From: Jiella mangrovi
GTDB taxonomy: Bacteria; Pseudomonadota; Alphaproteobacteria; Rhizobiales; Rhizobiaceae
Assembly (NCBI RefSeq): GCF_017815135.1
Contig: NZ_JAGJCF010000014.1
Coordinates: 1-64,000 of the forward strand
Direction of reading: 5' to 3'
DNA length: 64,000 nt
Positions 1-64,000 of the stretch are shown here, one piece after another. The notes beneath the pieces are model-generated. The model saw nothing but the letters and a program-made list of their open reading frames with translations. It ran no database searches and was not told where the DNA came from. The translations under genes and the position numbers were made by a program. Each line of letters begins with the position of its first letter. Within the stretch, counting starts at the first letter, position 1.

Positions 1-718
1 CTTGGGTCATCCCATAAACTCGACAGAACCGAAAAGGATATCGATCCAGCCAAGCCGCAGAAACAACCGCCGCCCACGCTTCTCTTTCTTGTCTCAACTA
101 CCAACAATGTCAAAGAGCACGATCCCAAAGAAGGACCGTCGGGTGAAAAGGCGTTGCCGCATCACCACCCATTTTGCAGTTCTGACCGAAGTCTGAAGAA
201 CCTGTTTGACTGCGTTTCGGCTACCTCAGGGACGAACCGTCTGGCTCGCCGGCGGCGCCGCTGCCGTCGATGAGCGGCTTATAGGCCCTTCCCGTTTTCG
301 AAGTCAACGCGTTTTTTTGAAAAAGTTTCAGCCCCCCTCAAACCGGCTGTTTTTGCGCAAAATACCTGGTTTCATGGGGTTCGGGCCGTCATGGACCGGT
401 CATGATGACGAATCGACGTCGAAAATTTTTGGCCGGAGGATTCGATTTTTTCGCCTCGCGGGCGGCTCCGACCGGGCGATCGTCGCCGCCGGGGCTGCGT
501 TTTCGGCCGGACCGGAAGGGAAGGCTAATTTCGGCTTCCGGACCGCACCTGGCTCCCGCGCGAGGCTCCTGCGCCCCAAAAGCCTGTTCTTGACCGATGC
601 GCGAGAGCCCCTCGGTTCATCTTGAACCTACTATGGGCGGGGGAACGGCGAAGACGCCCCGTCGCTCGGCCCCGATGGCCCTCGCGTGTGGAGGCCGGGA
701 ACCGGCCCGAGGCGGGCC
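1..718. other. Left-edge region without a recognisable gene
   Basis: No reading frame here has a convincing start, ribosome site or recognisable product; the open frames have compositions typical of GC-rich chance frames. A short inverted repeat (GGCCGG at 693-698 with CCGGCC at 702-707, outer arms GAGGCC 691-696 and GGCCTC 715-720) lies exactly at the mntH stop and could aid transcript ending, but no T-run follows it. A homopolymeric stretch near 308-326 is the only other notable point. Confidence 0.5.
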
Positions 719-2068
719 TCAGAAGCCGCCATGCAGAAAATCCCAGACCAGCTTGGCATTCAGCGCCACGATGACGACGGCGATCACGCTCGTCACGGCG
801 AGGAGCCACAGGGCGGGCATATGCGCGCCCATCTTCCTTTTCTGGGCCGAGAACATCACCAGGGGAATCACCGCGAATGGCAGCTGCAGCGACAAGACCA
901 CCTGGCTGAGAACCAGGAGTTCGGCCGCGCCCTTTTCGCCATAGGCGACGATGACCGCGGCCGCGGGGACGATGGCGATGCCTCGCGTGATGAGCCGCCG
1001 CACGACGATCGGCAGGCGCAGCTTCAAGAAGCCCTGCATGACGATCTGGCCGGCCAGCGTCGCGGTGACGGTCGAGGAAAGGCCGGAGGCGAGCAGCGCC
1101 ACGGCAAAGAGGATCGGCGCCAGCGACGAGCCGAGCAGCGGCTGCAGCAGCGCATGGGCATCGGTCAGATCGTCGACCTGGCCGGAGCCCGAGCCGTAAA
1201 AGGCGGCGGCGGCCAGAATCAGGATCGAGGCATTGACCAGAAAGGCGAAGCCGAGCGCCGCCGACGAATCGATCGTGGCGTATTTGATCGCCTGCTCACG
1301 TCCCGCGTGGTCGAGCTCATAGGCCCGCGTATGGAGGACGCCCGTATGGAGATAGAGATTGTGGGGCATCACCGTCGCGCCGAGAATGCCGAGGGCGAGG
1401 TAGAGCATCTGGTTGTTGGTGACGATGTCGGGGGAGGGGATCAGCCCCTCCAGCACCGCCGCGACCGAAGGCTGGGCGAGAATCAGCTGGCCGACGAAGC
1501 AGACGGCGATGACGAGGATCATCGAGGCGACGAAGGCTTCCAGCCGGCGAAAGCCTTTCGATTGCAGATAGAGAATCAGGAAGACGTCGAGCGCGGTGAC
1601 GACGACGCCCCAGACCAGCGGCAGGCCGAAGAGCAGCTGCAGGGCGATGGCCGTGCCGATCACCTCGGCGAGATCCGTCGCGACGATGGCGAGTTCCGCC
1701 AGGATCCAGAGCGGGAAGGAGAGCCAGCGGGGAAAATATTCCCGGCACGCTTCGGCGAGATCGAGCCCGCTGGCGATGGCGAATCGGGCGCAGAGCGCCT
1801 GCAGGAGGATCGCCATCAGCGAGGACAGAAGCACCGCGGCCAGCAGCGTATAGCCAAATTGCGAGCCGCCGGCGATCGAGGTCGCCCAGTTGCCGGGGTC
1901 CATATAGCCGACGGCGACGAGATAGCCGGGGCCGAGAAAACCAATGAAGCGGCGCAAGGGCGAGCCGCCGCGAACGGAAATCGAGCGGTAGGACTGATCC
2001 AGTGAGGCCTCCCGCGGGTTCGCGGCAAGGCCTGGCGCCGATTCGATCCGGTCTTCGAAGGCAGCCAT
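719..2068 (-). CDS. mntH: Nramp family divalent metal (manganese) transporter MntH
   Basis: This 449-residue inner-membrane protein belongs to the Nramp family, proton-coupled importers of Mn2+ and Fe2+. The two metal-site signatures are present: DPGN at residues 57-60 in the first membrane helix and MPHN at 234-237 in the sixth. About eleven hydrophobic segments cover the rest. The start at 2068 (MAAFEDR) was chosen because AAAGGGG lies 11 bases upstream; in-frame ATGs at 2092 and 2101 lack such a site. A Mur-like operator sits inside the promoter upstream and mur is divergent, so the likely job is manganese uptake repressed when Mn is sufficient. Substrate preference is inferred from this context. 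Confidence 0.93.
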
Positions 2069-2111
2069 CTCTACTTCATCCCCTTTACGCATCGTCGCCA
2101 TGCCGATTGCG

Positions 2112-2140
2112 CCGGCCGTGCTGGCCGTGCTGGCCGTGCT
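2112..2140. repeat. Short 9-bp tandem repeat in mntH leader
   Basis: The unit CTGGCCGTG is repeated about three times in tandem, with slight variation in the first copy, between the mntH promoter and its start codon. It lies in the untranslated leader. No function is evident; copy-number variation by slippage is possible. Confidence 0.6.
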
Positions 2141-2170
2141 AGCCCGCAAGGACCAACATGGCACGTCTTG

Positions 2171-2199
2171 ATAATAATGCAAATCATTTGCAAAAAGAA
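2171..2199 (-). promoter_or_regulatory. mntH promoter with Mur-type operator
   Basis: On the minus strand TTCTTT (plus 2194-2199) and TATTAT (plus 2171-2176) are 17 bases apart and resemble -35 and -10 elements. The spacer holds the palindrome TGCAAATCATTTGCA (2178-2192) with perfect 6-bp arms. This fits the Mur/Fur-responsive sequences known upstream of rhizobial and Brucella manganese transport genes. Binding here would block the polymerase. The promoter assignment is inference; the palindrome is seen directly. Confidence 0.7.
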
Positions 2200-2393
2200 T
2201 TCGAGAGGCGATCGCGGCGCCGGGTACCCTCGCTCGCAACGAGGGGAGAGGGCACCCTTCTAGCCGGCCGGCCCGGCGGGGGCCGGTGCGCATGGCCGCG
2301 AGGCAGCCGGGCGCGGCCGGCTGTTGCCACGCTCGCCCGAACCGGGCAGGAGGTTTGCCACGAAAGCGTGAACGGGGCAGTGTCGTAAGCACC

Positions 2394-2825
2394 ATGACGG
2401 ACAGACGGGACAATGGCGGGACCGACGATCTCGAGGCGGCGCTGCGGGGCGCCGGCCTGAGAATCACGCGGCAGCGCCGGGTGATTCTCGCGATTCTCGC
2501 CGGCGGCGACGACCATCCCGATGCTCTTGCCCTGTTTCGCCGCGCCGCGCGCCAGGACCCGTCGATCTCCCTGTCGACGGTCTACCGGACGATGAAGGTG
2601 CTCGAGGAACGGGGCGCGATCCAGCGCCACACCTTCGAAGGCGGCCCGGCCCGCTTCGAGCCGGCCGACGGCGTGCACCACGACCATCTGATCGACCTCG
2701 ACAGCGGCGAGGTGATCGAATTTCGCTCCGAGCGGATCGAAAAGCTTCAGGACGAGATCGCCCGCGAGCTCGGCTACGAGATCGTTTCGCACCGGCTGGA
2801 GCTTTATGGCCGGCGGCGCAAATGA
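2394..2825 (+). CDS. mur: Fur family regulator, Mur type (manganese uptake regulator)
   Basis: A 143-residue Fur-family repressor with an N-terminal winged helix (residues 12-85, recognition region near [16 protein letters not shown]) and a C-terminal metal-binding and dimer domain containing HHDH at 95-98. There is no cysteine at all, so the CxxC structural zinc site of gammaproteobacterial Fur is absent, as usual for alphaproteobacterial Fur/Mur. The C-terminal ending matches Fur/Mur rather than Irr. Divergence from mntH, whose promoter holds a Mur-like box, supports a manganese sensor. The ATG at 2394 has only a weak upstream ribosome site (GGGG about 17 bases away), and the AGGAGG at 2348-2353 is far off, so the start is moderately sure. 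Confidence 0.85.
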
Positions 2826-3022
2826 TGAGCTAAGCCGACGCTGCGACGAATTTTCCTTCGCAACGACCCGCCCGCCGGTCCCGACAGGGATGCCGCCTGC
2901 GCCCGGCGCAAGCGAAGTCGCGCGACTGCAAATAGCTTCTAAGCTTCCATGACTTTTCGGCGTCTCGACGCGTTGAAGTCCGAGACCGCCGCAAACGTGG
3001 CGCGAAAAGCCGGGATCACCTC

Positions 3023-5137
<2,115 letters not shown>

Positions 5138-5164
5138 TCCGGAAACGGCGACACGCTCTCTTGA

Positions 5165-5203
5165 AAATCGCCCCGCATGGTCAAAAGCCATGCGGGGCGA
5201 TTT
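5165..5203. terminator. Bidirectional hairpin between katE and osmC
   Basis: A perfect 16-bp stem (5165-5180 with 5188-5203) closes a 7-base loop. Its outer arms are AAA/TTT, so on each strand a GC-rich stem leads into a short T-run. It sits between two convergent stop codons and probably ends both transcripts. Confidence 0.85.
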
Positions 5204-5219
5204 GCATTGATGTCTGCGC

Positions 5220-5654
5220 TCAGACCAGCTTGGCGTCGAGGGTGACCTCGATGGCGGCAAGCGCCTTCGACAGCGGACAGCTTTCCTTGGCCTTGTTGGC
5301 AAGCGCCTCGAAGGCCGAGGCCTCGATGCCGGGGACCTTCGCCTCGAGGGTGAGCGCGCTCTTCTTGATGGCGAAGCCTTCGCCCTCCTGCTCGACGCTG
5401 ACGACAGACCTGGCGTTCAGCTCGTCGGCCGGCGTGCCGTTCTCGGCGAGCATGTGGGACAGCTGCATGGCGAAGCAGCCGGCATGGGCCGCGGCCAAGA
5501 GCTCTTCGGGGTTGGTGCCCGACTTGCCGCTCTCGTCCTCGAATCTGGCCTTGAAGGAATAGCCGTGGTCGCTGAGGGCGCCGGACTGGGTGGTGATGGC
5601 GCCGGTTCCATCGGCAAGGGCGCCCTTCCAGATCGCGGTTGCATGACGTTTCAT
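5220..5654 (-). CDS. osmC: OsmC/Ohr family peroxiredoxin-like protein
   Basis: This 144-residue protein is of the OsmC family, thiol peroxidases that reduce organic hydroperoxides. The two family cysteines are at C60 (AAHAGCFA) and C126 (ESCPLSK). The N-terminal MKRHATAIWKG is typical of the OsmC branch rather than Ohr. The ATG at 5654 follows a GGAGA ribosome site. The gene converges on katE, so peroxide and hydroperoxide defence genes are adjacent, although transcribed separately. Confidence 0.93.
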   Translation of the reverse strand: MKRHATAIWKGALADGTGAITTQSGALSDHGYSFKARFEDESGKSGTNPEELLAAAHAGCFAMQLSHMLAENGTPADELNARSVVSVEQEGEGFAIKKSALTLEAKVPGIEASAFEALANKAKESCPLSKALAAIEVTLDAKLV

Positions 5655-5923
5655 ATGATTGTCTCCGTCGTTTCGTTGAAACAGGATCGGGGCGAGCGTC
5701 CGGTCTCTCCTTGAAAGAGACTGTCCCGCCCGAAGCCCGATGATGGTGACCCATTTGGTGCATGCGTGAACCAAATCGAGGCCACGGGTCCCGGCCGTTC
5801 ATGGGAAAGACTCTTTTGAGATGTCGATGGTTTCATGCCCATCACCGGATATCGCGCGAAAACCCGGAGCGATTCGCCCGAATCGGGCGGGTCCTGCGGC
5901 TTGAACCATCGAGGTCTGCGACA

Positions 5924-6877
5924 ATGAGCGGCACCATTCTCGTCCATGCGAGCCGGGACCTCCTCGAAGAAAAGGCCGCCTGGCTGGCGACGCTTCAAAA
6001 CGAGCGCAATGCCAGCCCTCACACCATTGCCTCCTACGAACGCGATCTTCGCCAGTTTCTGGTGTTCCTCACCGACTATCATGCGCGGCCGGCGACGATC
6101 GCCGATCTGGCCGACCTCAAGACCACCGACCTGCGGGCGTTTCTCGCCGGACGGCGGCGCGACGGGGCGGGTGCCCGCTCGCTCGGGCGCAATCTTTCCG
6201 GCGTTCGCGCCTTTCTGAAGCATCTGGAAAAGAAGGGCCTCGCCTCGACCGCCGGAGCGCGAGCGATGCGCGCGCCCAAGGCTGCCAGATCGCTGCCCCG
6301 GCCGCTCGCCGTCAACGACGCGCTGGAAGTCGCCGAGGAGGCCGGCAGCTTCGCGCTGGAGCCCTGGATCGCCGCCCGCGACGTCGCCGTCCTGACGCTT
6401 CTTTACGGCTGCGGCCTGCGCATTTCCGAGGCGCTGAGCCTTCCCGGCGATGCGCTTTGCGACGAAGCCGCCCGCTCGATGCCGATTTTGGGCAAAGGCG
6501 GCAAGACGCGGATCGTGCCGCTGCTGCCGGCGGTGCTGCAGGCGGTCGGCGAATATCGCCGGCTTTGTCCCTTTGCGCTCTCGCCGCAGGAGCCGCTGTT
6601 TCGCGGCGCAAGGGGCGGGCCACTGAGGCCGCAGATCGTCCAGCGGGGGATGGCGCGTCTGCGCGGAGCGCTCGGGCTTCCCGCTTCCGCAACGCCCCAT
6701 GCGCTGCGCCATTCCTTCGCCACCCATCTGCTTTCGGCCGGCGGCGATCTTCGCACCATCCAGGATCTCCTCGGCCATGCAAGCCTGTCGACGACGCAGA
6801 ACTATACGGCGGTCGACGCCGGCCGGCTGATGTCCATCTATCGCGATGCCCATCCGCGCGCCCGCCGCCGCGGCTGA
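5924..6877 (+). CDS. xerC: Site-specific tyrosine recombinase XerC
   Basis: A 317-residue tyrosine recombinase that with XerD resolves chromosome dimers at dif. The N-terminal SAM-like core-binding domain covers residues 15-110. The catalytic domain carries R166 (GLRISEAL), K191 (GKGGK), H259 and R262 (HALRHSFATHLL), H285 (LGHAS) and the nucleophile Y294. The overall sequence is closer to rhizobial XerC than XerD. The ATG at 5924 follows GAGG; longer in-frame extensions to 5762 have no family resemblance. No dif-like site was recognised in the window. Confidence 0.92.
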   Translation: MSGTILVHASRDLLEEKAAWLATLQNERNASPHTIASYERDLRQFLVFLTDYHARPATIADLADLKTTDLRAFLAGRRRDGAGARSLGRNLSGVRAFLKHLEKKGLASTAGARAMRAPKAARSLPRPLAVNDALEVAEEAGSFALEPWIAARDVAVLTLLYGCGLRISEALSLPGDALCDEAARSMPILGKGGKTRIVPLLPAVLQAVGEYRRLCPFALSPQEPLFRGARGGPLRPQIVQRGMARLRGALGLPASATPHALRHSFATHLLSAGGDLRTIQDLLGHASLSTTQNYTAVDAGRLMSIYRDAHPRARRRG

Positions 6878-6919
6878 GACGATCCTCGCCAAAGGCGACG
6901 CGGCAAAAGGAGCATCAAC

Positions 6920-8110
6920 TTGATCAAGACCCTGACGGCCTTCTTCCGCCGCCATTCTGCAAACCGCCGCCCTCGCATCGACCGCCTGCCAGTCCTTGCA
7001 GTTCTTGCCGCTTTGTCCTTCGCGCCGACGGCAGCGATCGCCGCCGAAACGACCTGCCGGGGCGAAAGCCTCATGCCCGCCCTGTCGCAGAGCGGCGCGA
7101 TGGCATCGGTCGAGGCGAAGGCCGCCAAGGTCTCGAACGGTGAGGGACGGTTCTTCAGGATCGAGAAAGCCGGCCTCGCGCCCTCCTATCTTCTCGGCAC
7201 CATGCATCTGGGAGATCCGCGTCTCCTGGCCTTGCCCGAGCCGATCGATCGCGCCTTCGAAGACAGCCAACGTCTCGTCATCGAGACGACGGACGTTCTC
7301 GATCCGATGAAAATGGCCGGCGCGATGTTTGCCGATCCGGCGCTGACGACGCTTCCAAAGGGCCAGACCCTCGGCGATTTTCTCAAACCCGCCGACAGGC
7401 AGAAGCTCGCCCGGATGCTCGATGCCAAGGGCGTGCCGCTCCAGGCGGTCGAGCGGCTGCAGCCCTGGTTCCTGTCGTCCGGTTTCATGCTGCCCGCCTG
7501 CATGGCCAAGACATCCGGCGGGATGCCCATCGTCCTCGACACCAGCCTGGCTGCACGGGCGAAGGCAGCCGGCATCCCTGTCGAAGGTCTGGAAACGGCG
7601 AGCGAGCAGCTGCGCAGCATGGCGGCGATCCCGATGAAGGAGCAGATCGACGGTTTCGTCGCGCTGCTTTCGGCCGAGGATCGCCTCGACGACATCTTCG
7701 AGACGATGATCGACCTTTATCTTCGCGAACACGTCTCGACGATCATGCCGGCGATCGAGGCGGCCGTGCCCGACGGCGGCATGATGGTCGGCGCCGGCGA
7801 GGGCTATGCGGCCTTCGAGGAGAAGGTGATCACCGAGCGCAACCTGCGCATGGCGGACAGGCTGGAGCCGTTTTTGAGCAAGGGCGGCAGTTTCGTCGCC
7901 GTCGGAGCGTTGCATCTGCCGGGCGAAAAGGGCCTCGTCGCCCTGCTGCGGGCACGCGGATATCGCCTCGTCCGGGTCCCGGCGCCCGTCGGCGCAGCGC
8001 CTGCCCGGCCGCACCTCGATGACGCGGAAGCCGCGCAATCGGGCGCACCATCCCGCCCCGAACCGGCCGGAGCCCCAAGGGAGAGCGACGCCGACGACAC
8101 CAAGAAGTGA
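6920..8110 (+). CDS. TraB/GumN family protein, exported
   Basis: A 396-residue protein of the TraB/GumN (TIKI-like) family. The start is TTG at 6920, eight bases after AAAGGAG; no ATG nearby has a comparable site. A signal peptide ends near AAIAAETTC (about residue 40). The family motifs are LLGTMHLGDPR near residue 92 and the C-terminal VAVGALHLPGE followed by LLRARGYRLVRV. The last 50 residues are Pro/Ala-rich and acidic. Some eukaryotic relatives are metalloproteases, but the bacterial role is unknown. It follows xerC by 42 bases and may share its transcript. Confidence 0.85.
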   Translation: MIKTLTAFFRRHSANRRPRIDRLPVLAVLAALSFAPTAAIAAETTCRGESLMPALSQSGAMASVEAKAAKVSNGEGRFFRIEKAGLAPSYLLGTMHLGDPRLLALPEPIDRAFEDSQRLVIETTDVLDPMKMAGAMFADPALTTLPKGQTLGDFLKPADRQKLARMLDAKGVPLQAVERLQPWFLSSGFMLPACMAKTSGGMPIVLDTSLAARAKAAGIPVEGLETASEQLRSMAAIPMKEQIDGFVALLSAEDRLDDIFETMIDLYLREHVSTIMPAIEAAVPDGGMMVGAGEGYAAFEEKVITERNLRMADRLEPFLSKGGSFVAVGALHLPGEKGLVALLRARGYRLVRVPAPVGAAPARPHLDDAEAAQSGAPSRPEPAGAPRESDADDTKK

Positions 8111-8196
8111 TTCCGCCGTGTGGTTGTGCCGCTTGCGCGGCAGGGTTTGTCGGTTAGCATTCAGACCATCGAAACCGCAGACGGAGAATGCGACTC

Positions 8197-8388
8197 ATGA
8201 AAGTCTTTCTCGCCGCGACGGCGGCCACCGGCCTCGTCCTCGCCAGCGCTTCCGGCGCTCTTGCCTGCAGCTTCAAGAAGGACGTCACGGCCGAAGCGCC
8301 GATGACGCCGATCGTCACCGCCGACCAGTCGACCGGCGACGTCACGCCCGCGCCGACTGCTCCGGTGATCGACCAGAAGAAGGGCTGA
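8197..8388 (+). CDS. Small exported protein of unknown function
   Basis: A 63-residue protein with a clear N-terminal signal peptide (MKVFLAATAATGLVLASASG, cleavage likely after ALA, leaving CSFKKD). The mature part is only about 37 residues and rich in Pro, Thr and Ala. The ALAC site lacks a Leu at the -3 position, so ordinary signal peptidase I cleavage is more likely than lipidation. ATG 8197 is preferred over ATG 8188 because CGGAG is 10 bases upstream of it and too near 8188. It is unrecognised. Confidence 0.7.
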   Translation: MKVFLAATAATGLVLASASGALACSFKKDVTAEAPMTPIVTADQSTGDVTPAPTAPVIDQKKG

Positions 8389-8416
8389 GCCTTTCGACGC
8401 GCCGGGTCCGTTACGG

Positions 8417-8507
8417 CATCGGCCCGAAATCGGGATCGATTTCTGGAAAAGCACGATGCGGTGATTGAAGATGTCAGAGCGTCCTTTGTGCGTCCGTTTG
8501 GACGCAC
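8417..8507. repeat. Dispersed rhizobial-type palindromic repeat, copy 1
   Basis: The segment begins CATCGGCCCGAAATCGG and ends in the hairpin GTGCGTCC (8488-8495) / GGACGCAC (8500-8507). It matches the element at 45207-45308 along most of its length, including AAGCACGATG and AGAGCG. Its right outer arm is missing, so this copy is truncated. Elements of this kind are scattered in intergenic DNA of many Rhizobiales. Confidence 0.8.
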
Positions 8508-8565
8508 AACACGATCATCGAGGGCCGGCCACGGCTTGATCGGGAAGCCGCATCATTCGACGCTT

Positions 8566-8663
8566 CGTCATTCTCGGGCTCCGTCCCGAGAATCCAGAAA
8601 CGCTTGACACAACAGAAGCTTCATCGGCGCACTGGATGCTCGGGACGGGGCCCGAGCATGACG
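8566..8663. repeat. Paired inverted palindromic units
   Basis: Two 31-base units, 8566-8596 and 8633-8663, lie in opposite orientation and match at 28 of 31 positions. Each unit is itself a stem (TTCTCGGG with CCCGAGAA; TGCTCGGG with CCCGAGCA). Two of the three differences compensate one another and keep the stem paired. Each unit begins or ends in CGTCAT and ATCCA. Confidence 0.85.
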
Positions 8664-8792
8664 AGCGCGATAAAAGCGGACGCCCAATCCCGGAGTGCCA
8701 GGCACTCGATACGCGCTGTAAGACGAGAATGTCGCGCACGCTGGCGTCCGTTCGGACGCACGGCCCTCTCATGACGGGTCCCGGCCGTCACT

Positions 8793-9374
8793 TCACTTCA
8801 GGATTTTTTCCAAGATCGCCGCAACCTGGCGCCGGGCGTCTTCGATCCCGGTCGAGCTATCGACGACGAAGTCCGCGCGGGCGCGCTTTTCCGCGTCCGG
8901 CATCTGTTTGGCGAGGATCGCCTGAAATTTTTCCGCGCTCATGCCCGTTCGCGCGAGCACGCGCTCCGTCTGGACCGCGAAGGGCGCCGATACGACGACG
9001 ACTAGGTCGCAGCGCGCTTGCGCCCCCGTCTCGAAGAGCAGCGGAATGTCGAGAATGGCGGCTGGCGCCCCGGCTTTTTCCGACCCTTGAATGAAATCTC
9101 GCTCCGCCGCGTGCACCAGCGGGTGGACGATCGCTTCCAGCCTTTCCATCGCCGCCTTGTTCCCGACGACCCGCTCGGACAACAGGGCCCGATCGACCGA
9201 ACCCTCCCGCACCGTGCCGGGAAAAGCCGCCTCGATCGCGGGCACAGCCTCGCCCGAATAAAGCGCGTGCACGGCTTCGTCCGCCGAATGGACCGGCAGC
9301 CCCGCTTCGGCGAAAAGCGCGGCGGTGGTCGACTTGCCCATGCCGATCGATCCGGTCAGACCGACGATGATCAT
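8793..9374 (-). CDS. coaE: Dephospho-CoA kinase
   Basis: A 193-residue P-loop kinase that phosphorylates dephospho-CoA, the last step of CoA synthesis. The P-loop GSIGMGKS is at residues 8-15, and the family segments DIPLLFE and the downstream lid region are present. The ATG at 9374 overlaps the stop of the preceding NTF2-like gene by four bases (ATGA), indicating translational coupling. It is the last gene of a leftward operon with maf, aroE and the NTF2-like gene. Confidence 0.96.
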
Positions 9375-9799
9375 CGCAGCGAGACCTCCTCGTCATTGAC
9401 GACGAGCGCGATCAGCCACTGGCCGGAGAGATCGTTGCGGCGAAGGGCATAGCGACAGGTGAACATCGCCGCCACCTCGCCGTCGCGCCGCTCCTGCGTC
9501 CAGGACAGGACCACGAAGGCGGCGTTGCCGGATGGAACCGCCTCGAGAAGGACGAAGTCGGACCGGGCGATCTCCTCACTGTCGAAGACCCCGAACAAGG
9601 CGACGACGTTCTCGGCCATCTCGTTGGCATCGGCAAAGACCGTGCCCCTGCCATGCTGCCAGATCGTCACCGGATAGGCGAAACAATCCACCACCTTGTC
9701 GACGTCGCCGTCTTCGAAACCTTCCGAATAGCGCTGGAAAAGACCTTCGACCGCCAGATGGAAGCCGGATGGTCTCTCGTCATCCACGTCCTGCCTCAT
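9371..9799 (-). CDS. NTF2/SnoaL-like fold protein of unknown function
   Basis: A 142-residue soluble protein whose pattern ([20 protein letters not shown], then PVTIW, then a C-terminal strand-rich half) fits the SnoaL/NTF2-like fold, a cone that usually binds small ligands or acts as an isomerase or polyketide cyclase. No catalytic residue can be assigned. It begins two bases after the aroE stop and overlaps coaE by four, so it is cotranscribed and coupled. In many relatives aroE and coaE are adjacent without this gene. Confidence 0.75.
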
Positions 9800-9801
9800 C
9801 C

Positions 9802-10779
9802 TCAGCGTCCGCTTTCGATATCGGCGACGAGCTTTTCGCGCAAAGCATCGGAAACACTCGGCCGCTGGCCGAACCAGCGCTCGAAGCCGGGCACCGCCTG
9901 ATGCAGAAGCATGCCGAGGCCGTCGGCAAAGGCGAGCCCGCGCGCCTCGGCCGCTTTCAGGAGAGGCGTCATCAGCGGCGAATAGACGATGTCGGTGACG
10001 AGCGCGTGGTCGGGAAGAGCGCCGAGGTCGGGCAGCCTTTCAGGGAACCAGTCGGGGGTCTCGTCATCGGCGTCCCTTTCGGGGATCGGCGCGGTGTTGA
10101 CGAGGAGATCGGCGCGGGCAAGGAGCGCCGCTCTCGCCTCCTCGCCATGGCCGAAGATGCGCCCGGCAAACTGCGTCTCGAACCGCGCGGCGAGCTCTTC
10201 CGCCCGCGACGGGGTCCGGTTGACGATCTCCACCCGTTTCACGCCTCTCGACAACAAAGCGTGGACGACCGCGCGGGCAGCACCCCCAGCCCCGAGGACG
10301 ACCGCCGTCTCGGCTTCTGTCCAGCCCTTGAGCCGCTCATCGAGATTGGCCGCGAACCCATAGGCATCCGTGTTGCCACCGACGAGGCTCTGCCCCTCGA
10401 ACCACAGCGTGTTGACGGCGCCGATCGCCTCGGCGTCGCCGTCCCGCCGCTCGACGGCGCGAAAGGCCGCGACCTTGTGGGGAATGGTCACATTGCCGCC
10501 GACGTAACCCTGTTCGCCGAGCGTTGCGAAAAACGCGTCGATCTCTTCGGGCGGAACACCCATGCGGCCATAGGAGCCGGGAAGGCCGAGCTCCTTCAGC
10601 CAGGTGCCGTGGATGAGGGGCGAGCGTGAATGCCAGACCGGCCAGCCGGTGATGAAGGCGCGTTGCCCTTCCCTCTCCGCCGGCCGGCTGGCGGGATCGA
10701 AGATCGAGCCCTCGCCGCGCGGGCGGTCGGCGCCGCTCACATAAGGAGACGGCGTCCAGTCATCGTCCCTTTCAGCCAT
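9802..10779 (-). CDS. aroE: Shikimate dehydrogenase with N-terminal extension
   Basis: A 325-residue enzyme that reduces 3-dehydroshikimate with NADPH in aromatic amino-acid synthesis. Catalytic Lys and Asp are K102 (NVTIPHK) and D138 (GGNTDAYG); the dinucleotide-binding loop GAGGAA is at 163-168. The N-terminus carries about 38 extra polar residues compared with usual AroE (about 275). The ATG at 10779 overlaps the end of maf by eight bases and has GGAG five bases upstream, so the extension is probably real; no later start has a better site. The usual NTT motif after the Rossmann fold reads NTAPIP. Confidence 0.92.
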
Positions 10780-11371
10780 CGATCTCCCCCCTTGCCCGCA
10801 ATTCCTTCAAGAGCGGCAGGATGGGCAATCCGATGATCGTGGTGAAATCACCGTCGATCGCCTCCATCAGCTGCACGCCCTCCCGTTCGATCTGATAGGC
10901 GCCGACACTCGTCAGGGCTCTCGCGCCGACCGAGGCGAGGTAGCGCCCGATGAAGCCGGGATCGAGTTCACGCATGGTCAGTCTCGCGACGGCGACATGC
11001 TGCCAGGTCACGACGCCGTTCTCGACGAGGACGACCGCACTGTTGAGTGTATGGGTCCTGCCGGACAAGGCGAGCAGCGTGCGCCGCGCTTCCTCCATCG
11101 TCGGCGGCTTGTGAAAGACGCGATCGCCGAGCGCCAGCGTCTGGTCGGCGCCGATCACGATCTCGCCGGGATGGTTCTGCGAAACATCGGTCGCCTTCGC
11201 CTCGGCCAGAACGGCGGCGACATCCTCCGGCGTCGCGCCGCTATCAAGAAGCGGCGCCTCGATCGCCCGCTCGTCGAGCTCGGACGGTCGCACGGTGAAA
11301 TCGACACCGGCATTCTTCAAAAGCTCGCGGCGATGGACGCTGCCGGATGCGAGCACGATACCTTTGGGCAT
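10772..11371 (-). CDS. maf: Maf family nucleotide pyrophosphatase
   Basis: A 199-residue Maf/Ham1-type house-cleaning nucleoside triphosphate pyrophosphatase, which removes modified nucleotides. Family signatures are [12 protein letters not shown] at residues 8-19, VIGADQTL and the C-terminal [10 protein letters not shown]. The ATG at 11371 follows AAAGG by nine bases. It is the first gene of the leftward operon with aroE, the NTF2-like gene and coaE, and its promoter region merges with the origin-like intergenic region next to hemE. Confidence 0.92.
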
Positions 11372-11910
11372 GGATCGGTACCTTTTTAGTGAAATCTTCA
11401 CGATTCGGGATGCTTGATAGCCCCGTGACAGGGAAGACCCAAGGGGCGGGATTCGATTCTCCTTCCCGTGGCAAGCCAAAGCTTACGGAACGCACGGGAT
11501 TCTCGGCGGCCTGTGGGAAGCCTGGTGTAAACCGATGGGTTTGCCGGCAGGGCTTTGTGTCCCTGTTCATCAAACCGTCACCTGTCCACAATCTCTCATC
11601 GATTTCGCCTTGTGAGCGGCGCCAGGCGAATCTGTGGCAAAGCCCCGTCAAGCCATCTTGCGAAATCAACGACCGGTCGACATCGGCGCCGGCCAAGCCA
11701 TGATCGGCAAGCCCTTTTGATCATTTGCCGAATCCCGCGCCTCCCCGAACTTCACACCGCCCGGTGAAAGAGCGTTTCCCCGCCCTTGCGTCAAAGCCGT
11801 CGATGATCGGTCAAAATTGGCGCTCGGTGTGAATCCCGGCTATCCACCGACTCTAAGAATCATCAAATCTCTTTAAGATGGATTCTTTTAAGATTGGGAG
11901 ATCGCTGCCT
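11372..11910. other. Candidate chromosomal replication origin (oriC) between maf and hemE
   Basis: This 539-base non-coding region separates divergent maf and hemE. It holds ten GANTC sites (CcrM methylation; about two expected by chance), at 11402, 11450, 11455, 11498, 11628, 11730, 11831, 11849, 11858 and 11881. It also holds DnaA-box-like 9-mers: CTGTCCACA 11582-11590, TTTGCCACA on the minus strand 11633-11641, GGATTCACA minus 11828-11836 and CTATCCACC 11840-11848, each about 7 of 9 to consensus. An AT-rich tail at 11849-11895 has the direct repeat TTTAAGAT at 11872-11879 and 11887-11894, a possible unwinding element. The origin beside hemE is established in Caulobacter and reported in S. 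meliloti. Identity is inferred. Confidence 0.6.
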
Positions 11911-12930
11911 ATGGAAGAGAAAAAGCTCCTGAGGGTGCTCGCCGGGGAAACGGTCTATCCCCCTCCGGTCTGGCTGATGCGCCAGGCGGGGCGTTATCTT
12001 CCAGAATATCGCGAGACCCGGGCAAAGGCCGGCGGCTTTCTCGATCTTTGCTACGATCCCGATTTTGCCACCGAGGTAACTCTGCAGCCGATCCGTCGCT
12101 TCGGCTTCGATGCGGCGATCCTGTTCTCCGACATTCTCGTGATCCCCGATGCTCTCGATCGCGGGCTCCATTTCGTCACCGGCGAGGGACCGAAACTGAC
12201 GCCGATCCGCGAAGACGAGATCGCAGGCCTCGACCCAAGCCGGGGTGAAACTCATCTGGCGCCCGTAATCGCGACGGTCGCGAGGCTGCGGGACGAGCTG
12301 CCCGCCGAAACGACGCTGATCGGCTTTTGCGGTGCGCCCTGGACGGTCGCCACCTACATGATCGCCGGCCACGGCACGCCCGACCAGGCGCCGGCGCGGC
12401 TGTTCGGCTATCGCCATCCCGAGGCGATGGAAAAGCTTCTGTACCTCCTCGCCGAGATGAGCGCCGACTACCTGATCCGCCAGCTGACGGCCGGAGCGGA
12501 CTGCGTCCAGATCTTCGATTCCTGGGCCGGTGTCCTCGATGAGGCGAGCTTCGAGGCCTATGCGATCGGGCCGGTGCGCCGGATGGTCGAAAAGGTGCGG
12601 GCCGCAAAGCCCGACGCCAAGATCATCGGTTTTGCCAAGGGTGCCGGGGCATTTCTGTCGACCTACCGGGAAAAGACCGGCATCGACGCGGTCGGACTTG
12701 ACTGGCAGGTGCCGATGGATTTCGCCAAGGGTCTCCAGGCAAAGGGCGCCGTCCAGGGCAATCTCGATCCTTTGCGCCTGATCGCCGGCGGAAGGGCCCT
12801 GGAAGAGGGCGTCGACCGGATCCTCGAAAATCTCGGGCAAGGCCCGCTGATCTTCAATCTCGGCCACGGCATCACCCCCGACGCGCCGATCGCCCATGTC
12901 GAGGCGCTGTTGAAGCGGGTGCGGGCATAA
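11911..12930 (+). CDS. hemE: Uroporphyrinogen decarboxylase
   Basis: A 339-residue cytosolic enzyme that decarboxylates uroporphyrinogen III to coproporphyrinogen III in haem synthesis. The N-terminal signature [14 protein letters not shown] (residues 21-34) with its substrate-binding arginines and the second signature [13 protein letters not shown] are intact. ATG 11911 is chosen because GGGAG lies 10 bases upstream; the in-frame ATG at 11878 would add 11 residues and overlap the AT-rich segment. It is transcribed away from the candidate origin and is followed by hemJ. Confidence 0.95.
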
Positions 12931-13130
12931 GCCGGCGTAAGGCTCGCCAACAGCTTTCCCACAGGGGTATCTGTATGAGCGGGGTTTCGGCCGGCAACCG
13001 CTTTCGGTGAATTGACTCCGCACCTTCAAGCGAGTCACCAACGGGCCATCGCGAAAGGCGGGCGACTCGGCAGACCGGCCGCCCGCCGCCGCGGTGAAGC
13101 CGCCGCCCGAGAGGTTTGCCCAAGGCCCCG

Positions 13131-13634
13131 ATGAAAAACGCGCTGATCGCCCTTGCCATCACTGTTCTTGCCGCGTTGCTGATGTTTCTCGTCTTGCCCG
13201 ATGCGGCGTATCTGTGGGTGAAGTCGGTGCATGTCTTCGCGGTCATCGCCTGGATGGCCGGGATGCTCTATCTGCCGCGGCTTTTCGTCTATCACGCCGA
13301 TGCCGAAATCGGCTCGGTCCAGTCGCAGACCTTCAAGGTGATGGAACGCCGGCTTCTCAAGGGGATCATGAACCCTTCGATGATCGCCACCTGGGTCGCG
13401 GGCATATGGCTCGCCGTTTCGGGGGGATGGCTCGCCAGCGGCGACGTCTGGATCCAGCTCAAGATCCTGCTCGTTCTCGCCATGTCCGCCATCCACGGCA
13501 TGCTTTCGGCGGCGACCCGCCGCTTTGCCGAGGACCGCAACGAGAGATCGGCGCGCAGCTGGCGCATGCTCAACGAGGTGCCGGCAGTCTTGTTGATCGG
13601 GATCATCATTCTGGTGGTGGTAAAGCCGTTTTAA
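13131..13634 (+). CDS. hemJ: Protoporphyrinogen oxidase HemJ (membrane)
   Basis: A 167-residue inner-membrane protein with four predicted helices, matching the HemJ family that oxidises protoporphyrinogen IX in bacteria lacking HemY or HemG. The segment VKSVHVFAVIAWMAGMLYLP carries the conserved His and the WMAG motif; a Lys/Arg-rich loop (KVMERRLLKGIM) follows. ATG 13131 has AAGG five bases before it; an in-frame TTG at 13116 is possible. Two haem steps, hemE and hemJ, are 200 bases apart and codirectional. Confidence 0.9.
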   Translation: MKNALIALAITVLAALLMFLVLPDAAYLWVKSVHVFAVIAWMAGMLYLPRLFVYHADAEIGSVQSQTFKVMERRLLKGIMNPSMIATWVAGIWLAVSGGWLASGDVWIQLKILLVLAMSAIHGMLSAATRRFAEDRNERSARSWRMLNEVPAVLLIGIIILVVVKPF

Positions 13635-13677
13635 GCGCTTTTTGCGCTCAGCAAGCCGGGCCCCCATGAGGCTTGCT
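13634..13677. terminator. Hairpins between convergent hemJ and the nuclease gene
   Basis: Two stems follow the hemJ stop: AGCGC (13634-13638) with GCGCT (13644-13648) around a TTTTT loop, and AGCAAGCC (13650-13657) with GGCTTGCT (13670-13677) around 12 bases. Neither has a long T-run after it, so a termination role is tentative but the convergent position fits. Confidence 0.45.
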
Positions 13678-13718
13678 CCGCGGCGGCCAAGCGGCAAGGC
13701 CAGTCTCTGACACGCGGC

Positions 13719-14231
13719 TCATCGCCCTGCGAGCGCGACGTCAGATGTTCGCGAGCTGCCCATATTGCTGCGAAGGTTTCCGTCACCACACCAGTTGCGG
13801 CGCTTGCCGCCGCCATAGGGCGCGACGAGGCCTTCCTTCAACAGCGTCTTGCCGAGGTCCCGGTTGCCATCGACCGACAGTTTGGCGAGGACGCGGCCGA
13901 AATACTTGTCGCCGGAAATGTCGCTGAGAAAGACCCTGTCCTGGCCGACAAGCTCTTTCAGCCGGGCCGTCGCTCTGGCTGCGGCCGCTTTTTCGCCGTC
14001 GCATTTGCCGCGTTTTTCCGGCGCGTCGATGCCGCGCAGGCGCACGGCAACGTGAACACTCTGCATCGGCCAGACGAAGGCCTCGACCTCGACCGTGTCC
14101 CCATCGCGCACCTTCACCACTTTCGCCAGAACCGGTCCGGCGATCTCGCGCTCATAGGGCTTGTCGCCAGCCTGGGCACCGCCCGCAGCGATAATACAGC
14201 CTATGAGGGAAAGACACGCGAACGCGCGCAT
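13719..14231 (-). CDS. Secreted staphylococcal-nuclease-like (thermonuclease) protein
   Basis: A 170-residue exported SNase-fold protein: signal peptide residues 1-21 (ending GGAQA), then an OB-fold nuclease domain with VRDGDTVEV near residue 41 and RLRGIDAPE near 65, matching the Ca2+ site and catalytic Arg region of the family. The usual C-terminal end is KRRNWC; here about 20 further residues follow it, probably an unstructured tail. It probably degrades or scavenges nucleic acid in the periplasm. It converges on hemJ. Confidence 0.82.
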   Translation of the reverse strand: MRAFACLSLIGCIIAAGGAQAGDKPYEREIAGPVLAKVVKVRDGDTVEVEAFVWPMQSVHVAVRLRGIDAPEKRGKCDGEKAAAARATARLKELVGQDRVFLSDISGDKYFGRVLAKLSVDGNRDLGKTLLKEGLVAPYGGGKRRNWCGDGNLRSNMGSSRTSDVALAGR

Positions 14232-14492
14232 GGGGTCGATGCTCCAGATATGAACATCTTCCTATGTATGAATTATGCCTCGATTCGGCAAGGGGGGGTC
14301 GCGGGCACGGTCGCTGCGGCGGTCGGCTTCACCAGCGCTGACATTGAGACGGTGAAATCCTGATCCGCAGATTGGCTGAACGCTACGACTGCGGCTGCCA
14401 TATTGAATCGTCAAGAGGGACGCGGCTCGGATCCACGAGAGCTAGGACGATGCACCTACACGCATAAGTTTATACCGCCTTATCAATCGCCT
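14232..14492. other. Intergenic, lower-GC stretch
   Basis: About 260 bases between the nuclease start and the end of the SDH assembly gene. Base composition drops in 14245-14280 and 14455-14495. It should contain the nuclease promoter, but no element is clear. Confidence 0.4.
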
Positions 14493-14774
14493 TCAAAAGT
14501 CCGAGATGATGCCGTTTTTTTCCCAGTCGCCGTAGCGGATCGGCTCCGGTCCGTCGCGGCCGGCGATTTCCTTGGGCAGGTCGCCGGGATGAACCTTCTC
14601 CGCTTCGCGTTTCTTGCGCCGCTCCTCCGCCTCGGCGAGGGCGCGCTGGGCGGCCGGCGTCAGGTTCCGGCGTATCTCGCCCTTCGCCGGCTGTTCGGAG
14701 GAAAGCCGCATGGCGGCGAGCGCTGGATCTGCGGCGTCTGCCGCATCGGCCCTCTTGTTTCGATCGTCACTCAT
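14493..14774 (-). CDS. sdhAF4: DUF1674 protein, succinate dehydrogenase assembly factor 4 homologue
   Basis: A 93-residue protein ending in the hallmark of this family: PKEIAGRDGPEPIRYGDWEKNG then ISDF. The charged middle (LTPAAQRALAEAEERRKKRE) is also typical. Homologues in mitochondria (Sdh8/SDHAF4) bind the flavinated SdhA subunit during complex II assembly; a bacterial role is inferred. ATG 14774 follows GGGA by six bases; ATG 14786 would add four residues without a ribosome site. Confidence 0.85.
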   Translation of the reverse strand: MSDDRNKRADAADAADPALAAMRLSSEQPAKGEIRRNLTPAAQRALAEAEERRKKREAEKVHPGDLPKEIAGRDGPEPIRYGDWEKNGIISDF

Positions 14775-14883
14775 CGCGTGTCCCATCCCGTATTGCCGAT
14801 TCACACAGCCCACACATAGAACCTCGAGGCCTCGGTCCAAAGGGGGGGACGGAATGCTACGGGCCAGGGCCCGGCCGCGGGCG

Positions 14884-15159
14884 TCAGCCTTCAAGCTCGC
14901 CCCAGGCCGGATCCCACTCGACGCCGACTTCCATCTTCACCAGAACCTCGGTGTCTCCGAGCATCTCGCGATGGTTCTCGACCGTGCGAAAGGCCTCTTC
15001 GGGGTCCATTTCCTCGCTGGGAAAGATGGTCGGCTCGGCGGTGTCGCCGGTGTCCTTGTGAGCGATGATCATCGCTTTGACCATGTCGCCCTCGTTCAGG
15101 AGCTGTACGACGATCTGCCCTTCGTCGCGTTCGCCCTCGAGCCGTCGATATCGTGCCAT
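14884..15159 (-). CDS. Small conserved-looking hypothetical protein
   Basis: A 91-residue acidic, soluble protein with no signal peptide or membrane helix. It begins MARYRRLEGERDEGQIVVQL, which could form an OB- or PRC-like strand start, and ends DPAWGELEG. No known family is recognised. It lies upstream of the SDH assembly gene on the same strand (gap 109 bases) and is divergent from htpX. Good codon composition and a clear start (GAGAAATCGGA before ATG) argue for a real gene. Confidence 0.7.
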   Translation of the reverse strand: MARYRRLEGERDEGQIVVQLLNEGDMVKAMIIAHKDTGDTAEPTIFPSEEMDPEEAFRTVENHREMLGDTEVLVKMEVGVEWDPAWGELEG

Positions 15160-15368
15160 TCCGATTTCTCCATGCGTTCAATGGATGAGCTTTGAGCTAA
15201 ACATCGGTCGGCTCTGAAGGCTCCGGACTTGACGCGGAAAATCCTCGCGCCGGCCAGCGGCCTCGCGGGCATGGCGGTTCGAACTTGAAGAGGACGCCCG
15301 AACCCCCCAGATTTGCGGCGATCGGGCGGTACAATGCCCTTGTTGGATCTCCTGGTGCGAGGCACCCC

Positions 15369-16454
15369 ATGAACATGATCAAGACGGCGATGCTGATCGC
15401 CTTTCTCACCGCGCTCTTCATGGGCGTCGGTCTTCTGATCGGCGGCCGGGGCGGCATGATGATCGCGCTGGTCATCGCGCTCGGCATGAACCTCTTGGCC
15501 TATTGGAACGGCGACAAGATGGTTCTGAAGATGTATGGCGCGCACCAGGTCGATCGGCGCTCGGCGCCGGAATTCTACGGGATCGTGGAGGCGCTGGCGG
15601 CCAGAGCCGGCCTGCCCATGCCCCGCGTCTTCGTCATCGACAGCGAGCAGCCCAACGCCTTTGCCACCGGCCGCAATCCCGACAACGCAGCCGTTGCGGC
15701 AAGTGTCGGGCTCCTGCAAAGCCTGTCGCAGGAAGAGGTCGCGGCCGTCATGGCTCACGAGCTCGCCCATGTCGAGCACCGCGACACGCTGACCATGACG
15801 ATCACCGCGACGCTGGCCGGCGCGATTTCCATGCTGGCCAATTTCGGCTTCTTCTTCGGCGGCGGCCGGGGTAACAACAGCCCCTTCGGATTCGTCGGCG
15901 TCATCGTCGCGATGATCGTCGCGCCGCTCGCGGCGATGATGGTGCAGATGGCCGTGAGCCGTACGCGCGAATACGAAGCCGACCGGCGCGGCGCGGAAAT
16001 CTGCGGCGAGCCGATGTGGCTCGCCTCGGCTCTCGGCAAGATCGCCGGGTCCTCCCGCCGCATTCCCAATCGCGGCGCCGAACGCAATCCCGCGACGGCG
16101 CATATGTTCATCATCAATCCCTTGAGTGGCCAACGCATGGACAGCCTGTTTTCGACCCACCCCGCGACCGAAAACCGGATCGCGGCGCTGCGCCAGCTGG
16201 CGGCGGAGATGGGCGCCAGAGGCGGCTCTGTCGGCGTCGATGCGCATGGCCGGCTCGGCGCTGGCGGCCACGAGAGCGACGGGCCGTGGGGGCAATCGTC
16301 GCGGCGCGACACGCGCAGCGGCACCGGCAGGGTCGGCCCCTTCGACGGCCGGGCCTACGATCCGCAAAAGGACGATGATGAGCCCGGCGAGCGCGGTCCG
16401 TGGGGTCGCGGCGGGTCTTCGCACAAGGGCTCCAATCGCGGGCCCTGGGGTTGA
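15369..16454 (+). CDS. htpX: Membrane zinc metalloprotease HtpX
   Basis: A 361-residue M48 protease that degrades misfolded inner-membrane proteins. The HEXXH site is in [11 protein letters not shown], and the third zinc ligand Glu is in [12 protein letters not shown]. Two helices lie at the N-terminus (residues 5-40) and two near 160-200 (Gly-rich FFFGGGRGN between them). The C-terminal 75 residues are a Gly-, Arg- and Asp-rich tail ending NRGPWG, longer than in enteric HtpX (293 residues). ATG 15369 follows GAGG by six bases. It overlaps the likely rsmB start. Confidence 0.93.
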
Positions 16455-17878
16455 GCGCCCGGGAAGGGGGGGCCGGCGGCAGCACGGCGCGGTCACAGCG
16501 CCCGCAGCGCAGCGGCGGCAGGCGCGGCCCGGCAGGCCGCGTCGAGGCTTCCGGCGACGATCGCCCCGGCCTGAAAGCCCGGCAGGTGGCGGCGCGGCTG
16601 CTTGCGGCCGTCATCGACAAGAAGACCTCTCTCGACGGCCTCACCGACCCTTCCAACGGCCACCCGCATCTCAGACAGCTGGAACCGCGAGACCAGGCGC
16701 TGGTCAAAGCGATCCTTACCTCGGCCCTGCGGTTTCGCGGCTCGATCGACCGGGAAATCACTGTCCGGCTCGATCGCCCCCTGCCGCCCAACGCCTCGTC
16801 GCTGCGCCATATCCTGCATGTCGGGGCGGCGCAGATCCTGTGCCTCGACGTGCCGGTCTCGGCGGCCGTCGATCTCGCCGTCGCCAGCGCCTCCGGCGAT
16901 CCGCGGGCCCAAAGGTTCTCCGGGCTCGTCAATGCGGTTCTCAGGCGGATCGCCCGCGAAGCGACGCGGCTTCCGGACGCAAGCGCCGATCCGCGGGAAA
17001 ACTGTCCGGACTGGCTGTGGAGCCGTCTGGTGTCGCAGTTCGGCGCGGAGCGGGCGCTCTCGATCGCGCGCACCCATCTGTCACGCGCGCCGATCGATCT
17101 GACGGTGAAATCGGACGCTGCCGGCTGGGCCGACCGGCTCGGCGGCCGCGTTCTCGGGGCGGCGAGCGCAACAGGCACCGTGCGGCTTTCCGATTTCGAG
17201 GGCTCTGTCACGGGGCTCGAAGGCTACGACGCGGGCGAATGGTGGGTGCAGGACGTCGCCGCGGCGCTGCCCGTTCGGCTTCTCGGCGACATTTCGGGCA
17301 AGCGCGTCGCCGATCTGTGTGCCGCGCCGGGCGGCAAGACCGCGCAACTGGCGGCTGGCGGGGCAAATGTGACGGCGCTCGACCAGTCGTCCTCGCGGAT
17401 GAAGCGCTTGGCGGAAAATCTCGAGAGGCTGCAATTTTCGGCCGAGACGGTGGTCGGCGATCTCATGGACTTTCAGCCGGAGACCGCTTTCGATGCGGTG
17501 CTTCTGGACGCGCCATGCTCCTCGACGGGCACGATCCGCCGCCATCCCGACGTCCTTTACACCAAGGATGACGGCGAGGTCGAAAAGCTCGCCGCCTTGC
17601 AGCTGCGCCTGCTTCTGGCCGCTGCCGAGCGCGTCTCGCCGGGCGGGCTCCTCGTCTTCGCCAATTGTTCGATCGACGCCCGCGAGGGGGAAGACGTCGC
17701 AAGTGCCTTCCTGTCAAAGCGGCCCGATTACGGGCTGATGCCGGTCGATCGACAAGAACTTCCAGGCTTCGAATTCGCCGTTTCCAGCGCCGGGCATCTT
17801 CGCACGACACCCGACATGCTGGAGGACGGCGGCCTCGACGGCTTTTTTGCCGCAAGGTTCAAACGAAAAACAGCTTGA
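16451..17878 (+). CDS. rsmB: 16S rRNA m5C967 methyltransferase RsmB-like
   Basis: A RsmB/Fmu-type RNA cytosine-C5 methyltransferase of about 475 residues: N-terminal NusB-like domain (from [16 protein letters not shown]), then a SAM-binding Rossmann domain ([22 protein letters not shown]) and the two catalytic cysteines, one in DAPCSSTGT and one in [10 protein letters not shown]. The start is uncertain: TTG 16451 overlaps the htpX stop as TTGA, and no ATG lies between it and the NusB-like domain. The first 45 residues are low complexity. It is coupled to htpX. Confidence 0.88.
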
Positions 17879-18067
17879 TCATCGGGTAAAACCGGCACCA
17901 GATTTCCTCAACGTCAAACGCCGCGATGGTAAGCCTTTATTTACCTTGTAGGCAGAAACTTGGCTCTCGACTGGCCGTATGCGCGCTCTCCCGTCAGGGC
18001 GCACGCCACGGCGTTGATGCGGTTCGAGACTTCGGCAAGGCCGGAGATGGGGTGAGCTGGAGTGTCG

Positions 18068-19759
18068 ATGTCCTTGGTGGACAAGCCGCAGATCGCGGTC
18101 CTGACGTTCAAGGAGGCCTGGCGCCGCCTTCGCCGGCGGCTGCGCACCGGTCCGATCCACCATCTGCGCTTCGTCGGCATGGCGCCCGAACGTCTGGCCC
18201 TCGTTCCCCCGACGCTGCATCAGGGCGACCCCTTCGTCGCCGAGGCGATCTATGGCGGCCGTTTCCATCTCGCCGGCCGGCTGGTCGAGGCGGGTCGCGG
18301 ATCGATCTTCCAGATGCCGGCGCCATCGCCGGAATTTGCAGCCGAGCTGCACGGCTTTTCCTGGCTCTGCCACCATGCCGCGATCGGCGACGCGCTGGCG
18401 GCGCAGAACGCCCGGGCTCTGGTCTCGGACTGGCTGAGGCACTGCTCGAACCAGCTGTCAGGCCCCGCCTTCGAACCGGAGGTCGCGGCGCGGCGGCTCA
18501 TCGCCTTTCTCGTCAATGCCGACCTCCTTCTCGGCTCGGCGCAATACGACTTCTACCGGCGTTTCCTCAAAAGTCTGACGTCCCAGACCCGGTATCTGCG
18601 CTCGATCGCGCCCGAGGCGCCGGCCGGCCTGCCGCGCCTGATGGTTCGCATGGCGCTCGTCCTTTCCGCGCTCTGCCTGCCGCTGCCGCCGGCAAGGGCC
18701 CGCGCCGCGGTCCAGCATCTGGCCGACGAACTCGACCTGCAGATCCTGCCCGATGGCGGTCATTCGAGCCGCAATCCGGCGGCTGTGGCGACGATCCTCG
18801 CCGAGCTTCTGCCGATCCGCGAGACGCTGCTCTCGAACGGCCAGCCGGTGCCCAAGGGGATCTACTCGGCCATCGACCGGATGCTGCCGGCGCTCCGCTT
18901 CTTTCGCCATGCCGATGGAACGCTGGCCTTGTTCAACGGCACCGGCGCGTCCGACATGCGGCTGATGACGACGCTGACACGCTTCGACGAGACCCTCGGG
19001 GAGCCGCTGTCCAACGCCCGCCACTCGGGCTATCGCAGGCTCGCCTGCGGGGGAACGGTGGTGATCGCCGATACCGGCTGCCCGCCGCAGGTCGCCCTTT
19101 CCCGTCACGCCAATGCCGGGACGCTCGCCTTCGAGCTTTCTTCCGAGACCGGCCGCATCGTCGTCAATTGCGGCACGCCACAGGCCGGGCATCCCGATCT
19201 TCGGCGGCTGTCTCGCTCGACGGCCGCCCATTCGACGGTGACGGTCGGCGACCGGTCCTCGTCGCGCTTTGCCGCCCAGGCAAATCTCGACCGGTTCCTG
19301 GGATCGCCGCTGGTGCCGGGGCCGACCATGGTCGAGGTGAACGACCTCGAAACGGACGGCCCCGAGCGTGCGATCGGTTTCGAGGCGCGCCATGACGGCT
19401 ACGAGCGCGACTTCGGCTTCGTGCACATGCGCCGGCTCGAACTTTGCGAAGGCGGCAGGAAGCTCGTCGGCCGAGACCGGCTGGTCGAGACGCGGCGCCA
19501 TCGCGGCTACGAGGAGGCGCCGGCCGCCGCGGTGCGCTTTCATCTCCACCCGCAGGTCAGTGTCGAGACGATCGGCGACTTCGCCCGCCTGTCCCTGCGC
19601 GGCCAGATCTGGCGCTTCACGGCGGATCAGCCGGTGACGGTCGAGGATTCGATCCTGTTTGCCGACAGTTCCGGATCACGGCGGACCCTGCAGCTCGTTC
19701 TCACCGTCGATCCGGTGCTGACGCGGGAGATCGTCTGGGCGTTCGAACGGCTTTCCTGA
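18068..19759 (+). CDS. Heparinase II/III family protein
   Basis: A 563-residue protein with an N-terminal alpha-helical toroid region (residues 80-320) and a C-terminal beta-sandwich typical of heparinase II/III lyases. There is no signal peptide, so substrate and location are unclear. Members of this family lie between rsmB and purH in many Rhizobiales, suggesting a conserved, perhaps envelope-related role rather than polysaccharide feeding. ATG 18068 has GGAG five bases upstream and is preferred to the GTG at 18062. Confidence 0.82.
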   Translation: MSLVDKPQIAVLTFKEAWRRLRRRLRTGPIHHLRFVGMAPERLALVPPTLHQGDPFVAEAIYGGRFHLAGRLVEAGRGSIFQMPAPSPEFAAELHGFSWLCHHAAIGDALAAQNARALVSDWLRHCSNQLSGPAFEPEVAARRLIAFLVNADLLLGSAQYDFYRRFLKSLTSQTRYLRSIAPEAPAGLPRLMVRMALVLSALCLPLPPARARAAVQHLADELDLQILPDGGHSSRNPAAVATILAELLPIRETLLSNGQPVPKGIYSAIDRMLPALRFFRHADGTLALFNGTGASDMRLMTTLTRFDETLGEPLSNARHSGYRRLACGGTVVIADTGCPPQVALSRHANAGTLAFELSSETGRIVVNCGTPQAGHPDLRRLSRSTAAHSTVTVGDRSSSRFAAQANLDRFLGSPLVPGPTMVEVNDLETDGPERAIGFEARHDGYERDFGFVHMRRLELCEGGRKLVGRDRLVETRRHRGYEEAPAAAVRFHLHPQVSVETIGDFARLSLRGQIWRFTADQPVTVEDSILFADSSGSRRTLQLVLTVDPVLTREIVWAFERLS

Positions 19760-19835
19760 TCCGCGTCCGGTGACGAGCCGCGGCGTTTTCGACCCCCGGC
19801 TGGACCTTGGCGATCGTCCGGCCCAGATCTGATGG

Positions 19836-20024
19836 ATGAAATCCTCCCGCCTTCCTCTCCTCGTCGTTCTCGCCCTCCTGCCGCTCGCTGGCGCCTGCGG
19901 CGGCATGAACCGCGCGGTGACCACGGTGCCGAAGACCTTCGACGATCTGGCAGTCGAGACCGCGCCCTTGCGGGACGGCCGGCGCGTGCTGGTGGAAGGC
20001 GGCTCGGCGCAGGCGTCCTGCTGA
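19836..20024 (+). CDS. Small putative lipoprotein
   Basis: A 62-residue product with a hydrophobic leader (SSRLPLLVVLALLPLAGACGG) that looks like a lipoprotein signal, although the site reads LAGAC rather than LAGC. The mature part is charged (TVPKTFDDLAVETAPLRDGR). No known family and only a weak ribosome site before ATG 19836. It lies 76 bases after the heparinase-like gene. It is plausible but unproven. Confidence 0.45.
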   Translation: MKSSRLPLLVVLALLPLAGACGGMNRAVTTVPKTFDDLAVETAPLRDGRRVLVEGGSAQASC

Positions 20025-20475
20025 TGGTGCGGCGGCGCTGATGCCAAAAAGGTGACGCACCGTTCTGATGCAGTGCACAATCGGGCCGGTTTTCGTCACC
20101 TTCGCGGCATTTTCTGGCTGAAATCAGGGCGCAACTGCGCTAAAGGCACGATCACCGCGCCGAGCTTCGGGCCGTCGTTCACCAGACCGTGGCGATCCTT
20201 GCGCGAACTTAATGCCGGCAGCGGCATTATGAGGCTGACAATCGCCTCTCGGCTGTCCACATTGTGCCCTTATCAGGGCAGACCGAGGGTGGAACGAGGT
20301 ATGCCCTGACGACGACGTTGTTGTAGGATCGCCCAGCGAAGCGCCCGCGACAGGCAAGCCGCCCGCGATCCGCTCGGATCAGTCCCCCACATCTTCCCAT
20401 ATCGGCTCGTCCCTTACGGCAATCTCCGCCGCCAGGGATGTTGTAACGGAGTACGGCCGTCACGGCCGCTCGATC
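20025..20475. other. Intergenic region upstream of kup
   Basis: These 451 bases hold no convincing gene. A clean hairpin TAATGCCG (20210-20217) / CGGCATTA (20222-20229) and an inverted pair GGTGACG (20051-20057) / CGTCACC (20095-20101) are visible. The first could be a transcription terminator-like or regulatory stem. No known K+-linked riboswitch pattern was recognised. Confidence 0.5.
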
Positions 20476-22383
20476 ATGATCGACACCATCGCAGACGCTT
20501 CGCACAATGCCCGCTCCGACCAGGGCGCGGCTCTCAATCTCAGCTTGACGATCGGGGCGCTCGGCGTCGTCTTCGGCGATATCGGGACGAGCCCGCTCTA
20601 TGCCTTCAAGGTAGCCCTGGCCGCGAGCGGCAGTGCCGGGCAGACCGCGGTCTTCGGCGTGCTTTCGCTGATCGTCTGGGCGCTCGTCATCGTCGTCACG
20701 GCCAAATACGTCTTCTGGATCCTGCGCGTCGACAATGCCGGCGAAGGCGGCATTCTGGCGCTCGCGGCCCTGCTGCGGCTCGATCGTCGCCATGACATGA
20801 AGCCGTACAGCTTCATGCTTCTCGCTATCGCCCTGGCCGGGGGTGCGCTGTTGTTCGGCGACGCCGTCCTGACGCCGGCGATCTCGGTGCTCTCGGCCGT
20901 CGAAGGGCTCGGCGAGATCACGTCCAGCCTCGATCATCTCATCGTCCCGGTGGCGCTGGCCATCGTCATCGGCCTGTTTGCCGTGCAGTTTCTCGGCGCC
21001 GGTCGGATCGGCAAGGCGTTCGGCCCGATCATGCTCGTCTGGTTCGCGATGCTGGGCGTTTCGGGGATCATCCAGATCGTCAGGATGCCGATGGTGCTCG
21101 AGGCGGTGTCGCCGGTCTATGCGATCCTGTTCCTCGCCAGCCACCCGGCCATAGCCTCGGCGATCGCCGGCGCGGTCTTCCTGGCGGTGACGGGCGGCGA
21201 AGCGCTTTATGCCGATCTCGGCCAGTTCGGCCGGCGCGCGATCACCAGCGCCTGGATGTTCATCGCCTTCCCGGCGCTCGTCCTCAACTATTTCGGCCAG
21301 GGCGCGCTCGTCCTGTCCGGCGGCGCGACCGACAACACCTTCTACGGCCTCTTCAACGGCCTCTGCCTGCCGTTCGCCGTCGTTCTCGCGACGCTCGCCT
21401 CGATCATCGCCTCGCAGGCGGTGATCACCGGCATCGCCAGCCTCGCCAGCCAGTCGATGCGCCTCGATTTCCTGCCCTCGATGCGGATCCAGTATTTCTC
21501 CCCCACGAACCCGCACGATCTTCTCGCACCGGCGGTCAACACGATCGTCGGCATCTGCACCGCCATCGTGGTGCTCAGCTTCCGCTCGTCCGACGCTTTG
21601 TCCAACGCCTATGGCATCGCGGTGGCGGGCGCGATGCTGAGCACGACGGCGCTCTATCTCGCCCATCGTGTCGCGCAGCCGGGCAGTGGCGTGTGGCGCA
21701 CCCTGTCGGTGGGCATCACCGTGCTCTTCCTCCTCCTCGACCTCGTCCTCGTCGCGGCCAATCTCGGCAAGCTGGAGGCTGGCGGTCTCCTGCCGATCGG
21801 GCTTGCCTTCGCGGTCGTCTTCCTCGCTTTGTCCTGGAGGATCGGCCAGATGCGCATGGGGCGCCTGCAGGAGGCGGACGAGCAGGGACTGCGCGACTAT
21901 CTGAAGTCATGCGCCAATCTGCCGGCGACGACGAAGCGCTCGGCGGTGTTCCTCGTCAGGCGCGGGGCGAACGTTCCGCATACGCTGGTCGAGCTGACCG
22001 ACCTTGCCGCCGCGCGCTTTGCCCACAGCATTCTCGTCTCGGTGCGCACGCGGGCGGTCCCGCGCGTCTCCCAGGAGGATCGGATCCAGCGCAGCGAGAT
22101 CCGGCCCGATCTCACCCGCGTCGTCGTCAATGTCGGCTATCTGCAGCGGATCAACCTGCCCTCGCTGATCGCCGCCGATCTGCAGAGCCTCGGGGTCGAT
22201 CCCGAGGACACCGTCTATATCGTCGGTCTGGAACGGCCGGTCTCGCCCTCGATCTTCTCGCGCTGGCTCGGCCCGTTCTACGTCGCCTATGCCGCCATGG
22301 CGCGGCTGGCTTTGCGGCCAGCCGATCGCTTCAACCTTCCGCCGACCCGGACCCTCGAGCTCGGCATGCCGCGCTATCTGTGA
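20476..22383 (+). CDS. kup: Kup/HAK-type low-affinity potassium uptake protein
   Basis: A 635-residue inner-membrane K+ symporter of the KUP family. The signature GDIGTSPLYAFK is at residues 34-45; about twelve helices follow to residue 480, and a C-terminal cytoplasmic domain of about 155 residues completes it. The length is normal for the family. ATG 20476 has no strong ribosome site, but family alignment supports it. The gene stands between the heparinase-like gene and purH, which are adjacent in many relatives, so it is probably a local insertion. Confidence 0.94.
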   Translation: MIDTIADASHNARSDQGAALNLSLTIGALGVVFGDIGTSPLYAFKVALAASGSAGQTAVFGVLSLIVWALVIVVTAKYVFWILRVDNAGEGGILALAALLRLDRRHDMKPYSFMLLAIALAGGALLFGDAVLTPAISVLSAVEGLGEITSSLDHLIVPVALAIVIGLFAVQFLGAGRIGKAFGPIMLVWFAMLGVSGIIQIVRMPMVLEAVSPVYAILFLASHPAIASAIAGAVFLAVTGGEALYADLGQFGRRAITSAWMFIAFPALVLNYFGQGALVLSGGATDNTFYGLFNGLCLPFAVVLATLASIIASQAVITGIASLASQSMRLDFLPSMRIQYFSPTNPHDLLAPAVNTIVGICTAIVVLSFRSSDALSNAYGIAVAGAMLSTTALYLAHRVAQPGSGVWRTLSVGITVLFLLLDLVLVAANLGKLEAGGLLPIGLAFAVVFLALSWRIGQMRMGRLQEADEQGLRDYLKSCANLPATTKRSAVFLVRRGANVPHTLVELTDLAAARFAHSILVSVRTRAVPRVSQEDRIQRSEIRPDLTRVVVNVGYLQRINLPSLIAADLQSLGVDPEDTVYIVGLERPVSPSIFSRWLGPFYVAYAAMARLALRPADRFNLPPTRTLELGMPRYL

Positions 22384-22535
22384 TCGGCGAGCTTGGGCAA
22401 AGGGCCATTGTCGCGGCGCGGCAAGCCGACTATCAGGTCCAAAGACCTGCGGCGACGCCAGCCGCCGCGCAAAATCGCCCATGCGTCTCGCCATCTCCAG
22501 GCTGACGGCGGCGGGCGAATGTGAGGAAGACCACC

Positions 22536-24152
22536 ATGTCCGTCAAAGCCAATGCCACGCCGCTGCCCGATCGGGTGAAGATCCGCCGGGCCCTGATCTC
22601 GGTCTCCGACAAGACCGGCCTCGTGGATTTTGCCAAGGGCCTCGCCGATCTTGGCGTCGAACTCGTCTCGACCGGCGGGACGGCGAAGGCGCTGGCCGAG
22701 GCCGGTCTGGCGGTCCGCGACGTTTCCGATCTCACCGGCTTTCCGGAGATCATGGACGGTCGGGTGAAGACCCTGCATCCCGGCGTCCATGGCGGCCTGC
22801 TCGGCATTCGCGACGATGCGGCCCATGCCGCCGCGATGGACGAGCATGGCATCGCCGCGATCGATCTTCTGGTGGTCAATCTCTATCCCTTCGAGGAGAC
22901 ACGGGCCTCCGGCGCGTCCCGCGACACCATCGTCGAGAACATCGACATTGGCGGGCCGGCGATGATCCGCGCCGGCGCCAAGAACCACGGCTATGTCGCC
23001 GTCGTCGTCGATCCGGCCGATTATCAGGAAGTCCTCGGCGCCCTGAAGGAAAACGCCGGCGAAACCTCGATCGCGCTCCGCCGCCAGCTGGCGGCACGCG
23101 CCTATGCGCGCACGGCCGCCTATGATGCGGCGGTTTCCGGCTGGTTCGCCGAAAGCCTCGGCGAGACGACGCCGAAGCGGATCGCCTTTGCCGGCGAACT
23201 CGCCGAGGCCCTGCGCTATGGCGAAAATCCGCATCAGTGGGCGGGCTTCTACAGGACGGGCGAGGCGCGGCCGGGCGTCGCCACGGCCCGGCAGCTCCAG
23301 GGCAAGGCGCTTTCCTACAACAACATCAACGACACCGATGCCGCCTTCGAGCTGGTCGGCGAGTTCGATCCCGCCCGCACGGCGGCCGTCGCGATCATCA
23401 AGCACGCCAACCCCTGCGGCGTCGCCGAAGGTGGCGATCTCGTCGCGGCCTACAAGGCGGCGCTCGCCTGCGATCCGGTCTCGGCTTTTGGCGGCATCGT
23501 CGCTTTGAACGGGCGGCTCGATGCGAGAACGGCCGAAGAGATTGTCAAGGTCTTCACCGAGGTCATCATCGCGCCGGAAGCCGACGACGAGGCTATCGCA
23601 ATCGTCGCCGCCAAGAAGAACCTGCGGCTGCTTCTGACCGGCGGTCTGCCCGATCCGCGCGCCGGCGGGCGCTTCGTCAAGTCGGTCGCCGGCGGGCTGC
23701 TGGTCCAGTCGCGCGATGCCGGCGTCGTCGACGACCTTGATCTCAAGGTCGTCACCAGGCGCGCGCCCAGCGAGGCGGAGCTGACCGATCTGCGGTTCGC
23801 CTTCAGGGTGGCCAAGCACGTGAAGTCGAACACCATCGTCTACGCCAAGAACGGCGCCACGGTGGGCATCGGGGCAGGGCAGATGAGCCGGGTGGATTCG
23901 GCGCGCATCGCCGCCCGCAAGGCCGAGGATGCGGCAAAGGCGGCCGGCGCCGACAAGCCGGCCACCATTGGCTCGGTCGTCGCATCGGACGCCTTCTTTC
24001 CCTTTGCCGACGGGCTGCTTTCGGCGGTCGAGGCCGGCGCGACGGCGGTGATCCAGCCGGGCGGATCGATGCGCGACGACGAGGTGATCGCGGCCGCCGA
24101 CGAGCATGGCATCGCCATGGTCCTGACCGGCATGCGCCATTTCCGGCACTGA
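22536..24152 (+). CDS. purH: Bifunctional AICAR formyltransferase / IMP cyclohydrolase
   Basis: A 538-residue enzyme for the last two steps of purine synthesis. The N-terminal methylglyoxal-synthase-like IMP cyclohydrolase domain has [15 protein letters not shown] near residue 23 and STGGTAK near 48; the transformylase domain begins near 200 and holds the catalytic KHANPCG motif near 290. ATG 22536 follows GAGGA by eight bases; a GTG at 22521 is in frame but overlaps that site. Length is normal. Confidence 0.97.
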
Positions 24153-24257
24153 CCGCATCGGGCGGAAGGGCGAAGCTCGCGGCGAATTGATGCAGCGGTC
24201 CTGAGGGAAGCGGGAGAAGCGTTTCCGCCCGTTCTGCGCGGCCCTAGATCCTTCGCC

Positions 24258-24929
24258 ATGACCGCGACCCTGTCCGACTGCCCGAACTGGAAGTATCTCC
24301 TCCAGGAGTTCGACACGCTGTATCGCTACGGCTCGGCTGGCGGCAGCAAGGCGATCAGAAGCCACCGCAAACGGGTGCGCGACGCTCTGTCGGCGATCAT
24401 CGACACGAACCCGGAGATCGTCGTCGTCGAGCCGACGCGAAAGCCCGTCGTCGAGCATCTTCCAAGGGCGCTCGATCTCGGCGCGCGAGCCGCCGTCAGC
24501 GGTGTCGCGCGGGCGCTCGGCCATGTCGCGGCCCATCTTGCCTGGGACTACGGCTATCCGAGCGTGCCGAAATCGCTGTCGAAGAAATACGCCTATGCGG
24601 AGATATTGGGGCCGAAGGGGCCGGTCAGGGCCCAGGGGCTGATCCTCGGCTTCGTCCTGTTCGCCCCCGGCACCACCTATCCCCAGCACGCCCATCAGGA
24701 CATCGAGGAAAGCTACGTCTCGGTCGCGGGCGCCTGGTCGGAAAACGACAATGCCGTCTATGCGCCGGGATCGCTGATCCTCAATCGATCGGGGGTGGAG
24801 CACCGGATCACCACCGGAGACCTCGATCCGTGCCTTCTAGCCTATGCCTGGGCCGGGCCGCGGGAACGGCTGGCGGCCCCCGGCATGAAGTTTTCGGCAA
24901 GGCGCGGTAGTGCAAGGGACGGCACCTGA
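24258..24929 (+). CDS. dddL: Dimethylsulfoniopropionate (DMSP) lyase DddL
   Basis: A 223-residue cupin-fold DMSP lyase that splits DMSP into dimethyl sulfide and acrylate. The C-terminal cupin has the metal-binding set [12 protein letters not shown] (two His and Glu) and a later His in [23 protein letters not shown] and [10 protein letters not shown] are strongly DddL-like. The N-terminal helical half (residues 1-90) is also DddL-type, distinguishing it from DddQ, DddW and DddK. It stands alone, 105 bases after purH; no acrylate-use genes are nearby. DddL is known from marine alphaproteobacteria. Confidence 0.9.
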
Positions 24930-25204
24930 TCCCGCCCGGGGCGCGCCACGGGACGCTTTCGGCGCTTTCGGCCAGGTGCCGATACGGGGCCCATTGCCGC
25001 CGCAATTTGCTCCGCCGACGAAATCGCAGCGAAACATAAGTCTCATAAGAGGCCCCGACGCGTCTCATGATGGTCCGGGGGCGGATCGCTCATCAGTGGC
25101 GCGCGGGTTTACGGGCACGGCACAATCGATAGGATGAAGACGCATCGGTTTCACGCGGGACGGCGGGTTCCGGCGCGCGTGTCGGTGGCGTTCGGGGCAG
25201 GGCG
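24930..25204. other. Intergenic between dddL and the sensor kinase
   Basis: 275 bases with no convincing gene. The stretch near 25020-25060 is locally AT-richer and could hold the promoter of the kinase-binding protein operon, but no clear -35/-10 pair was found. Confidence 0.35.
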
Positions 25205-27679
25205 GTGGTTGTGGCGCGTCACGATCTGAGCTTTCATCCCGAGCCTTCGCCGGCGCCACCTGAAACCGCGTCCGTCAGAAAGGGCCACGGCATCTTCCGG
25301 CTCTCGATCACGCGCAGGGTCTTCCTCGTCGGAGCGATCCCGATCGCGCTGGCCGTCGTTCTCGGCATCGCGTCGATCATCCTCCTCGACCGTGCCGATC
25401 AGGCCCGCCGCGACGCACTTGCCGTGTCCACCGTCTTTCGCAACGTCGTCTCGGCGATGAGCGCCCGCGACGATTTCATCAATGCCGCGCCCTCCTCGCG
25501 CAGCACCCATCTCGGCGCCTTCATGGCGAATATCGGCGCGGCCACCACGGGCCTTTCGCAGATCGGTGCTGACACCGACGACGCCGACAACGCGGAGGCT
25601 ATCGCGACGACCATCGCCTCGCTCGAGCGCTTTCGCCGCGCCATGGGCGAGTTGCAGAGCGCGATCAGCGAGAACGACCAGCGGGCGCTTTTGATGGACA
25701 CCCGCATCGACCGGCTGATCACCCTTGCCGAGGAAGCCAGGGCCCGCCAGCACGCCGCCAATACCGGCGTCGTGGAACAGCTTCGCCAGCGCGATGCGAC
25801 CCTCGAGGCATCGCTCGATCTGTCGGTCTCTGCGGTGCAGATGCGCCAGGCCGTGGTCGACGCCTGGGTGCGCCGCTTGCGGCTGGAGGCAAGTGCGGCG
25901 GAGGCGGGAGAGCCGGGCGGCGGCGCGGGCGCGGCGTCGACGGGCGCACAGACGGCCGTCACCGTCGTCCCCGCGCGGGACGACCAGCTCGCGGCGGCGC
26001 GGCTTTCCAACGCCGCGGACGATTTTCGCGCCGCCTTTCGCAGCGCCGGACGTGGGCAGAAGCTGGGGGATTTCGAGGCGGCGCTCGCCGCCTTTCGCGG
26101 CGGCGGCTCGCCCGAGGACCTCATCGTTTTCCTCGATCGCTGTCTCAAGGTGGACGGGACCGCGGTCCAGGCCGCACAGGATGCGTTTTCGCAACTGCTC
26201 GACGTGGCGGTCGCAGCCCAGGGCGCCGAGCAGGAGGCCCAGAACGTTGCGGTCGAGACCATCCGCCTCGGCGAGCGGACGCGCGAGGCGATGCGCCGCC
26301 GCGACAGCCGCGCGATCGGCGGAACGATCGACCGGAACGCCAGCCTGCGGGAGACCGTCGCTCGGCTTGCGATCTCGCCTCTCGTCCAGTCGCAGATGCT
26401 CGATGCGCTGGACTCCTGGCGCCAGGAGCTGATCGCCGCCCGGGACGGGCTGTCGGCCCAGGAGGCGATCCTCAGGCGGATGGCCGTTGCCTCGAGCGGG
26501 ATCGTCTTCGAGGTGGCCAATCTCAACGCGGCGCTGTCCGACAATGCCGACGACATCGGCATGGCCGCGCGCCGGATCCTCCTCGTCAGCGCCGCTCTGT
26601 GCCTCTTCGTGGCGACGATGTTCGGGCTTGGCGTCGCGCGGTCGATCACCCGCCCCCTGAAGCGGCTGGAGCAGGGCATGCTCGCCCGGGCGGCCGATTC
26701 GAGCCTCGGGCCGCTCGACGAGGCCGAGCGGGGCGACGAGGTCGGCCGGATGACCCGCGCCACCAACCATTTCCTCTCGGAGCTGAAAAAGCGCGAGGCC
26801 TCGCTCCAGCTTGCCAAGGACGAGACCGATCGCGCCCTCGCCGAACTGAAGCGGACGCAGGGCGAGCTGATCCAGAGCGAAAAGCTCGCGTCCCTCGGCC
26901 AGCTCGTCGCCGGCATTGCCCACGAGATCAACACGCCGCTCGGCGTGGCGCTGACCACCGCCACGGTGATGCGCCACGAGACCGACAAGTTTCGCAAGGC
27001 AACGAGCGAGGGCAAGGTCACCCGCCAGGCCTTCGACGACTTCATCGAGCGCACCGGGGAGGGAACCGAACTCCTCGATACCAATCTGGCGCGCGCGGCG
27101 GCGCTCGTCGTCAGCTTCAAGCAGATGGCCGCCGATCAGGCCAGCGGCGAGAAGCGCAGCTTCGTGATGGCCGATTTCGTCGACGACCTCTTCCGCAGCC
27201 TCGGCCCGATGCGCCGACGCGCCGGGCACGAACTCGCGCTCGACTGTGAGGACGGCATCACCATGTCGACCTATCCGGGCGCGCTCTCGCAGGTGCTCAC
27301 CAATCTCCTGACCAACAGCTATGCCCACGCCTTCGGCGAGGGTGAAAAAGGGACGGTCCGGGTTCTGATCCGGCGCAACGGACCCGACCGGGTCCGCATC
27401 ACCTTTTCGGACGACGGGCGGGGCATTGCCGACGCAAACCTTGCCAGGATCTTCGATCCCTTCTTCACCACGGGCCGGGCTTCGGGCTCGACCGGCCTTG
27501 GCCTTCACATCGTCTACAACCTCGTGGTGGCGACCCTCGGCGGCACGATCACCGCGACGAGCGAGGCGGGTAAGGGCACCAGCTTCGTCGTCGATATCCC
27601 AAGGGTGCGCATGGACGCGTCCAAGGAAGGCGAAACCCTCGGCGCTTCGCCGAAGGGCGAGCCGGCGGTCAACGCCTGA
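25205..27679 (+). CDS. Sensor histidine kinase with large periplasmic region
   Basis: An 824-residue orphan sensor kinase. One helix (residues about 38-60) and a second (about 459-480) flank a periplasmic region of about 400 residues that is mostly helical by its heptad-like Ala/Leu/Arg/Glu composition. A short HAMP-like linker, a coiled coil and a HisKA domain (LGQLVAGIAHEINTPLG, phospho-acceptor about H573) lead to the ATPase domain with the N-box (NLLTNSYAHAF), DDGRGI and STGLGLHIV. No receiver domain or response regulator is adjacent. The start is GTG 25205, or GTG 25211. It is 23 bases upstream of a peptide-binding protein. Confidence 0.88.
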   Translation: MVVARHDLSFHPEPSPAPPETASVRKGHGIFRLSITRRVFLVGAIPIALAVVLGIASIILLDRADQARRDALAVSTVFRNVVSAMSARDDFINAAPSSRSTHLGAFMANIGAATTGLSQIGADTDDADNAEAIATTIASLERFRRAMGELQSAISENDQRALLMDTRIDRLITLAEEARARQHAANTGVVEQLRQRDATLEASLDLSVSAVQMRQAVVDAWVRRLRLEASAAEAGEPGGGAGAASTGAQTAVTVVPARDDQLAAARLSNAADDFRAAFRSAGRGQKLGDFEAALAAFRGGGSPEDLIVFLDRCLKVDGTAVQAAQDAFSQLLDVAVAAQGAEQEAQNVAVETIRLGERTREAMRRRDSRAIGGTIDRNASLRETVARLAISPLVQSQMLDALDSWRQELIAARDGLSAQEAILRRMAVASSGIVFEVANLNAALSDNADDIGMAARRILLVSAALCLFVATMFGLGVARSITRPLKRLEQGMLARAADSSLGPLDEAERGDEVGRMTRATNHFLSELKKREASLQLAKDETDRALAELKRTQGELIQSEKLASLGQLVAGIAHEINTPLGVALTTATVMRHETDKFRKATSEGKVTRQAFDDFIERTGEGTELLDTNLARAAALVVSFKQMAADQASGEKRSFVMADFVDDLFRSLGPMRRRAGHELALDCEDGITMSTYPGALSQVLTNLLTNSYAHAFGEGEKGTVRVLIRRNGPDRVRITFSDDGRGIADANLARIFDPFFTTGRASGSTGLGLHIVYNLVVATLGGTITATSEAGKGTSFVVDIPRVRMDASKEGETLGASPKGEPAVNA

Positions 27680-27702
27680 CGCCGCGTGAAAGGAATTTTG
27701 TC

Positions 27703-29304
27703 GTGACCCGTCTTCTGCGCGCCCTCGGCCTTGCCCTTGCCACCGTGATGGCCGGCCCGGCGCTCCATTCGGCCGCCGCCAAGACGCTGGTCTTCTGCTC
27801 GCAGGGCAGTCCCGAGACCCTGTCGCCGGACGCCGCGGTCTCGAGCCTTGCCATGGACGCGGTGAGGCCGGTGTTCGACACGCTGGTGACCTTCGCGCCC
27901 GGCACCACCGACGTCGTGCCTTCGCTGGCGACGGGCTGGACGATCTCGCCGGACGGTCTCGACTACACCTTCACGCTCCGCGAGGATGTCGCGTTCCAGA
28001 CCAGCGCGATCTTCGCGCCGACCCGGTCGATGAACGCCGAGGACGTCGTCTTCAGCTTCGAGCGGCAACTGCCGGGGCCCGGAGCGGCAAAGACGCTCGG
28101 CGGCGTTTATGCCCAGTTTCGCGGCCCGCGCCTCGCTTCGCTGGTCGAGAGTGTCACGAAGCTCGACGAGCGCAGTGTCCGGTTTCGGCTGAAGCGGCCG
28201 GCGGCCCGCTTCCTCGCCGATCTCGCAATGCCGGTCAATGCGATCCAGTCGCTCGAATATGGTTACAGGATGCAGCAGCAGGGCACGCCCGAGCGGTTCG
28301 ACACGCAGCCGATCGGCACCGGCCCGTTCCGTCTCGTCGACGATCGCAGGGACGTCGCCATCCGCTACCAGGCGTTCGAGGACCATTGGCGCGGCCGGCC
28401 GAAGCTCGACACCCTGGTTTATTCGATCACCCCCACGGCATCGGCGCGGCTGCACAAGCTGAAGTCCGGCGAATGCCATGTGGCGGCGGCGGTGGATCCG
28501 GCCGATGCGGCGGCGATCGCCACCGATCCGCAGTTGCGGCTTCGTGCCATCCCCGGTCTCACCCTCGGCTATCTCGCCATCAATACGCGCCGCAAACCCT
28601 TCGACGACGTTCGCGTGCGCCGGGCGATCAACATGGCGATCGATCGCGAGACGATCGTTTCCGCGATCTATCCCGGCGCCGGCTCGCTGGTCGAGACGCC
28701 GCTTCCCCTCGCATCCTGGGCGAGCGACGATCAGGCAAGAGCCTATCCCTACGATGCAAAGGAGGCGCGCCGCCTGCTGCTTCAGGCGGGTGTGACGGCC
28801 GGCCTGAAGGCTGACCTGTGGTTTCCGCCCGACAGTCGCTCCTACAATCCCGACGCAAAGCGCATGGCGCGGATGATTGCGTCCGACCTGGAGCCGCTCG
28901 GCATCAAGCTGGAGCTGAAGTCAGCCCCCTGGGAGAGCTATTGGAGCCAGCTCATGAAGGGCGACAGCACGCTCGCGCTCGCCGGTTGGATCGGCGACAA
29001 TGGCGATCCGGACGAGTTCATGGAAACGCTCCTCTCCTGTGCGGCGGCAAAGGACGGCGGCACGAACATCGCCCGATGGTGCGATGCCCGTTACGATGCG
29101 CTGGTTGGCGAGGCGAGCCGGATCACTGAACGGGAGACGCGGGCCGATCTCTACGCCCGCGCGCAGGCGCTCTTCCACGAGGCGGCGCCCTGGGTCCCGA
29201 TGGCCAGCGCAAGGCTCCTCGACGGCGCGAGAGCCAATGTCGAAAACTTCGTTATGAGCCCGCTCGGCTCCCACGATTTTTCGGCGGTCGATCTTGGCGA
29301 CTGA
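27703..29304 (+). CDS. ABC transporter substrate-binding protein, family 5 (peptide type)
   Basis: A 533-residue periplasmic DppA/OppA-type binding protein. A signal peptide ends AAAKTLVF (about residue 26); KTLVFCSQGSPETLSPD resembles the DppA start, and the family segments RSMNAEDVVFSFER and DDVRVRRAINMAIDRE are present. GTG 27703 follows AAAGGA by eight bases. No permease or ATPase genes accompany it. The 23-base gap to the kinase indicates one operon and suggests that it may present a ligand to the kinase. Confidence 0.88.
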   Translation: MTRLLRALGLALATVMAGPALHSAAAKTLVFCSQGSPETLSPDAAVSSLAMDAVRPVFDTLVTFAPGTTDVVPSLATGWTISPDGLDYTFTLREDVAFQTSAIFAPTRSMNAEDVVFSFERQLPGPGAAKTLGGVYAQFRGPRLASLVESVTKLDERSVRFRLKRPAARFLADLAMPVNAIQSLEYGYRMQQQGTPERFDTQPIGTGPFRLVDDRRDVAIRYQAFEDHWRGRPKLDTLVYSITPTASARLHKLKSGECHVAAAVDPADAAAIATDPQLRLRAIPGLTLGYLAINTRRKPFDDVRVRRAINMAIDRETIVSAIYPGAGSLVETPLPLASWASDDQARAYPYDAKEARRLLLQAGVTAGLKADLWFPPDSRSYNPDAKRMARMIASDLEPLGIKLELKSAPWESYWSQLMKGDSTLALAGWIGDNGDPDEFMETLLSCAAAKDGGTNIARWCDARYDALVGEASRITERETRADLYARAQALFHEAAPWVPMASARLLDGARANVENFVMSPLGSHDFSAVDLGD

Positions 29305-29316
29305 CGAGCAGTTTCG

Positions 29317-30303
29317 TCATTCGAGCCCGATGACCCGGATCATCGCCGGCCCGAGAATGACGGCAAACAGCACCGGCAGGAAGAACACGATCATCGGCAC
29401 GGTGAGCTTGGGCGGCAGGGCGGCGGCCTTCTTCTCCGCCATATTCATGCGCATGTCGCGATTTTCCTGGGCCATGACGCGCAGCGCCTGACCGAGCGGC
29501 GTGCCGTAGCGCTCGGCCTGAATGAGCGCCGTGCAGACCGCCTTGACGCCGTCGAGGCCCGTGCGGGCGACGAGATTCTCGTAGGCGGCCTTGCGATCGG
29601 GGAGGAAGGAGAGCTCCGCCGTCAGGAGAATGAGCTCTTCGGCGAGCGGGATCGACTGGATGCCGATCTCCTCGGCGACCCGTCGAAACGCCGCCTCGAT
29701 GGAGTTGCCCGATTCCACGCAGATGAGAAGCAGATCGAGCGCGTCCGGCCAGGCCCTCGAGATCGATTGCCGGCGCTTGGTCGCCTTGTTCTTCACGAGG
29801 ATGACGGGAATGTAGAAGCCGATATAGCCGGCGATCAGAAAGACGAGGATGCGGACCGTGCCCGGCCAGGAGGCCATGAAGCCAAGACCGAAGATGTAGA
29901 AGGCCGCGATGGCGAAGAAGACGAGCGGGAGCGTGACCCGGGCGAAGAGGAACATCGTCAGCGGACGCTGGCCGCGATAGCCGGCGGCCCGCAAGGCGGC
30001 GACGGTGTTATCATCGACGAGGGCCTTGCGCAGATTGAGCCGCTCGACGACGGCGCCGGCAAAGCCGCGGCTGTCTTCCTGGCGCAGCCCGCGGCTGCGC
30101 TCCTTTTCCGTGGCGAGCCTTGCCCGCTCACGGGCGCGGATCTGATCGCGCTCGAGCGCCACCGCCTTCATCCGGCTCTTCAGCTTGCTGCCGCTCAGCG
30201 CCGGCAGCGCGACGGCGAGCAGCGAGGTGAACACGCCCAGCGTCACGATCGCCACGAGGACGATCTGGCTCGACAGTCCGAAGGATTTCAGGATTTCATC
30301 CAT
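29317..30303 (-). CDS. tadC: Tad pilus inner-membrane platform protein TadC
   Basis: A 328-residue type II secretion F-like membrane protein that with TadB anchors Flp pilus assembly. Helices lie near residues 15-38, 120-160 and 300-325; the conserved cytoplasmic part reads AWPDALDLLLICVESGNSIEAAF. It is the last gene of the leftward cpa/tad operon; its stop is only 12 bases from the stop of the convergent binding-protein gene. A 163-base gap separates it from tadB. Confidence 0.92.
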   Translation of the reverse strand: MDEILKSFGLSSQIVLVAIVTLGVFTSLLAVALPALSGSKLKSRMKAVALERDQIRARERARLATEKERSRGLRQEDSRGFAGAVVERLNLRKALVDDNTVAALRAAGYRGQRPLTMFLFARVTLPLVFFAIAAFYIFGLGFMASWPGTVRILVFLIAGYIGFYIPVILVKNKATKRRQSISRAWPDALDLLLICVESGNSIEAAFRRVAEEIGIQSIPLAEELILLTAELSFLPDRKAAYENLVARTGLDGVKAVCTALIQAERYGTPLGQALRVMAQENRDMRMNMAEKKAAALPPKLTVPMIVFFLPVLFAVILGPAMIRVIGLE

Positions 30304-30315
30304 GGCACACGGCCC

Positions 30316-30423
30316 TCAGGAACGGCTTTGCGACGGGCGGTCGAGGGCTCGGGCGAGCGCTTCGATCGGTGGCTGATCGAGCTTGGCGATTTTGTCGCCC
30401 CGCTCTGTCAGCCTGTTGGGCAT
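30316..30423 (-). CDS. Possible small reading frame between tadB and tadC
   Basis: A 35-residue frame (starts MPNRLTERGDKIAKLDQ) in the gap between tadB and tadC. It is charged and soluble, has only a weak AGG before its ATG and resembles no known family. It could be a chance frame or the remains of coding sequence. Confidence 0.2.
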   Translation of the reverse strand: MPNRLTERGDKIAKLDQPPIEALARALDRPSQSRS

Positions 30424-30466
30424 CGACTGGCCTAAGAACCGGTTCCGACTTTCCCGGGTCATTTTC

Positions 30467-31474
30467 TTAGAAATCGAAATTGATCATCTTCTTCATGATC
30501 ATGATGCCGAGCAACATCCAGAAGGCGCTGATCCCCATCAGGATCTGGCCGTAGATGTTGGTGTAGAGCAGGCTGATATATTCAGGATTGGTCAGGGTCA
30601 CGAGGCCGAACACCACGACGGGCAGCGAGCCGATGATCCCGGCCGATGCCTTGGCTTCCATCGACACCGCCTGGATCTTGTCACGCATCTTCTTGCGTTC
30701 GCGAAGAACCCTCGAAAGGTTGCCGAGGGCTTCGGAGAGGTTGCCGCCGGCCTGCGCCTGGATGCCGATGACGATGGCGAAGAAGTTCGCTTCGGAGGTC
30801 GGGATGTTGCGGTAGAGCCGTTCCACCGCCTCGGTGATCGGCATGCCCATCTGCTGGCTCTCGACGATGCGGCGAAACTCCGAGCGGACCGGCTCGGAGG
30901 TCTCGGAGGCGATCATCTTCAAGGTGTCGTTGAGCGGCAGGCCGGACTTGACGCCGCGCACGATGAGATCGATCGCGGTTGGAAATTCCTGGGTGAAGGC
31001 GTTGAAGCGTTTCTTCCTCGCCCGGGCGAGGAAGAAACGCGGCAGGCCGAGACCGGCGATGATCATGACCCCGAGCGTGATCAGCAGCGGCGTTCCGAAA
31101 AGCAGGCAAAGCAGCGCCGCGAAGAGGCCGAGACCGGCGCCGATCAGCCAGAACTGGGCGACGCCGATGGTCCAGCCGGCCTGTTCGATGCGGCGGTTGA
31201 GAGGCACCTTGGAGACGTGCTTGTCGCGCTCCTTCTGGCGATCCTCGAGATCCTTCAGCGAGTTCTGGATGGTCTTGCGCCGCTTGACCTGCTCCTGCAG
31301 CCGGTCGCGGCTGGCCTTGTGGGCCAGCCGATCGCTATCGCTGCGGCTGACGACGTTGCGGCGCTGGAGGGTCTTCTTCTCACGGGCAATCGTCGGCTGC
31401 AGGACAGCGAAGGCGAGACCGCCGGCCGCGACCGTGGAGAGAATGACGAAAAGAAGGAGCGTGCCGGTCTCCAT
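30467..31474 (-). CDS. tadB: Tad pilus inner-membrane platform protein TadB
   Basis: A 335-residue type II secretion F domain protein, partner of TadC. One helix at residues 5-25 and two near 110-145 are followed by the cytoplasmic domain (FPTAIDLIVRGVKSGLPLND) and a C-terminal helix. It begins three bases after the tadA stop. The order cpaB-cpaC-cpaD-tadZ-tadA-tadB-tadC is that of Rhizobiales and Caulobacter clusters. Confidence 0.93.
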   Translation of the reverse strand: METGTLLLFVILSTVAAGGLAFAVLQPTIAREKKTLQRRNVVSRSDSDRLAHKASRDRLQEQVKRRKTIQNSLKDLEDRQKERDKHVSKVPLNRRIEQAGWTIGVAQFWLIGAGLGLFAALLCLLFGTPLLITLGVMIIAGLGLPRFFLARARKKRFNAFTQEFPTAIDLIVRGVKSGLPLNDTLKMIASETSEPVRSEFRRIVESQQMGMPITEAVERLYRNIPTSEANFFAIVIGIQAQAGGNLSEALGNLSRVLRERKKMRDKIQAVSMEAKASAGIIGSLPVVVFGLVTLTNPEYISLLYTNIYGQILMGISAFWMLLGIMIMKKMINFDF

Positions 31475-31477
31475 GGC

Positions 31478-32962
31478 CTAGCTGCCTGCCTCGATATTGT
31501 CGACGGAGCTCGAATCGAGCGCCCGGGCGAGCCGCTGTTCCTCGCCGAAATAGCGGGCCCGGTCCCAGAAGGCGGGGCGGCCGATACCGGTCGAACGATG
31601 GCGGCCGATGAGCCGGCCGCTCGCATCCTCGCCGAGGATCTCGTAGACGAAGAGATCCTGGGTGGTGATGACGTCCCCTTCCATGCCGAGCACTTCGGTG
31701 ATGTGGGTGATCCGGCGCGAGCCGTCGCGCAGGCGGGCGGCCTGGACGATGATGTCGACGGAGCCGGTCATGATCTCCTTGACCGTGCGCGAGGGCAGCG
31801 AATAGCCGCCCATGGCGATCATCGATTCCATGCGGTTGAGACATTCGCGCGGCGAGTTGGAGTGGATCGTGCCCATCGAGCCGTCATGGCCGGTGTTCAT
31901 CGCCTGGAGAAGGTCGAACACCTCCGGGCCGCGCACCTCGCCGACGATGATCCGCTCGGGCCGCATGCGCAGGCAGTTCTTGACGAGGTCGCGCATGGTG
32001 ATCTCGCCCTCGCCCTCGATGTTGGGCGGACGGGTCTCGAGCCGCACCACATGGGGCTGCTGCAGCTGCAGCTCAGCCGAGTCCTCGCAGGTGATGATGC
32101 GCTCGTCTTCGTCGATATAGCGGGTCAGGCAGTTGAGGAGCGTCGTCTTGCCCGAGCCGGTACCGCCGGAGATGACGACGTTGCAGCGAACCCGGCCGAT
32201 GATCTGGAGGATCTCCGCGCCGGCCGGCGTGATCGCTCCGAACTGGACGAGCTGGTCGAGGGTCAGCTTGTCCTTCTTGAACTTACGGATGGTCAGTGCC
32301 GCGCCGTCGATGGCGAGCGGCGGCGCGATGACGTTGACGCGTGAACCGTCGGGAAGGCGCGCGTCGCAGATCGGCGAGGTCTCGTCGACGCGCCGGCCGA
32401 CCTGGCTGACGATGCGCTGGCAGATGTTGAGGAGCTGCTGGTTGTCGCGGAAGCGGATTGCGGTCTGCTCCACCTTGCCGGCGACTTCGATGAAGGTCTG
32501 GCGGGCGCCATTGACCATGATGTCGGCGATGTCGTCGCGGGCGAGAAGCGGCTCCAGCGGTCCGTAGCCGAGCACGTCGTTGCAGATGTCGGAGAGGAGT
32601 TCTTCCTGCTCGGCGATCGACATCGCGAAGTTCTTGATCGCGATGATGTCGTTGACGATGTCGCGGATTTCCTCGCGCGCCGCGTCCTGTTCCATGCCGG
32701 CGAGCTGCGACAGGTCGATCGTGTCGATCAGTGCGGCGAAGACCTGGCTCTTGCGGTCATAATATTCCGGCGAGCGCTCGGACACGGGCTGCGGCGGCGA
32801 GACCGGACGCGCGGAGGCAGACGCCTTCGGCGCCGCCGGTATCACCGGTGCCGTCGGGGCGGCCGGCCGGGGCGCGGCCGCCGGAGCTTGAGCCTGGGCC
32901 GGCCGCGGCATTGTCGCGACGGACCTTGGGGGCGCCTTGTCGTTTCCGCGCTTGCCGAACAT
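31478..32962 (-). CDS. tadA: Tad pilus secretion ATPase TadA/CpaF
   Basis: A 494-residue type II/IV secretion ATPase that powers Flp pilus extension and retraction. The Walker [15 protein letters not shown] is near residue 266, with the Asp box ([13 protein letters not shown]), Walker B ([12 protein letters not shown]) and His box (GSMGTIHSN) in order. A Pro/Ala-rich N-terminal linker of about 65 residues precedes the domain. ATG 32962 lies 24 bases after the tadZ stop. Confidence 0.95.
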
Positions 32963-32986
32963 TGATGAGCTCCGATCCCGAAGGCC

Positions 32987-34264
32987 TTACGATTTCACAC
33001 GAAACCGGTCGAGGAGACCCGGCTTTTTCGGCTTCTTGACCTCTCCGCGCCCGGTCAGGACGTGGGCGATATGATTGAACACGGCGACCGAGGGATGCTT
33101 GGCATCGGTCTCGGCGATCATCCGGCCGCTGTTTGCCGCATTGCCGAAGACGCCCGGATCGAACTGGATCTCCCCGAGCGGTTCCAGGCCGAGCGGTTCG
33201 GTGAATTCGGCGGCCGAGATCTCCGGGCGCTTGGGCATGGCGAGCTGGTTGAGCAGCAAGAGGGGCGGGCCGTCATTGGGCCGGATCTTGGTCAGCGTGT
33301 CGACGAAGTTCTTGGCGTTGCGCAGATTGGCGAGATCAGGCGCGGCGGTGATGACCACCTGATCGGCCCGCGACAGGACGGTGCGGGTCCACTCGTTCCA
33401 GGCATGCGGCACGTCGAGAAGGACGGCCGGCGCGCCGTGCTGGGCGGTCTCGATCAGGGCGTTGAAGGCGTCGCCGTCGAAATCGTAGGTCCTGTCGAGC
33501 ATCGAGGGCGCGGCGAGCAGGGAAAGATGCTCGGCGCACTGGGCCAGCAACCGGTCGAGATAGACGTCGTCGATCCGATCGGCCGACTGCAGCGCCTCGG
33601 CGATGCCCTGGGCCGGATCCTGGTCGAAATTGATGTTGGCCGTGCCGAAGGCGAGGTCGAGATCGGCGAGGACGACGTCGGTCGAGAAGAGTTTCGAGAT
33701 CGACCATGCGACATTGTGGGCGATCGTCGACGAGCCGACGCCGCCCTTGGCGCCGACGAAGGCGATCGACCGGCCGAGGGGCGCTGCGCCATCAGCGACG
33801 AACATCTCCCCGATCACCGTCATGATGTCGCCGACCGAGATCGGGGCGACGAGATATTCCGATATCCCGCGATGGATCAGGTCGCGATAGAGCGCGACGT
33901 CGTTGTGATGGCCGATGACGACCACTTTCGAACCGGGATCGCAGACATCGGCGAGAAGCTCGAGCTCGGGGACGAGATCGAGCGGCGAAAGCCGCGATTC
34001 CAGGATCACGAGATTGGGCGTCGGCGCCGACTGGAAATGCTCGGTCGCCGCCTTGATGCCGCCCATCTGGACCTTCAGATGGGCTTTCGCCATGCGCCGG
34101 TCCGTGCCGGCCTTGTCGATCGGGAGGGCGACGGCTTCGGTCTCGCAGAAGGCCTGGATCGAGATCCGCGGGATCGGGCGCACCTTGTCGATCTGTTTGC
34201 GATCTTCCGGTCCAAGCGGCGCGGTGTCGGCGGTGAGCGTCTGTTCCATCGACTTGTTTCCCAT
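32987..34264 (-). CDS. tadZ: Pilus localisation protein TadZ/CpaE
   Basis: A 425-residue protein with an N-terminal receiver-like domain (residues 45-160) and a C-terminal ParA/MinD-like ATPase domain with the deviant Walker A GAKGGVGSSTIAHN near 169. It marks the cell pole for Tad pilus assembly in relatives. ATG 34264 overlaps the cpaD stop as TGATG; ATG 34249, with GGGAA upstream, is also possible. Confidence 0.9.
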   Translation of the reverse strand: MGNKSMEQTLTADTAPLGPEDRKQIDKVRPIPRISIQAFCETEAVALPIDKAGTDRRMAKAHLKVQMGGIKAATEHFQSAPTPNLVILESRLSPLDLVPELELLADVCDPGSKVVVIGHHNDVALYRDLIHRGISEYLVAPISVGDIMTVIGEMFVADGAAPLGRSIAFVGAKGGVGSSTIAHNVAWSISKLFSTDVVLADLDLAFGTANINFDQDPAQGIAEALQSADRIDDVYLDRLLAQCAEHLSLLAAPSMLDRTYDFDGDAFNALIETAQHGAPAVLLDVPHAWNEWTRTVLSRADQVVITAAPDLANLRNAKNFVDTLTKIRPNDGPPLLLLNQLAMPKRPEISAAEFTEPLGLEPLGEIQFDPGVFGNAANSGRMIAETDAKHPSVAVFNHIAHVLTGRGEVKKPKKPGLLDRFRVKS

Positions 34265-35007
34265 CACCAGTCGTAGTCGGATTCGGCATCCATCGCGTCG
34301 GCGCTCGTCACTTCGCCGTTGCGATATTTGTCGATCACGGTCGTACGGCGCTGCGCGTCGGCCGGATCCATGCCGCGAGGCCCGAGAAGATCGCGCGGAT
34401 CGGCGATCTGGGCGGCAAGGTTCTGCTGGCTGGCGCAGCCGAAGTTGAAGTAGTTCTTGTTCTCGCTCGTGTCCCCGAGATCGGCCGGCCAGCGCCCGCA
34501 GGGACCGGTCTTGGCGACTAGGGTCGAATAGGCGAGCCGGATCGGCGTCGGCCCGGTATCGCCGACCGCCGAATAGGGCATGACCATGATCTGCCGGCCG
34601 CCGACATGGTTCTTGCGCAGCACCTTCACGACATCGCGCGAGACCTGTTCGGCGGCGCGTTCGTTGGCCGAGCCGTAGGGCACCAGCACGCGCATCGTGT
34701 CGATCTTGTCGGCGTTGAAGTGGCGGGCGAATTCCTCGACCCGGCTGCGACTGGACAGGGTCAGTTTTGATTCCGACGAACTCACCGGGATGTCGATTGC
34801 CGTTTCCGCCTGGGAGACGACGATCGGATGGCGCGTCCTGTAGTCGTCGGGGATCGCCCCCACCTCGACATTGTGGACGTTGCCGCAGGCTGAAAGGAGC
34901 GCCAGCGCGCTGAAGGCGAGGCCGAGGCGGGCCGGCGTCGAGGCCGAGCGCTGCTGCCGGGGCGGGTTTGCCGGGGCGAGGCGCGAAGCGGAAGGATGCT
35001 GTGTCAC
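34264..35007 (-). CDS. cpaD: Pilus assembly lipoprotein CpaD
   Basis: A 247-residue CpaD-family protein with a lipobox (ALALLSACGN, lipid Cys about residue 42) behind an unusually long Arg/Pro-rich leader. The family features VEVGAIPDDYRTRHPI and the C-terminal Cys pair (GPCGRWP; NFGCASQQNLAAQ) are present. It probably assists insertion of the CpaC secretin. The start at 35007 may be too early; a later one would shorten the leader. Confidence 0.9.
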   Translation of the reverse strand: MTQHPSASRLAPANPPRQQRSASTPARLGLAFSALALLSACGNVHNVEVGAIPDDYRTRHPIVVSQAETAIDIPVSSSESKLTLSSRSRVEEFARHFNADKIDTMRVLVPYGSANERAAEQVSRDVVKVLRKNHVGGRQIMVMPYSAVGDTGPTPIRLAYSTLVAKTGPCGRWPADLGDTSENKNYFNFGCASQQNLAAQIADPRDLLGPRGMDPADAQRRTTVIDKYRNGEVTSADAMDAESDYDW

Positions 35008-35028
35008 GGTCGTCGATCCCTCGAGCGA

Positions 35029-36600
35029 TTACTTGTAGATGAAGCCGACGACGCCGTAGTAGCGGCCGGGCGGAAGCTTCGTTTCCATGTGCCCGTAGAT
35101 CCGATTGAGCCGGCCGAGGAAGTTGGCCGAGCCGTCGCTCGAGAGGGCGAGGCCGTCGTCGGGCCGGGCCAGGGCCTGGCGGGCGACGGGGCGCACGAGA
35201 TAGGGCGTCACGATGACGACGAGCTCGGTCTCGTAGCGCTGGAAGTCGCGGCTGCGAAACAGGGACCCGATCACCGGGATCTTCGACAGGCCCGGGAAGC
35301 CGGAGATGACCTGGCGTGCCTCGTCGCGCATCAGCCCGGCGATGACCAGGGAGCCGCCGGAGGGAAGCTCGACCGTCGTATCGGCCAGGCGCTTCCGAAG
35401 GCCGATGAGGCCGACGCCCGGCCCGTATTTGTCGCCGTTGATGTTGAACGGCTGTTCGAATGTCGGCTCGGAGACGCTCGTGCGGATCTTCAGATTGATC
35501 CGCCCGGCCGAAAGAACCACCGGGGTGAAGTCGAGGCCGATGCCATATTCGATCTGCTTGGTATCGATGGTGGCGTAGCCTTCGGTCTGCACGTTGCCGT
35601 CATCGTCGTAGGAGGGCGGCGTGAAGCTTCGTCCGCTCGGCACGGTGAACTCGCCGCCCACCTTGAAACTCGCCTTCTCACCCGAGATCGCGGTCAGGCT
35701 CGGCTCGGCGAGGGTCCGCATGACGCCCGCCTGCTGCATGGCGTCGACTTCGGCGCTGATGGAGGTATCGCCGATCGTCTTGGCGATGCCGATCGCGCTG
35801 TTGGAGATCGCCTTGCCGAGCGCGAAGGGATTGTCGATGGTGGCCGCATAGCTGATCCCGTCGGAGACCGAGCCGTTGAGCCCGAGCTGCTTGACGACGG
35901 AGCGCTGCACCTCGGCGACGGTGACCTTGAGCGTGACCTGGTCCTCGCCGGCGATCTGCAGGAGATTGACGATCTGGCTCGAGCGGCGGTTTTCCTGGGC
36001 GAAGGCGACGTCGGCGCCGCTTCCCTCGCCGGAGCCGGTCGCGGAGGCGGACTGGATGTACTGGCCGGTCGTGCCCTCGCCGCCGGTGACGAAGAGCTTG
36101 GCAAGCCGTTCGACCTTGGCGGCGTCCTGGGGCGTCTGCACCTGGCCGGTCAGGACGACGTTGTCGTTGAGCATTTCGACGTTGACGCTGGAATCCGGCA
36201 CATATTTGCGGATCGAGGCCTCGAGGCCGGTGATGTCGCGCTCGATCGCCAGATCGATCGCGGCGATCTGGCGGCCGCGTGCATCGAAGACGACGATGTT
36301 GGTCTGGCCGATCTGCTTGCCGAAGACGTAGATCCGCCTTGCGTCGCGGGTAACCGCGTCGGCGACTGCCGGATTGGCGACGAGAATGTCGTGGGCATCG
36401 GCCGAAAGCACGATAACCTTCGACTTGTTGAGGCCCAGCTTCACCGTCTGGCGCGCCTGACGCACGTTGACGACGGCGTCCTCGGCTGCGGCCGGGGTGA
36501 CCTGCACCATCGGGGCAAGACCGGTCGAGAGCGCGGCGATGCCGATGACGGCCTTGCGCAGCACGGTCGAAACGGCCTTTGAGGAGAAAAGGGTCGGCAT
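35029..36600 (-). CDS. cpaC: Tad pilus outer-membrane secretin CpaC/RcpA
   Basis: A 523-residue secretin forming the outer-membrane pore for the Flp pilus. A signal peptide ends TPAAAEDA (about residue 39); the pilus BON-like N-domain contains DARGRQIAAIDLAIERD, and the secretin domain near residues 250-480 ends with ELVVIVTPYLVRPV. ATG 36600 has AGGAG upstream within the leader. It lies between cpaB and cpaD with short gaps. Confidence 0.94.
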   Translation of the reverse strand: MPTLFSSKAVSTVLRKAVIGIAALSTGLAPMVQVTPAAAEDAVVNVRQARQTVKLGLNKSKVIVLSADAHDILVANPAVADAVTRDARRIYVFGKQIGQTNIVVFDARGRQIAAIDLAIERDITGLEASIRKYVPDSSVNVEMLNDNVVLTGQVQTPQDAAKVERLAKLFVTGGEGTTGQYIQSASATGSGEGSGADVAFAQENRRSSQIVNLLQIAGEDQVTLKVTVAEVQRSVVKQLGLNGSVSDGISYAATIDNPFALGKAISNSAIGIAKTIGDTSISAEVDAMQQAGVMRTLAEPSLTAISGEKASFKVGGEFTVPSGRSFTPPSYDDDGNVQTEGYATIDTKQIEYGIGLDFTPVVLSAGRINLKIRTSVSEPTFEQPFNINGDKYGPGVGLIGLRKRLADTTVELPSGGSLVIAGLMRDEARQVISGFPGLSKIPVIGSLFRSRDFQRYETELVVIVTPYLVRPVARQALARPDDGLALSSDGSANFLGRLNRIYGHMETKLPPGRYYGVVGFIYK

Positions 36601-36611
36601 CTGTCTCACCC

Positions 36612-37433
36612 TCACTGCGACGTGGTGACGTCGTCGATCCGGCCATAGCGGACGACGCGGATCTTGTTGCGTTGAGCCTTTTCCTGCTCGAGCAGGAAGC
36701 GGGCGTAGCCGGGCGAACCGGGGACCGAATCGGCGAGCGAGCGGAGCGAAAGCACCAGCCGGTCGGCAATCTGCTGGGCCGCGGTCAGCGCCTCGGCCTG
36801 GGAGGGGTCCACCTCGAGCGTCGCTGTCTGGCCGACGACGACCTTCTGGCCGTCCTGCTCCTGGACCGACTGATCGACGGCGAGGACCCTGAGATTGCGC
36901 AGCACCGTTTCGGTCGAGACCCGTTCGCCCTTGCCGTCCGCGCTGGCGGCGCGGCGGGTCATGATCACGTCGACATGGTCGTTCGGCAGGATGAAGCCAC
37001 CGGCGGCTGTTTCGGCCGAAATGCGAACGGCGACGGCGCGCTTGCCTTCGTCGAGGATCGCCGACAGGAAGCCGTGGTCGGGCCGGATCAGCTTGGATTC
37101 GCGAACCGGCTCGCCCGCGAAGAAGGACTGCCGGGCGATCGCGCCGTTGAATTCGTCGACCGCATTCGGCTTGGCGGCTTTCAGGATGAGATCGGGGCCG
37201 ACGCCGTCCTCGGGCCATTTCTGCCAGCCCAGCGTTCCGGTCACCGCCGAGCCCATCGGCACCTCCTTCTTCGTCACGAGGACATCGACGAGGCGGATCG
37301 GCGGTTGCGCGGGAGCGGCGGTGATGATGACCGGCTCTTGCGGCTTGGAACTCGAAAGCTGCATCGCCAGCAATCCGGCGCCCAGCGCGGCGACGGTCGC
37401 TACACCTATCACTGCGATACGTGCAAGGCTCAT
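36612..37433 (-). CDS. cpaB: Pilus assembly protein CpaB/RcpC
   Basis: A 273-residue periplasmic protein with an N-terminal helix (residues 5-25) and an SAF domain (VDVLVTKKEVPMGSAVTG) as in CpaB/RcpC. ATG 37433 follows GGAG by seven bases. It is the first gene of the leftward pilus operon; prepilin peptidase (cpaA/tadV) and pilin genes, which usually precede it, are not here. Confidence 0.92.
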   Translation of the reverse strand: MSLARIAVIGVATVAALGAGLLAMQLSSSKPQEPVIITAAPAQPPIRLVDVLVTKKEVPMGSAVTGTLGWQKWPEDGVGPDLILKAAKPNAVDEFNGAIARQSFFAGEPVRESKLIRPDHGFLSAILDEGKRAVAVRISAETAAGGFILPNDHVDVIMTRRAASADGKGERVSTETVLRNLRVLAVDQSVQEQDGQKVVVGQTATLEVDPSQAEALTAAQQIADRLVLSLRSLADSVPGSPGYARFLLEQEKAQRNKIRVVRYGRIDDVTTSQ

Positions 37434-37819
37434 CAGATAACTCCCGTGAAACGGACCGGCGATCCGGCTGTTCAGGACAGTTATCGACTTCAAAACCTCA
37501 ATGTATGGTTAACAAAACCTACCCGGATGCAGGATTTCGTAAAACTTTGCGGCAGGAATGGTTTTCGCGCCAAACTTTCTCAAGGGAAGCATCCGGTTTT
37601 CGAGTCAAACGACCCGTGCTTTTTCAGATCATCGGGCGGGGCGGGCATGGCCTGCCTGCCGGAGCCCCCCGGTCGCGGGCTGAACGCAGACCTTCAGCAA
37701 GGCTTCGTTCGCAAGGTCTTGCGGCGCGGGCGCGAAAACGGAACGGCCCCGCCCGAAGGCGAGGCCGCGAAACTCTGGCGGCGCCTTTGCCAGCGCCGCC
37801 GTCACGATCGTGTGCGGTG
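37434..37819. other. Intergenic between cpaB and amtB
   Basis: 386 bases without a supported gene. The AT-rich part 37480-37560 should hold the pilus operon promoter. A GC-rich stem GGCGGCGC (37777-37784) / GCGCCGCC (37793-37800) lies just beyond the amtB stop and may help end that transcript, but lacks a T-run on the minus strand. Confidence 0.5.
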
Positions 37820-39193
37820 TCAGACCCGCCCGAGCGAAAACTCGGGATAGGCCTCGACGCCGACTTCGGTGCGGTCGAGACCGAGCGCCTCTTCCTCTTC
37901 GGAGACCCGGATGCCCATCACGGCCTTCAGGATCGCCCAGACGATGAGGCTGGCGACGAAGGTGAAGACACCATAGGCCACGATGCCGATCAGCTGGACG
38001 CCGTAGCTGGCATCGCTGTTGGAGGCCGGGACGATGATCGTGCCCCAGATACCGGCACACAGATGCACCGGGATCGCGCCGACGACATCGTCGATCTTCA
38101 GCTTGTCGAGCAGCGGCACGACGAACACCACGATCACGCCACCGACGGCACCGACGATGATCGCCCACAGCGGCGAGGGCGCCAGCGGCTCGGCGGTGAT
38201 CGACACCAGACCGGCCAGTGCGCCGTTCAGAACCATCGTCACGTCAACCCGCTTGTAGATGACCTGCAGCAGGATCATCGTCGCCACGACGCCGCCGGCA
38301 GCCGCCAGATTGGTGTTGGCGAAGATGCGCGAGACATCCGAGACGTCGTTGATCGTGCCCATGGCGAGCTGCGAGGCGCCATTGAAGCCGAACCAGCCGA
38401 GCCAGAGGATGAAGGTGCCGAGCGTGGCCAGCGGGATCGACGACCCCGGCATGGCGATGCCGCCCTTGCCATCCTTGGAGAAGCGGCCGTGACGGGCACC
38501 GAGGAGCAGTGCACCGGCAAGCGCCGCCCAGCCACCGACCGAGTGGACGAGGGTCGAACCGGCGAAGTCCTGGAAGCCCATGGCGTCGAGCCAGCCGGCG
38601 CCCCACTTCCACGAACCGGCGATCGGATAGAGGAAGCCGGTGAGGACGACGGTGAAGATCATGAAGGGCCAGAGCTTGATGCGTTCGGCCAGGGTTCCCG
38701 AGACGATCGACGCTGCCGTGGCGACGAAGACCATCTGGAAGAACCAGTCGGAGGCCGTCGAATAGCCAGTGTCGAGAGCATTGCCGCCGACCGGATCGAA
38801 GGCATAGGGCGCAAAGGTGCCGATATAGCCACCGTTCACGTCAGTATACATCAGGCTGTAGCCGACGATCCAGTACATGATGCCGGCAATGGAGTAGAGA
38901 GCGATGTTCTTCAGGCACTGCATCGAGACGTTCTTGGAACGCACGAGGCCAGCCTCGAGCATCGCGAAACCGGCCGCCATCCACATGACGAGGAAGCCAC
39001 CGATCAGAAACAGCAATGTGTTGAAGATATAGGCGACCTCGGGGCTCGGTGCTCCGGAGACGGCAGCCGTGGCTGCTTCCGATCCCTGTCCGGCCGCTTC
39101 GGCGGCGGCGGGGGCTGCATCCTGGGCGAAGGCCGCGGTCGCGGCCATGCCGACCAAAAGGCCGGCGCTGAAAATGGCTGTCTTCAATCGCAT
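37820..39193 (-). CDS. amtB: Ammonium transporter AmtB
   Basis: A 457-residue ammonium channel. An N-terminal signal-like segment and a short Ala-rich periplasmic linker (residues 25-55) precede eleven helices. The twin pore-lining histidines region is recognisable in LVHSVGGWAALAGA, and GFAMLEAGLVRSKN and FSKDGKGG are family signatures. ATG 39193 has AAGGAG 12 bases upstream. It follows glnK in one operon, the common arrangement for GlnK-gated channels. Confidence 0.96.
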   Translation of the reverse strand: MRLKTAIFSAGLLVGMAATAAFAQDAAPAAAEAAGQGSEAATAAVSGAPSPEVAYIFNTLLFLIGGFLVMWMAAGFAMLEAGLVRSKNVSMQCLKNIALYSIAGIMYWIVGYSLMYTDVNGGYIGTFAPYAFDPVGGNALDTGYSTASDWFFQMVFVATAASIVSGTLAERIKLWPFMIFTVVLTGFLYPIAGSWKWGAGWLDAMGFQDFAGSTLVHSVGGWAALAGALLLGARHGRFSKDGKGGIAMPGSSIPLATLGTFILWLGWFGFNGASQLAMGTINDVSDVSRIFANTNLAAAGGVVATMILLQVIYKRVDVTMVLNGALAGLVSITAEPLAPSPLWAIIVGAVGGVIVVFVVPLLDKLKIDDVVGAIPVHLCAGIWGTIIVPASNSDASYGVQLIGIVAYGVFTFVASLIVWAILKAVMGIRVSEEEEALGLDRTEVGVEAYPEFSLGRV

Positions 39194-39228
39194 CAGCGGG
39201 TCGTTCTCCTTGAGTTTATCTGGTCGCG

Positions 39229-39567
39229 TCAAAGCGCGTCGGCGTCGGTCTCGCCGGTGCGGATGCGCACCGCGGAATCGATGCCGAAGACGAAGATCTT
39301 GCCGTCGCCGATCTGGCCGGTCTTGGCGGCCTGCTGGATGGCATCCACGGCCCGGTCGACCATGTCGACGGGAACGGCAACCTCGATCTTCAGCTTGGGC
39401 AGGAAGCTCACGGCATATTCGGTGCCGCGATAGATTTCCGTGTGCCCCTTCTGGCGGCCATAGCCCTTGACCTCGGTGACGGTCAGTCCCTGGATTCCGA
39501 CGCCGGTCAGCGCTTCACGCACCTCGTCCAGCTTGAATGGCTTGATGATCGCCATCACGATTTTCAT
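39229..39567 (-). CDS. glnK: Nitrogen regulatory PII protein GlnK
   Basis: A 112-residue PII trimer subunit that senses 2-oxoglutarate, ATP/ADP and glutamine (by uridylylation) and blocks AmtB. The T-loop GHTEIYRGTEY places the uridylylated Tyr at 51, and the PII C-terminal signature (TGQIGDGKIFV) is intact. ATG 39567 follows GAGGTGA. It is cotranscribed with amtB behind a sigma-54-like promoter and an NtrC-type site. Confidence 0.96.
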   Translation of the reverse strand: MKIVMAIIKPFKLDEVREALTGVGIQGLTVTEVKGYGRQKGHTEIYRGTEYAVSFLPKLKIEVAVPVDMVDRAVDAIQQAAKTGQIGDGKIFVFGIDSAVRIRTGETDADAL

Positions 39568-39661
39568 GTTCACCTCGAATCTTGGGCGGCATCGCCATGG
39601 ACGCCGCGTTGAACCGTTTCCCCGGACGGCATGAACGCGCACGGGTAACGATGGTCATAGA

Positions 39662-39677
39662 TTCAAGGAACGTGCCA
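39662..39677 (-). promoter_or_regulatory. Sigma-54 (RpoN) type promoter for glnK-amtB
   Basis: On the minus strand the sequence TTGGCACGTTCCTTGAA matches the RpoN consensus TGGCACG-N4-TTGC except for A in place of C at -12. It ends about 95 bases before the glnK start, and an NtrC-like palindrome lies some 100 bases further upstream, the usual arrangement for nitrogen-controlled glnK. Confidence 0.75.
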
Positions 39678-39773
39678 AACGGCCTTGGACGTGTCAGTTT
39701 TCCGCAAGGTGGCGCGTAGAACCGCCGTCAGGGCGACGGAACGAAGTGGGAGACAGCCGCCAAACCCAGCAAA

Positions 39774-39792
39774 TTGCACGAGTTATGTGCAA
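39774..39792. promoter_or_regulatory. NtrC-type binding site upstream of glnK
   Basis: TTGCAC-N7-GTGCAA, a perfect 6-bp dyad with the same 7-base spacing between GCAC and GTGC as known NtrC sites. It stands about 100 bases upstream of the sigma-54-like element, a suitable distance for an activating site bound by phospho-NtrC. Confidence 0.7.
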
Positions 39793-39839
39793 ATGCCTAA
39801 ATAATGGTCGCATTGGCCGCGACGACTTGTGGTTTTGCC

Positions 39840-41387
39840 TCAGGCCGATTGCGACAGGCGCTCTTCGTTGGAAAGGCCGAGATAATCCGAGATCCTGGCC
39901 GCCGGCATCGGTCTCGCAAACAGGAAGCCCTGGCCATATTCGCAGCCCAGTTGCTTCAGCAGTTCGAGCTGGGAGGTGGTCTCGATGCCCTCCGCAAGAG
40001 TCGCGACGCCGATGCCGTGCCCGAGGCCGATGATCGAGCGGACCACCGAGGTCTGCTTGAGGCTGTCGCCGCAACTGCGGGTGAAGCTGCGGTCGATCTT
40101 GATCTTGTCGAAGGGCATGTTGGCGAGCTGGCCGAGGCTGGAAAAGCCGGTGCCGAAGTCGTCGAGCGCCACCTTGATGCCGCAGTCCTGCAGCTGGCGA
40201 ATGGTTTTGATCGCGCCGTCGAAGTCTGCGACGACAGCGCTTTCGGTCATTTCGATCTCGAGCCGGCTCGGCGGCAGCCCGGTCTCCTTGAGGATCTGGA
40301 TGATGCGCAAACCGAGCAGGGGATCTGCGAACTGCAGCGGCGACAGGTTGAACGTCAGGACGGCGCTTTCGGGCCATTCCTTCGCGTCGGCGCAGGCGCG
40401 GCGCAACAGCCTTTCGGACAGCTCGGTGATCAGGCCGGTCTCTTCGGCAAGCGCAATGAACACCACGGGGGGAATCGACGTCCCGCTGGCCGTCGTCCAG
40501 CGCGCCAGCGCCTCGAAACCGCGGATTTCGCCGGTGTCCAGCTGGATGAGAGGCTGGTAATGGGGCTGGATCAAGTCGTCCTGCAGCGCTGCACGAAAAG
40601 CGCTCTCGAGCTCGATCCTTTCGCGGAAGCCTGCCAGCATGGCCGGCTCGAACCGCCTGACGCTGCCCGCGCCGTCGCGCTTGGCGGCATACATGGCAAG
40701 GTCGGCGTTGCGCATTTCGGCCCTCAGATCGGCATTGGTTTCCGCAAGGACGGCAATGCCAAGGGATGCGCCGACCTCGACTACAAGGCCGTCGATCGAG
40801 ATCGGCCTGCCGATCGCCTCGTGGAGCTTGCGGCCGATACCGACAAGCTCTGCTTCGCTCGCGCGCGGCGCGACCACGAGGAATTCGTCGCCCCCGATCC
40901 GGGCGCAGATCGCCATCGGCAACGTGTCCGTGAGGCGCCCGGCGATCGCCGCGAGCAGCTTGTCGCCGACCTGATGCCCGAGCAGATCGTTGACCTTCTT
41001 GAAGCCGTCGAGATCGATGGCGATGATCGTACCGAGACTTGTGTCCCTGGCGCAGAGCTCGGGCAGGCGCGTCTCGACATAGCGGCGATTGAACAGGCCG
41101 GTGACGATGTCGTTATAGGCGGCGAAGATCGCGCGGCCCTCGGCCGCGTCGCGCACCATCACCGCTCGCCGGAGGTCCAGCATCCGCCGGTATGCGAAGG
41201 TTATCGCACCGAGGCCGGCAATCGTGATGGCCAGAAAGATTTCGTCCGCCTGCCAGGATTCGTTGGCCGCGAAGAAAGCTTCGAACCTTTCGGCAAAATC
41301 GAATTTCAGCGACAGCAGCCAGACGATCACCGTCATCAAGGCGAGCCAGAACGCCTCGTTTCGTGCACTCTTCGTCTGGTGTTTCAT
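39840..41387 (-). CDS. Membrane GGDEF-EAL protein (cyclic di-GMP turnover)
   Basis: A 515-residue protein with two N-terminal helices (residues 13-30 and 53-70), a GGDEF domain with an intact RIGGDEF site, and an EAL domain with EALARW, DDFGTGFSSL and the later AEGIET. Both active sites look complete, so it may make or break c-di-GMP; the balance cannot be read from sequence. ATG 41387 is preferred over ATG 41423. It is near the pilus operon, but the gene stands alone. Confidence 0.9.
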   Translation of the reverse strand: MKHQTKSARNEAFWLALMTVIVWLLSLKFDFAERFEAFFAANESWQADEIFLAITIAGLGAITFAYRRMLDLRRAVMVRDAAEGRAIFAAYNDIVTGLFNRRYVETRLPELCARDTSLGTIIAIDLDGFKKVNDLLGHQVGDKLLAAIAGRLTDTLPMAICARIGGDEFLVVAPRASEAELVGIGRKLHEAIGRPISIDGLVVEVGASLGIAVLAETNADLRAEMRNADLAMYAAKRDGAGSVRRFEPAMLAGFRERIELESAFRAALQDDLIQPHYQPLIQLDTGEIRGFEALARWTTASGTSIPPVVFIALAEETGLITELSERLLRRACADAKEWPESAVLTFNLSPLQFADPLLGLRIIQILKETGLPPSRLEIEMTESAVVADFDGAIKTIRQLQDCGIKVALDDFGTGFSSLGQLANMPFDKIKIDRSFTRSCGDSLKQTSVVRSIIGLGHGIGVATLAEGIETTSQLELLKQLGCEYGQGFLFARPMPAARISDYLGLSNEERLSQSA

Positions 41388-41558
41388 TGCCCGTTCCCGT
41401 CGACTTTCGGGGCAGGGAAACACAAGAGCTCTAATATTACGTAATCGACGGATGTAGATCAGAAGAAACCTGTCAGAACCGATTTTTCGAAAGAACTATA
41501 ATCGAGACTGATAATGCAAATCAAAGATGAGGGGAATGAATAAACTCGCAATCGTGGG

Positions 41559-42506
41559 TCACGTGAGGTGATGTGCTGTTGCGGCCCTCAGTTGCGACGT
41601 CGCGCCGATCCAGCCGTCCATCTGCAGGAAGCCATGGATCATCCCCTCAACGCGCAGGTGCCGGGCCGTGACGCCTGACGCGTGTAGCTTCGAACAGAAA
41701 AGCTCGCCCTCGTCGCGCAGCGGATCATGCTCGCAGGTGACGACGAGCGTGTCGGGAAAGCCGTGAAAATCGCGCGCAAGCAGCGGCGAGACCCTCGGAT
41801 CGGATCGCTCGCGCGGATCGGGGACGAAGAGCGCGTTCTCGTAGGCGAGCGATTCTTCGGTCATGACGTTGCCGGCCTCGGTCTTCAGCGACAGGAAGGG
41901 GCGATCCGGGCGAAGATCGGTGTTGGGATAAAGCATCACCAGCTTCGCCGGCACGGCCGCGCCAGCCTCAAGAAGCGCGCGCACGACAACGGCGGCAAAA
42001 AGCCCGCCGATGGAATCGCCGCCGATCGCGACCGTGGCCGGGTGGCAGCCGAAATCGCCGGCGCGCGCCATCAGCGCCATCGTCGCCGCGATGCAATCGG
42101 TCTGCGGCGCCGGCGAGATGTGTTCGGGCGCAAGGCGATAGTCGACGGAGGCGACCAGCCGGCCGGTCGCTTCGCAAAGCTGGCGAAGGGCAATGTCGTG
42201 GCTGTCGAGAGAGCCGGCCATCGCGCCGCCGCCGTGATACCAGACGAGCATGGCGCTCGCGGGCCCGGACGGCCGATAGAGGCGAACGCGGATCGGACCG
42301 GCTCCGTCATCGGCGCAGCCGGCGGGGCGTTCCACCGAAATGTCCTCGCTCGAGACGCCCCTCGGCGCCGTGCCCGAATAGTCAGACAAGGAGGCCGTCA
42401 TCGCCCGCGCCTGTGCGAGCTTTTCCCGCGCGTCGCGCGGTTCTGCCTGCGCGGCCTTCTTGCGGGCGAGATCGGCGAGAACGGCTTTTGCCTCTTGGCT
42501 CAGCAT
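41559..42506 (-). CDS. Alpha/beta hydrolase, hormone-sensitive lipase (GDXG) family esterase
   Basis: A 315-residue esterase-like protein with the oxyanion-hole motif YHGGGAMAG, nucleophile motif GDSIGG, Asp in CEHDPLRDE and His in EGMIHGF, thus a complete Ser-Asp-His triad. The natural ester is unknown. It begins four bases after the corA stop and is probably cotranscribed with it. Confidence 0.87.
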   Translation of the reverse strand: MLSQEAKAVLADLARKKAAQAEPRDAREKLAQARAMTASLSDYSGTAPRGVSSEDISVERPAGCADDGAGPIRVRLYRPSGPASAMLVWYHGGGAMAGSLDSHDIALRQLCEATGRLVASVDYRLAPEHISPAPQTDCIAATMALMARAGDFGCHPATVAIGGDSIGGLFAAVVVRALLEAGAAVPAKLVMLYPNTDLRPDRPFLSLKTEAGNVMTEESLAYENALFVPDPRERSDPRVSPLLARDFHGFPDTLVVTCEHDPLRDEGELFCSKLHASGVTARHLRVEGMIHGFLQMDGWIGATSQLRAATAHHLT

Positions 42507-42510
42507 GACA

Positions 42511-43602
42511 TCAGATCCAGCGCTTCTTGCGGAAGAACAACAACAGGCCGCCGGCGATCACGGCCATGATCGCCAGCGCGATGGGATAGCCATAGGGCGA
42601 CTGGGTGAGCGGCATGTTCCATCTGGAAATCTCGGGATTGAAGTTCATGCCCCAGAGCCCGGCGAGAAAGCCGAGCGGAATGAATATGGTCGAGACGATG
42701 GTCAGGAGATTGATCACCTCGTTGGTCTTCGCCGCCGAAAGCGTCATGTGAAGGTCGATCAGCCCGGCGGCCGTTTCGCGATAGGTATCGTTGAGATCGA
42801 CGAGCTGATCGCAGTGGTCCTGGACGTCGGCGAAGTAGACCTTGGTCTCTTCCGACAGAAAGGGCCGTTCGAGCCGCATGATGACGCCGAGGGCGTCGCG
42901 GGTCGGTCGCAGATAGCGCCGCATGGTGAAGAGCTCGCGCCGCATGGTGTGGAGCTCGGGCACCTGCACGGCATCGACGTCGTCGAAGATTTCGTCCTCG
43001 ATCGCATCGAGCCGGGCGCCGTGGTGATCGACGACCGGGAAATAGGCATCGACGACGGCGTCGATCAGCGCGTAGGCGAGATAGTCGGCGCCGCCGGTGT
43101 GAAGCCGCGGAGCGCCCTTTTCGATGCGGTTGCGCACGGGATCGAAGGCATCGCCCGGCCGCTCCTGGAAGGTGACGACGAAGCCTTCGCCGAAAAACAG
43201 CGACAGCTGCTCGCTTTCCTCCTCGCCCGAAAGCATCCGCATCACGACGAAAGCATAGGCGTCATAGGCCTCGCATTTCGGCCGCTGGTCGGTGTTGACG
43301 ACATCCTCTAGCGTCAGCGGATGCAGGCCGAAGGCAGCGCCGATCCGGCCGATGAGGTCGATGTCGGCAAGACCTGTGCAGTCGAGCCAGAGTTTGCCGC
43401 AAGTCTCGCGCAAAAGGAGCGCATCTTCCAGCGTGCAGCCGACGAGGCGCTTGGTCTCGCCGCCGCCGATGCCGGTCGCCGTCAGGCGGGTGCGCGCAGC
43501 CTCGGGATCGGCCACGAGCTGGCCGGGCGGCGCGCCGATCTCCGAGCGTTTGGCCTTTTCGCGCTTTTTCCTGCGCTTTCCTCGCCCGGTCAGATCGATC
43601 AT
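42511..43602 (-). CDS. corA: CorA family magnesium/cobalt transporter
   Basis: A 363-residue CorA-type channel: a long cytoplasmic domain, two C-terminal helices and the selectivity motif GMNF between them. ATG 43602 (MIDLTGRGKRRKK) follows AAGGG by about seven bases; an in-frame ATG at 43626 is less likely. The basic N-terminal 20 residues are unusual. It is followed within five bases by the esterase gene. Confidence 0.93.
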   Translation of the reverse strand: MIDLTGRGKRRKKREKAKRSEIGAPPGQLVADPEAARTRLTATGIGGGETKRLVGCTLEDALLLRETCGKLWLDCTGLADIDLIGRIGAAFGLHPLTLEDVVNTDQRPKCEAYDAYAFVVMRMLSGEEESEQLSLFFGEGFVVTFQERPGDAFDPVRNRIEKGAPRLHTGGADYLAYALIDAVVDAYFPVVDHHGARLDAIEDEIFDDVDAVQVPELHTMRRELFTMRRYLRPTRDALGVIMRLERPFLSEETKVYFADVQDHCDQLVDLNDTYRETAAGLIDLHMTLSAAKTNEVINLLTIVSTIFIPLGFLAGLWGMNFNPEISRWNMPLTQSPYGYPIALAIMAVIAGGLLLFFRKKRWI

Positions 43603-43699
43603 GCTCGGCCCTTGCTTCCTGTCCATCGAAGGGATGTGACACCCGGCAAGGAAATCAGCCAAGGGCCGGGACGTTCCGAAGCGGGGTCCGTCAGGGCGT

Positions 43700-44686
43700 T
43701 TAGCCGCGTCCGCCGAAGACCCGCTTGGGCTTGAACGAGCCCTCCTCGACGGCGCCGAGCGCGATCAGCCGGCCATGGCCGGTGGCAAACGCCTCGTCGC
43801 AGAAGACCGGGGCGTCGCGGCCGCGCAGGATCACCGGATTGCCGGACAGGACCCGGCTCGCCTGCTCGTCGGTGAGGATCACCTCGTAGAGATCGGCAAG
43901 CGCCGCCTCCGGCGCGATGATGTATTCGTCGAGCGGCTTGAAATCGACGACGCGGGCCTTGGCGCCGGATTCGATCGCCTCGGCGTCGAGCGTCTCGCGG
44001 CCTTCCTCGGCCGCTTCCAGAAGCTCGTCCAGCGGCACCATGTCGTCCTCGCCGAAGGCGCCGACGGCGGTGCGGCGAAGCTCGACGATATGGCCGTAGC
44101 AGCCGAGATCGCGGCCGAGATCGCGGGCGATGGCGCGCACATAGGTGCCCTTGCCGCATTCGGCCTCGAAGACGGTGGTCTCGGCGTCGGGTTCCTCGAC
44201 GATTTCGAGGCGCACGACCTCGACCGTGCGCGGCGCGATCTCGACGGTCTCGCCTTCGCGGGCAAGATCATAGGCGCGCTCGCCGGCGATCTTGATCGCC
44301 GAGAAGTTCGGCGGCACCTGGGTGATCTCGCCGATATAGTTCGGCAGCAGCTCTTCGATCGCCGCGCGGCTCGGCCGCTTGTCGGAGGTTTTGGTCACCG
44401 GGCCTTCGGTATCGTCGGTGGTCGTCTCGGCGCCCCAGCGCACGGAAAAGCGGTAGACCTTGCGCCCGTCCATGACGAAGGGGACGGTCTTGGTCGCGTC
44501 GCCCAGCGCGATCGGCAGCATGCCGGAGGCCAGCGGATCGAGCGTGCCAGCATGGCCGGCTTTCTGGGCGAAATACAGCCATTTCAGCTTGCCCACCGCA
44601 TCGGTCGAGCCCATGCCCTTCGGCTTGTCGAGGACGATCCAGCCATTGATCGGCCGCCCCTTGGGCTTCTTGCCGCGCCGCGCCAT
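43700..44686 (-). CDS. truB: tRNA pseudouridine-55 synthase TruB
   Basis: A 328-residue pseudouridine synthase acting on U55 of the tRNA T-loop. The catalytic Asp is D50 in [13 protein letters not shown]; the RNA-binding C-terminal domain is present. The ATG overlaps the rbfA stop by one base (TGATG), so the two are coupled. In most bacteria rpsO and pnp follow; here corA lies downstream. Confidence 0.95.
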
Positions 44687-45135
44687 CAGTTCTTCTCTCC
44701 ATTGGTGCCGTGAGCCGGCATCGCATCCGCCGCGCCGTCGTCGTCGCCGTGATCGAGATCCCTCTGGACCTCCGGCGACTTCAAGAGGGCGTCGATGCGG
44801 GCGAAATTGTCGAAGGAGGTGTCGGTGCGAAACCGAAACTCCGGCATGTATTTCATCTGCTTGAGCGCTGGCGAAACCCGGCCGCGAATGAACCGGGCAT
44901 TTTTGTTCAGCGCCGCGACGAAGGGCTCGGTGTCGTCCTGGCCGAGCACGGTGACGAAGGCGGTCGCGATCTTGAGGTCGGGCGACATGCGCACTTCCGA
45001 AACCGAGACCATGGCTTTTTCGAGCAGCGGATCGAGGATCTCGCCGCGCTGGAAGAATTCGGTCAGCGCATGGCGGACCTTCTCGCCGACCGAGAGCATG
45101 CGCTGGGACGGCGCCGAAGTCGTTGGGCGGGCCAT
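44686..45135 (-). CDS. rbfA: Ribosome-binding factor A
   Basis: A 149-residue KH-fold factor for 30S subunit maturation. [17 protein letters not shown] and [18 protein letters not shown] are family signatures, and the C-terminal tail is Asp-rich. It begins a two-gene unit with truB. The usual upstream infB is missing; instead a palindromic repeat lies 70 bases upstream. Confidence 0.94.
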
Positions 45136-45206
45136 GGTGATACCCCCTTGAATGTGAGCGGCCGAAAAGTTGGACTTTCCGGACAGCCCATATGGAAAGA
45201 CTCAAA

Positions 45207-45308
45207 CATCGGCCCGAAAATCGGAATCGACCTTCGGAAAGCACGATGTGTAGATTCAAACACTTAGAGCGCCCTTTCTGCGTCCGGTCGGATGCAGGGC
45301 GCTCTAAG
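45207..45308. repeat. Dispersed rhizobial-type palindromic repeat, copy 2 (full)
   Basis: The segment starts CATCGGCCCGAAAATCGG and ends with a long imperfect hairpin, CTTAGAGCGCCCT (45263-45275) with AGGGCGCTCTAAG (45296-45308). The left half matches copy 1 at 8417-8507. This copy has both hairpin arms. Confidence 0.85.
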
Positions 45309-45578
45309 AACGGGATCGACCGCGCCGGAGCGTCCGGGACTTCGCCCGGATCCGGCTCGGCGACGCGGCTCCTGCCGGCTATCGCCCAACGGCATGTCTG
45401 CGGCGGCTGGCGGGCAGTCGATCCGCTACCGTTCGAGCGAGAGCTGATGGATATGCAGCCCTGTTAAGTGGGAAGACTCGCGATGACAAGGCCTCCACCG
45501 GAGAAGAGGGCGTTTGCCCCTCCGCGTGGACAGGGGGCGCTTTCGTTACGATTTGATGAATCCCGTGTCGCCGGGCCA

Positions 45579-45615
45579 TGCAGAAACTGCACCCCTGATG
45601 TGCAGATTGCTGCAC
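45579..45615. promoter_or_regulatory. Twin palindromes, LysR-type operator candidate
   Basis: TGCAGAAACTGCA (45579-45591) is a perfect T-N11-A dyad, the LysR-family motif, and GTGCAGATTGCTGCAC (45600-45615) is a second dyad whose centre is about 22 bases further on, two helical turns. TTCTTT (45616-45621) and TATATG (45639-45644), 17 bases apart, follow as a weak promoter. This fits an activator site upstream of the DUF1127 gene. Confidence 0.55.
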
Positions 45616-45778
45616 TTCTTTTGGGCATCGATGCCGAATATATGAGCGTCAAGAGATCGGAGCCTTCGCCCTCGCGGTGGAACTTCAGACCTCGAACCTT
45701 TGAAAAACACACCATTCGCCAGTTCGAGCATCGGGCCCATTCCGGTCGCCGTGCCCGTAGGCCTCGAGGAGTACCATC

Positions 45779-45928
45779 ATGTTCCGTCAGTTCGCAGACC
45801 GCATCAAATCCATGCGCAACGTCCGCAGCGACATCCGTCAGCTTCAGCTCATGGGTGACCGCGAGCTCGCCGACATCGGCGTCATGCGCGCCGACATCGA
45901 AAGCGCCGTGCGCTTCGGCCGTCGCTGA
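45779..45928 (+). CDS. DUF1127 small protein
   Basis: A 49-residue, strongly basic protein with the DUF1127 (YjiS-like) core RELADIGVMRADIESAV in its C-terminal half. GAGGAG lies eight bases before ATG 45779, and a strong terminator follows the stop by about 70 bases. Small DUF1127 proteins in Agrobacterium and Brucella are linked to phosphate or carbon metabolism and RNA turnover, and in Brucella several are activated by the LysR-type regulator VtlR. The upstream twin palindromes suggest similar control. Confidence 0.85.
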   Translation: MFRQFADRIKSMRNVRSDIRQLQLMGDRELADIGVMRADIESAVRFGRR

Positions 45929-45996
45929 GATCGGCCGGCGACGCAGACGTCGCCGCGACCTATGAGTAGTAGAGTGCCATAGCGGGCACTCGCCCA

Positions 45997-46035
45997 AAGA
46001 GCGCCTGTCCCTGAAAAGGGGCGGGCGCTTTTTTT
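45997..46035 (+). terminator. Rho-independent terminator after the DUF1127 gene
   Basis: An 11-bp stem (46001-46011 with 46018-46028, including two G-U pairs) with a 6-base loop TGAAAA is followed by seven T residues. A second stem, GAGTGCC/GGCACTC, precedes it near 45972-45991. It is a textbook intrinsic terminator for the rightward small gene. Confidence 0.9.
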
Positions 46036-46098
46036 GTTTGGAGTTCACCGCAAGCGCGGCGGCAGGTAAACCGCCTTTCGGCGTCCGCCGTCCGGTCC

Positions 46099-46578
46099 TT
46101 ATCTGACCGGGCCGAGTTTGGCGCCCGTGGCCGAGCGAAGCTGCAGCGGCACGACCTCGAAGACGTGATTGGGCGAACCGGCGGCCGCCCAGACCGTGGC
46201 GTATTGGAAGAGGTCCTCGTCCATGTAGACGGCAAGATCGCCGGTCGCGCCGAGCGGCGCGACGCCGCCGATGGCAAAGCCGGTCACGTCGCGGACATAG
46301 GCGGCATCCGGGCGCACCAGCGTTTCGCCGAGATGCTCCGCCATCAAGGCCTCGTCGACGCGGTTGGCGCCGGACACCAGCAAGAGATGTGGCCGGCCGC
46401 TTTCCTTGCCGCAAAACACCAGCGACTTGACGATCTGGCCGACCTGCGCCCCGACGGCCTCCGCCGCCTCTTGCGCCGAGCGGGCGGATTTCTGGGTCTG
46501 GACGATCTTCACCTTCAGGCCCTTGGCAGTGCAGGCCTCGGCGACGTGCTGGACGGCAGGGGGATGGGGCTCGGTCAT
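46099..46578 (-). CDS. YbaK/EbsC family protein (aminoacyl-tRNA deacylase-like)
   Basis: A 159-residue YbaK/ProX-fold protein that probably hydrolyses misacylated tRNA in trans. The segment QIVKSLVFCGKES and the motif GFAIGGVAPLG are characteristic; the latter identifies the YbaK/ProX superfamily. ATG 46578 was chosen because a longer frame to 46707 has low-complexity sequence. Exact tRNA substrate is unclear. Confidence 0.86.
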   Translation of the reverse strand: MTEPHPPAVQHVAEACTAKGLKVKIVQTQKSARSAQEAAEAVGAQVGQIVKSLVFCGKESGRPHLLLVSGANRVDEALMAEHLGETLVRPDAAYVRDVTGFAIGGVAPLGATGDLAVYMDEDLFQYATVWAAAGSPNHVFEVVPLQLRSATGAKLGPVR

Positions 46579-47066
46579 GGTGTCTCGGTCTCTTCTGGCT
46601 TCGTTGCGAAAACCGTCTGGGGCGCTGCGCAGCCAAGGAATACGAGACTGATCGCCTTGCAGCGTTTCATGCAGGCGCAGAACTGTGCGGCTATGTCGTG
46701 CCGCCATTCCCTCGCCCTTCGAGGTTCGCTGCGCTCACACCTCAGGATGAGGGAATGGGAAACCGACTCGGCAGGCTTTGCTACTGCAAAAGCGAATTGC
46801 CTTCATAAGAATAACGGCGCTCGCTCGGTTCCGGCGCAAAAGCTCTCCGCGGTCGAACTCAAAGCCCGACACCCTGCATAACCCGCGATACGACAACCGC
46901 GGCGCATCCCGCCGCCTCATCCTGAGGAGCGAGCGAAGCGAGCCTCGAAGGGCGAGGGGGCGCCGCGCCGTTGCATCCATCTCTTCTGCCGTGAACACGC
47001 ACCAGAACTACGGGCAGCAAAGACCGCCACAGGAACCTGCCCCGAAGCGATGCCGCCTTTCACCTC
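46579..47066. other. Intergenic with an inverted pair of palindromic repeats
   Basis: 488 bases between the deacylase-like gene and the rho stop. No gene is supported. It holds two copies of a palindromic repeat in opposite orientation, listed separately. Confidence 0.6.
46709..46958. repeat. Inverted pair of CCTCATCCTGAGG-type palindromic repeats
   Basis: Copy A (46709-46753) reads CCCTCGCCCTTCGAGG then ACCTCAGGATGAGGG; copy B (46915-46958) reads CCTCATCCTGAGGAGC then GCCTCGAAGGGCGAGG. They are inverted relative to one another and nearly complementary along their length. Repeats of this kind are abundant between genes in Bradyrhizobium and other Rhizobiales. Confidence 0.85.
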
Positions 47067-48326
<1,260 letters not shown>

Positions 48327-48692
48327 TCGGGGGCTGATGCTCTTTGGCTGTCGGTCCGCACCGGTCTGCTGGTCGGACGGAACAGGTCGGGTGGGAAGGG
48401 GGAACGCTGGGGCCGAAACACGAAAGGCTCGGCAAATGGGGCGCTTCGGTAAAAACCGATCCACTGCCTCGGGAGAGGCAGGATGTTTCAGGGACATATA
48501 GCGACGGGCACGGTGCCGCGCAAGCGGTTTCGACGTATCGGCCGCCGCGCTACCCGTTTTTCTTCAACTTGAGCGGGTTTATTCTGCCGGGCAGAGAGAT
48601 GCGACAGGCACCTTCGGCAGCTGTCCGGCGCGCAAGCCATCCGGCCGCCGCGCCATCGTTGTTGTCGAGGATGCTCCAGGTCGGGTGCGACC
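48327..48692. other. Rho leader and intergenic to gntP
   Basis: 366 bases. Two hairpins are clear: TCGGT (48446-48450) with ACCGA (48455-48459) and CTGCCTC (48464-48470) with GAGGCAG (48475-48481). They would lie in the rho mRNA leader; rho is autoregulated in its leader in other bacteria, so a control role is possible. Confidence 0.5.
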
Positions 48693-50081
48693 TCAGCCCC
48701 CGAAGGCGACGTAGAGCAGGCAGGCGATGGCAAAGCCGATGACGCCGATCAGCGTCTCCATCACGGTCCAGGTCTTCAGCGTCGTCTTGACGTCCATGTC
48801 CATGAAGCGGCCGACCAGCCAGAAGCCGGAATCATTGACGTGGCTGAGGGCGAGAGAGCCGGAGGCGAGCGCCACGACGATGGCGGCGAGGGGAAAGCCG
48901 GTGATCTCCTGCGAGGCGATCGCCGGCTGGATAAGGCCGGCCGAGGTGATCAGCGCCACCGTTGCCGACCCTTGCGCGACACGCAGGGCGAGCGCGATGA
49001 CGAAGCCGGAGACGATCAGCGGCAGGCCGACGCCCGACAGCGTATCGGCCAAGGCATCGCCGATGCCGGTGGCCTTGAGGACACCGCCGAACATGCCGCC
49101 GGCGCCGGTGATCAGGATGATCGCGCAGACTGGGCCGAGCGCGGAGTTGAGGAGGCTCTCGACCCGCAGCTTGTCGAGGCCGCGGCGAATGCCGAGGACG
49201 TAGCTGGCGACCAGAACGGCGATGAGAAGGGCGATGGGCGTCGCGCAGATGGCTCTGAGGAACTGGAACCAGCCGGCGTCGCCATTGACCATGCCGGCGG
49301 CCCGCGCCGCGTCGAGCCCGGTGTTGACGAAGATGATGGCGAGCGGCAGCAGCAAGAGCAGGATCACCGTCGAGGGCTTCGGCGGCTCGGCCATGTCCTC
49401 CTCGCGTTCGCCGCCGGAGAGGAAGTCCGGCACCTTGAGAACGAATTTCGAGCCGGACCACACGCCATAGAGATAGCCGGCGAGAAACCAGGTGGGGATC
49501 GCGACGATCAGCCCGACGATGGTCAGGATGCCGATGTCGGCGCCGAGAAGCTCGGCGCTGGCGACGGGGCCGGGATGGGGCGGCACGAAGGCGTGCATGC
49601 AGGAAAACGCGCCGGCGACCGGCAGGCCGTAGCGCAACACGCCGCCGCCGAGCCGGCGCGCCACCGAGAAGACGATCGGCAGCATGACGACGAGGCCGGC
49701 ATCGAAGAAGATCGGAAAGCCGAAGATCAGGGCGGCGATGCCCAACGCCAGCGGTGCCCGCTCCTCGCCGAACTTGGCGATCAGCGCGTCAGAGAGCGTC
49801 TGCGCTCCGCCCGAGACCTCGACCAGCCGGCCGAGCATGGCGCCGAAGCCGACGAGCAGCGCGACGGAGGCGAGCGTCGAGCCGAAGCCGCTGGTCAGAA
49901 CGTCGAGAACCGCGCTGGCCGGCAGGCCGGCGACGAAGGCCGTTACCAGGGAAACCAGAACCAGCGCGATGAAGGCGTGAATCCGGAACTGGATGATCAG
50001 GACGAGGAGGAGCACGATGGCTCCGGCGGCTATCGCCAGGAGCGACCCGGCGCCCAGCGTTTGTTGAAATCCCTCCGGCAC
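48693..50081 (-). CDS. gntP: Gluconate permease of the GntP family
   Basis: A 462-residue inner-membrane gluconate:H+ symporter with about twelve helices. FPIFFDAGLVVMLPI and HAFVPPHPGPVASAE are family signatures. GTG 50081 is preceded by GGAGG six bases upstream; the longer frame to 50189 begins with an Arg-rich stretch that would overlap the end of gntK. It follows gntK, giving an uptake-and-phosphorylation unit. Confidence 0.93.
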   Translation of the reverse strand: MPEGFQQTLGAGSLLAIAAGAIVLLLVLIIQFRIHAFIALVLVSLVTAFVAGLPASAVLDVLTSGFGSTLASVALLVGFGAMLGRLVEVSGGAQTLSDALIAKFGEERAPLALGIAALIFGFPIFFDAGLVVMLPIVFSVARRLGGGVLRYGLPVAGAFSCMHAFVPPHPGPVASAELLGADIGILTIVGLIVAIPTWFLAGYLYGVWSGSKFVLKVPDFLSGGEREEDMAEPPKPSTVILLLLLPLAIIFVNTGLDAARAAGMVNGDAGWFQFLRAICATPIALLIAVLVASYVLGIRRGLDKLRVESLLNSALGPVCAIILITGAGGMFGGVLKATGIGDALADTLSGVGLPLIVSGFVIALALRVAQGSATVALITSAGLIQPAIASQEITGFPLAAIVVALASGSLALSHVNDSGFWLVGRFMDMDVKTTLKTWTVMETLIGVIGFAIACLLYVAFGG

Positions 50082-50163
50082 GCGGCTTCCTCCATTTTTT
50101 TGGGAATCGACTGACGAGACGTCTTGGCGCCGCCGGGCCCGGCGACGCGTTATTGGCGCGCCC

Positions 50164-50685
50164 TCAGGCCTCGAGGCCGAGCTTTGCAAGGATGGTGCGC
50201 ACCACCTCGTCGGGCGGGGCGATGACGGGCACGCTGAAACCGTCTTCGTCGGCTTCGAGCGGTTGGAAGTCGGCGAATTGCGACTGCAGAAGCGACTTCG
50301 GCATGTAGTGGCCCTTGCGGTGCTCCAGCCGGCTCGACACGATGTCCGGATCGGCTTCGAGCGCCACGAAGCGCACCTTCGCGCCGGCCTGCCGCAAAAT
50401 ATCCCGGTAACTGCGCTTCAGGGCCGAGCATGTGAGCACCGTCGATACGCCGCTTTGCGCCTCGCGCGAGATCCAGTCGCGGATCGAGGCGAGCCAGGGC
50501 GCGCGATCCTCGTCGTTGAGGGGGACGCCCTTGGTCATCTTTTCGATGTTGGCCTTGGGGTGAAACTCGTCGGCCTCGGCGAAGGGCCAACCGAGCCTTG
50601 CTGCGATCAACTCGGCCGTGGTCGACTTGCCGACCCCGGATGGCCCCATGATCACCAGGGCCGTCGGTTGCTCGGCATCGTCCAT
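50164..50685 (-). CDS. gntK: Gluconokinase
   Basis: A 173-residue P-loop kinase making 6-phosphogluconate. The Walker A GPSGVGKST is at residues 14-22, and CSALKRSYRD and HRKGHYMP are family motifs. It is 82 bases upstream of gntP on the same strand. Its product enters the pentose-phosphate or Entner-Doudoroff route. Confidence 0.95.
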   Translation of the reverse strand: MDDAEQPTALVIMGPSGVGKSTTAELIAARLGWPFAEADEFHPKANIEKMTKGVPLNDEDRAPWLASIRDWISREAQSGVSTVLTCSALKRSYRDILRQAGAKVRFVALEADPDIVSSRLEHRKGHYMPKSLLQSQFADFQPLEADEDGFSVPVIAPPDEVVRTILAKLGLEA

Positions 50686-50890
50686 TTTACGTCTCCGTTC
50701 AAACCCTCACGACCCGCCGGCCGGTGAAAACAGCGATGAATATAAGGGCATCATGCTGATTGGAAATGCATTTGCAGATTGTTTCTTTGTCTTTGCGACA
50801 CCAGGGTGACAGCCCTTGAACCCGGATGGGCAGGGACGTTACCGCGATCGGGTAGTGGCGCGGCGCAGCGAATGCCGTGCCGTCGCGGCC

Positions 50891-52726
50891 TCAGTCAACC
50901 TGACGGACGGCGCCCTTGGCGGCGCTGGTCGTCAGCGCCGCATAGGCCTTCAGCGCCTGGGTCACCTTGCGCGGGCGCGCCTCGGCGGGTTTCCAGCCTT
51001 TCGCCTCCTGCGCTTCGCGCCGGCGGGCGATCTCGGCGTCGTCGACGGCGAGGTGGATCTTGCGGTTCGGAATGTCGATCTCGATGGTGTCGCCTTCCTC
51101 GACGAGGCCGATCGTGCCGCCCTCGGCCGCTTCCGGCGAGACGTGGCCGATGGACAGGCCCGAAGAGCCGCCGGAAAAGCGCCCGTCGGTGACGAGAGCG
51201 CAGTCCTTGCCGAGGCCCTTCGATTTCAGATAGCTCGTCGGATAGAGCATTTCCTGCATGCCGGGGCCGCCGCGCGGGCCTTCGTAGCGGATCAGAACGA
51301 TGTCGCCGGGCTTCACCTGATTGGACAGGATCGCCTTCACCGACGCGTCCTGGCTCTCGAAGATGCGGGCGGGGCCGGAGAAGGTGAGGATCGAGGCATC
51401 GACGCCGGCGGTCTTCACGATGCAGCCCTCTTCGGCGAGATTGCCGTAGAGAACGGCAAGGCCGCCGTCCTTCGAGAAGGCATGCTCGGCATTGCGGATG
51501 GCGCCAGCCTCCCGGTCGAGATCGAGATCGTCCCAGCGCCGCTCCTGGCTGAAGGCGGTCTGGGTCGGCACGCCGCCGGGCGCGGCGCGGTAGAAATCGT
51601 GGACGGTGGTGCTTTGCGTGCGCATGACGTCCCAGCGGTCCAGCGCGTCGGCGAGGCTCTCGGCATGGACCGAGCCGACCGTCGTGTCGAGCAGCCCGGC
51701 GCGGTCGAGCTCGCCGAGGATCGCCATGATGCCGCCGGCCCGGTGGACGTCCTCCATGTGGACGTTGCCGACGGCCGGCGCGACCTTGCACAGGACGGGA
51801 ACGCGGCGCGACAGACGGTCGATGTCGGCCATGGTGAAATCGACCTCGCCCTCATGGGCGGCGGCCAGAAGATGCAGCACCGTGTTGGTCGAGCCGCCCA
51901 TGGCGATGTCGAGGGTCATGGCGTTCTCGAAGGCGGCGAAGCTGGCGATCGAACGCGGCAGGACGGAATGATCGTCCTCTTCGTAATGGCGGCGGGCGAG
52001 GTCGACGATCAGATGCCCGGCCTCGACGAAGAGGCGGCGGCGGTCGGCATGGGTGGCGAGCGTCGAGCCGTTGCCGGGCAGCGACAGGCCGAGCGCCTCC
52101 GTCAGGCAGTTCATCGAATTAGCCGTGAACATGCCCGAGCAGGAGCCGCAGGTCGGGCAGGCGGAGCGCTCGATCGTCGCGACGTCCTCGTCCGAGATCC
52201 GGTCGTCGGCGGCGGCGACCATGGCGTCGACGAGGTCGAGCGCCTTCTTCTCGCCGGTGGAGAGGATCACCTTGCCGGCCTCCATCGGCCCGCCCGAGAC
52301 GAAGACGACGGGGATGTTGAGGCGCAAGGCCGCCATCAGCATGCCGGGCGTGATCTTGTCGCAATTGGAGATGCAGACCATGGCGTCGGCGCAATGGGCG
52401 TTGACCATGTATTCGACCGAGTCGGCGATGAGCTCGCGCGACGGCAGCGAATAGAGCATGCCGTCATGGCCCATGGCGATCCCGTCATCGACAGCGATGG
52501 TGTTGAACTCCTTGGCGACGCCGCCGGCCTGTTCGATCTCGCGGGCGACCAGCTGGCCGAGGTCCTTCAGATGGACGTGCCCGGGCACGAACTGGGTGAA
52601 GGAATTGACCACGGCGATGATCGGCTTGCCGAAATCGCCGTCCTTCATGCCGGTGGCGCGCCACAGGCCGCGCGCGCCGGCCATGTTGCGGCCGTGGGTG
52701 GTGGTGCGAGAGCGATAGGCGGGCAT
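50891..52726 (-). CDS. ilvD: Dihydroxy-acid dehydratase
   Basis: A 611-residue Fe-S enzyme of branched-chain amino-acid synthesis. Cys122 (CISNCDK) and Cys190, Cys193, Cys196 (CPTCGSC) mark the cluster region; the start [20 protein letters not shown] is nearly that of E. coli IlvD. This sequence and [10 protein letters not shown] distinguish it from 6-phosphogluconate dehydratase Edd despite the neighbouring gntK. ATG 52726 follows GGAGGA. Confidence 0.96.
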
Positions 52727-52895
52727 GGCGGTTCCTCCGGACGTCTTGTCGATTTGTTTGCTGCCTTGCGGATATATCCGATCGCCCGGCGTTCCAACTC
52801 GCCAGGCGAAAAAACCTGACGGCGAGCGAGGGAAAGGCCCGAACGCAAACGGCGGGCGGCGTGTCTGCGCCATCCCGCCGTCAGTTTCGCATCAC

Positions 52896-52919
52896 GCCGG
52901 TCGGGCGATCCCGACAGGC
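52896..52919. terminator. Stem-loop beyond the secA stop
   Basis: GCCGGTCGGG (52896-52905) pairs with CCCGACAGGC (52910-52919) around CGAT, with one mismatch. No T-run follows on the minus strand, so it may be a stability or rho-assisted site. Confidence 0.4.
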
Positions 52920-52924
52920 CGCCT

Positions 52925-55645
<2,721 letters not shown>

Positions 55646-55926
55646 GAAAGGGTCCTTCCAAATACTTATGTGAGAGGCGACGACAGCGTTTGACCGTCGG
55701 CCTTGGCCGCCGTCCCGGTCGATCGTGGCGATGTCGGGAGCCTGCAATCTCAGCGGAAGGCGGCTGGACTTTCAGTTGGCGCGAGAGATAAGAGGGGGCA
55801 AATCCGATGTCAACGGCGCCGGAGCACCGGCGTTGCGGAAGGCGGCCGGAACCGCCGGGAATTGAGCGGCATGCCGAGCCTCGGTAAACCCCGTTTGGTC
55901 AGATGCCCGTGGAAGGAAACCACCTG
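55646..55926. other. Divergent promoter region secA/ppiC
   Basis: 281 bases between divergent secA and ppiC. No gene is supported; it must hold both promoters. AT-richer sequence lies at 55655-55680 and 55785-55815. No operator is recognised. Confidence 0.4.
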
Positions 55927-56817
55927 ATGGTCAGAAATCTCGCTGTCCTGCTTTCGGCAGGCGCTCTCATCGCCGTAAGCCTTGCCGGCCCGGCCGCTGC
56001 GGCCGACGACACGGTGATTGCCAAGATCGGCAAGACCGAGGTCACCGAGGCCGAGCTGAAGGCCGCGGAGGCCGAGCTCGGCCCGCAGTTCAAGCAGATG
56101 GCGCCCGATCGCCGGCGCTTCGCCGTGCTTTCGGCGCTGATCGACATCAAGGCTCTGGCGGCCGAGGCCGAGAAGGCCAAGCTCCAGGACGATCCCGAGG
56201 TTTCCGCGCAGCTCGAATTCGAGCGCGACCGGACCCTTCACAATGCCTATTTCGCCAAGAAGGGCGTTGCGGAGGTCTCCGACAAGGAGCTGAAGGCGCG
56301 CTACGACAAGGAGATCGCGGCAATGCCGCCGCGCAAGGAAGTCCATGCGCGGCACATTCTCCTGAAGACCAAGGAAGAGGCCGAGGCGGTCATCAAGGCG
56401 CTGAACGACGGCGCCGATTTCGACAAGCTCGCCAAGGAAAAGTCCACCGGCCCGTCCGGCCCCGACGGCGGCGATCTCGGATTCTTCAGCCAGGGCCAGA
56501 TGGTCCCGGCCTTCGAGAAGGCGGCTTTCGCGCTGAAGCCCGGCGAATACACCAAGGAGCCGGTGCAGACCCAGTTCGGCTGGCATGTGATCGAAGTCGT
56601 CGAGACCCGCGACGCGCCGGCGCCGACCTTCGATCAGGTCAAGGACCAGCTGAAGCAGCTCGTCCTGCGTGAAAAATACATGGCGATGGTCGGCAAGGCA
56701 CGGCAGGATCTCGGCGTCGAATATGTCGACCCGAAGATGAAGAGCCAGGTCGAGGCGATCGAGAAGGAAATCGAGAACGGCGCCCCGGCCGAAGGGTCCG
56801 CAAACACCGCGAACTGA
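55927..56817 (+). CDS. Periplasmic parvulin-type peptidyl-prolyl isomerase
   Basis: A 296-residue exported PpiC/SurA-like chaperone. Signal peptide ends AAAADD (about residue 23); helical N-terminal part (to residue 140), then the parvulin domain (VHARHILLKTKEEAEAV, then GGDLGFFSQGQMVPAFE, then TQFGWHVIEV). ATG 55927 has AGGAA nine bases upstream. Located beside secA, the secretion motor, it probably folds exported proteins. Confidence 0.93.
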   Translation: MVRNLAVLLSAGALIAVSLAGPAAAADDTVIAKIGKTEVTEAELKAAEAELGPQFKQMAPDRRRFAVLSALIDIKALAAEAEKAKLQDDPEVSAQLEFERDRTLHNAYFAKKGVAEVSDKELKARYDKEIAAMPPRKEVHARHILLKTKEEAEAVIKALNDGADFDKLAKEKSTGPSGPDGGDLGFFSQGQMVPAFEKAAFALKPGEYTKEPVQTQFGWHVIEVVETRDAPAPTFDQVKDQLKQLVLREKYMAMVGKARQDLGVEYVDPKMKSQVEAIEKEIENGAPAEGSANTAN

Positions 56818-56910
56818 CGTGAGACGCGGCCGGGAGCGATGCGCTGCCCGGCCGCCTTTGCGATCCCCAGCCCGCCCGTCTTTTCGCGTCGCTTCGAGAA
56901 AGCCATCGAG

Positions 56911-58152
56911 ATGTCCGTTCCCGTCTCCCCGCTCGCACCGCCGGCACTCGCCGCATTGCCCGAAATTGCGGGCGTTCGGATCGCCACCGCCGAAGCCGGC
57001 ATCAAGTACAAGAACCGCACCGATCTCCTGATGATGGTGTTCGACCGGCCAGCTGCCGTGGCCGGTGTCTTCACCCGGTCGAAATGCCCATCGGCGCCGG
57101 TCGATCTGTGCCGGGACAATCTCGCCCAGGGCTTCGCCCGCGCGCTCGTCGTCAATTCCGGCAATGCCAACGCCTTTACCGGCCGCCGCGGCCGCGAGGC
57201 GACGGCGCTGACCGCCGAAGCGGCGGCGAAGGCGGCGGGATGCGAGCCTTCCGAGGTGTTCCTCGCCTCGACGGGCGTCATCGGCGAGCCGCTCGACGCG
57301 GCCCGTTTCGCCCCGCTCCTCGAAGGGCTGGTGACGAGCGCCGGCGCCGATCGCTGGCGCGAGGCCGCCGAGGCGATCATGACCACCGACACCTATCCCA
57401 AGCTCGCGACGCGCAGCGTCTCGATCGACGGCTGCGCGGTGACGATCAACGGCATCGCCAAGGGCGCCGGCATGATCGCGCCGGACATGGCGACGATGCT
57501 GTCCTTCCTCGCCACCGACGCTGCGATCGCCGCGCCGGCGCTCCAGGCCATGCTGAAGGAGGCCGTCGAGCCGAGCTTCAATTCCGTCACGGTCGACAGC
57601 GACACGTCCACCTCCGATACGCTTCTGCTTTTCGCTACGGGCTCGGCTGCGGCACGCGGCTGCCCGGCGATCGACGATCCGAAGGACCCGCGCCTTGGCG
57701 AATTTCGCCAGGCGCTCGCCTCGCTGCTTCTCGATCTCGCCCGGCAGGTGGCGCGGGACGGCGAGGGCGCGCGCAAGGAAATCCAGGTGACGGTGCAAGG
57801 CGCGACGAGCGATCAGGCCGCCAAGCGCATCGCCCTGTCGATCGCCAATTCGCCGCTGGTCAAGACCGCGGTGGCAGGCGAGGACGCCAATTGGGGCCGG
57901 GTCGTCATGGCCGTCGGCAAGGCCGGCGAAGAGGCCGACCGGGACCGGCTGGCGATCCATTTCGGCGACATCCGCGTCGCCGTCGGCGGTGAACGCGACC
58001 CCGACTATTCCGAGGCCGCCGCTTCGCAGGTCATGCGCCGGCCGGAGATTCCGATCACGGTCGAGCTCGGCCTCGGAAATGGCCGCTGGACGGTCTATAG
58101 CTGCGATCTCACCAAGGAGTATGTCGCGATCAATGGCGATTACCGAAGCTGA
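56911..58152 (+). CDS. argJ: Bifunctional ornithine acetyltransferase / N-acetylglutamate synthase
   Basis: A 413-residue self-cleaving enzyme of the cyclic arginine pathway. The autocleavage motif [14 protein letters not shown] carries the nucleophilic Thr; the C-terminal region [15 protein letters not shown] matches the family. ATG 56911 (MSVPVSPL) gives the usual length; a longer frame to 56839 is unrelated. Its 3' end overlaps the downstream acetyltransferase by 20 bases. Confidence 0.95.
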
Positions 58153-58921
58153 GAAAATGCGCCAGTTCGCCGTCGTCAGGCGGCTCGAGGCGGCTGGCTT
58201 CCGGGCCTGGCCGGCGACGCGGACGGCTTTCGACGGGACCTGGGCGGTGCGTCTCACCCGGTCGTTTCCGGCCAAGCGGCTGAACTCGATCAACCCGCTC
58301 GATCCCTCCGACACGACCGATATCCCTGACCGACTGGCGAGGGCCCGCAGGACCTTCGCCGAGGCCGGGCGGACGGTGATCGTGCGCCAGTCGCCGCTCG
58401 CGCCACCGGCCCTCGTCGAACATCTCGACCGGGAAGGCTGGCAGCGTTTCGACGAATCGATCGTCATGACCGGCGATCTTGCAAAGGTCGATTACGAAGG
58501 GTCGGTCGAGCGGATCCCGATCCGCGATGCCGCCCGCTATCTCGAGGCGAGCCTTGCCGTCCATGGCCGGCCCGCTTCGCTGCGCTCGGGGCTTGCCGAG
58601 ATTCTCGATGCGATCCGCCCGCCCTGCGGCATGTTCGTGCGCGAGAACGGGACCGGGCGGCCGGTCGCCGTGGCGCTGGCGATCCAAGACAACGACCTTT
58701 GCGGCCTTCTCGACGTCGCCGTGGCGCCCGAGTGTCAGCGGCAGGGCATCGGGCTCGATCTCGTCAAGACGGCGCTGCGCTATTCCAAGCACAAGGGGGC
58801 GAAAACCGGCTGGGTTCAGGTCGAGGCCGACAATGCCGCCGGCTGTGCCCTTTACGGAAAGCTCGGCTTCAAGGAAGCCTATCGCTACATCTACCGGGCG
58901 CCGCCGGGGGAACGGCCGTGA
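58133..58921 (+). CDS. GNAT family N-acetyltransferase
   Basis: A 262-residue protein with a C-terminal GNAT fold: the acetyl-CoA loop [21 protein letters not shown] (about residues 200-218) and [15 protein letters not shown]. The N-terminal half is variable. Start MAITEAEKM at 58133 overlaps the argJ end and has AAGGAG 13 bases upstream; MRQF at 58157 is an alternative. Substrate unknown. The argJ-GNAT-mutT order is common in Rhizobiales. Confidence 0.88.
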
Positions 58922-59343
58922 GCGGGCAAGTACGGCGGTTGCTTCTGGTCGTCGCCTGCGCGCTCATCGACGCCGACGGCCGGGTGCTGATCGCCGAGCG
59001 CCCGAAGGGCAAGTCGCTGGCCGGGCTCTGGGAGTTTCCCGGCGGCAAGGTCGAGCCGGGCGAGGCGCCCGAGGCGGCGCTGATCCGCGAGCTTGCCGAG
59101 GAACTCGGCATCGTCACGCAGGTCGCCTGTCTCGCGCCTTTGACCTTCGCCAGCCACGCCTATGACGAGTTTCATCTCCTGATGCCGCTCTATGTCTGTC
59201 GCAGATATGAGGGAACGCCCGCCTCGCGCGAGGGGCAGGCGCTGAAATGGGTGCGGCCGAAGGCGCTGCGCGATTATCCGATGCCGCCGGCGGACGCTCC
59301 CCTCATCGCCCATCTCGTCGATCTTCTCGAACCGCCGAGATGA
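58918..59343 (+). CDS. mutT: Nudix hydrolase MutT (8-oxo-dGTP diphosphatase)
   Basis: A 141-residue Nudix protein with a complete Nudix box beginning GGKVEPGEAPEAALIRE and continuing LAEELGI. It probably removes oxidised dGTP. The start is GTG 58918, which overlaps the GNAT stop as GTGA, with GGGGGAA six bases upstream, so translation is coupled. Confidence 0.93.
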   Translation: MSGQVRRLLLVVACALIDADGRVLIAERPKGKSLAGLWEFPGGKVEPGEAPEAALIRELAEELGIVTQVACLAPLTFASHAYDEFHLLMPLYVCRRYEGTPASREGQALKWVRPKALRDYPMPPADAPLIAHLVDLLEPPR

Positions 59344-59457
59344 CGTATCGGAAAGCCGGATGGTCGCGAGCCCATTTGGGCAACCGCAAGCAATCATCGG
59401 CTCGAACATTACGGAAAAATTACTGTTTCGTCTGATTTCCGCAGAAGAAACGTCGCC

Positions 59458-59472
59458 TTAATCGTCTGTTCA
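59458..59472 (+). promoter_or_regulatory. CtrA-like site upstream of the pilin pair
   Basis: TTAATCGTCTGTTCA matches the CtrA consensus TTAA-N7-TTAA at seven of eight defined positions. CtrA activates pilA in Caulobacter. It lies 46 bases upstream of the first gene. One half-site mismatch keeps it tentative. Confidence 0.4.
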
Positions 59473-59518
59473 GCCTCTTTGGGCAAACTGCGAGGGGCGG
59501 AATTTTCGGGGTGAGACG

Positions 59519-59845
59519 ATGGACGCGGGTGACGGCTTTCGGGCGGCGGACGAGTATGACGGGAGCCTGCCGGCTCGCTATGCTGCGCGCTCTGCCGGGC
59601 CGCTCCTGCGCGGTGTCGCCCTCATGGCGGGGATCATCGCCGTTGCGGCGCTGGTCGCCGTGCCCATCGCCGATCGCAGCACCACCAGCCGCTTCGCTTC
59701 CAGTGGCGCCGGCATCGACATGATGGCGACCGGCTCGATCGGTGCCCCGGATCGCGAATATACGATCCGCCGCAGCGTCCTTCAGGCGCCCGGCAGCCCG
59801 CCTTGCATTCTGTTCGGCAACGGGACCAGCCGGGGGGGATGCTGA
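59519..59845 (+). CDS. Small membrane protein linked to Flp pilin
   Basis: A 108-residue protein with one predicted helix (residues 27-53) and a C-terminal half (YTIRRSVLQAPGSPPCILFG) ending GGC. Its stop overlaps the pilin ATG as TGATG, so the two are coupled. No known family is recognised; a role in pilin export or assembly is inferred from coupling. Confidence 0.65.
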   Translation: MDAGDGFRAADEYDGSLPARYAARSAGPLLRGVALMAGIIAVAALVAVPIADRSTTSRFASSGAGIDMMATGSIGAPDREYTIRRSVLQAPGSPPCILFGNGTSRGGC

Positions 59846-60045
59846 TGGAACCCCTGATCATGCAGGTCGGCACGGCGGCCGCTCCGCGATTTCGCCGCTT
59901 CTGTCGCTGCGAGACTGGCTCGACGGCGATCGAATATGCCCTGATCGGCGTCGTCATGGCCGTCGCCATCCTCGGCGCCTACACTGTCCTCAAGGAACCC
60001 CTCGAGACGCTGTTCACCCATATCGGCAATTCGATGGGCGTTTAG
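59845..60045 (+). CDS. Flp/Fap-type pilin of the Tad pilus
   Basis: A 66-residue prepilin: basic N-terminus, then ETGSTAIEYALIGVVMAVAI, which contains the Flp glutamate motif and hydrophobic segment. Prepilin peptidase would cut before the hydrophobic helix. It is probably the structural subunit for the Tad pilus at 29-37 kb, 22 kb away. ATG 59845 overlaps the preceding stop; ATG 59860 is an alternative. Confidence 0.87.
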   Translation: MEPLIMQVGTAAAPRFRRFCRCETGSTAIEYALIGVVMAVAILGAYTVLKEPLETLFTHIGNSMGV

Positions 60046-60064
60046 CGCGCCCCCGCGTCGTCTT

Positions 60065-60117
60065 GGACGCAGGAAAGACGCTCGAAGTATTGAAGCGCTG
60101 CCTCGTTGGAAAAAGCG
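60065..60117 (-). repeat. Degenerate copy of the dispersed palindromic repeat
   Basis: GGACGCAGGAAAGACGCTC followed by TATTGAA resembles the reverse complement of the core of copies 1 and 2 (GGACGCA, A-run, GACGCTC). The similarity is partial and best confirmed by alignment. Confidence 0.4.
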
Positions 60118-60124
60118 ACCGGGG

Positions 60125-61024
60125 TCAGCTGAGATCCGACGACCGGTCGTTCAGCACCGAGGCGAGTCTTGCCTTGGCGCTGCCGGGTTTGAGCGGCTTC
60201 TGCTGGCTTTCATGTGGCGCCCAGCCCGACAGATAGAGGACGTCGAAGCTCGCCCGGATGCGGCCGTCGGGATCGGAAAAGCGTTCCGCATAGATCTCCG
60301 CCGCGCGCAGGAAGAACCGCCGCCCCACCGGCCGGCGCGAACGCTCGGTCGAAATGTTGGCCGCCCCCATCGCCCGGAGGTCGCGGGCGAGTGCGAAAAG
60401 ATTGTCGTAGCGCACCGTCAGCCGGTCGAAGTCGCCGACGGGCAGGGCAAACCCCGTGCGCTGCAGGAGCGCGCCGGCCTCGCGCAGCTCGGTGAACGGG
60501 CCGACCCGCGGCGACACGCCGCCGAAGATCTCGCTCTCGGCATGAAGCAGCGCGGTGCGCAGCTCGAACAGCGTCTCGCCGCCGAGAAAGGCGGCGAGAA
60601 AGAGCCCGTCCGGCCGCAGCGCCCGGCGGATCTGCGCGAGCATTCCCGGCACGTCGTTGACGAACTGCATCGCAAGGCAGGAGGTCACGAGATCGACGCT
60701 CTCGGGCGCAAGCGGCAGGAATTCCTCGTCCGCGACCACAGCGTCCGGATCATCACCCAGAAGGAACGGCAGGCGCTCCGTTCTGACGACCCTTTCGCAG
60801 CGCTCGCTGCTTTTCATCCGCGCGGCCATTTCGCCGAAATAACCGCCGAGATCGACCGCGACGGGAAACCGCCGCTCGACGACGGCGAGGCGGTCGGACA
60901 GTTCCTCGGCGACGGCTTTCATCAGAAAATCGATACCCGGCTCGACATCGCCTCCCAGCCACCGGCGGCGGCGCTGGTCCAGGAGGGTCCGGTCGAACGG
61001 GGTCGCTTTGAGAAGTTCGGACAT
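60125..61024 (-). CDS. SAM-dependent methyltransferase (BioC/NDUFAF5-like)
   Basis: A 299-residue class I methyltransferase. AVDLGGYFGEMAARM is motif I (about residue 57), and LAPESVDLVTSCLAMQFVND matches the post-I region. The N-terminal FDRTLLDQRRRR and the later SPRVGPFTELREAGALL resemble the NDUFAF5/BioC-like group, which in mitochondria acts in complex I assembly. Bacterial substrate unknown. It diverges from comF; start 61024 or 61054. Confidence 0.85.
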   Translation of the reverse strand: MSELLKATPFDRTLLDQRRRRWLGGDVEPGIDFLMKAVAEELSDRLAVVERRFPVAVDLGGYFGEMAARMKSSERCERVVRTERLPFLLGDDPDAVVADEEFLPLAPESVDLVTSCLAMQFVNDVPGMLAQIRRALRPDGLFLAAFLGGETLFELRTALLHAESEIFGGVSPRVGPFTELREAGALLQRTGFALPVGDFDRLTVRYDNLFALARDLRAMGAANISTERSRRPVGRRFFLRAAEIYAERFSDPDGRIRASFDVLYLSGWAPHESQQKPLKPGSAKARLASVLNDRSSDLS

Positions 61025-61177
61025 GCGCTTACGATCCGCTCTTTCTGATGCCATCTTGACGTGGATAGCTGTCTGCAGGTGGAATGTCGTCAAGGCAAGG
61101 CAGGGAGGACGCGTGGCAAGGAGTGGCCGCGCCCGGCGGCGATGAGGATCGACCGCCGCGCCAGTGGATCGAAAACG

Positions 61178-61939
61178 ATGCACCTCTTCAAGCGCGGAAG
61201 GGAAGCGCTGACCAATTCCCTCGGCCGCTTCCTGTTTCCGGCGGTCTGCGCCGGTTGCCAGAGCGCGGTGACGCGGGCCGGCAGCGTCTGCCCGAGCTGC
61301 TGGGCGAAGCTGCGCTTCATCGAGCGGCCGTTCTGCGAAGTGCTCGGGCTGCCGTTCTCCTATGATCTGGGCAAGGGCTTTCTGTCGGCCGAGGCGATCG
61401 CCGAGCCGCCGCCCTTCGCAAGGCTGAGGGCTGCCGTCCTTTATCAGGATCTCGCCGCTCAGCTGGTGACCGCCCTGAAATATGGCGACCGCACCGACCT
61501 CGTGCCCCTGATGGCCGGGTGGATGCGCCGTGCCGGCAGCGAGCTGATCGCCGACGCGGAGGTGATCGTGCCGGTGCCGCTTCATGCCGGCCGGCTGTGG
61601 CGGCGGCGGTTCAACCAGTCCGCCGAGCTCGGCCGTCACGTCGCCCGCCATTCCGGCATCGCCTTCGCGCCGCTGGCCCTAAAGCGCATCAAGGCGACGC
61701 GGACCCAGGTCGGCCTTGGCCAGAAGCAGCGCCAGGACAACGTGCGCGGCGCCTTCCGCGTCGCCGATCCGCGGCGCTTCGAGATCGAGGGACGGCGGGT
61801 GCTGTTGATCGACGACGTCTATACCACCGGGGCGACGGCCGCGAGCGCGGTGAGGGCGCTGAAGCGGGCCGGTGCCCTGGATGTCGACGTTCTCGTCTTT
61901 GCACGTGTCGGCTCCGGCCTTGCTAGCGGACCGGCCTGA
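61178..61939 (+). CDS. comF: ComF family phosphoribosyltransferase-like protein
   Basis: A 253-residue ComF protein: N-terminal zinc ribbon (CAGCQSA... and CPSC) and C-terminal phosphoribosyltransferase fold with VLLIDDVYTTGATAASA. ComF in naturally competent bacteria helps DNA uptake; elsewhere its role is unclear. ATG 61178 (MHLFKRGREAL) has GGATCG upstream; ATG 61142 is an alternative. Confidence 0.9.
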   Translation: MHLFKRGREALTNSLGRFLFPAVCAGCQSAVTRAGSVCPSCWAKLRFIERPFCEVLGLPFSYDLGKGFLSAEAIAEPPPFARLRAAVLYQDLAAQLVTALKYGDRTDLVPLMAGWMRRAGSELIADAEVIVPVPLHAGRLWRRRFNQSAELGRHVARHSGIAFAPLALKRIKATRTQVGLGQKQRQDNVRGAFRVADPRRFEIEGRRVLLIDDVYTTGATAASAVRALKRAGALDVDVLVFARVGSGLASGPA

Positions 61940-61984
61940 GGCCATATCGGTCGCAACGATCTTTTCATGGACGAGGTGTGGCCG

Positions 61985-62242
61985 ATGGCCGAAGTGACGA
62001 TCTATACGCGGCAGTTCTGCGGCTTCTGCGCGCGGGCAAAGCAGCTTCTGGAAGAAAAAGGCGTCGCCTTCGAGGAGAAGGACGCGACCTCGTCGCCGGA
62101 CCTGCGCGCCGAGATGCGCGAACGGGCGAATGGCGGATCGACCTTCCCGCAGATCTTCGTTGGCGAGACCCATGTCGGCGGTTGCGACGACCTATTTGCC
62201 CTCGATCGGGCCGGCAAGCTCGATCCGCTGCTGTCGGTCTGA
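61985..62242 (+). CDS. grxC: Glutaredoxin 3
   Basis: An 85-residue dithiol glutaredoxin with active site CGFC at residues 12-15 (usual CPYC) and the glutathione-binding TFP and GGCDD motifs. Reduces disulfides with glutathione. ATG 61985 gives normal length; an upstream ATG 61967 adds six residues. Confidence 0.94.
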   Translation: MAEVTIYTRQFCGFCARAKQLLEEKGVAFEEKDATSSPDLRAEMRERANGGSTFPQIFVGETHVGGCDDLFALDRAGKLDPLLSV

Positions 62243-62293
62243 TATCGGTCTGACGGTTCCAGTATTTTCTCGGATCAACCCGGAGACCAGACA

Positions 62294-63178
62294 GTGACCA
62301 TCTTCCGTGCGGCCGTCCTGCAGATGCGTTCCGGCACAAAGCCGGAGGCGAATGTCGAGGCCTTCACCGCGCTGGTCGAGGCGGCGGTGTTAGAGGGCGC
62401 CAACTATGTGCAGTCGCCGGAAATGACCGGCATGGTCCAGCGCGACCGCGCGACGCTGATGTCCCATCTTCGTGCGGAGACGGAAGACCCGCTTCTGGCC
62501 GAAGCCGCGCGGCTTGCCGGGCGGCACAGGATCTTCGTCCATATCGGCTCGACGGCCGTGCCCCTCGACGACGGGCGGGTGGCCAATCGCGCCTTTCTGT
62601 TCGGGCCGGATGGCGAAAGGATCGCGAGCTACGACAAGATCCACATGTTCGACGTCGATCTCGACAATGGCGAGAGCTGGCGGGAATCGCGGACCTACCG
62701 ACCGGGTGAGAGCGCGCAGCTCGCCGATCTGACGTTCGACGAGGGTTCTGCAAGGCTCGGTTTTGCCGTGTGCTACGACATGCGCTTTCCGCATCTGTTT
62801 CGCGAGGAGGCGCTGGCGGGCGCCGAGATTCTGACGGCGCCGGCGGCCTTCACCCGCCAGACCGGCGAGGCGCACTGGCACGTTCTCCTGCGCTCGCGGG
62901 CGATCGAGAACGGCGCCTTCATGATCGCCGCGGCGCAGGGCGGGCTCCATGAAGACGGCCGCGAGACCTATGGCCATTCGCTGATCGTCGATCCCTGGGG
63001 CCGCGTCGTCGCCGAGGTCGACGGCGACGAACCCGGCATCGCCATTGCGGACATCGATACCGCCGCCGTGGCGGCCGCCCGGCAGAAGATCCCCAATCTC
63101 CTCAATGCCCGGGCGTTTTCGGTCGGCCGGGCCGATGGCGAGACGGTTCGCGGCGAAGGTACCCTGGCGGCGGAATAA
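62294..63178 (+). CDS. Nitrilase-superfamily carbon-nitrogen hydrolase (Nit1-like)
   Basis: A 294-residue CN hydrolase with catalytic triad E43 (SPEMT), K115 (YDKIHMFD) and C160 (VCYDMRFP). The KIHMFDVDL stretch marks the Nit/omega-amidase-like group that repairs deaminated glutathione. GTG 62294 follows GGAGA by about seven bases. Its stop overlaps the DUF1178 start; it lies after glutaredoxin, consistent with glutathione handling. Confidence 0.9.
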   Translation: MTIFRAAVLQMRSGTKPEANVEAFTALVEAAVLEGANYVQSPEMTGMVQRDRATLMSHLRAETEDPLLAEAARLAGRHRIFVHIGSTAVPLDDGRVANRAFLFGPDGERIASYDKIHMFDVDLDNGESWRESRTYRPGESAQLADLTFDEGSARLGFAVCYDMRFPHLFREEALAGAEILTAPAAFTRQTGEAHWHVLLRSRAIENGAFMIAAAQGGLHEDGRETYGHSLIVDPWGRVVAEVDGDEPGIAIADIDTAAVAAARQKIPNLLNARAFSVGRADGETVRGEGTLAAE

Positions 63179-63711
63179 TGATCCATTTTTCTCTGCGGTG
63201 CCGGCCCGCCGGCCATTCGTTCGATGGCTGGTTCCGCTCGAACGACGATTTCGAGAAACAGGCGAAAAGCGGCCTCGTCGAATGTCCGGCCTGTGGCTCG
63301 GGCGCCGTCGAGAAGGCGCTGATGCGGCCGGCGATCGCCAAAGGTGGCGGCGCCCGGACCGAGCCGATGCGCCAGGGGACCGACGAAGGCGCGGCACTAG
63401 CGCCAGCCTCCGCGGGCGGCGCACCGGCCGCGCCTGCGGCCGCAGAGCCGCCGCAGGCCCTCGCCCATCTGCCGGAGCCGAGCCCGGAGGTGGTGAAGGC
63501 CATCGCCGCCCTGCAGGAGATTTCCCGCACGGTCCGCGCCAAGGCCGACAATGTCGGCAAGACCTTCGCCGAAGAGGCGCGGCGCATCCATTACGGCGAG
63601 AGCGAAGCCCGGCAGATCTATGGGGAGGCCTCGAAGAAGGATGTCGAGGGCCTTCGCGAGGAGGGCATCACCGCCCTGCCGCTGATGCCGCTGCCCGAGG
63701 ACGGTCAGTAA
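63178..63711 (+). CDS. DUF1178 family protein
   Basis: A 177-residue protein with the DUF1178 N-terminus: MIHFSLRCRPAGHSFDGWF then a VECPACGSG half-knuckle, followed by an Ala/Pro-rich linker and a C-terminal helical segment (NVGKTFAEEARRIHYGE). Function unknown; it may bind zinc. ATG 63178 shares a base with the preceding TAA, indicating coupling with the nitrilase-like gene. Confidence 0.9.
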   Translation: MIHFSLRCRPAGHSFDGWFRSNDDFEKQAKSGLVECPACGSGAVEKALMRPAIAKGGGARTEPMRQGTDEGAALAPASAGGAPAAPAAAEPPQALAHLPEPSPEVVKAIAALQEISRTVRAKADNVGKTFAEEARRIHYGESEARQIYGEASKKDVEGLREEGITALPLMPLPEDGQ

Positions 63712-63880
63712 CGAGGCGCGGCTCGACGCTGCATCCCCGCCCTGGCGCGGGCCGCGGCCATGTCCGCAAGCCGCACTGCCGCGCGTCTGTACTTTCCAAT
63801 TGCGGCGCGATCAAATCGACGCTCACGAATCGAAGATCACTGCGCCTGGCAATCTTCGAACGGCCTTTCGCCGAGAGCGC

Positions 63881-63923
63881 CGGGCGAAAAAGTGGAATCC
63901 GGTTTTCGAAAAGCCGGCGCGCC
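63881..63923. repeat. Palindromic repeat fragment near right edge
   Basis: CGAAAAAGTGGAATCCGG followed by TTTTCGAAAAGCCGG resembles a short palindromic element (CGAAAA...TTTTCG) common between genes in Rhizobiales, and partly resembles the left half of the repeat at 45207. Confidence 0.45.
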
Positions 63924-63951
63924 AGCTGTAGGCTGACGAATGGGAGGTCCG

Positions 63952-64000
63952 ATGACGTGGCGCCTGTTGGATCGGATCACCGAGGTGACCACCCCGTGGA
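63952..64000 (+). CDS. Partial gene at window edge, possible NUDIX hydrolase
   Basis: An ATG at 63952 with GGGAGG four bases upstream opens a frame beginning MTWRLLDRITEVTTPW, cut by the window edge. The short N-terminus resembles the start of some Nudix hydrolases, but 16 residues do not allow a firm call. Confidence 0.35.
   Translation, partial: MTWRLLDRITEVTTPW

Follow-up and report, generated by a model that had tools for sequence, protein, structure and literature searches.

The non-coding segment at 11372-11910, between the divergent genes maf and hemE, is very probably the replication origin (oriC), judging by comparison with related genomes. The analysed stretch of 64,000 nucleotides (hereafter the window) is the start of contig C4 (G000:C4:1-64000) of a draft genome of 4.93 Mb in 41 contigs. 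Taken as a whole, the evidence is best explained, and we hold this with high confidence, if the gap is the oriC of Jiella-like Rhizobiaceae, which DnaA would open via a short conserved module beside hemE; the explanation rests on conservation, uniqueness, position, instability, the strand polarity of relatives and the persistence of the module without hemE. The features of the locus are as follows, with conservation counted in a genus alignment of ten genomes that includes the window's own.

10772..11371, minus strand: maf (PF02545), a profile match
11372..11910, no strand: candidate oriC, non-coding, between divergent maf and hemE
11402..11406, no strand: GANTC, in 1 of 10 genus members (the window's genome alone)
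11450..11459, no strand: two abutting GANTC sites, GATTCGATTC, each GANTC in 10 of 10 genus members
11498..11502, no strand: GANTC, in 9 of 10 genus members
11582..11590, plus strand: DnaA-box-like CTGTCCACA, a perfect TTATCCACA in 5 of 10 genus members, though the window's genome is not one of these
11628..11632, no strand: GANTC, in 9 of 10 genus members
11633..11641, minus strand: DnaA-box-like TTTGCCACA, its TGTGGC kept in 9 of 10 genus members
11730..11734, no strand: GANTC, in 4 of 10 genus members
11830-11865, plus strand: conserved module, adjoining the least stable 50 bp of the window
11830..11849, plus strand: left half of the module, with DnaA-box-like CTATCCACC, recognisable in 15 of 28 alphaproteobacteria outside Rhizobiaceae
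11831..11835, no strand: GANTC in the module, in 9 of 10 genus members
11840..11848, plus strand: DnaA-box-like CTATCCACC with 2 mismatches, inside the module
11846..11862, plus strand: 17-mer core ACMGASTCWWAGAAHHA (here ACCGACTCTAAGAATCA), single copy in 92 of 121 Rhizobiaceae genomes
11849..11853, no strand: first GANTC in the 17-mer, in 10 of 10 genus members and 78 of 78 named module-bearing loci
11850..11865, plus strand: right half of the module, private to Rhizobiaceae, with the CcrM sites 11849-11853 and 11857-11861
11852..11901, no strand: candidate DNA unwinding element, the least stable 50 bp of the window
11857..11861, no strand: second GANTC in the 17-mer, in 10 of 10 genus members and 29 of 78 named module-bearing loci
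11881..11885, no strand: GANTC in the unstable segment, in 10 of 10 genus members
11911..12930, plus strand: hemE (PF01208), a profile match
13131..13634, plus strand: hemJ-like UPF0093 membrane protein, a profile match

The genes on both sides are transcribed outward, as had been read from the sequence alone: maf on the minus strand from 11371 and hemE on the plus strand from 11911, the start used in our alignments (an in-frame ATG lies upstream at 11878). The UPF0093 protein at 13131..13634 is one which we take to be HemJ, and the closest named match of hemE is in Jiella endophytica (93% identity). Two of the marks of the hemE-side class of alphaproteobacterial origins, an intergenic gap beside hemE and an easily opened AT-rich segment, are present. 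The other flank here is maf, since ppsR (PF03618, Kinase-PPPase) is absent from the window's genome in a profile search of the whole genome; PF03618 is kept in 92 of 121 Rhizobiaceae genomes and missing from this one and 28 others. In 13 of 30 loci, the window's included, maf directly adjoins hemE with gaps of 422-614 bp, and these 13 loci belong to genomes without any PF03618 match. The gap had been expected to be shorter than where ppsR intervenes; it is longer, at 539 bp between hemE and maf vs. 432-449 bp between hemE and ppsR in nine genomes. Two further observations concern hemE itself: G033 has another hemE-like gene (C1:2011934-2012968), diverged to 47% identity and remote from the origin, and a contig recorded under Bacillus subtilis strain SK6B4 (L254) looks mislabelled or contaminated, since its hemE is of rhizobial type and the family module is there in exact form.

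The ten GANTC sites that the sequence-only reading counted in 11372-11910 are all there and form the densest cluster in the window. GANTC is strongly avoided in the window: the whole 64 kb holds 87 sites, whereas dinucleotide shuffles predict ~405. With the site density seen outside the gap, its 539 bases would hold 0.65 sites (Poisson P = 2e-9 for ten), whilst dinucleotide shuffles of the gap give an expectation of 3.4, with 1 of 1000 reaching ten; the earlier figure of about two by chance matches neither value and falls between them. The next densest 539 bases hold five sites in the window and seven in the 416 kb of C4 and C38 together, clusters elsewhere reaching at most five per 539 bases on C4 and up to seven on C38. 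Across 138 Rhizobiaceae loci, the 540 bases upstream of hemE contain 0-13 GANTC sites (median 5), and 540 bases inside hemE contain a median of one and a maximum of three in the named loci; in G037 the gap holds five, with an equal cluster at 570 kb. Eight of the ten sites in our gap are kept in at least nine of ten genus members, and the conserved sites are spread across 430 bp, three of them in or at the module.

Four DnaA-box-like 9-mers had been proposed; three were found at ≤2 mismatches (11582, 11633 and 11840), and because 59 of 1000 shuffles of the gap reach three, the boxes alone are weak evidence for an origin and their count was dropped as proof of one. These sites are, however, conserved in the genus. 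The AT-rich tail is real, as 11852-11901 ranks as the least stable 50 bp among 63,950 window positions, and it starts inside the 17-mer. The direct repeat TTTAAGAT noted in this tail is indeed present, at 11872 and 11887, but the pair is kept in none of the nine other genus members; control by CtrA through these repeats was considered and rejected, the two TTAA being 11 bases apart, not 7, and the repeat being unconserved. The motif search for CtrA sites that had been proposed found no TTAA-N6..8-TTAA pair in the gap, and WATCAANNNNTTR has no match there either, these being the forms that we take for the CtrA pair and the IHF consensus.

Alignment of the gap across relatives exhibits one long conserved block, the module beside hemE. 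A 36-column matrix of the module scores 49.1 at 11830 and -15.2 at its next best position in the window, and the family logo (126 distinct sequences from 138 loci) reads approximately TTAATCCYYGMTAYYCACMGACTCTAAGAAWYAGAA, then AT-rich, then T-rich DNA; the last base of the box CTATCCACC is base 3 of the 17-mer. We searched for the 17-mer as a pattern in 121 genomes of Rhizobiaceae in the broad, GTDB-style sense, where a reversed-pattern control matched in five. In 91 of the 92 genomes with the exact 17-mer it lies 45-174 bp upstream of the hemE match on the same strand, the exception being G080. The exact form is missing in 25 hemE-bearing genomes, with a clear variant in G022 and G088. Twenty further genomes without it were read, a sample that left out G110 and G114: in 17 of these a copy matching 14-16 of 17 positions lies 50-107 bp upstream of hemE, where the next best match in the same stretch reaches 11-13, whilst no such copy lies upstream of hemE in G006, G039 and G044. 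With the 36-column matrix a degenerate copy was found in G039 (13.7), at most a relic in G093 (2.4) and no module in G006 or G044. G006, G044 and G093 are reduced genomes (1.1-1.5 Mb) in which the module is degenerate or gone and hemE is present. Within the genus the 17-mer is exact in eight of ten members and one base off in G508 and G512. Of 80 named loci, 70 carry the exact form and eight a form with one mismatch, matching loci including Rhizobium, Ensifer, Agrobacterium, Mesorhizobium, Brucella and Aureimonas species, and two (L206 and L265) have no match. Outside Rhizobiaceae the exact 17-mer occurs in 4 of 384 genomes, none with hemE within 1.5 kb, and these matches are therefore treated as chance.

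An element that precedes hemE on its coding strand, with little variation in spacing, could instead be the promoter of a hemE-hemJ operon, kept for transcription, with the origin elsewhere or merely overlapping it. The hemE promoter overlaps the Caulobacter origin, and in G080 the module still precedes hemJ, where it is possibly a hemJ promoter. In that genome hemE has moved to another contig, and the relocated copy (L029) has no module. The series maf-ppsR-module-hemJ-rho-mnmE has stayed intact, its last three genes being identified by eye, and five GANTC sites lie no more than 20 bp from the module. A second genome, G091 (100% complete), has no hemE match genome-wide and no ORF of at least 130 aa between rho and ppsR, and there is no hemJ at the locus, yet the module is kept between rho and ppsR, ~400 bp from rho, at a matrix score of 26.9 with the next best in 15 kb at -3.5. 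Since it is kept both where hemE has moved and where hemE is absent, the module follows the ppsR/maf locus rather than hemE and is not simply the hemE promoter; with its single copy per genome and its position against the least stable DNA, this makes a role kept for transcription very unlikely. The GANTC cluster, in turn, might mark a promoter region regulated by CcrM/GcrA and be no feature of an origin. A CcrM-like methyltransferase (P0001, a PF01555 match, named CcrM by resemblance) is encoded in the window's genome, and PMC8116508 describes alphaproteobacterial intergenic regions as generally GANTC-enriched. We regard this as unlikely, as other clusters on C4 and C38 stop at five and seven sites per 539 bases, the conserved sites extend over 430 bp with three in or at the module, and the evidence for an origin holds independently of GANTC. 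With both a CcrM gene and GANTC sites present, the region is a predicted target of CcrM methylation. Relatives of CcrM occur in 120 of 121 Rhizobiaceae genomes, and loss of CcrM was discarded as the cause of modules that lack the first internal GANTC, because all four genomes with such modules (G026, G034, G065 and G076) have a CcrM relative. These four genomes, together with A. tumefaciens, where ori1 foci were not significantly altered by changed CcrM levels according to PMC11514494, lead us not to favour direct gating of the origin by methylation.

In several relatives strand polarity switches close to the gap, at less than 1 kb from it in G020 and G022. In the same genus, the skew minimum of G020 is at 76.0 kb and its gap starts at 76.8 kb, on a contig which ends 9 kb beyond, whilst in G508 (a 5.58-Mb contig, 400 kb read) the minimum is 16 kb from the gap and the orientation of GGGCAGGG switches between 2.136 and 2.220 Mb, except for one plus site at 2.134. 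The cumulative skew minimum of G022 is at 3.002 Mb (2.8-3.2 Mb read), with hemE at 3.0004-3.0014 Mb and the opposite switch of its 3.7-Mb contig near 1.2 Mb (20 samples; mixed signs at 1.9-2.85 Mb). Elsewhere the minimum is 10 kb from the gap in G037 (192 kb read, with a second dip almost as deep at 630 kb), 56 kb from the gap in G042 and 22 kb from the module in G080. All 12 relatives searched for parS besides G080 have a site no further than 72 kb from hemE, and in G080 one lies 5.7 kb from the module; G023 has an additional parS on another contig. This polarity switch near the gap in relatives, together with the once-per-genome module, supports the earlier proposal that the segment is oriC. 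The own draft genome departs from the pattern: a GC-skew minimum far from the gap had been named as grounds for rejecting the proposal, and here the GC-skew and KOPS switch does lie elsewhere, on C38 at ~200-215 kb.

On C38 the skew minimum is at 215 kb, and GGGCAGGG occurs 11 times on the minus and twice on the plus strand below 200 kb, and 15 times on the plus and never on the minus strand above 206 kb; on C4 each of the 15 copies of GGGCAGGG is on the plus strand, GGGNAGGG, a looser form, is found 20 times plus and three times minus, and the skew minimum is at 29 kb. The parS sites of this genome are on C38 and C40. A rival reading for this strain is that replication starts on C38, near 200-207 kb and next to parS, and that the hemE gap was once an origin but is now inactive; in its favour, KOPS and skew switch at C38:200-215 kb, where two parS sites also lie. 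However, the single module copy of the genome sits at the hemE gap, GANTC clusters on C38 contain only up to seven sites, and C38 at 203.7 kb looks like a rearrangement junction, because the blocks to either side (C38:189.9-203.6 and 203.8-249.6) are separate and differently oriented in G508. Relative to G508, C4:0-13.6 kb is an intact origin block, and C38:203.6-189.9 (reversed), which follows hemE in G508, is located elsewhere in the window's genome. We consider an origin on C38 highly improbable, and the switch in the own draft is probably due to a recent rearrangement; a recent move of the origin block by ~80 kb would explain it if, as we infer, the right end of C38 precedes the left end of C4, although no overlap between these contig ends was found. 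As a separate observation, G000:C38:203.6-203.8 kb against G508:C1:2.171-2.213 Mb looks like a rearrangement junction beside parS, and the genera of this clade differ greatly in how the genes near the origin are ordered.

Returning to the gap as oriC, the module is apparently the site of first strand opening. The BUS rule, as given in PMC8287927, asks for a DnaA box and at least three NAN trinucleotides within 16 bp. The box CTATCCACC is within the ≤2 mismatches of the rule, having two, but the window's module does not have three or more NAN trios within 16 bp; among Rhizobiaceae, three NAN trios counted from the box end occur in 11 of 134 modules, and several AT-rich modules read CTAATAATAA. 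A strict BUS scan over 300 bp was abandoned as a discriminator, as at least three trios occurred in 9 of 28 regions outside the family vs. 13% of shuffles and in 49 of 138 Rhizobiaceae regions vs. 15%, just modestly above shuffles in both. The outgroup consisted of hemE upstream regions from 28 genomes hand-picked among the 384 others in the class sample. The full 36-column matrix gives at most 8.9 in these 28 regions, below the minimum of 19.2 among the training sequences. Scored with the left 20 columns alone, 15 of the 28 lie above the 95% shuffle quantile on the hemE strand, vs. four of 28 on the opposite strand; the 13 that stay below include every one of the four same-order genomes (G190, G309, G403 and G481). 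One of these, G403, has GTCTAAAAGAAAAAACAGAGTCCTAGAATC upstream of hemE (L279, same order, other family), which recalls a duplicated right half without the left half. In the 15 matching genomes the 34 bases after the left half contain 8% G vs. 25% in the background (two are G-rich), and their identity at a lag of three bases is 0.448 vs. 0.319 (sd 0.024) in shuffled tracts, with 0 of 2000 shuffles reaching 0.448. The same identity in 93 distinct Rhizobiaceae tracts, which are related to one another and were chosen by the 17-mer, is 0.322 vs. 0.293 (sd 0.010), much weaker but not nil.

The outgroup tract appears G-poor and 3-base-periodic, like DnaA-trios. From the left-column matches in 15 of 28 genomes and the contrast in lag-3 identity, the left half appears common to many, not all, other alphaproteobacteria, and the periodic tract seems largely missing in Rhizobiaceae; we infer that the tract was once there and has been replaced, the same-order genomes being of no help in dating this. 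It is possible, and we suggest it only tentatively, that Rhizobiaceae have a non-standard unwinding site in which the DnaA-box half was kept and the DnaA-trio tract exchanged for a fixed, non-repeating sequence with a CcrM site in it. DnaA would then recognise single strands in a different way in this family, or the right half would be read by some other protein; that the shared left half is in none of the four same-order outgroups counts against this reading. Titles and abstract openings in the literature (figures, supplements and subscription papers being outside the reach of the search) held no description of the family module or its missing trio tract, and none of the text matches to GACTCTAAGAA was about origins, judged by title.

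In the proposed mechanism DnaA would bind the weak boxes across the gap; the box at 11840-11848 would be its loading point for the neighbouring module, and AT-rich 11852-11901 beside hemE would be opened. Rhizobiaceae would keep the DnaA-box half of the unwinding module, with a fixed sequence that holds one or two CcrM sites in place of the 3-base-periodic tract. That DnaA binds here, that the strands unwind and replication initiates, which way the exchange went and whether methylation matters are our interpretation of the sequence patterns. The 17-mer, found once per genome, allows simple placement of oriC in Rhizobium-Brucella-Aurantimonas drafts, even where GC skew misleads, as here, and if the right half truly replaces DnaA-trios, comparing the versions would test the universality of the trios and the role of a methylation site at the opening point.

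The gap resembles the Cori of Caulobacter crescentus, which has GANTC sites, in lying beside hemE with an AT-rich segment and DnaA-box-like sites. It differs in its other flank, which is maf here and COG1806 (DUF299, PF03618/ppsR) in Cori: PMC1914354 places the Caulobacter origin between hemE and COG1806/DUF299, predicts a hemE-side origin beyond Caulobacter and describes the flanks of such origins as variable, so the missing COG1806/DUF299 flank is not decisive. Unlike Cori, the gap is also without a TTAA-N6..8-TTAA CtrA pair and without a match to the IHF consensus used; the S. meliloti origin is likewise without CtrA sites. The chromosomal origin of Sinorhizobium meliloti is hemE-adjacent, and the 17-mer is present in exact form in Sinorhizobium sp. 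8-89 (L262) and Ensifer sp. Root278 (L210). For comparison with Agrobacterium tumefaciens ori1, Agrobacterium rubi (L217) has the 17-mer with one internal GANTC. The placement of alphaproteobacterial origins by Ori-Finder and parAB is discussed in PMC8116508. As in the BUS of Bacillus subtilis, predicted across bacteria including Proteobacteria in PMC8287927, a DnaA box is followed by a short spacer and then an unwinding site (a candidate here); unlike the BUS, the window's module is without the required NAN trios, and the outgroup tract is periodic. The hemE-side origin is already known, and the Rhizobiaceae-specific right half looks like a new variant of it.
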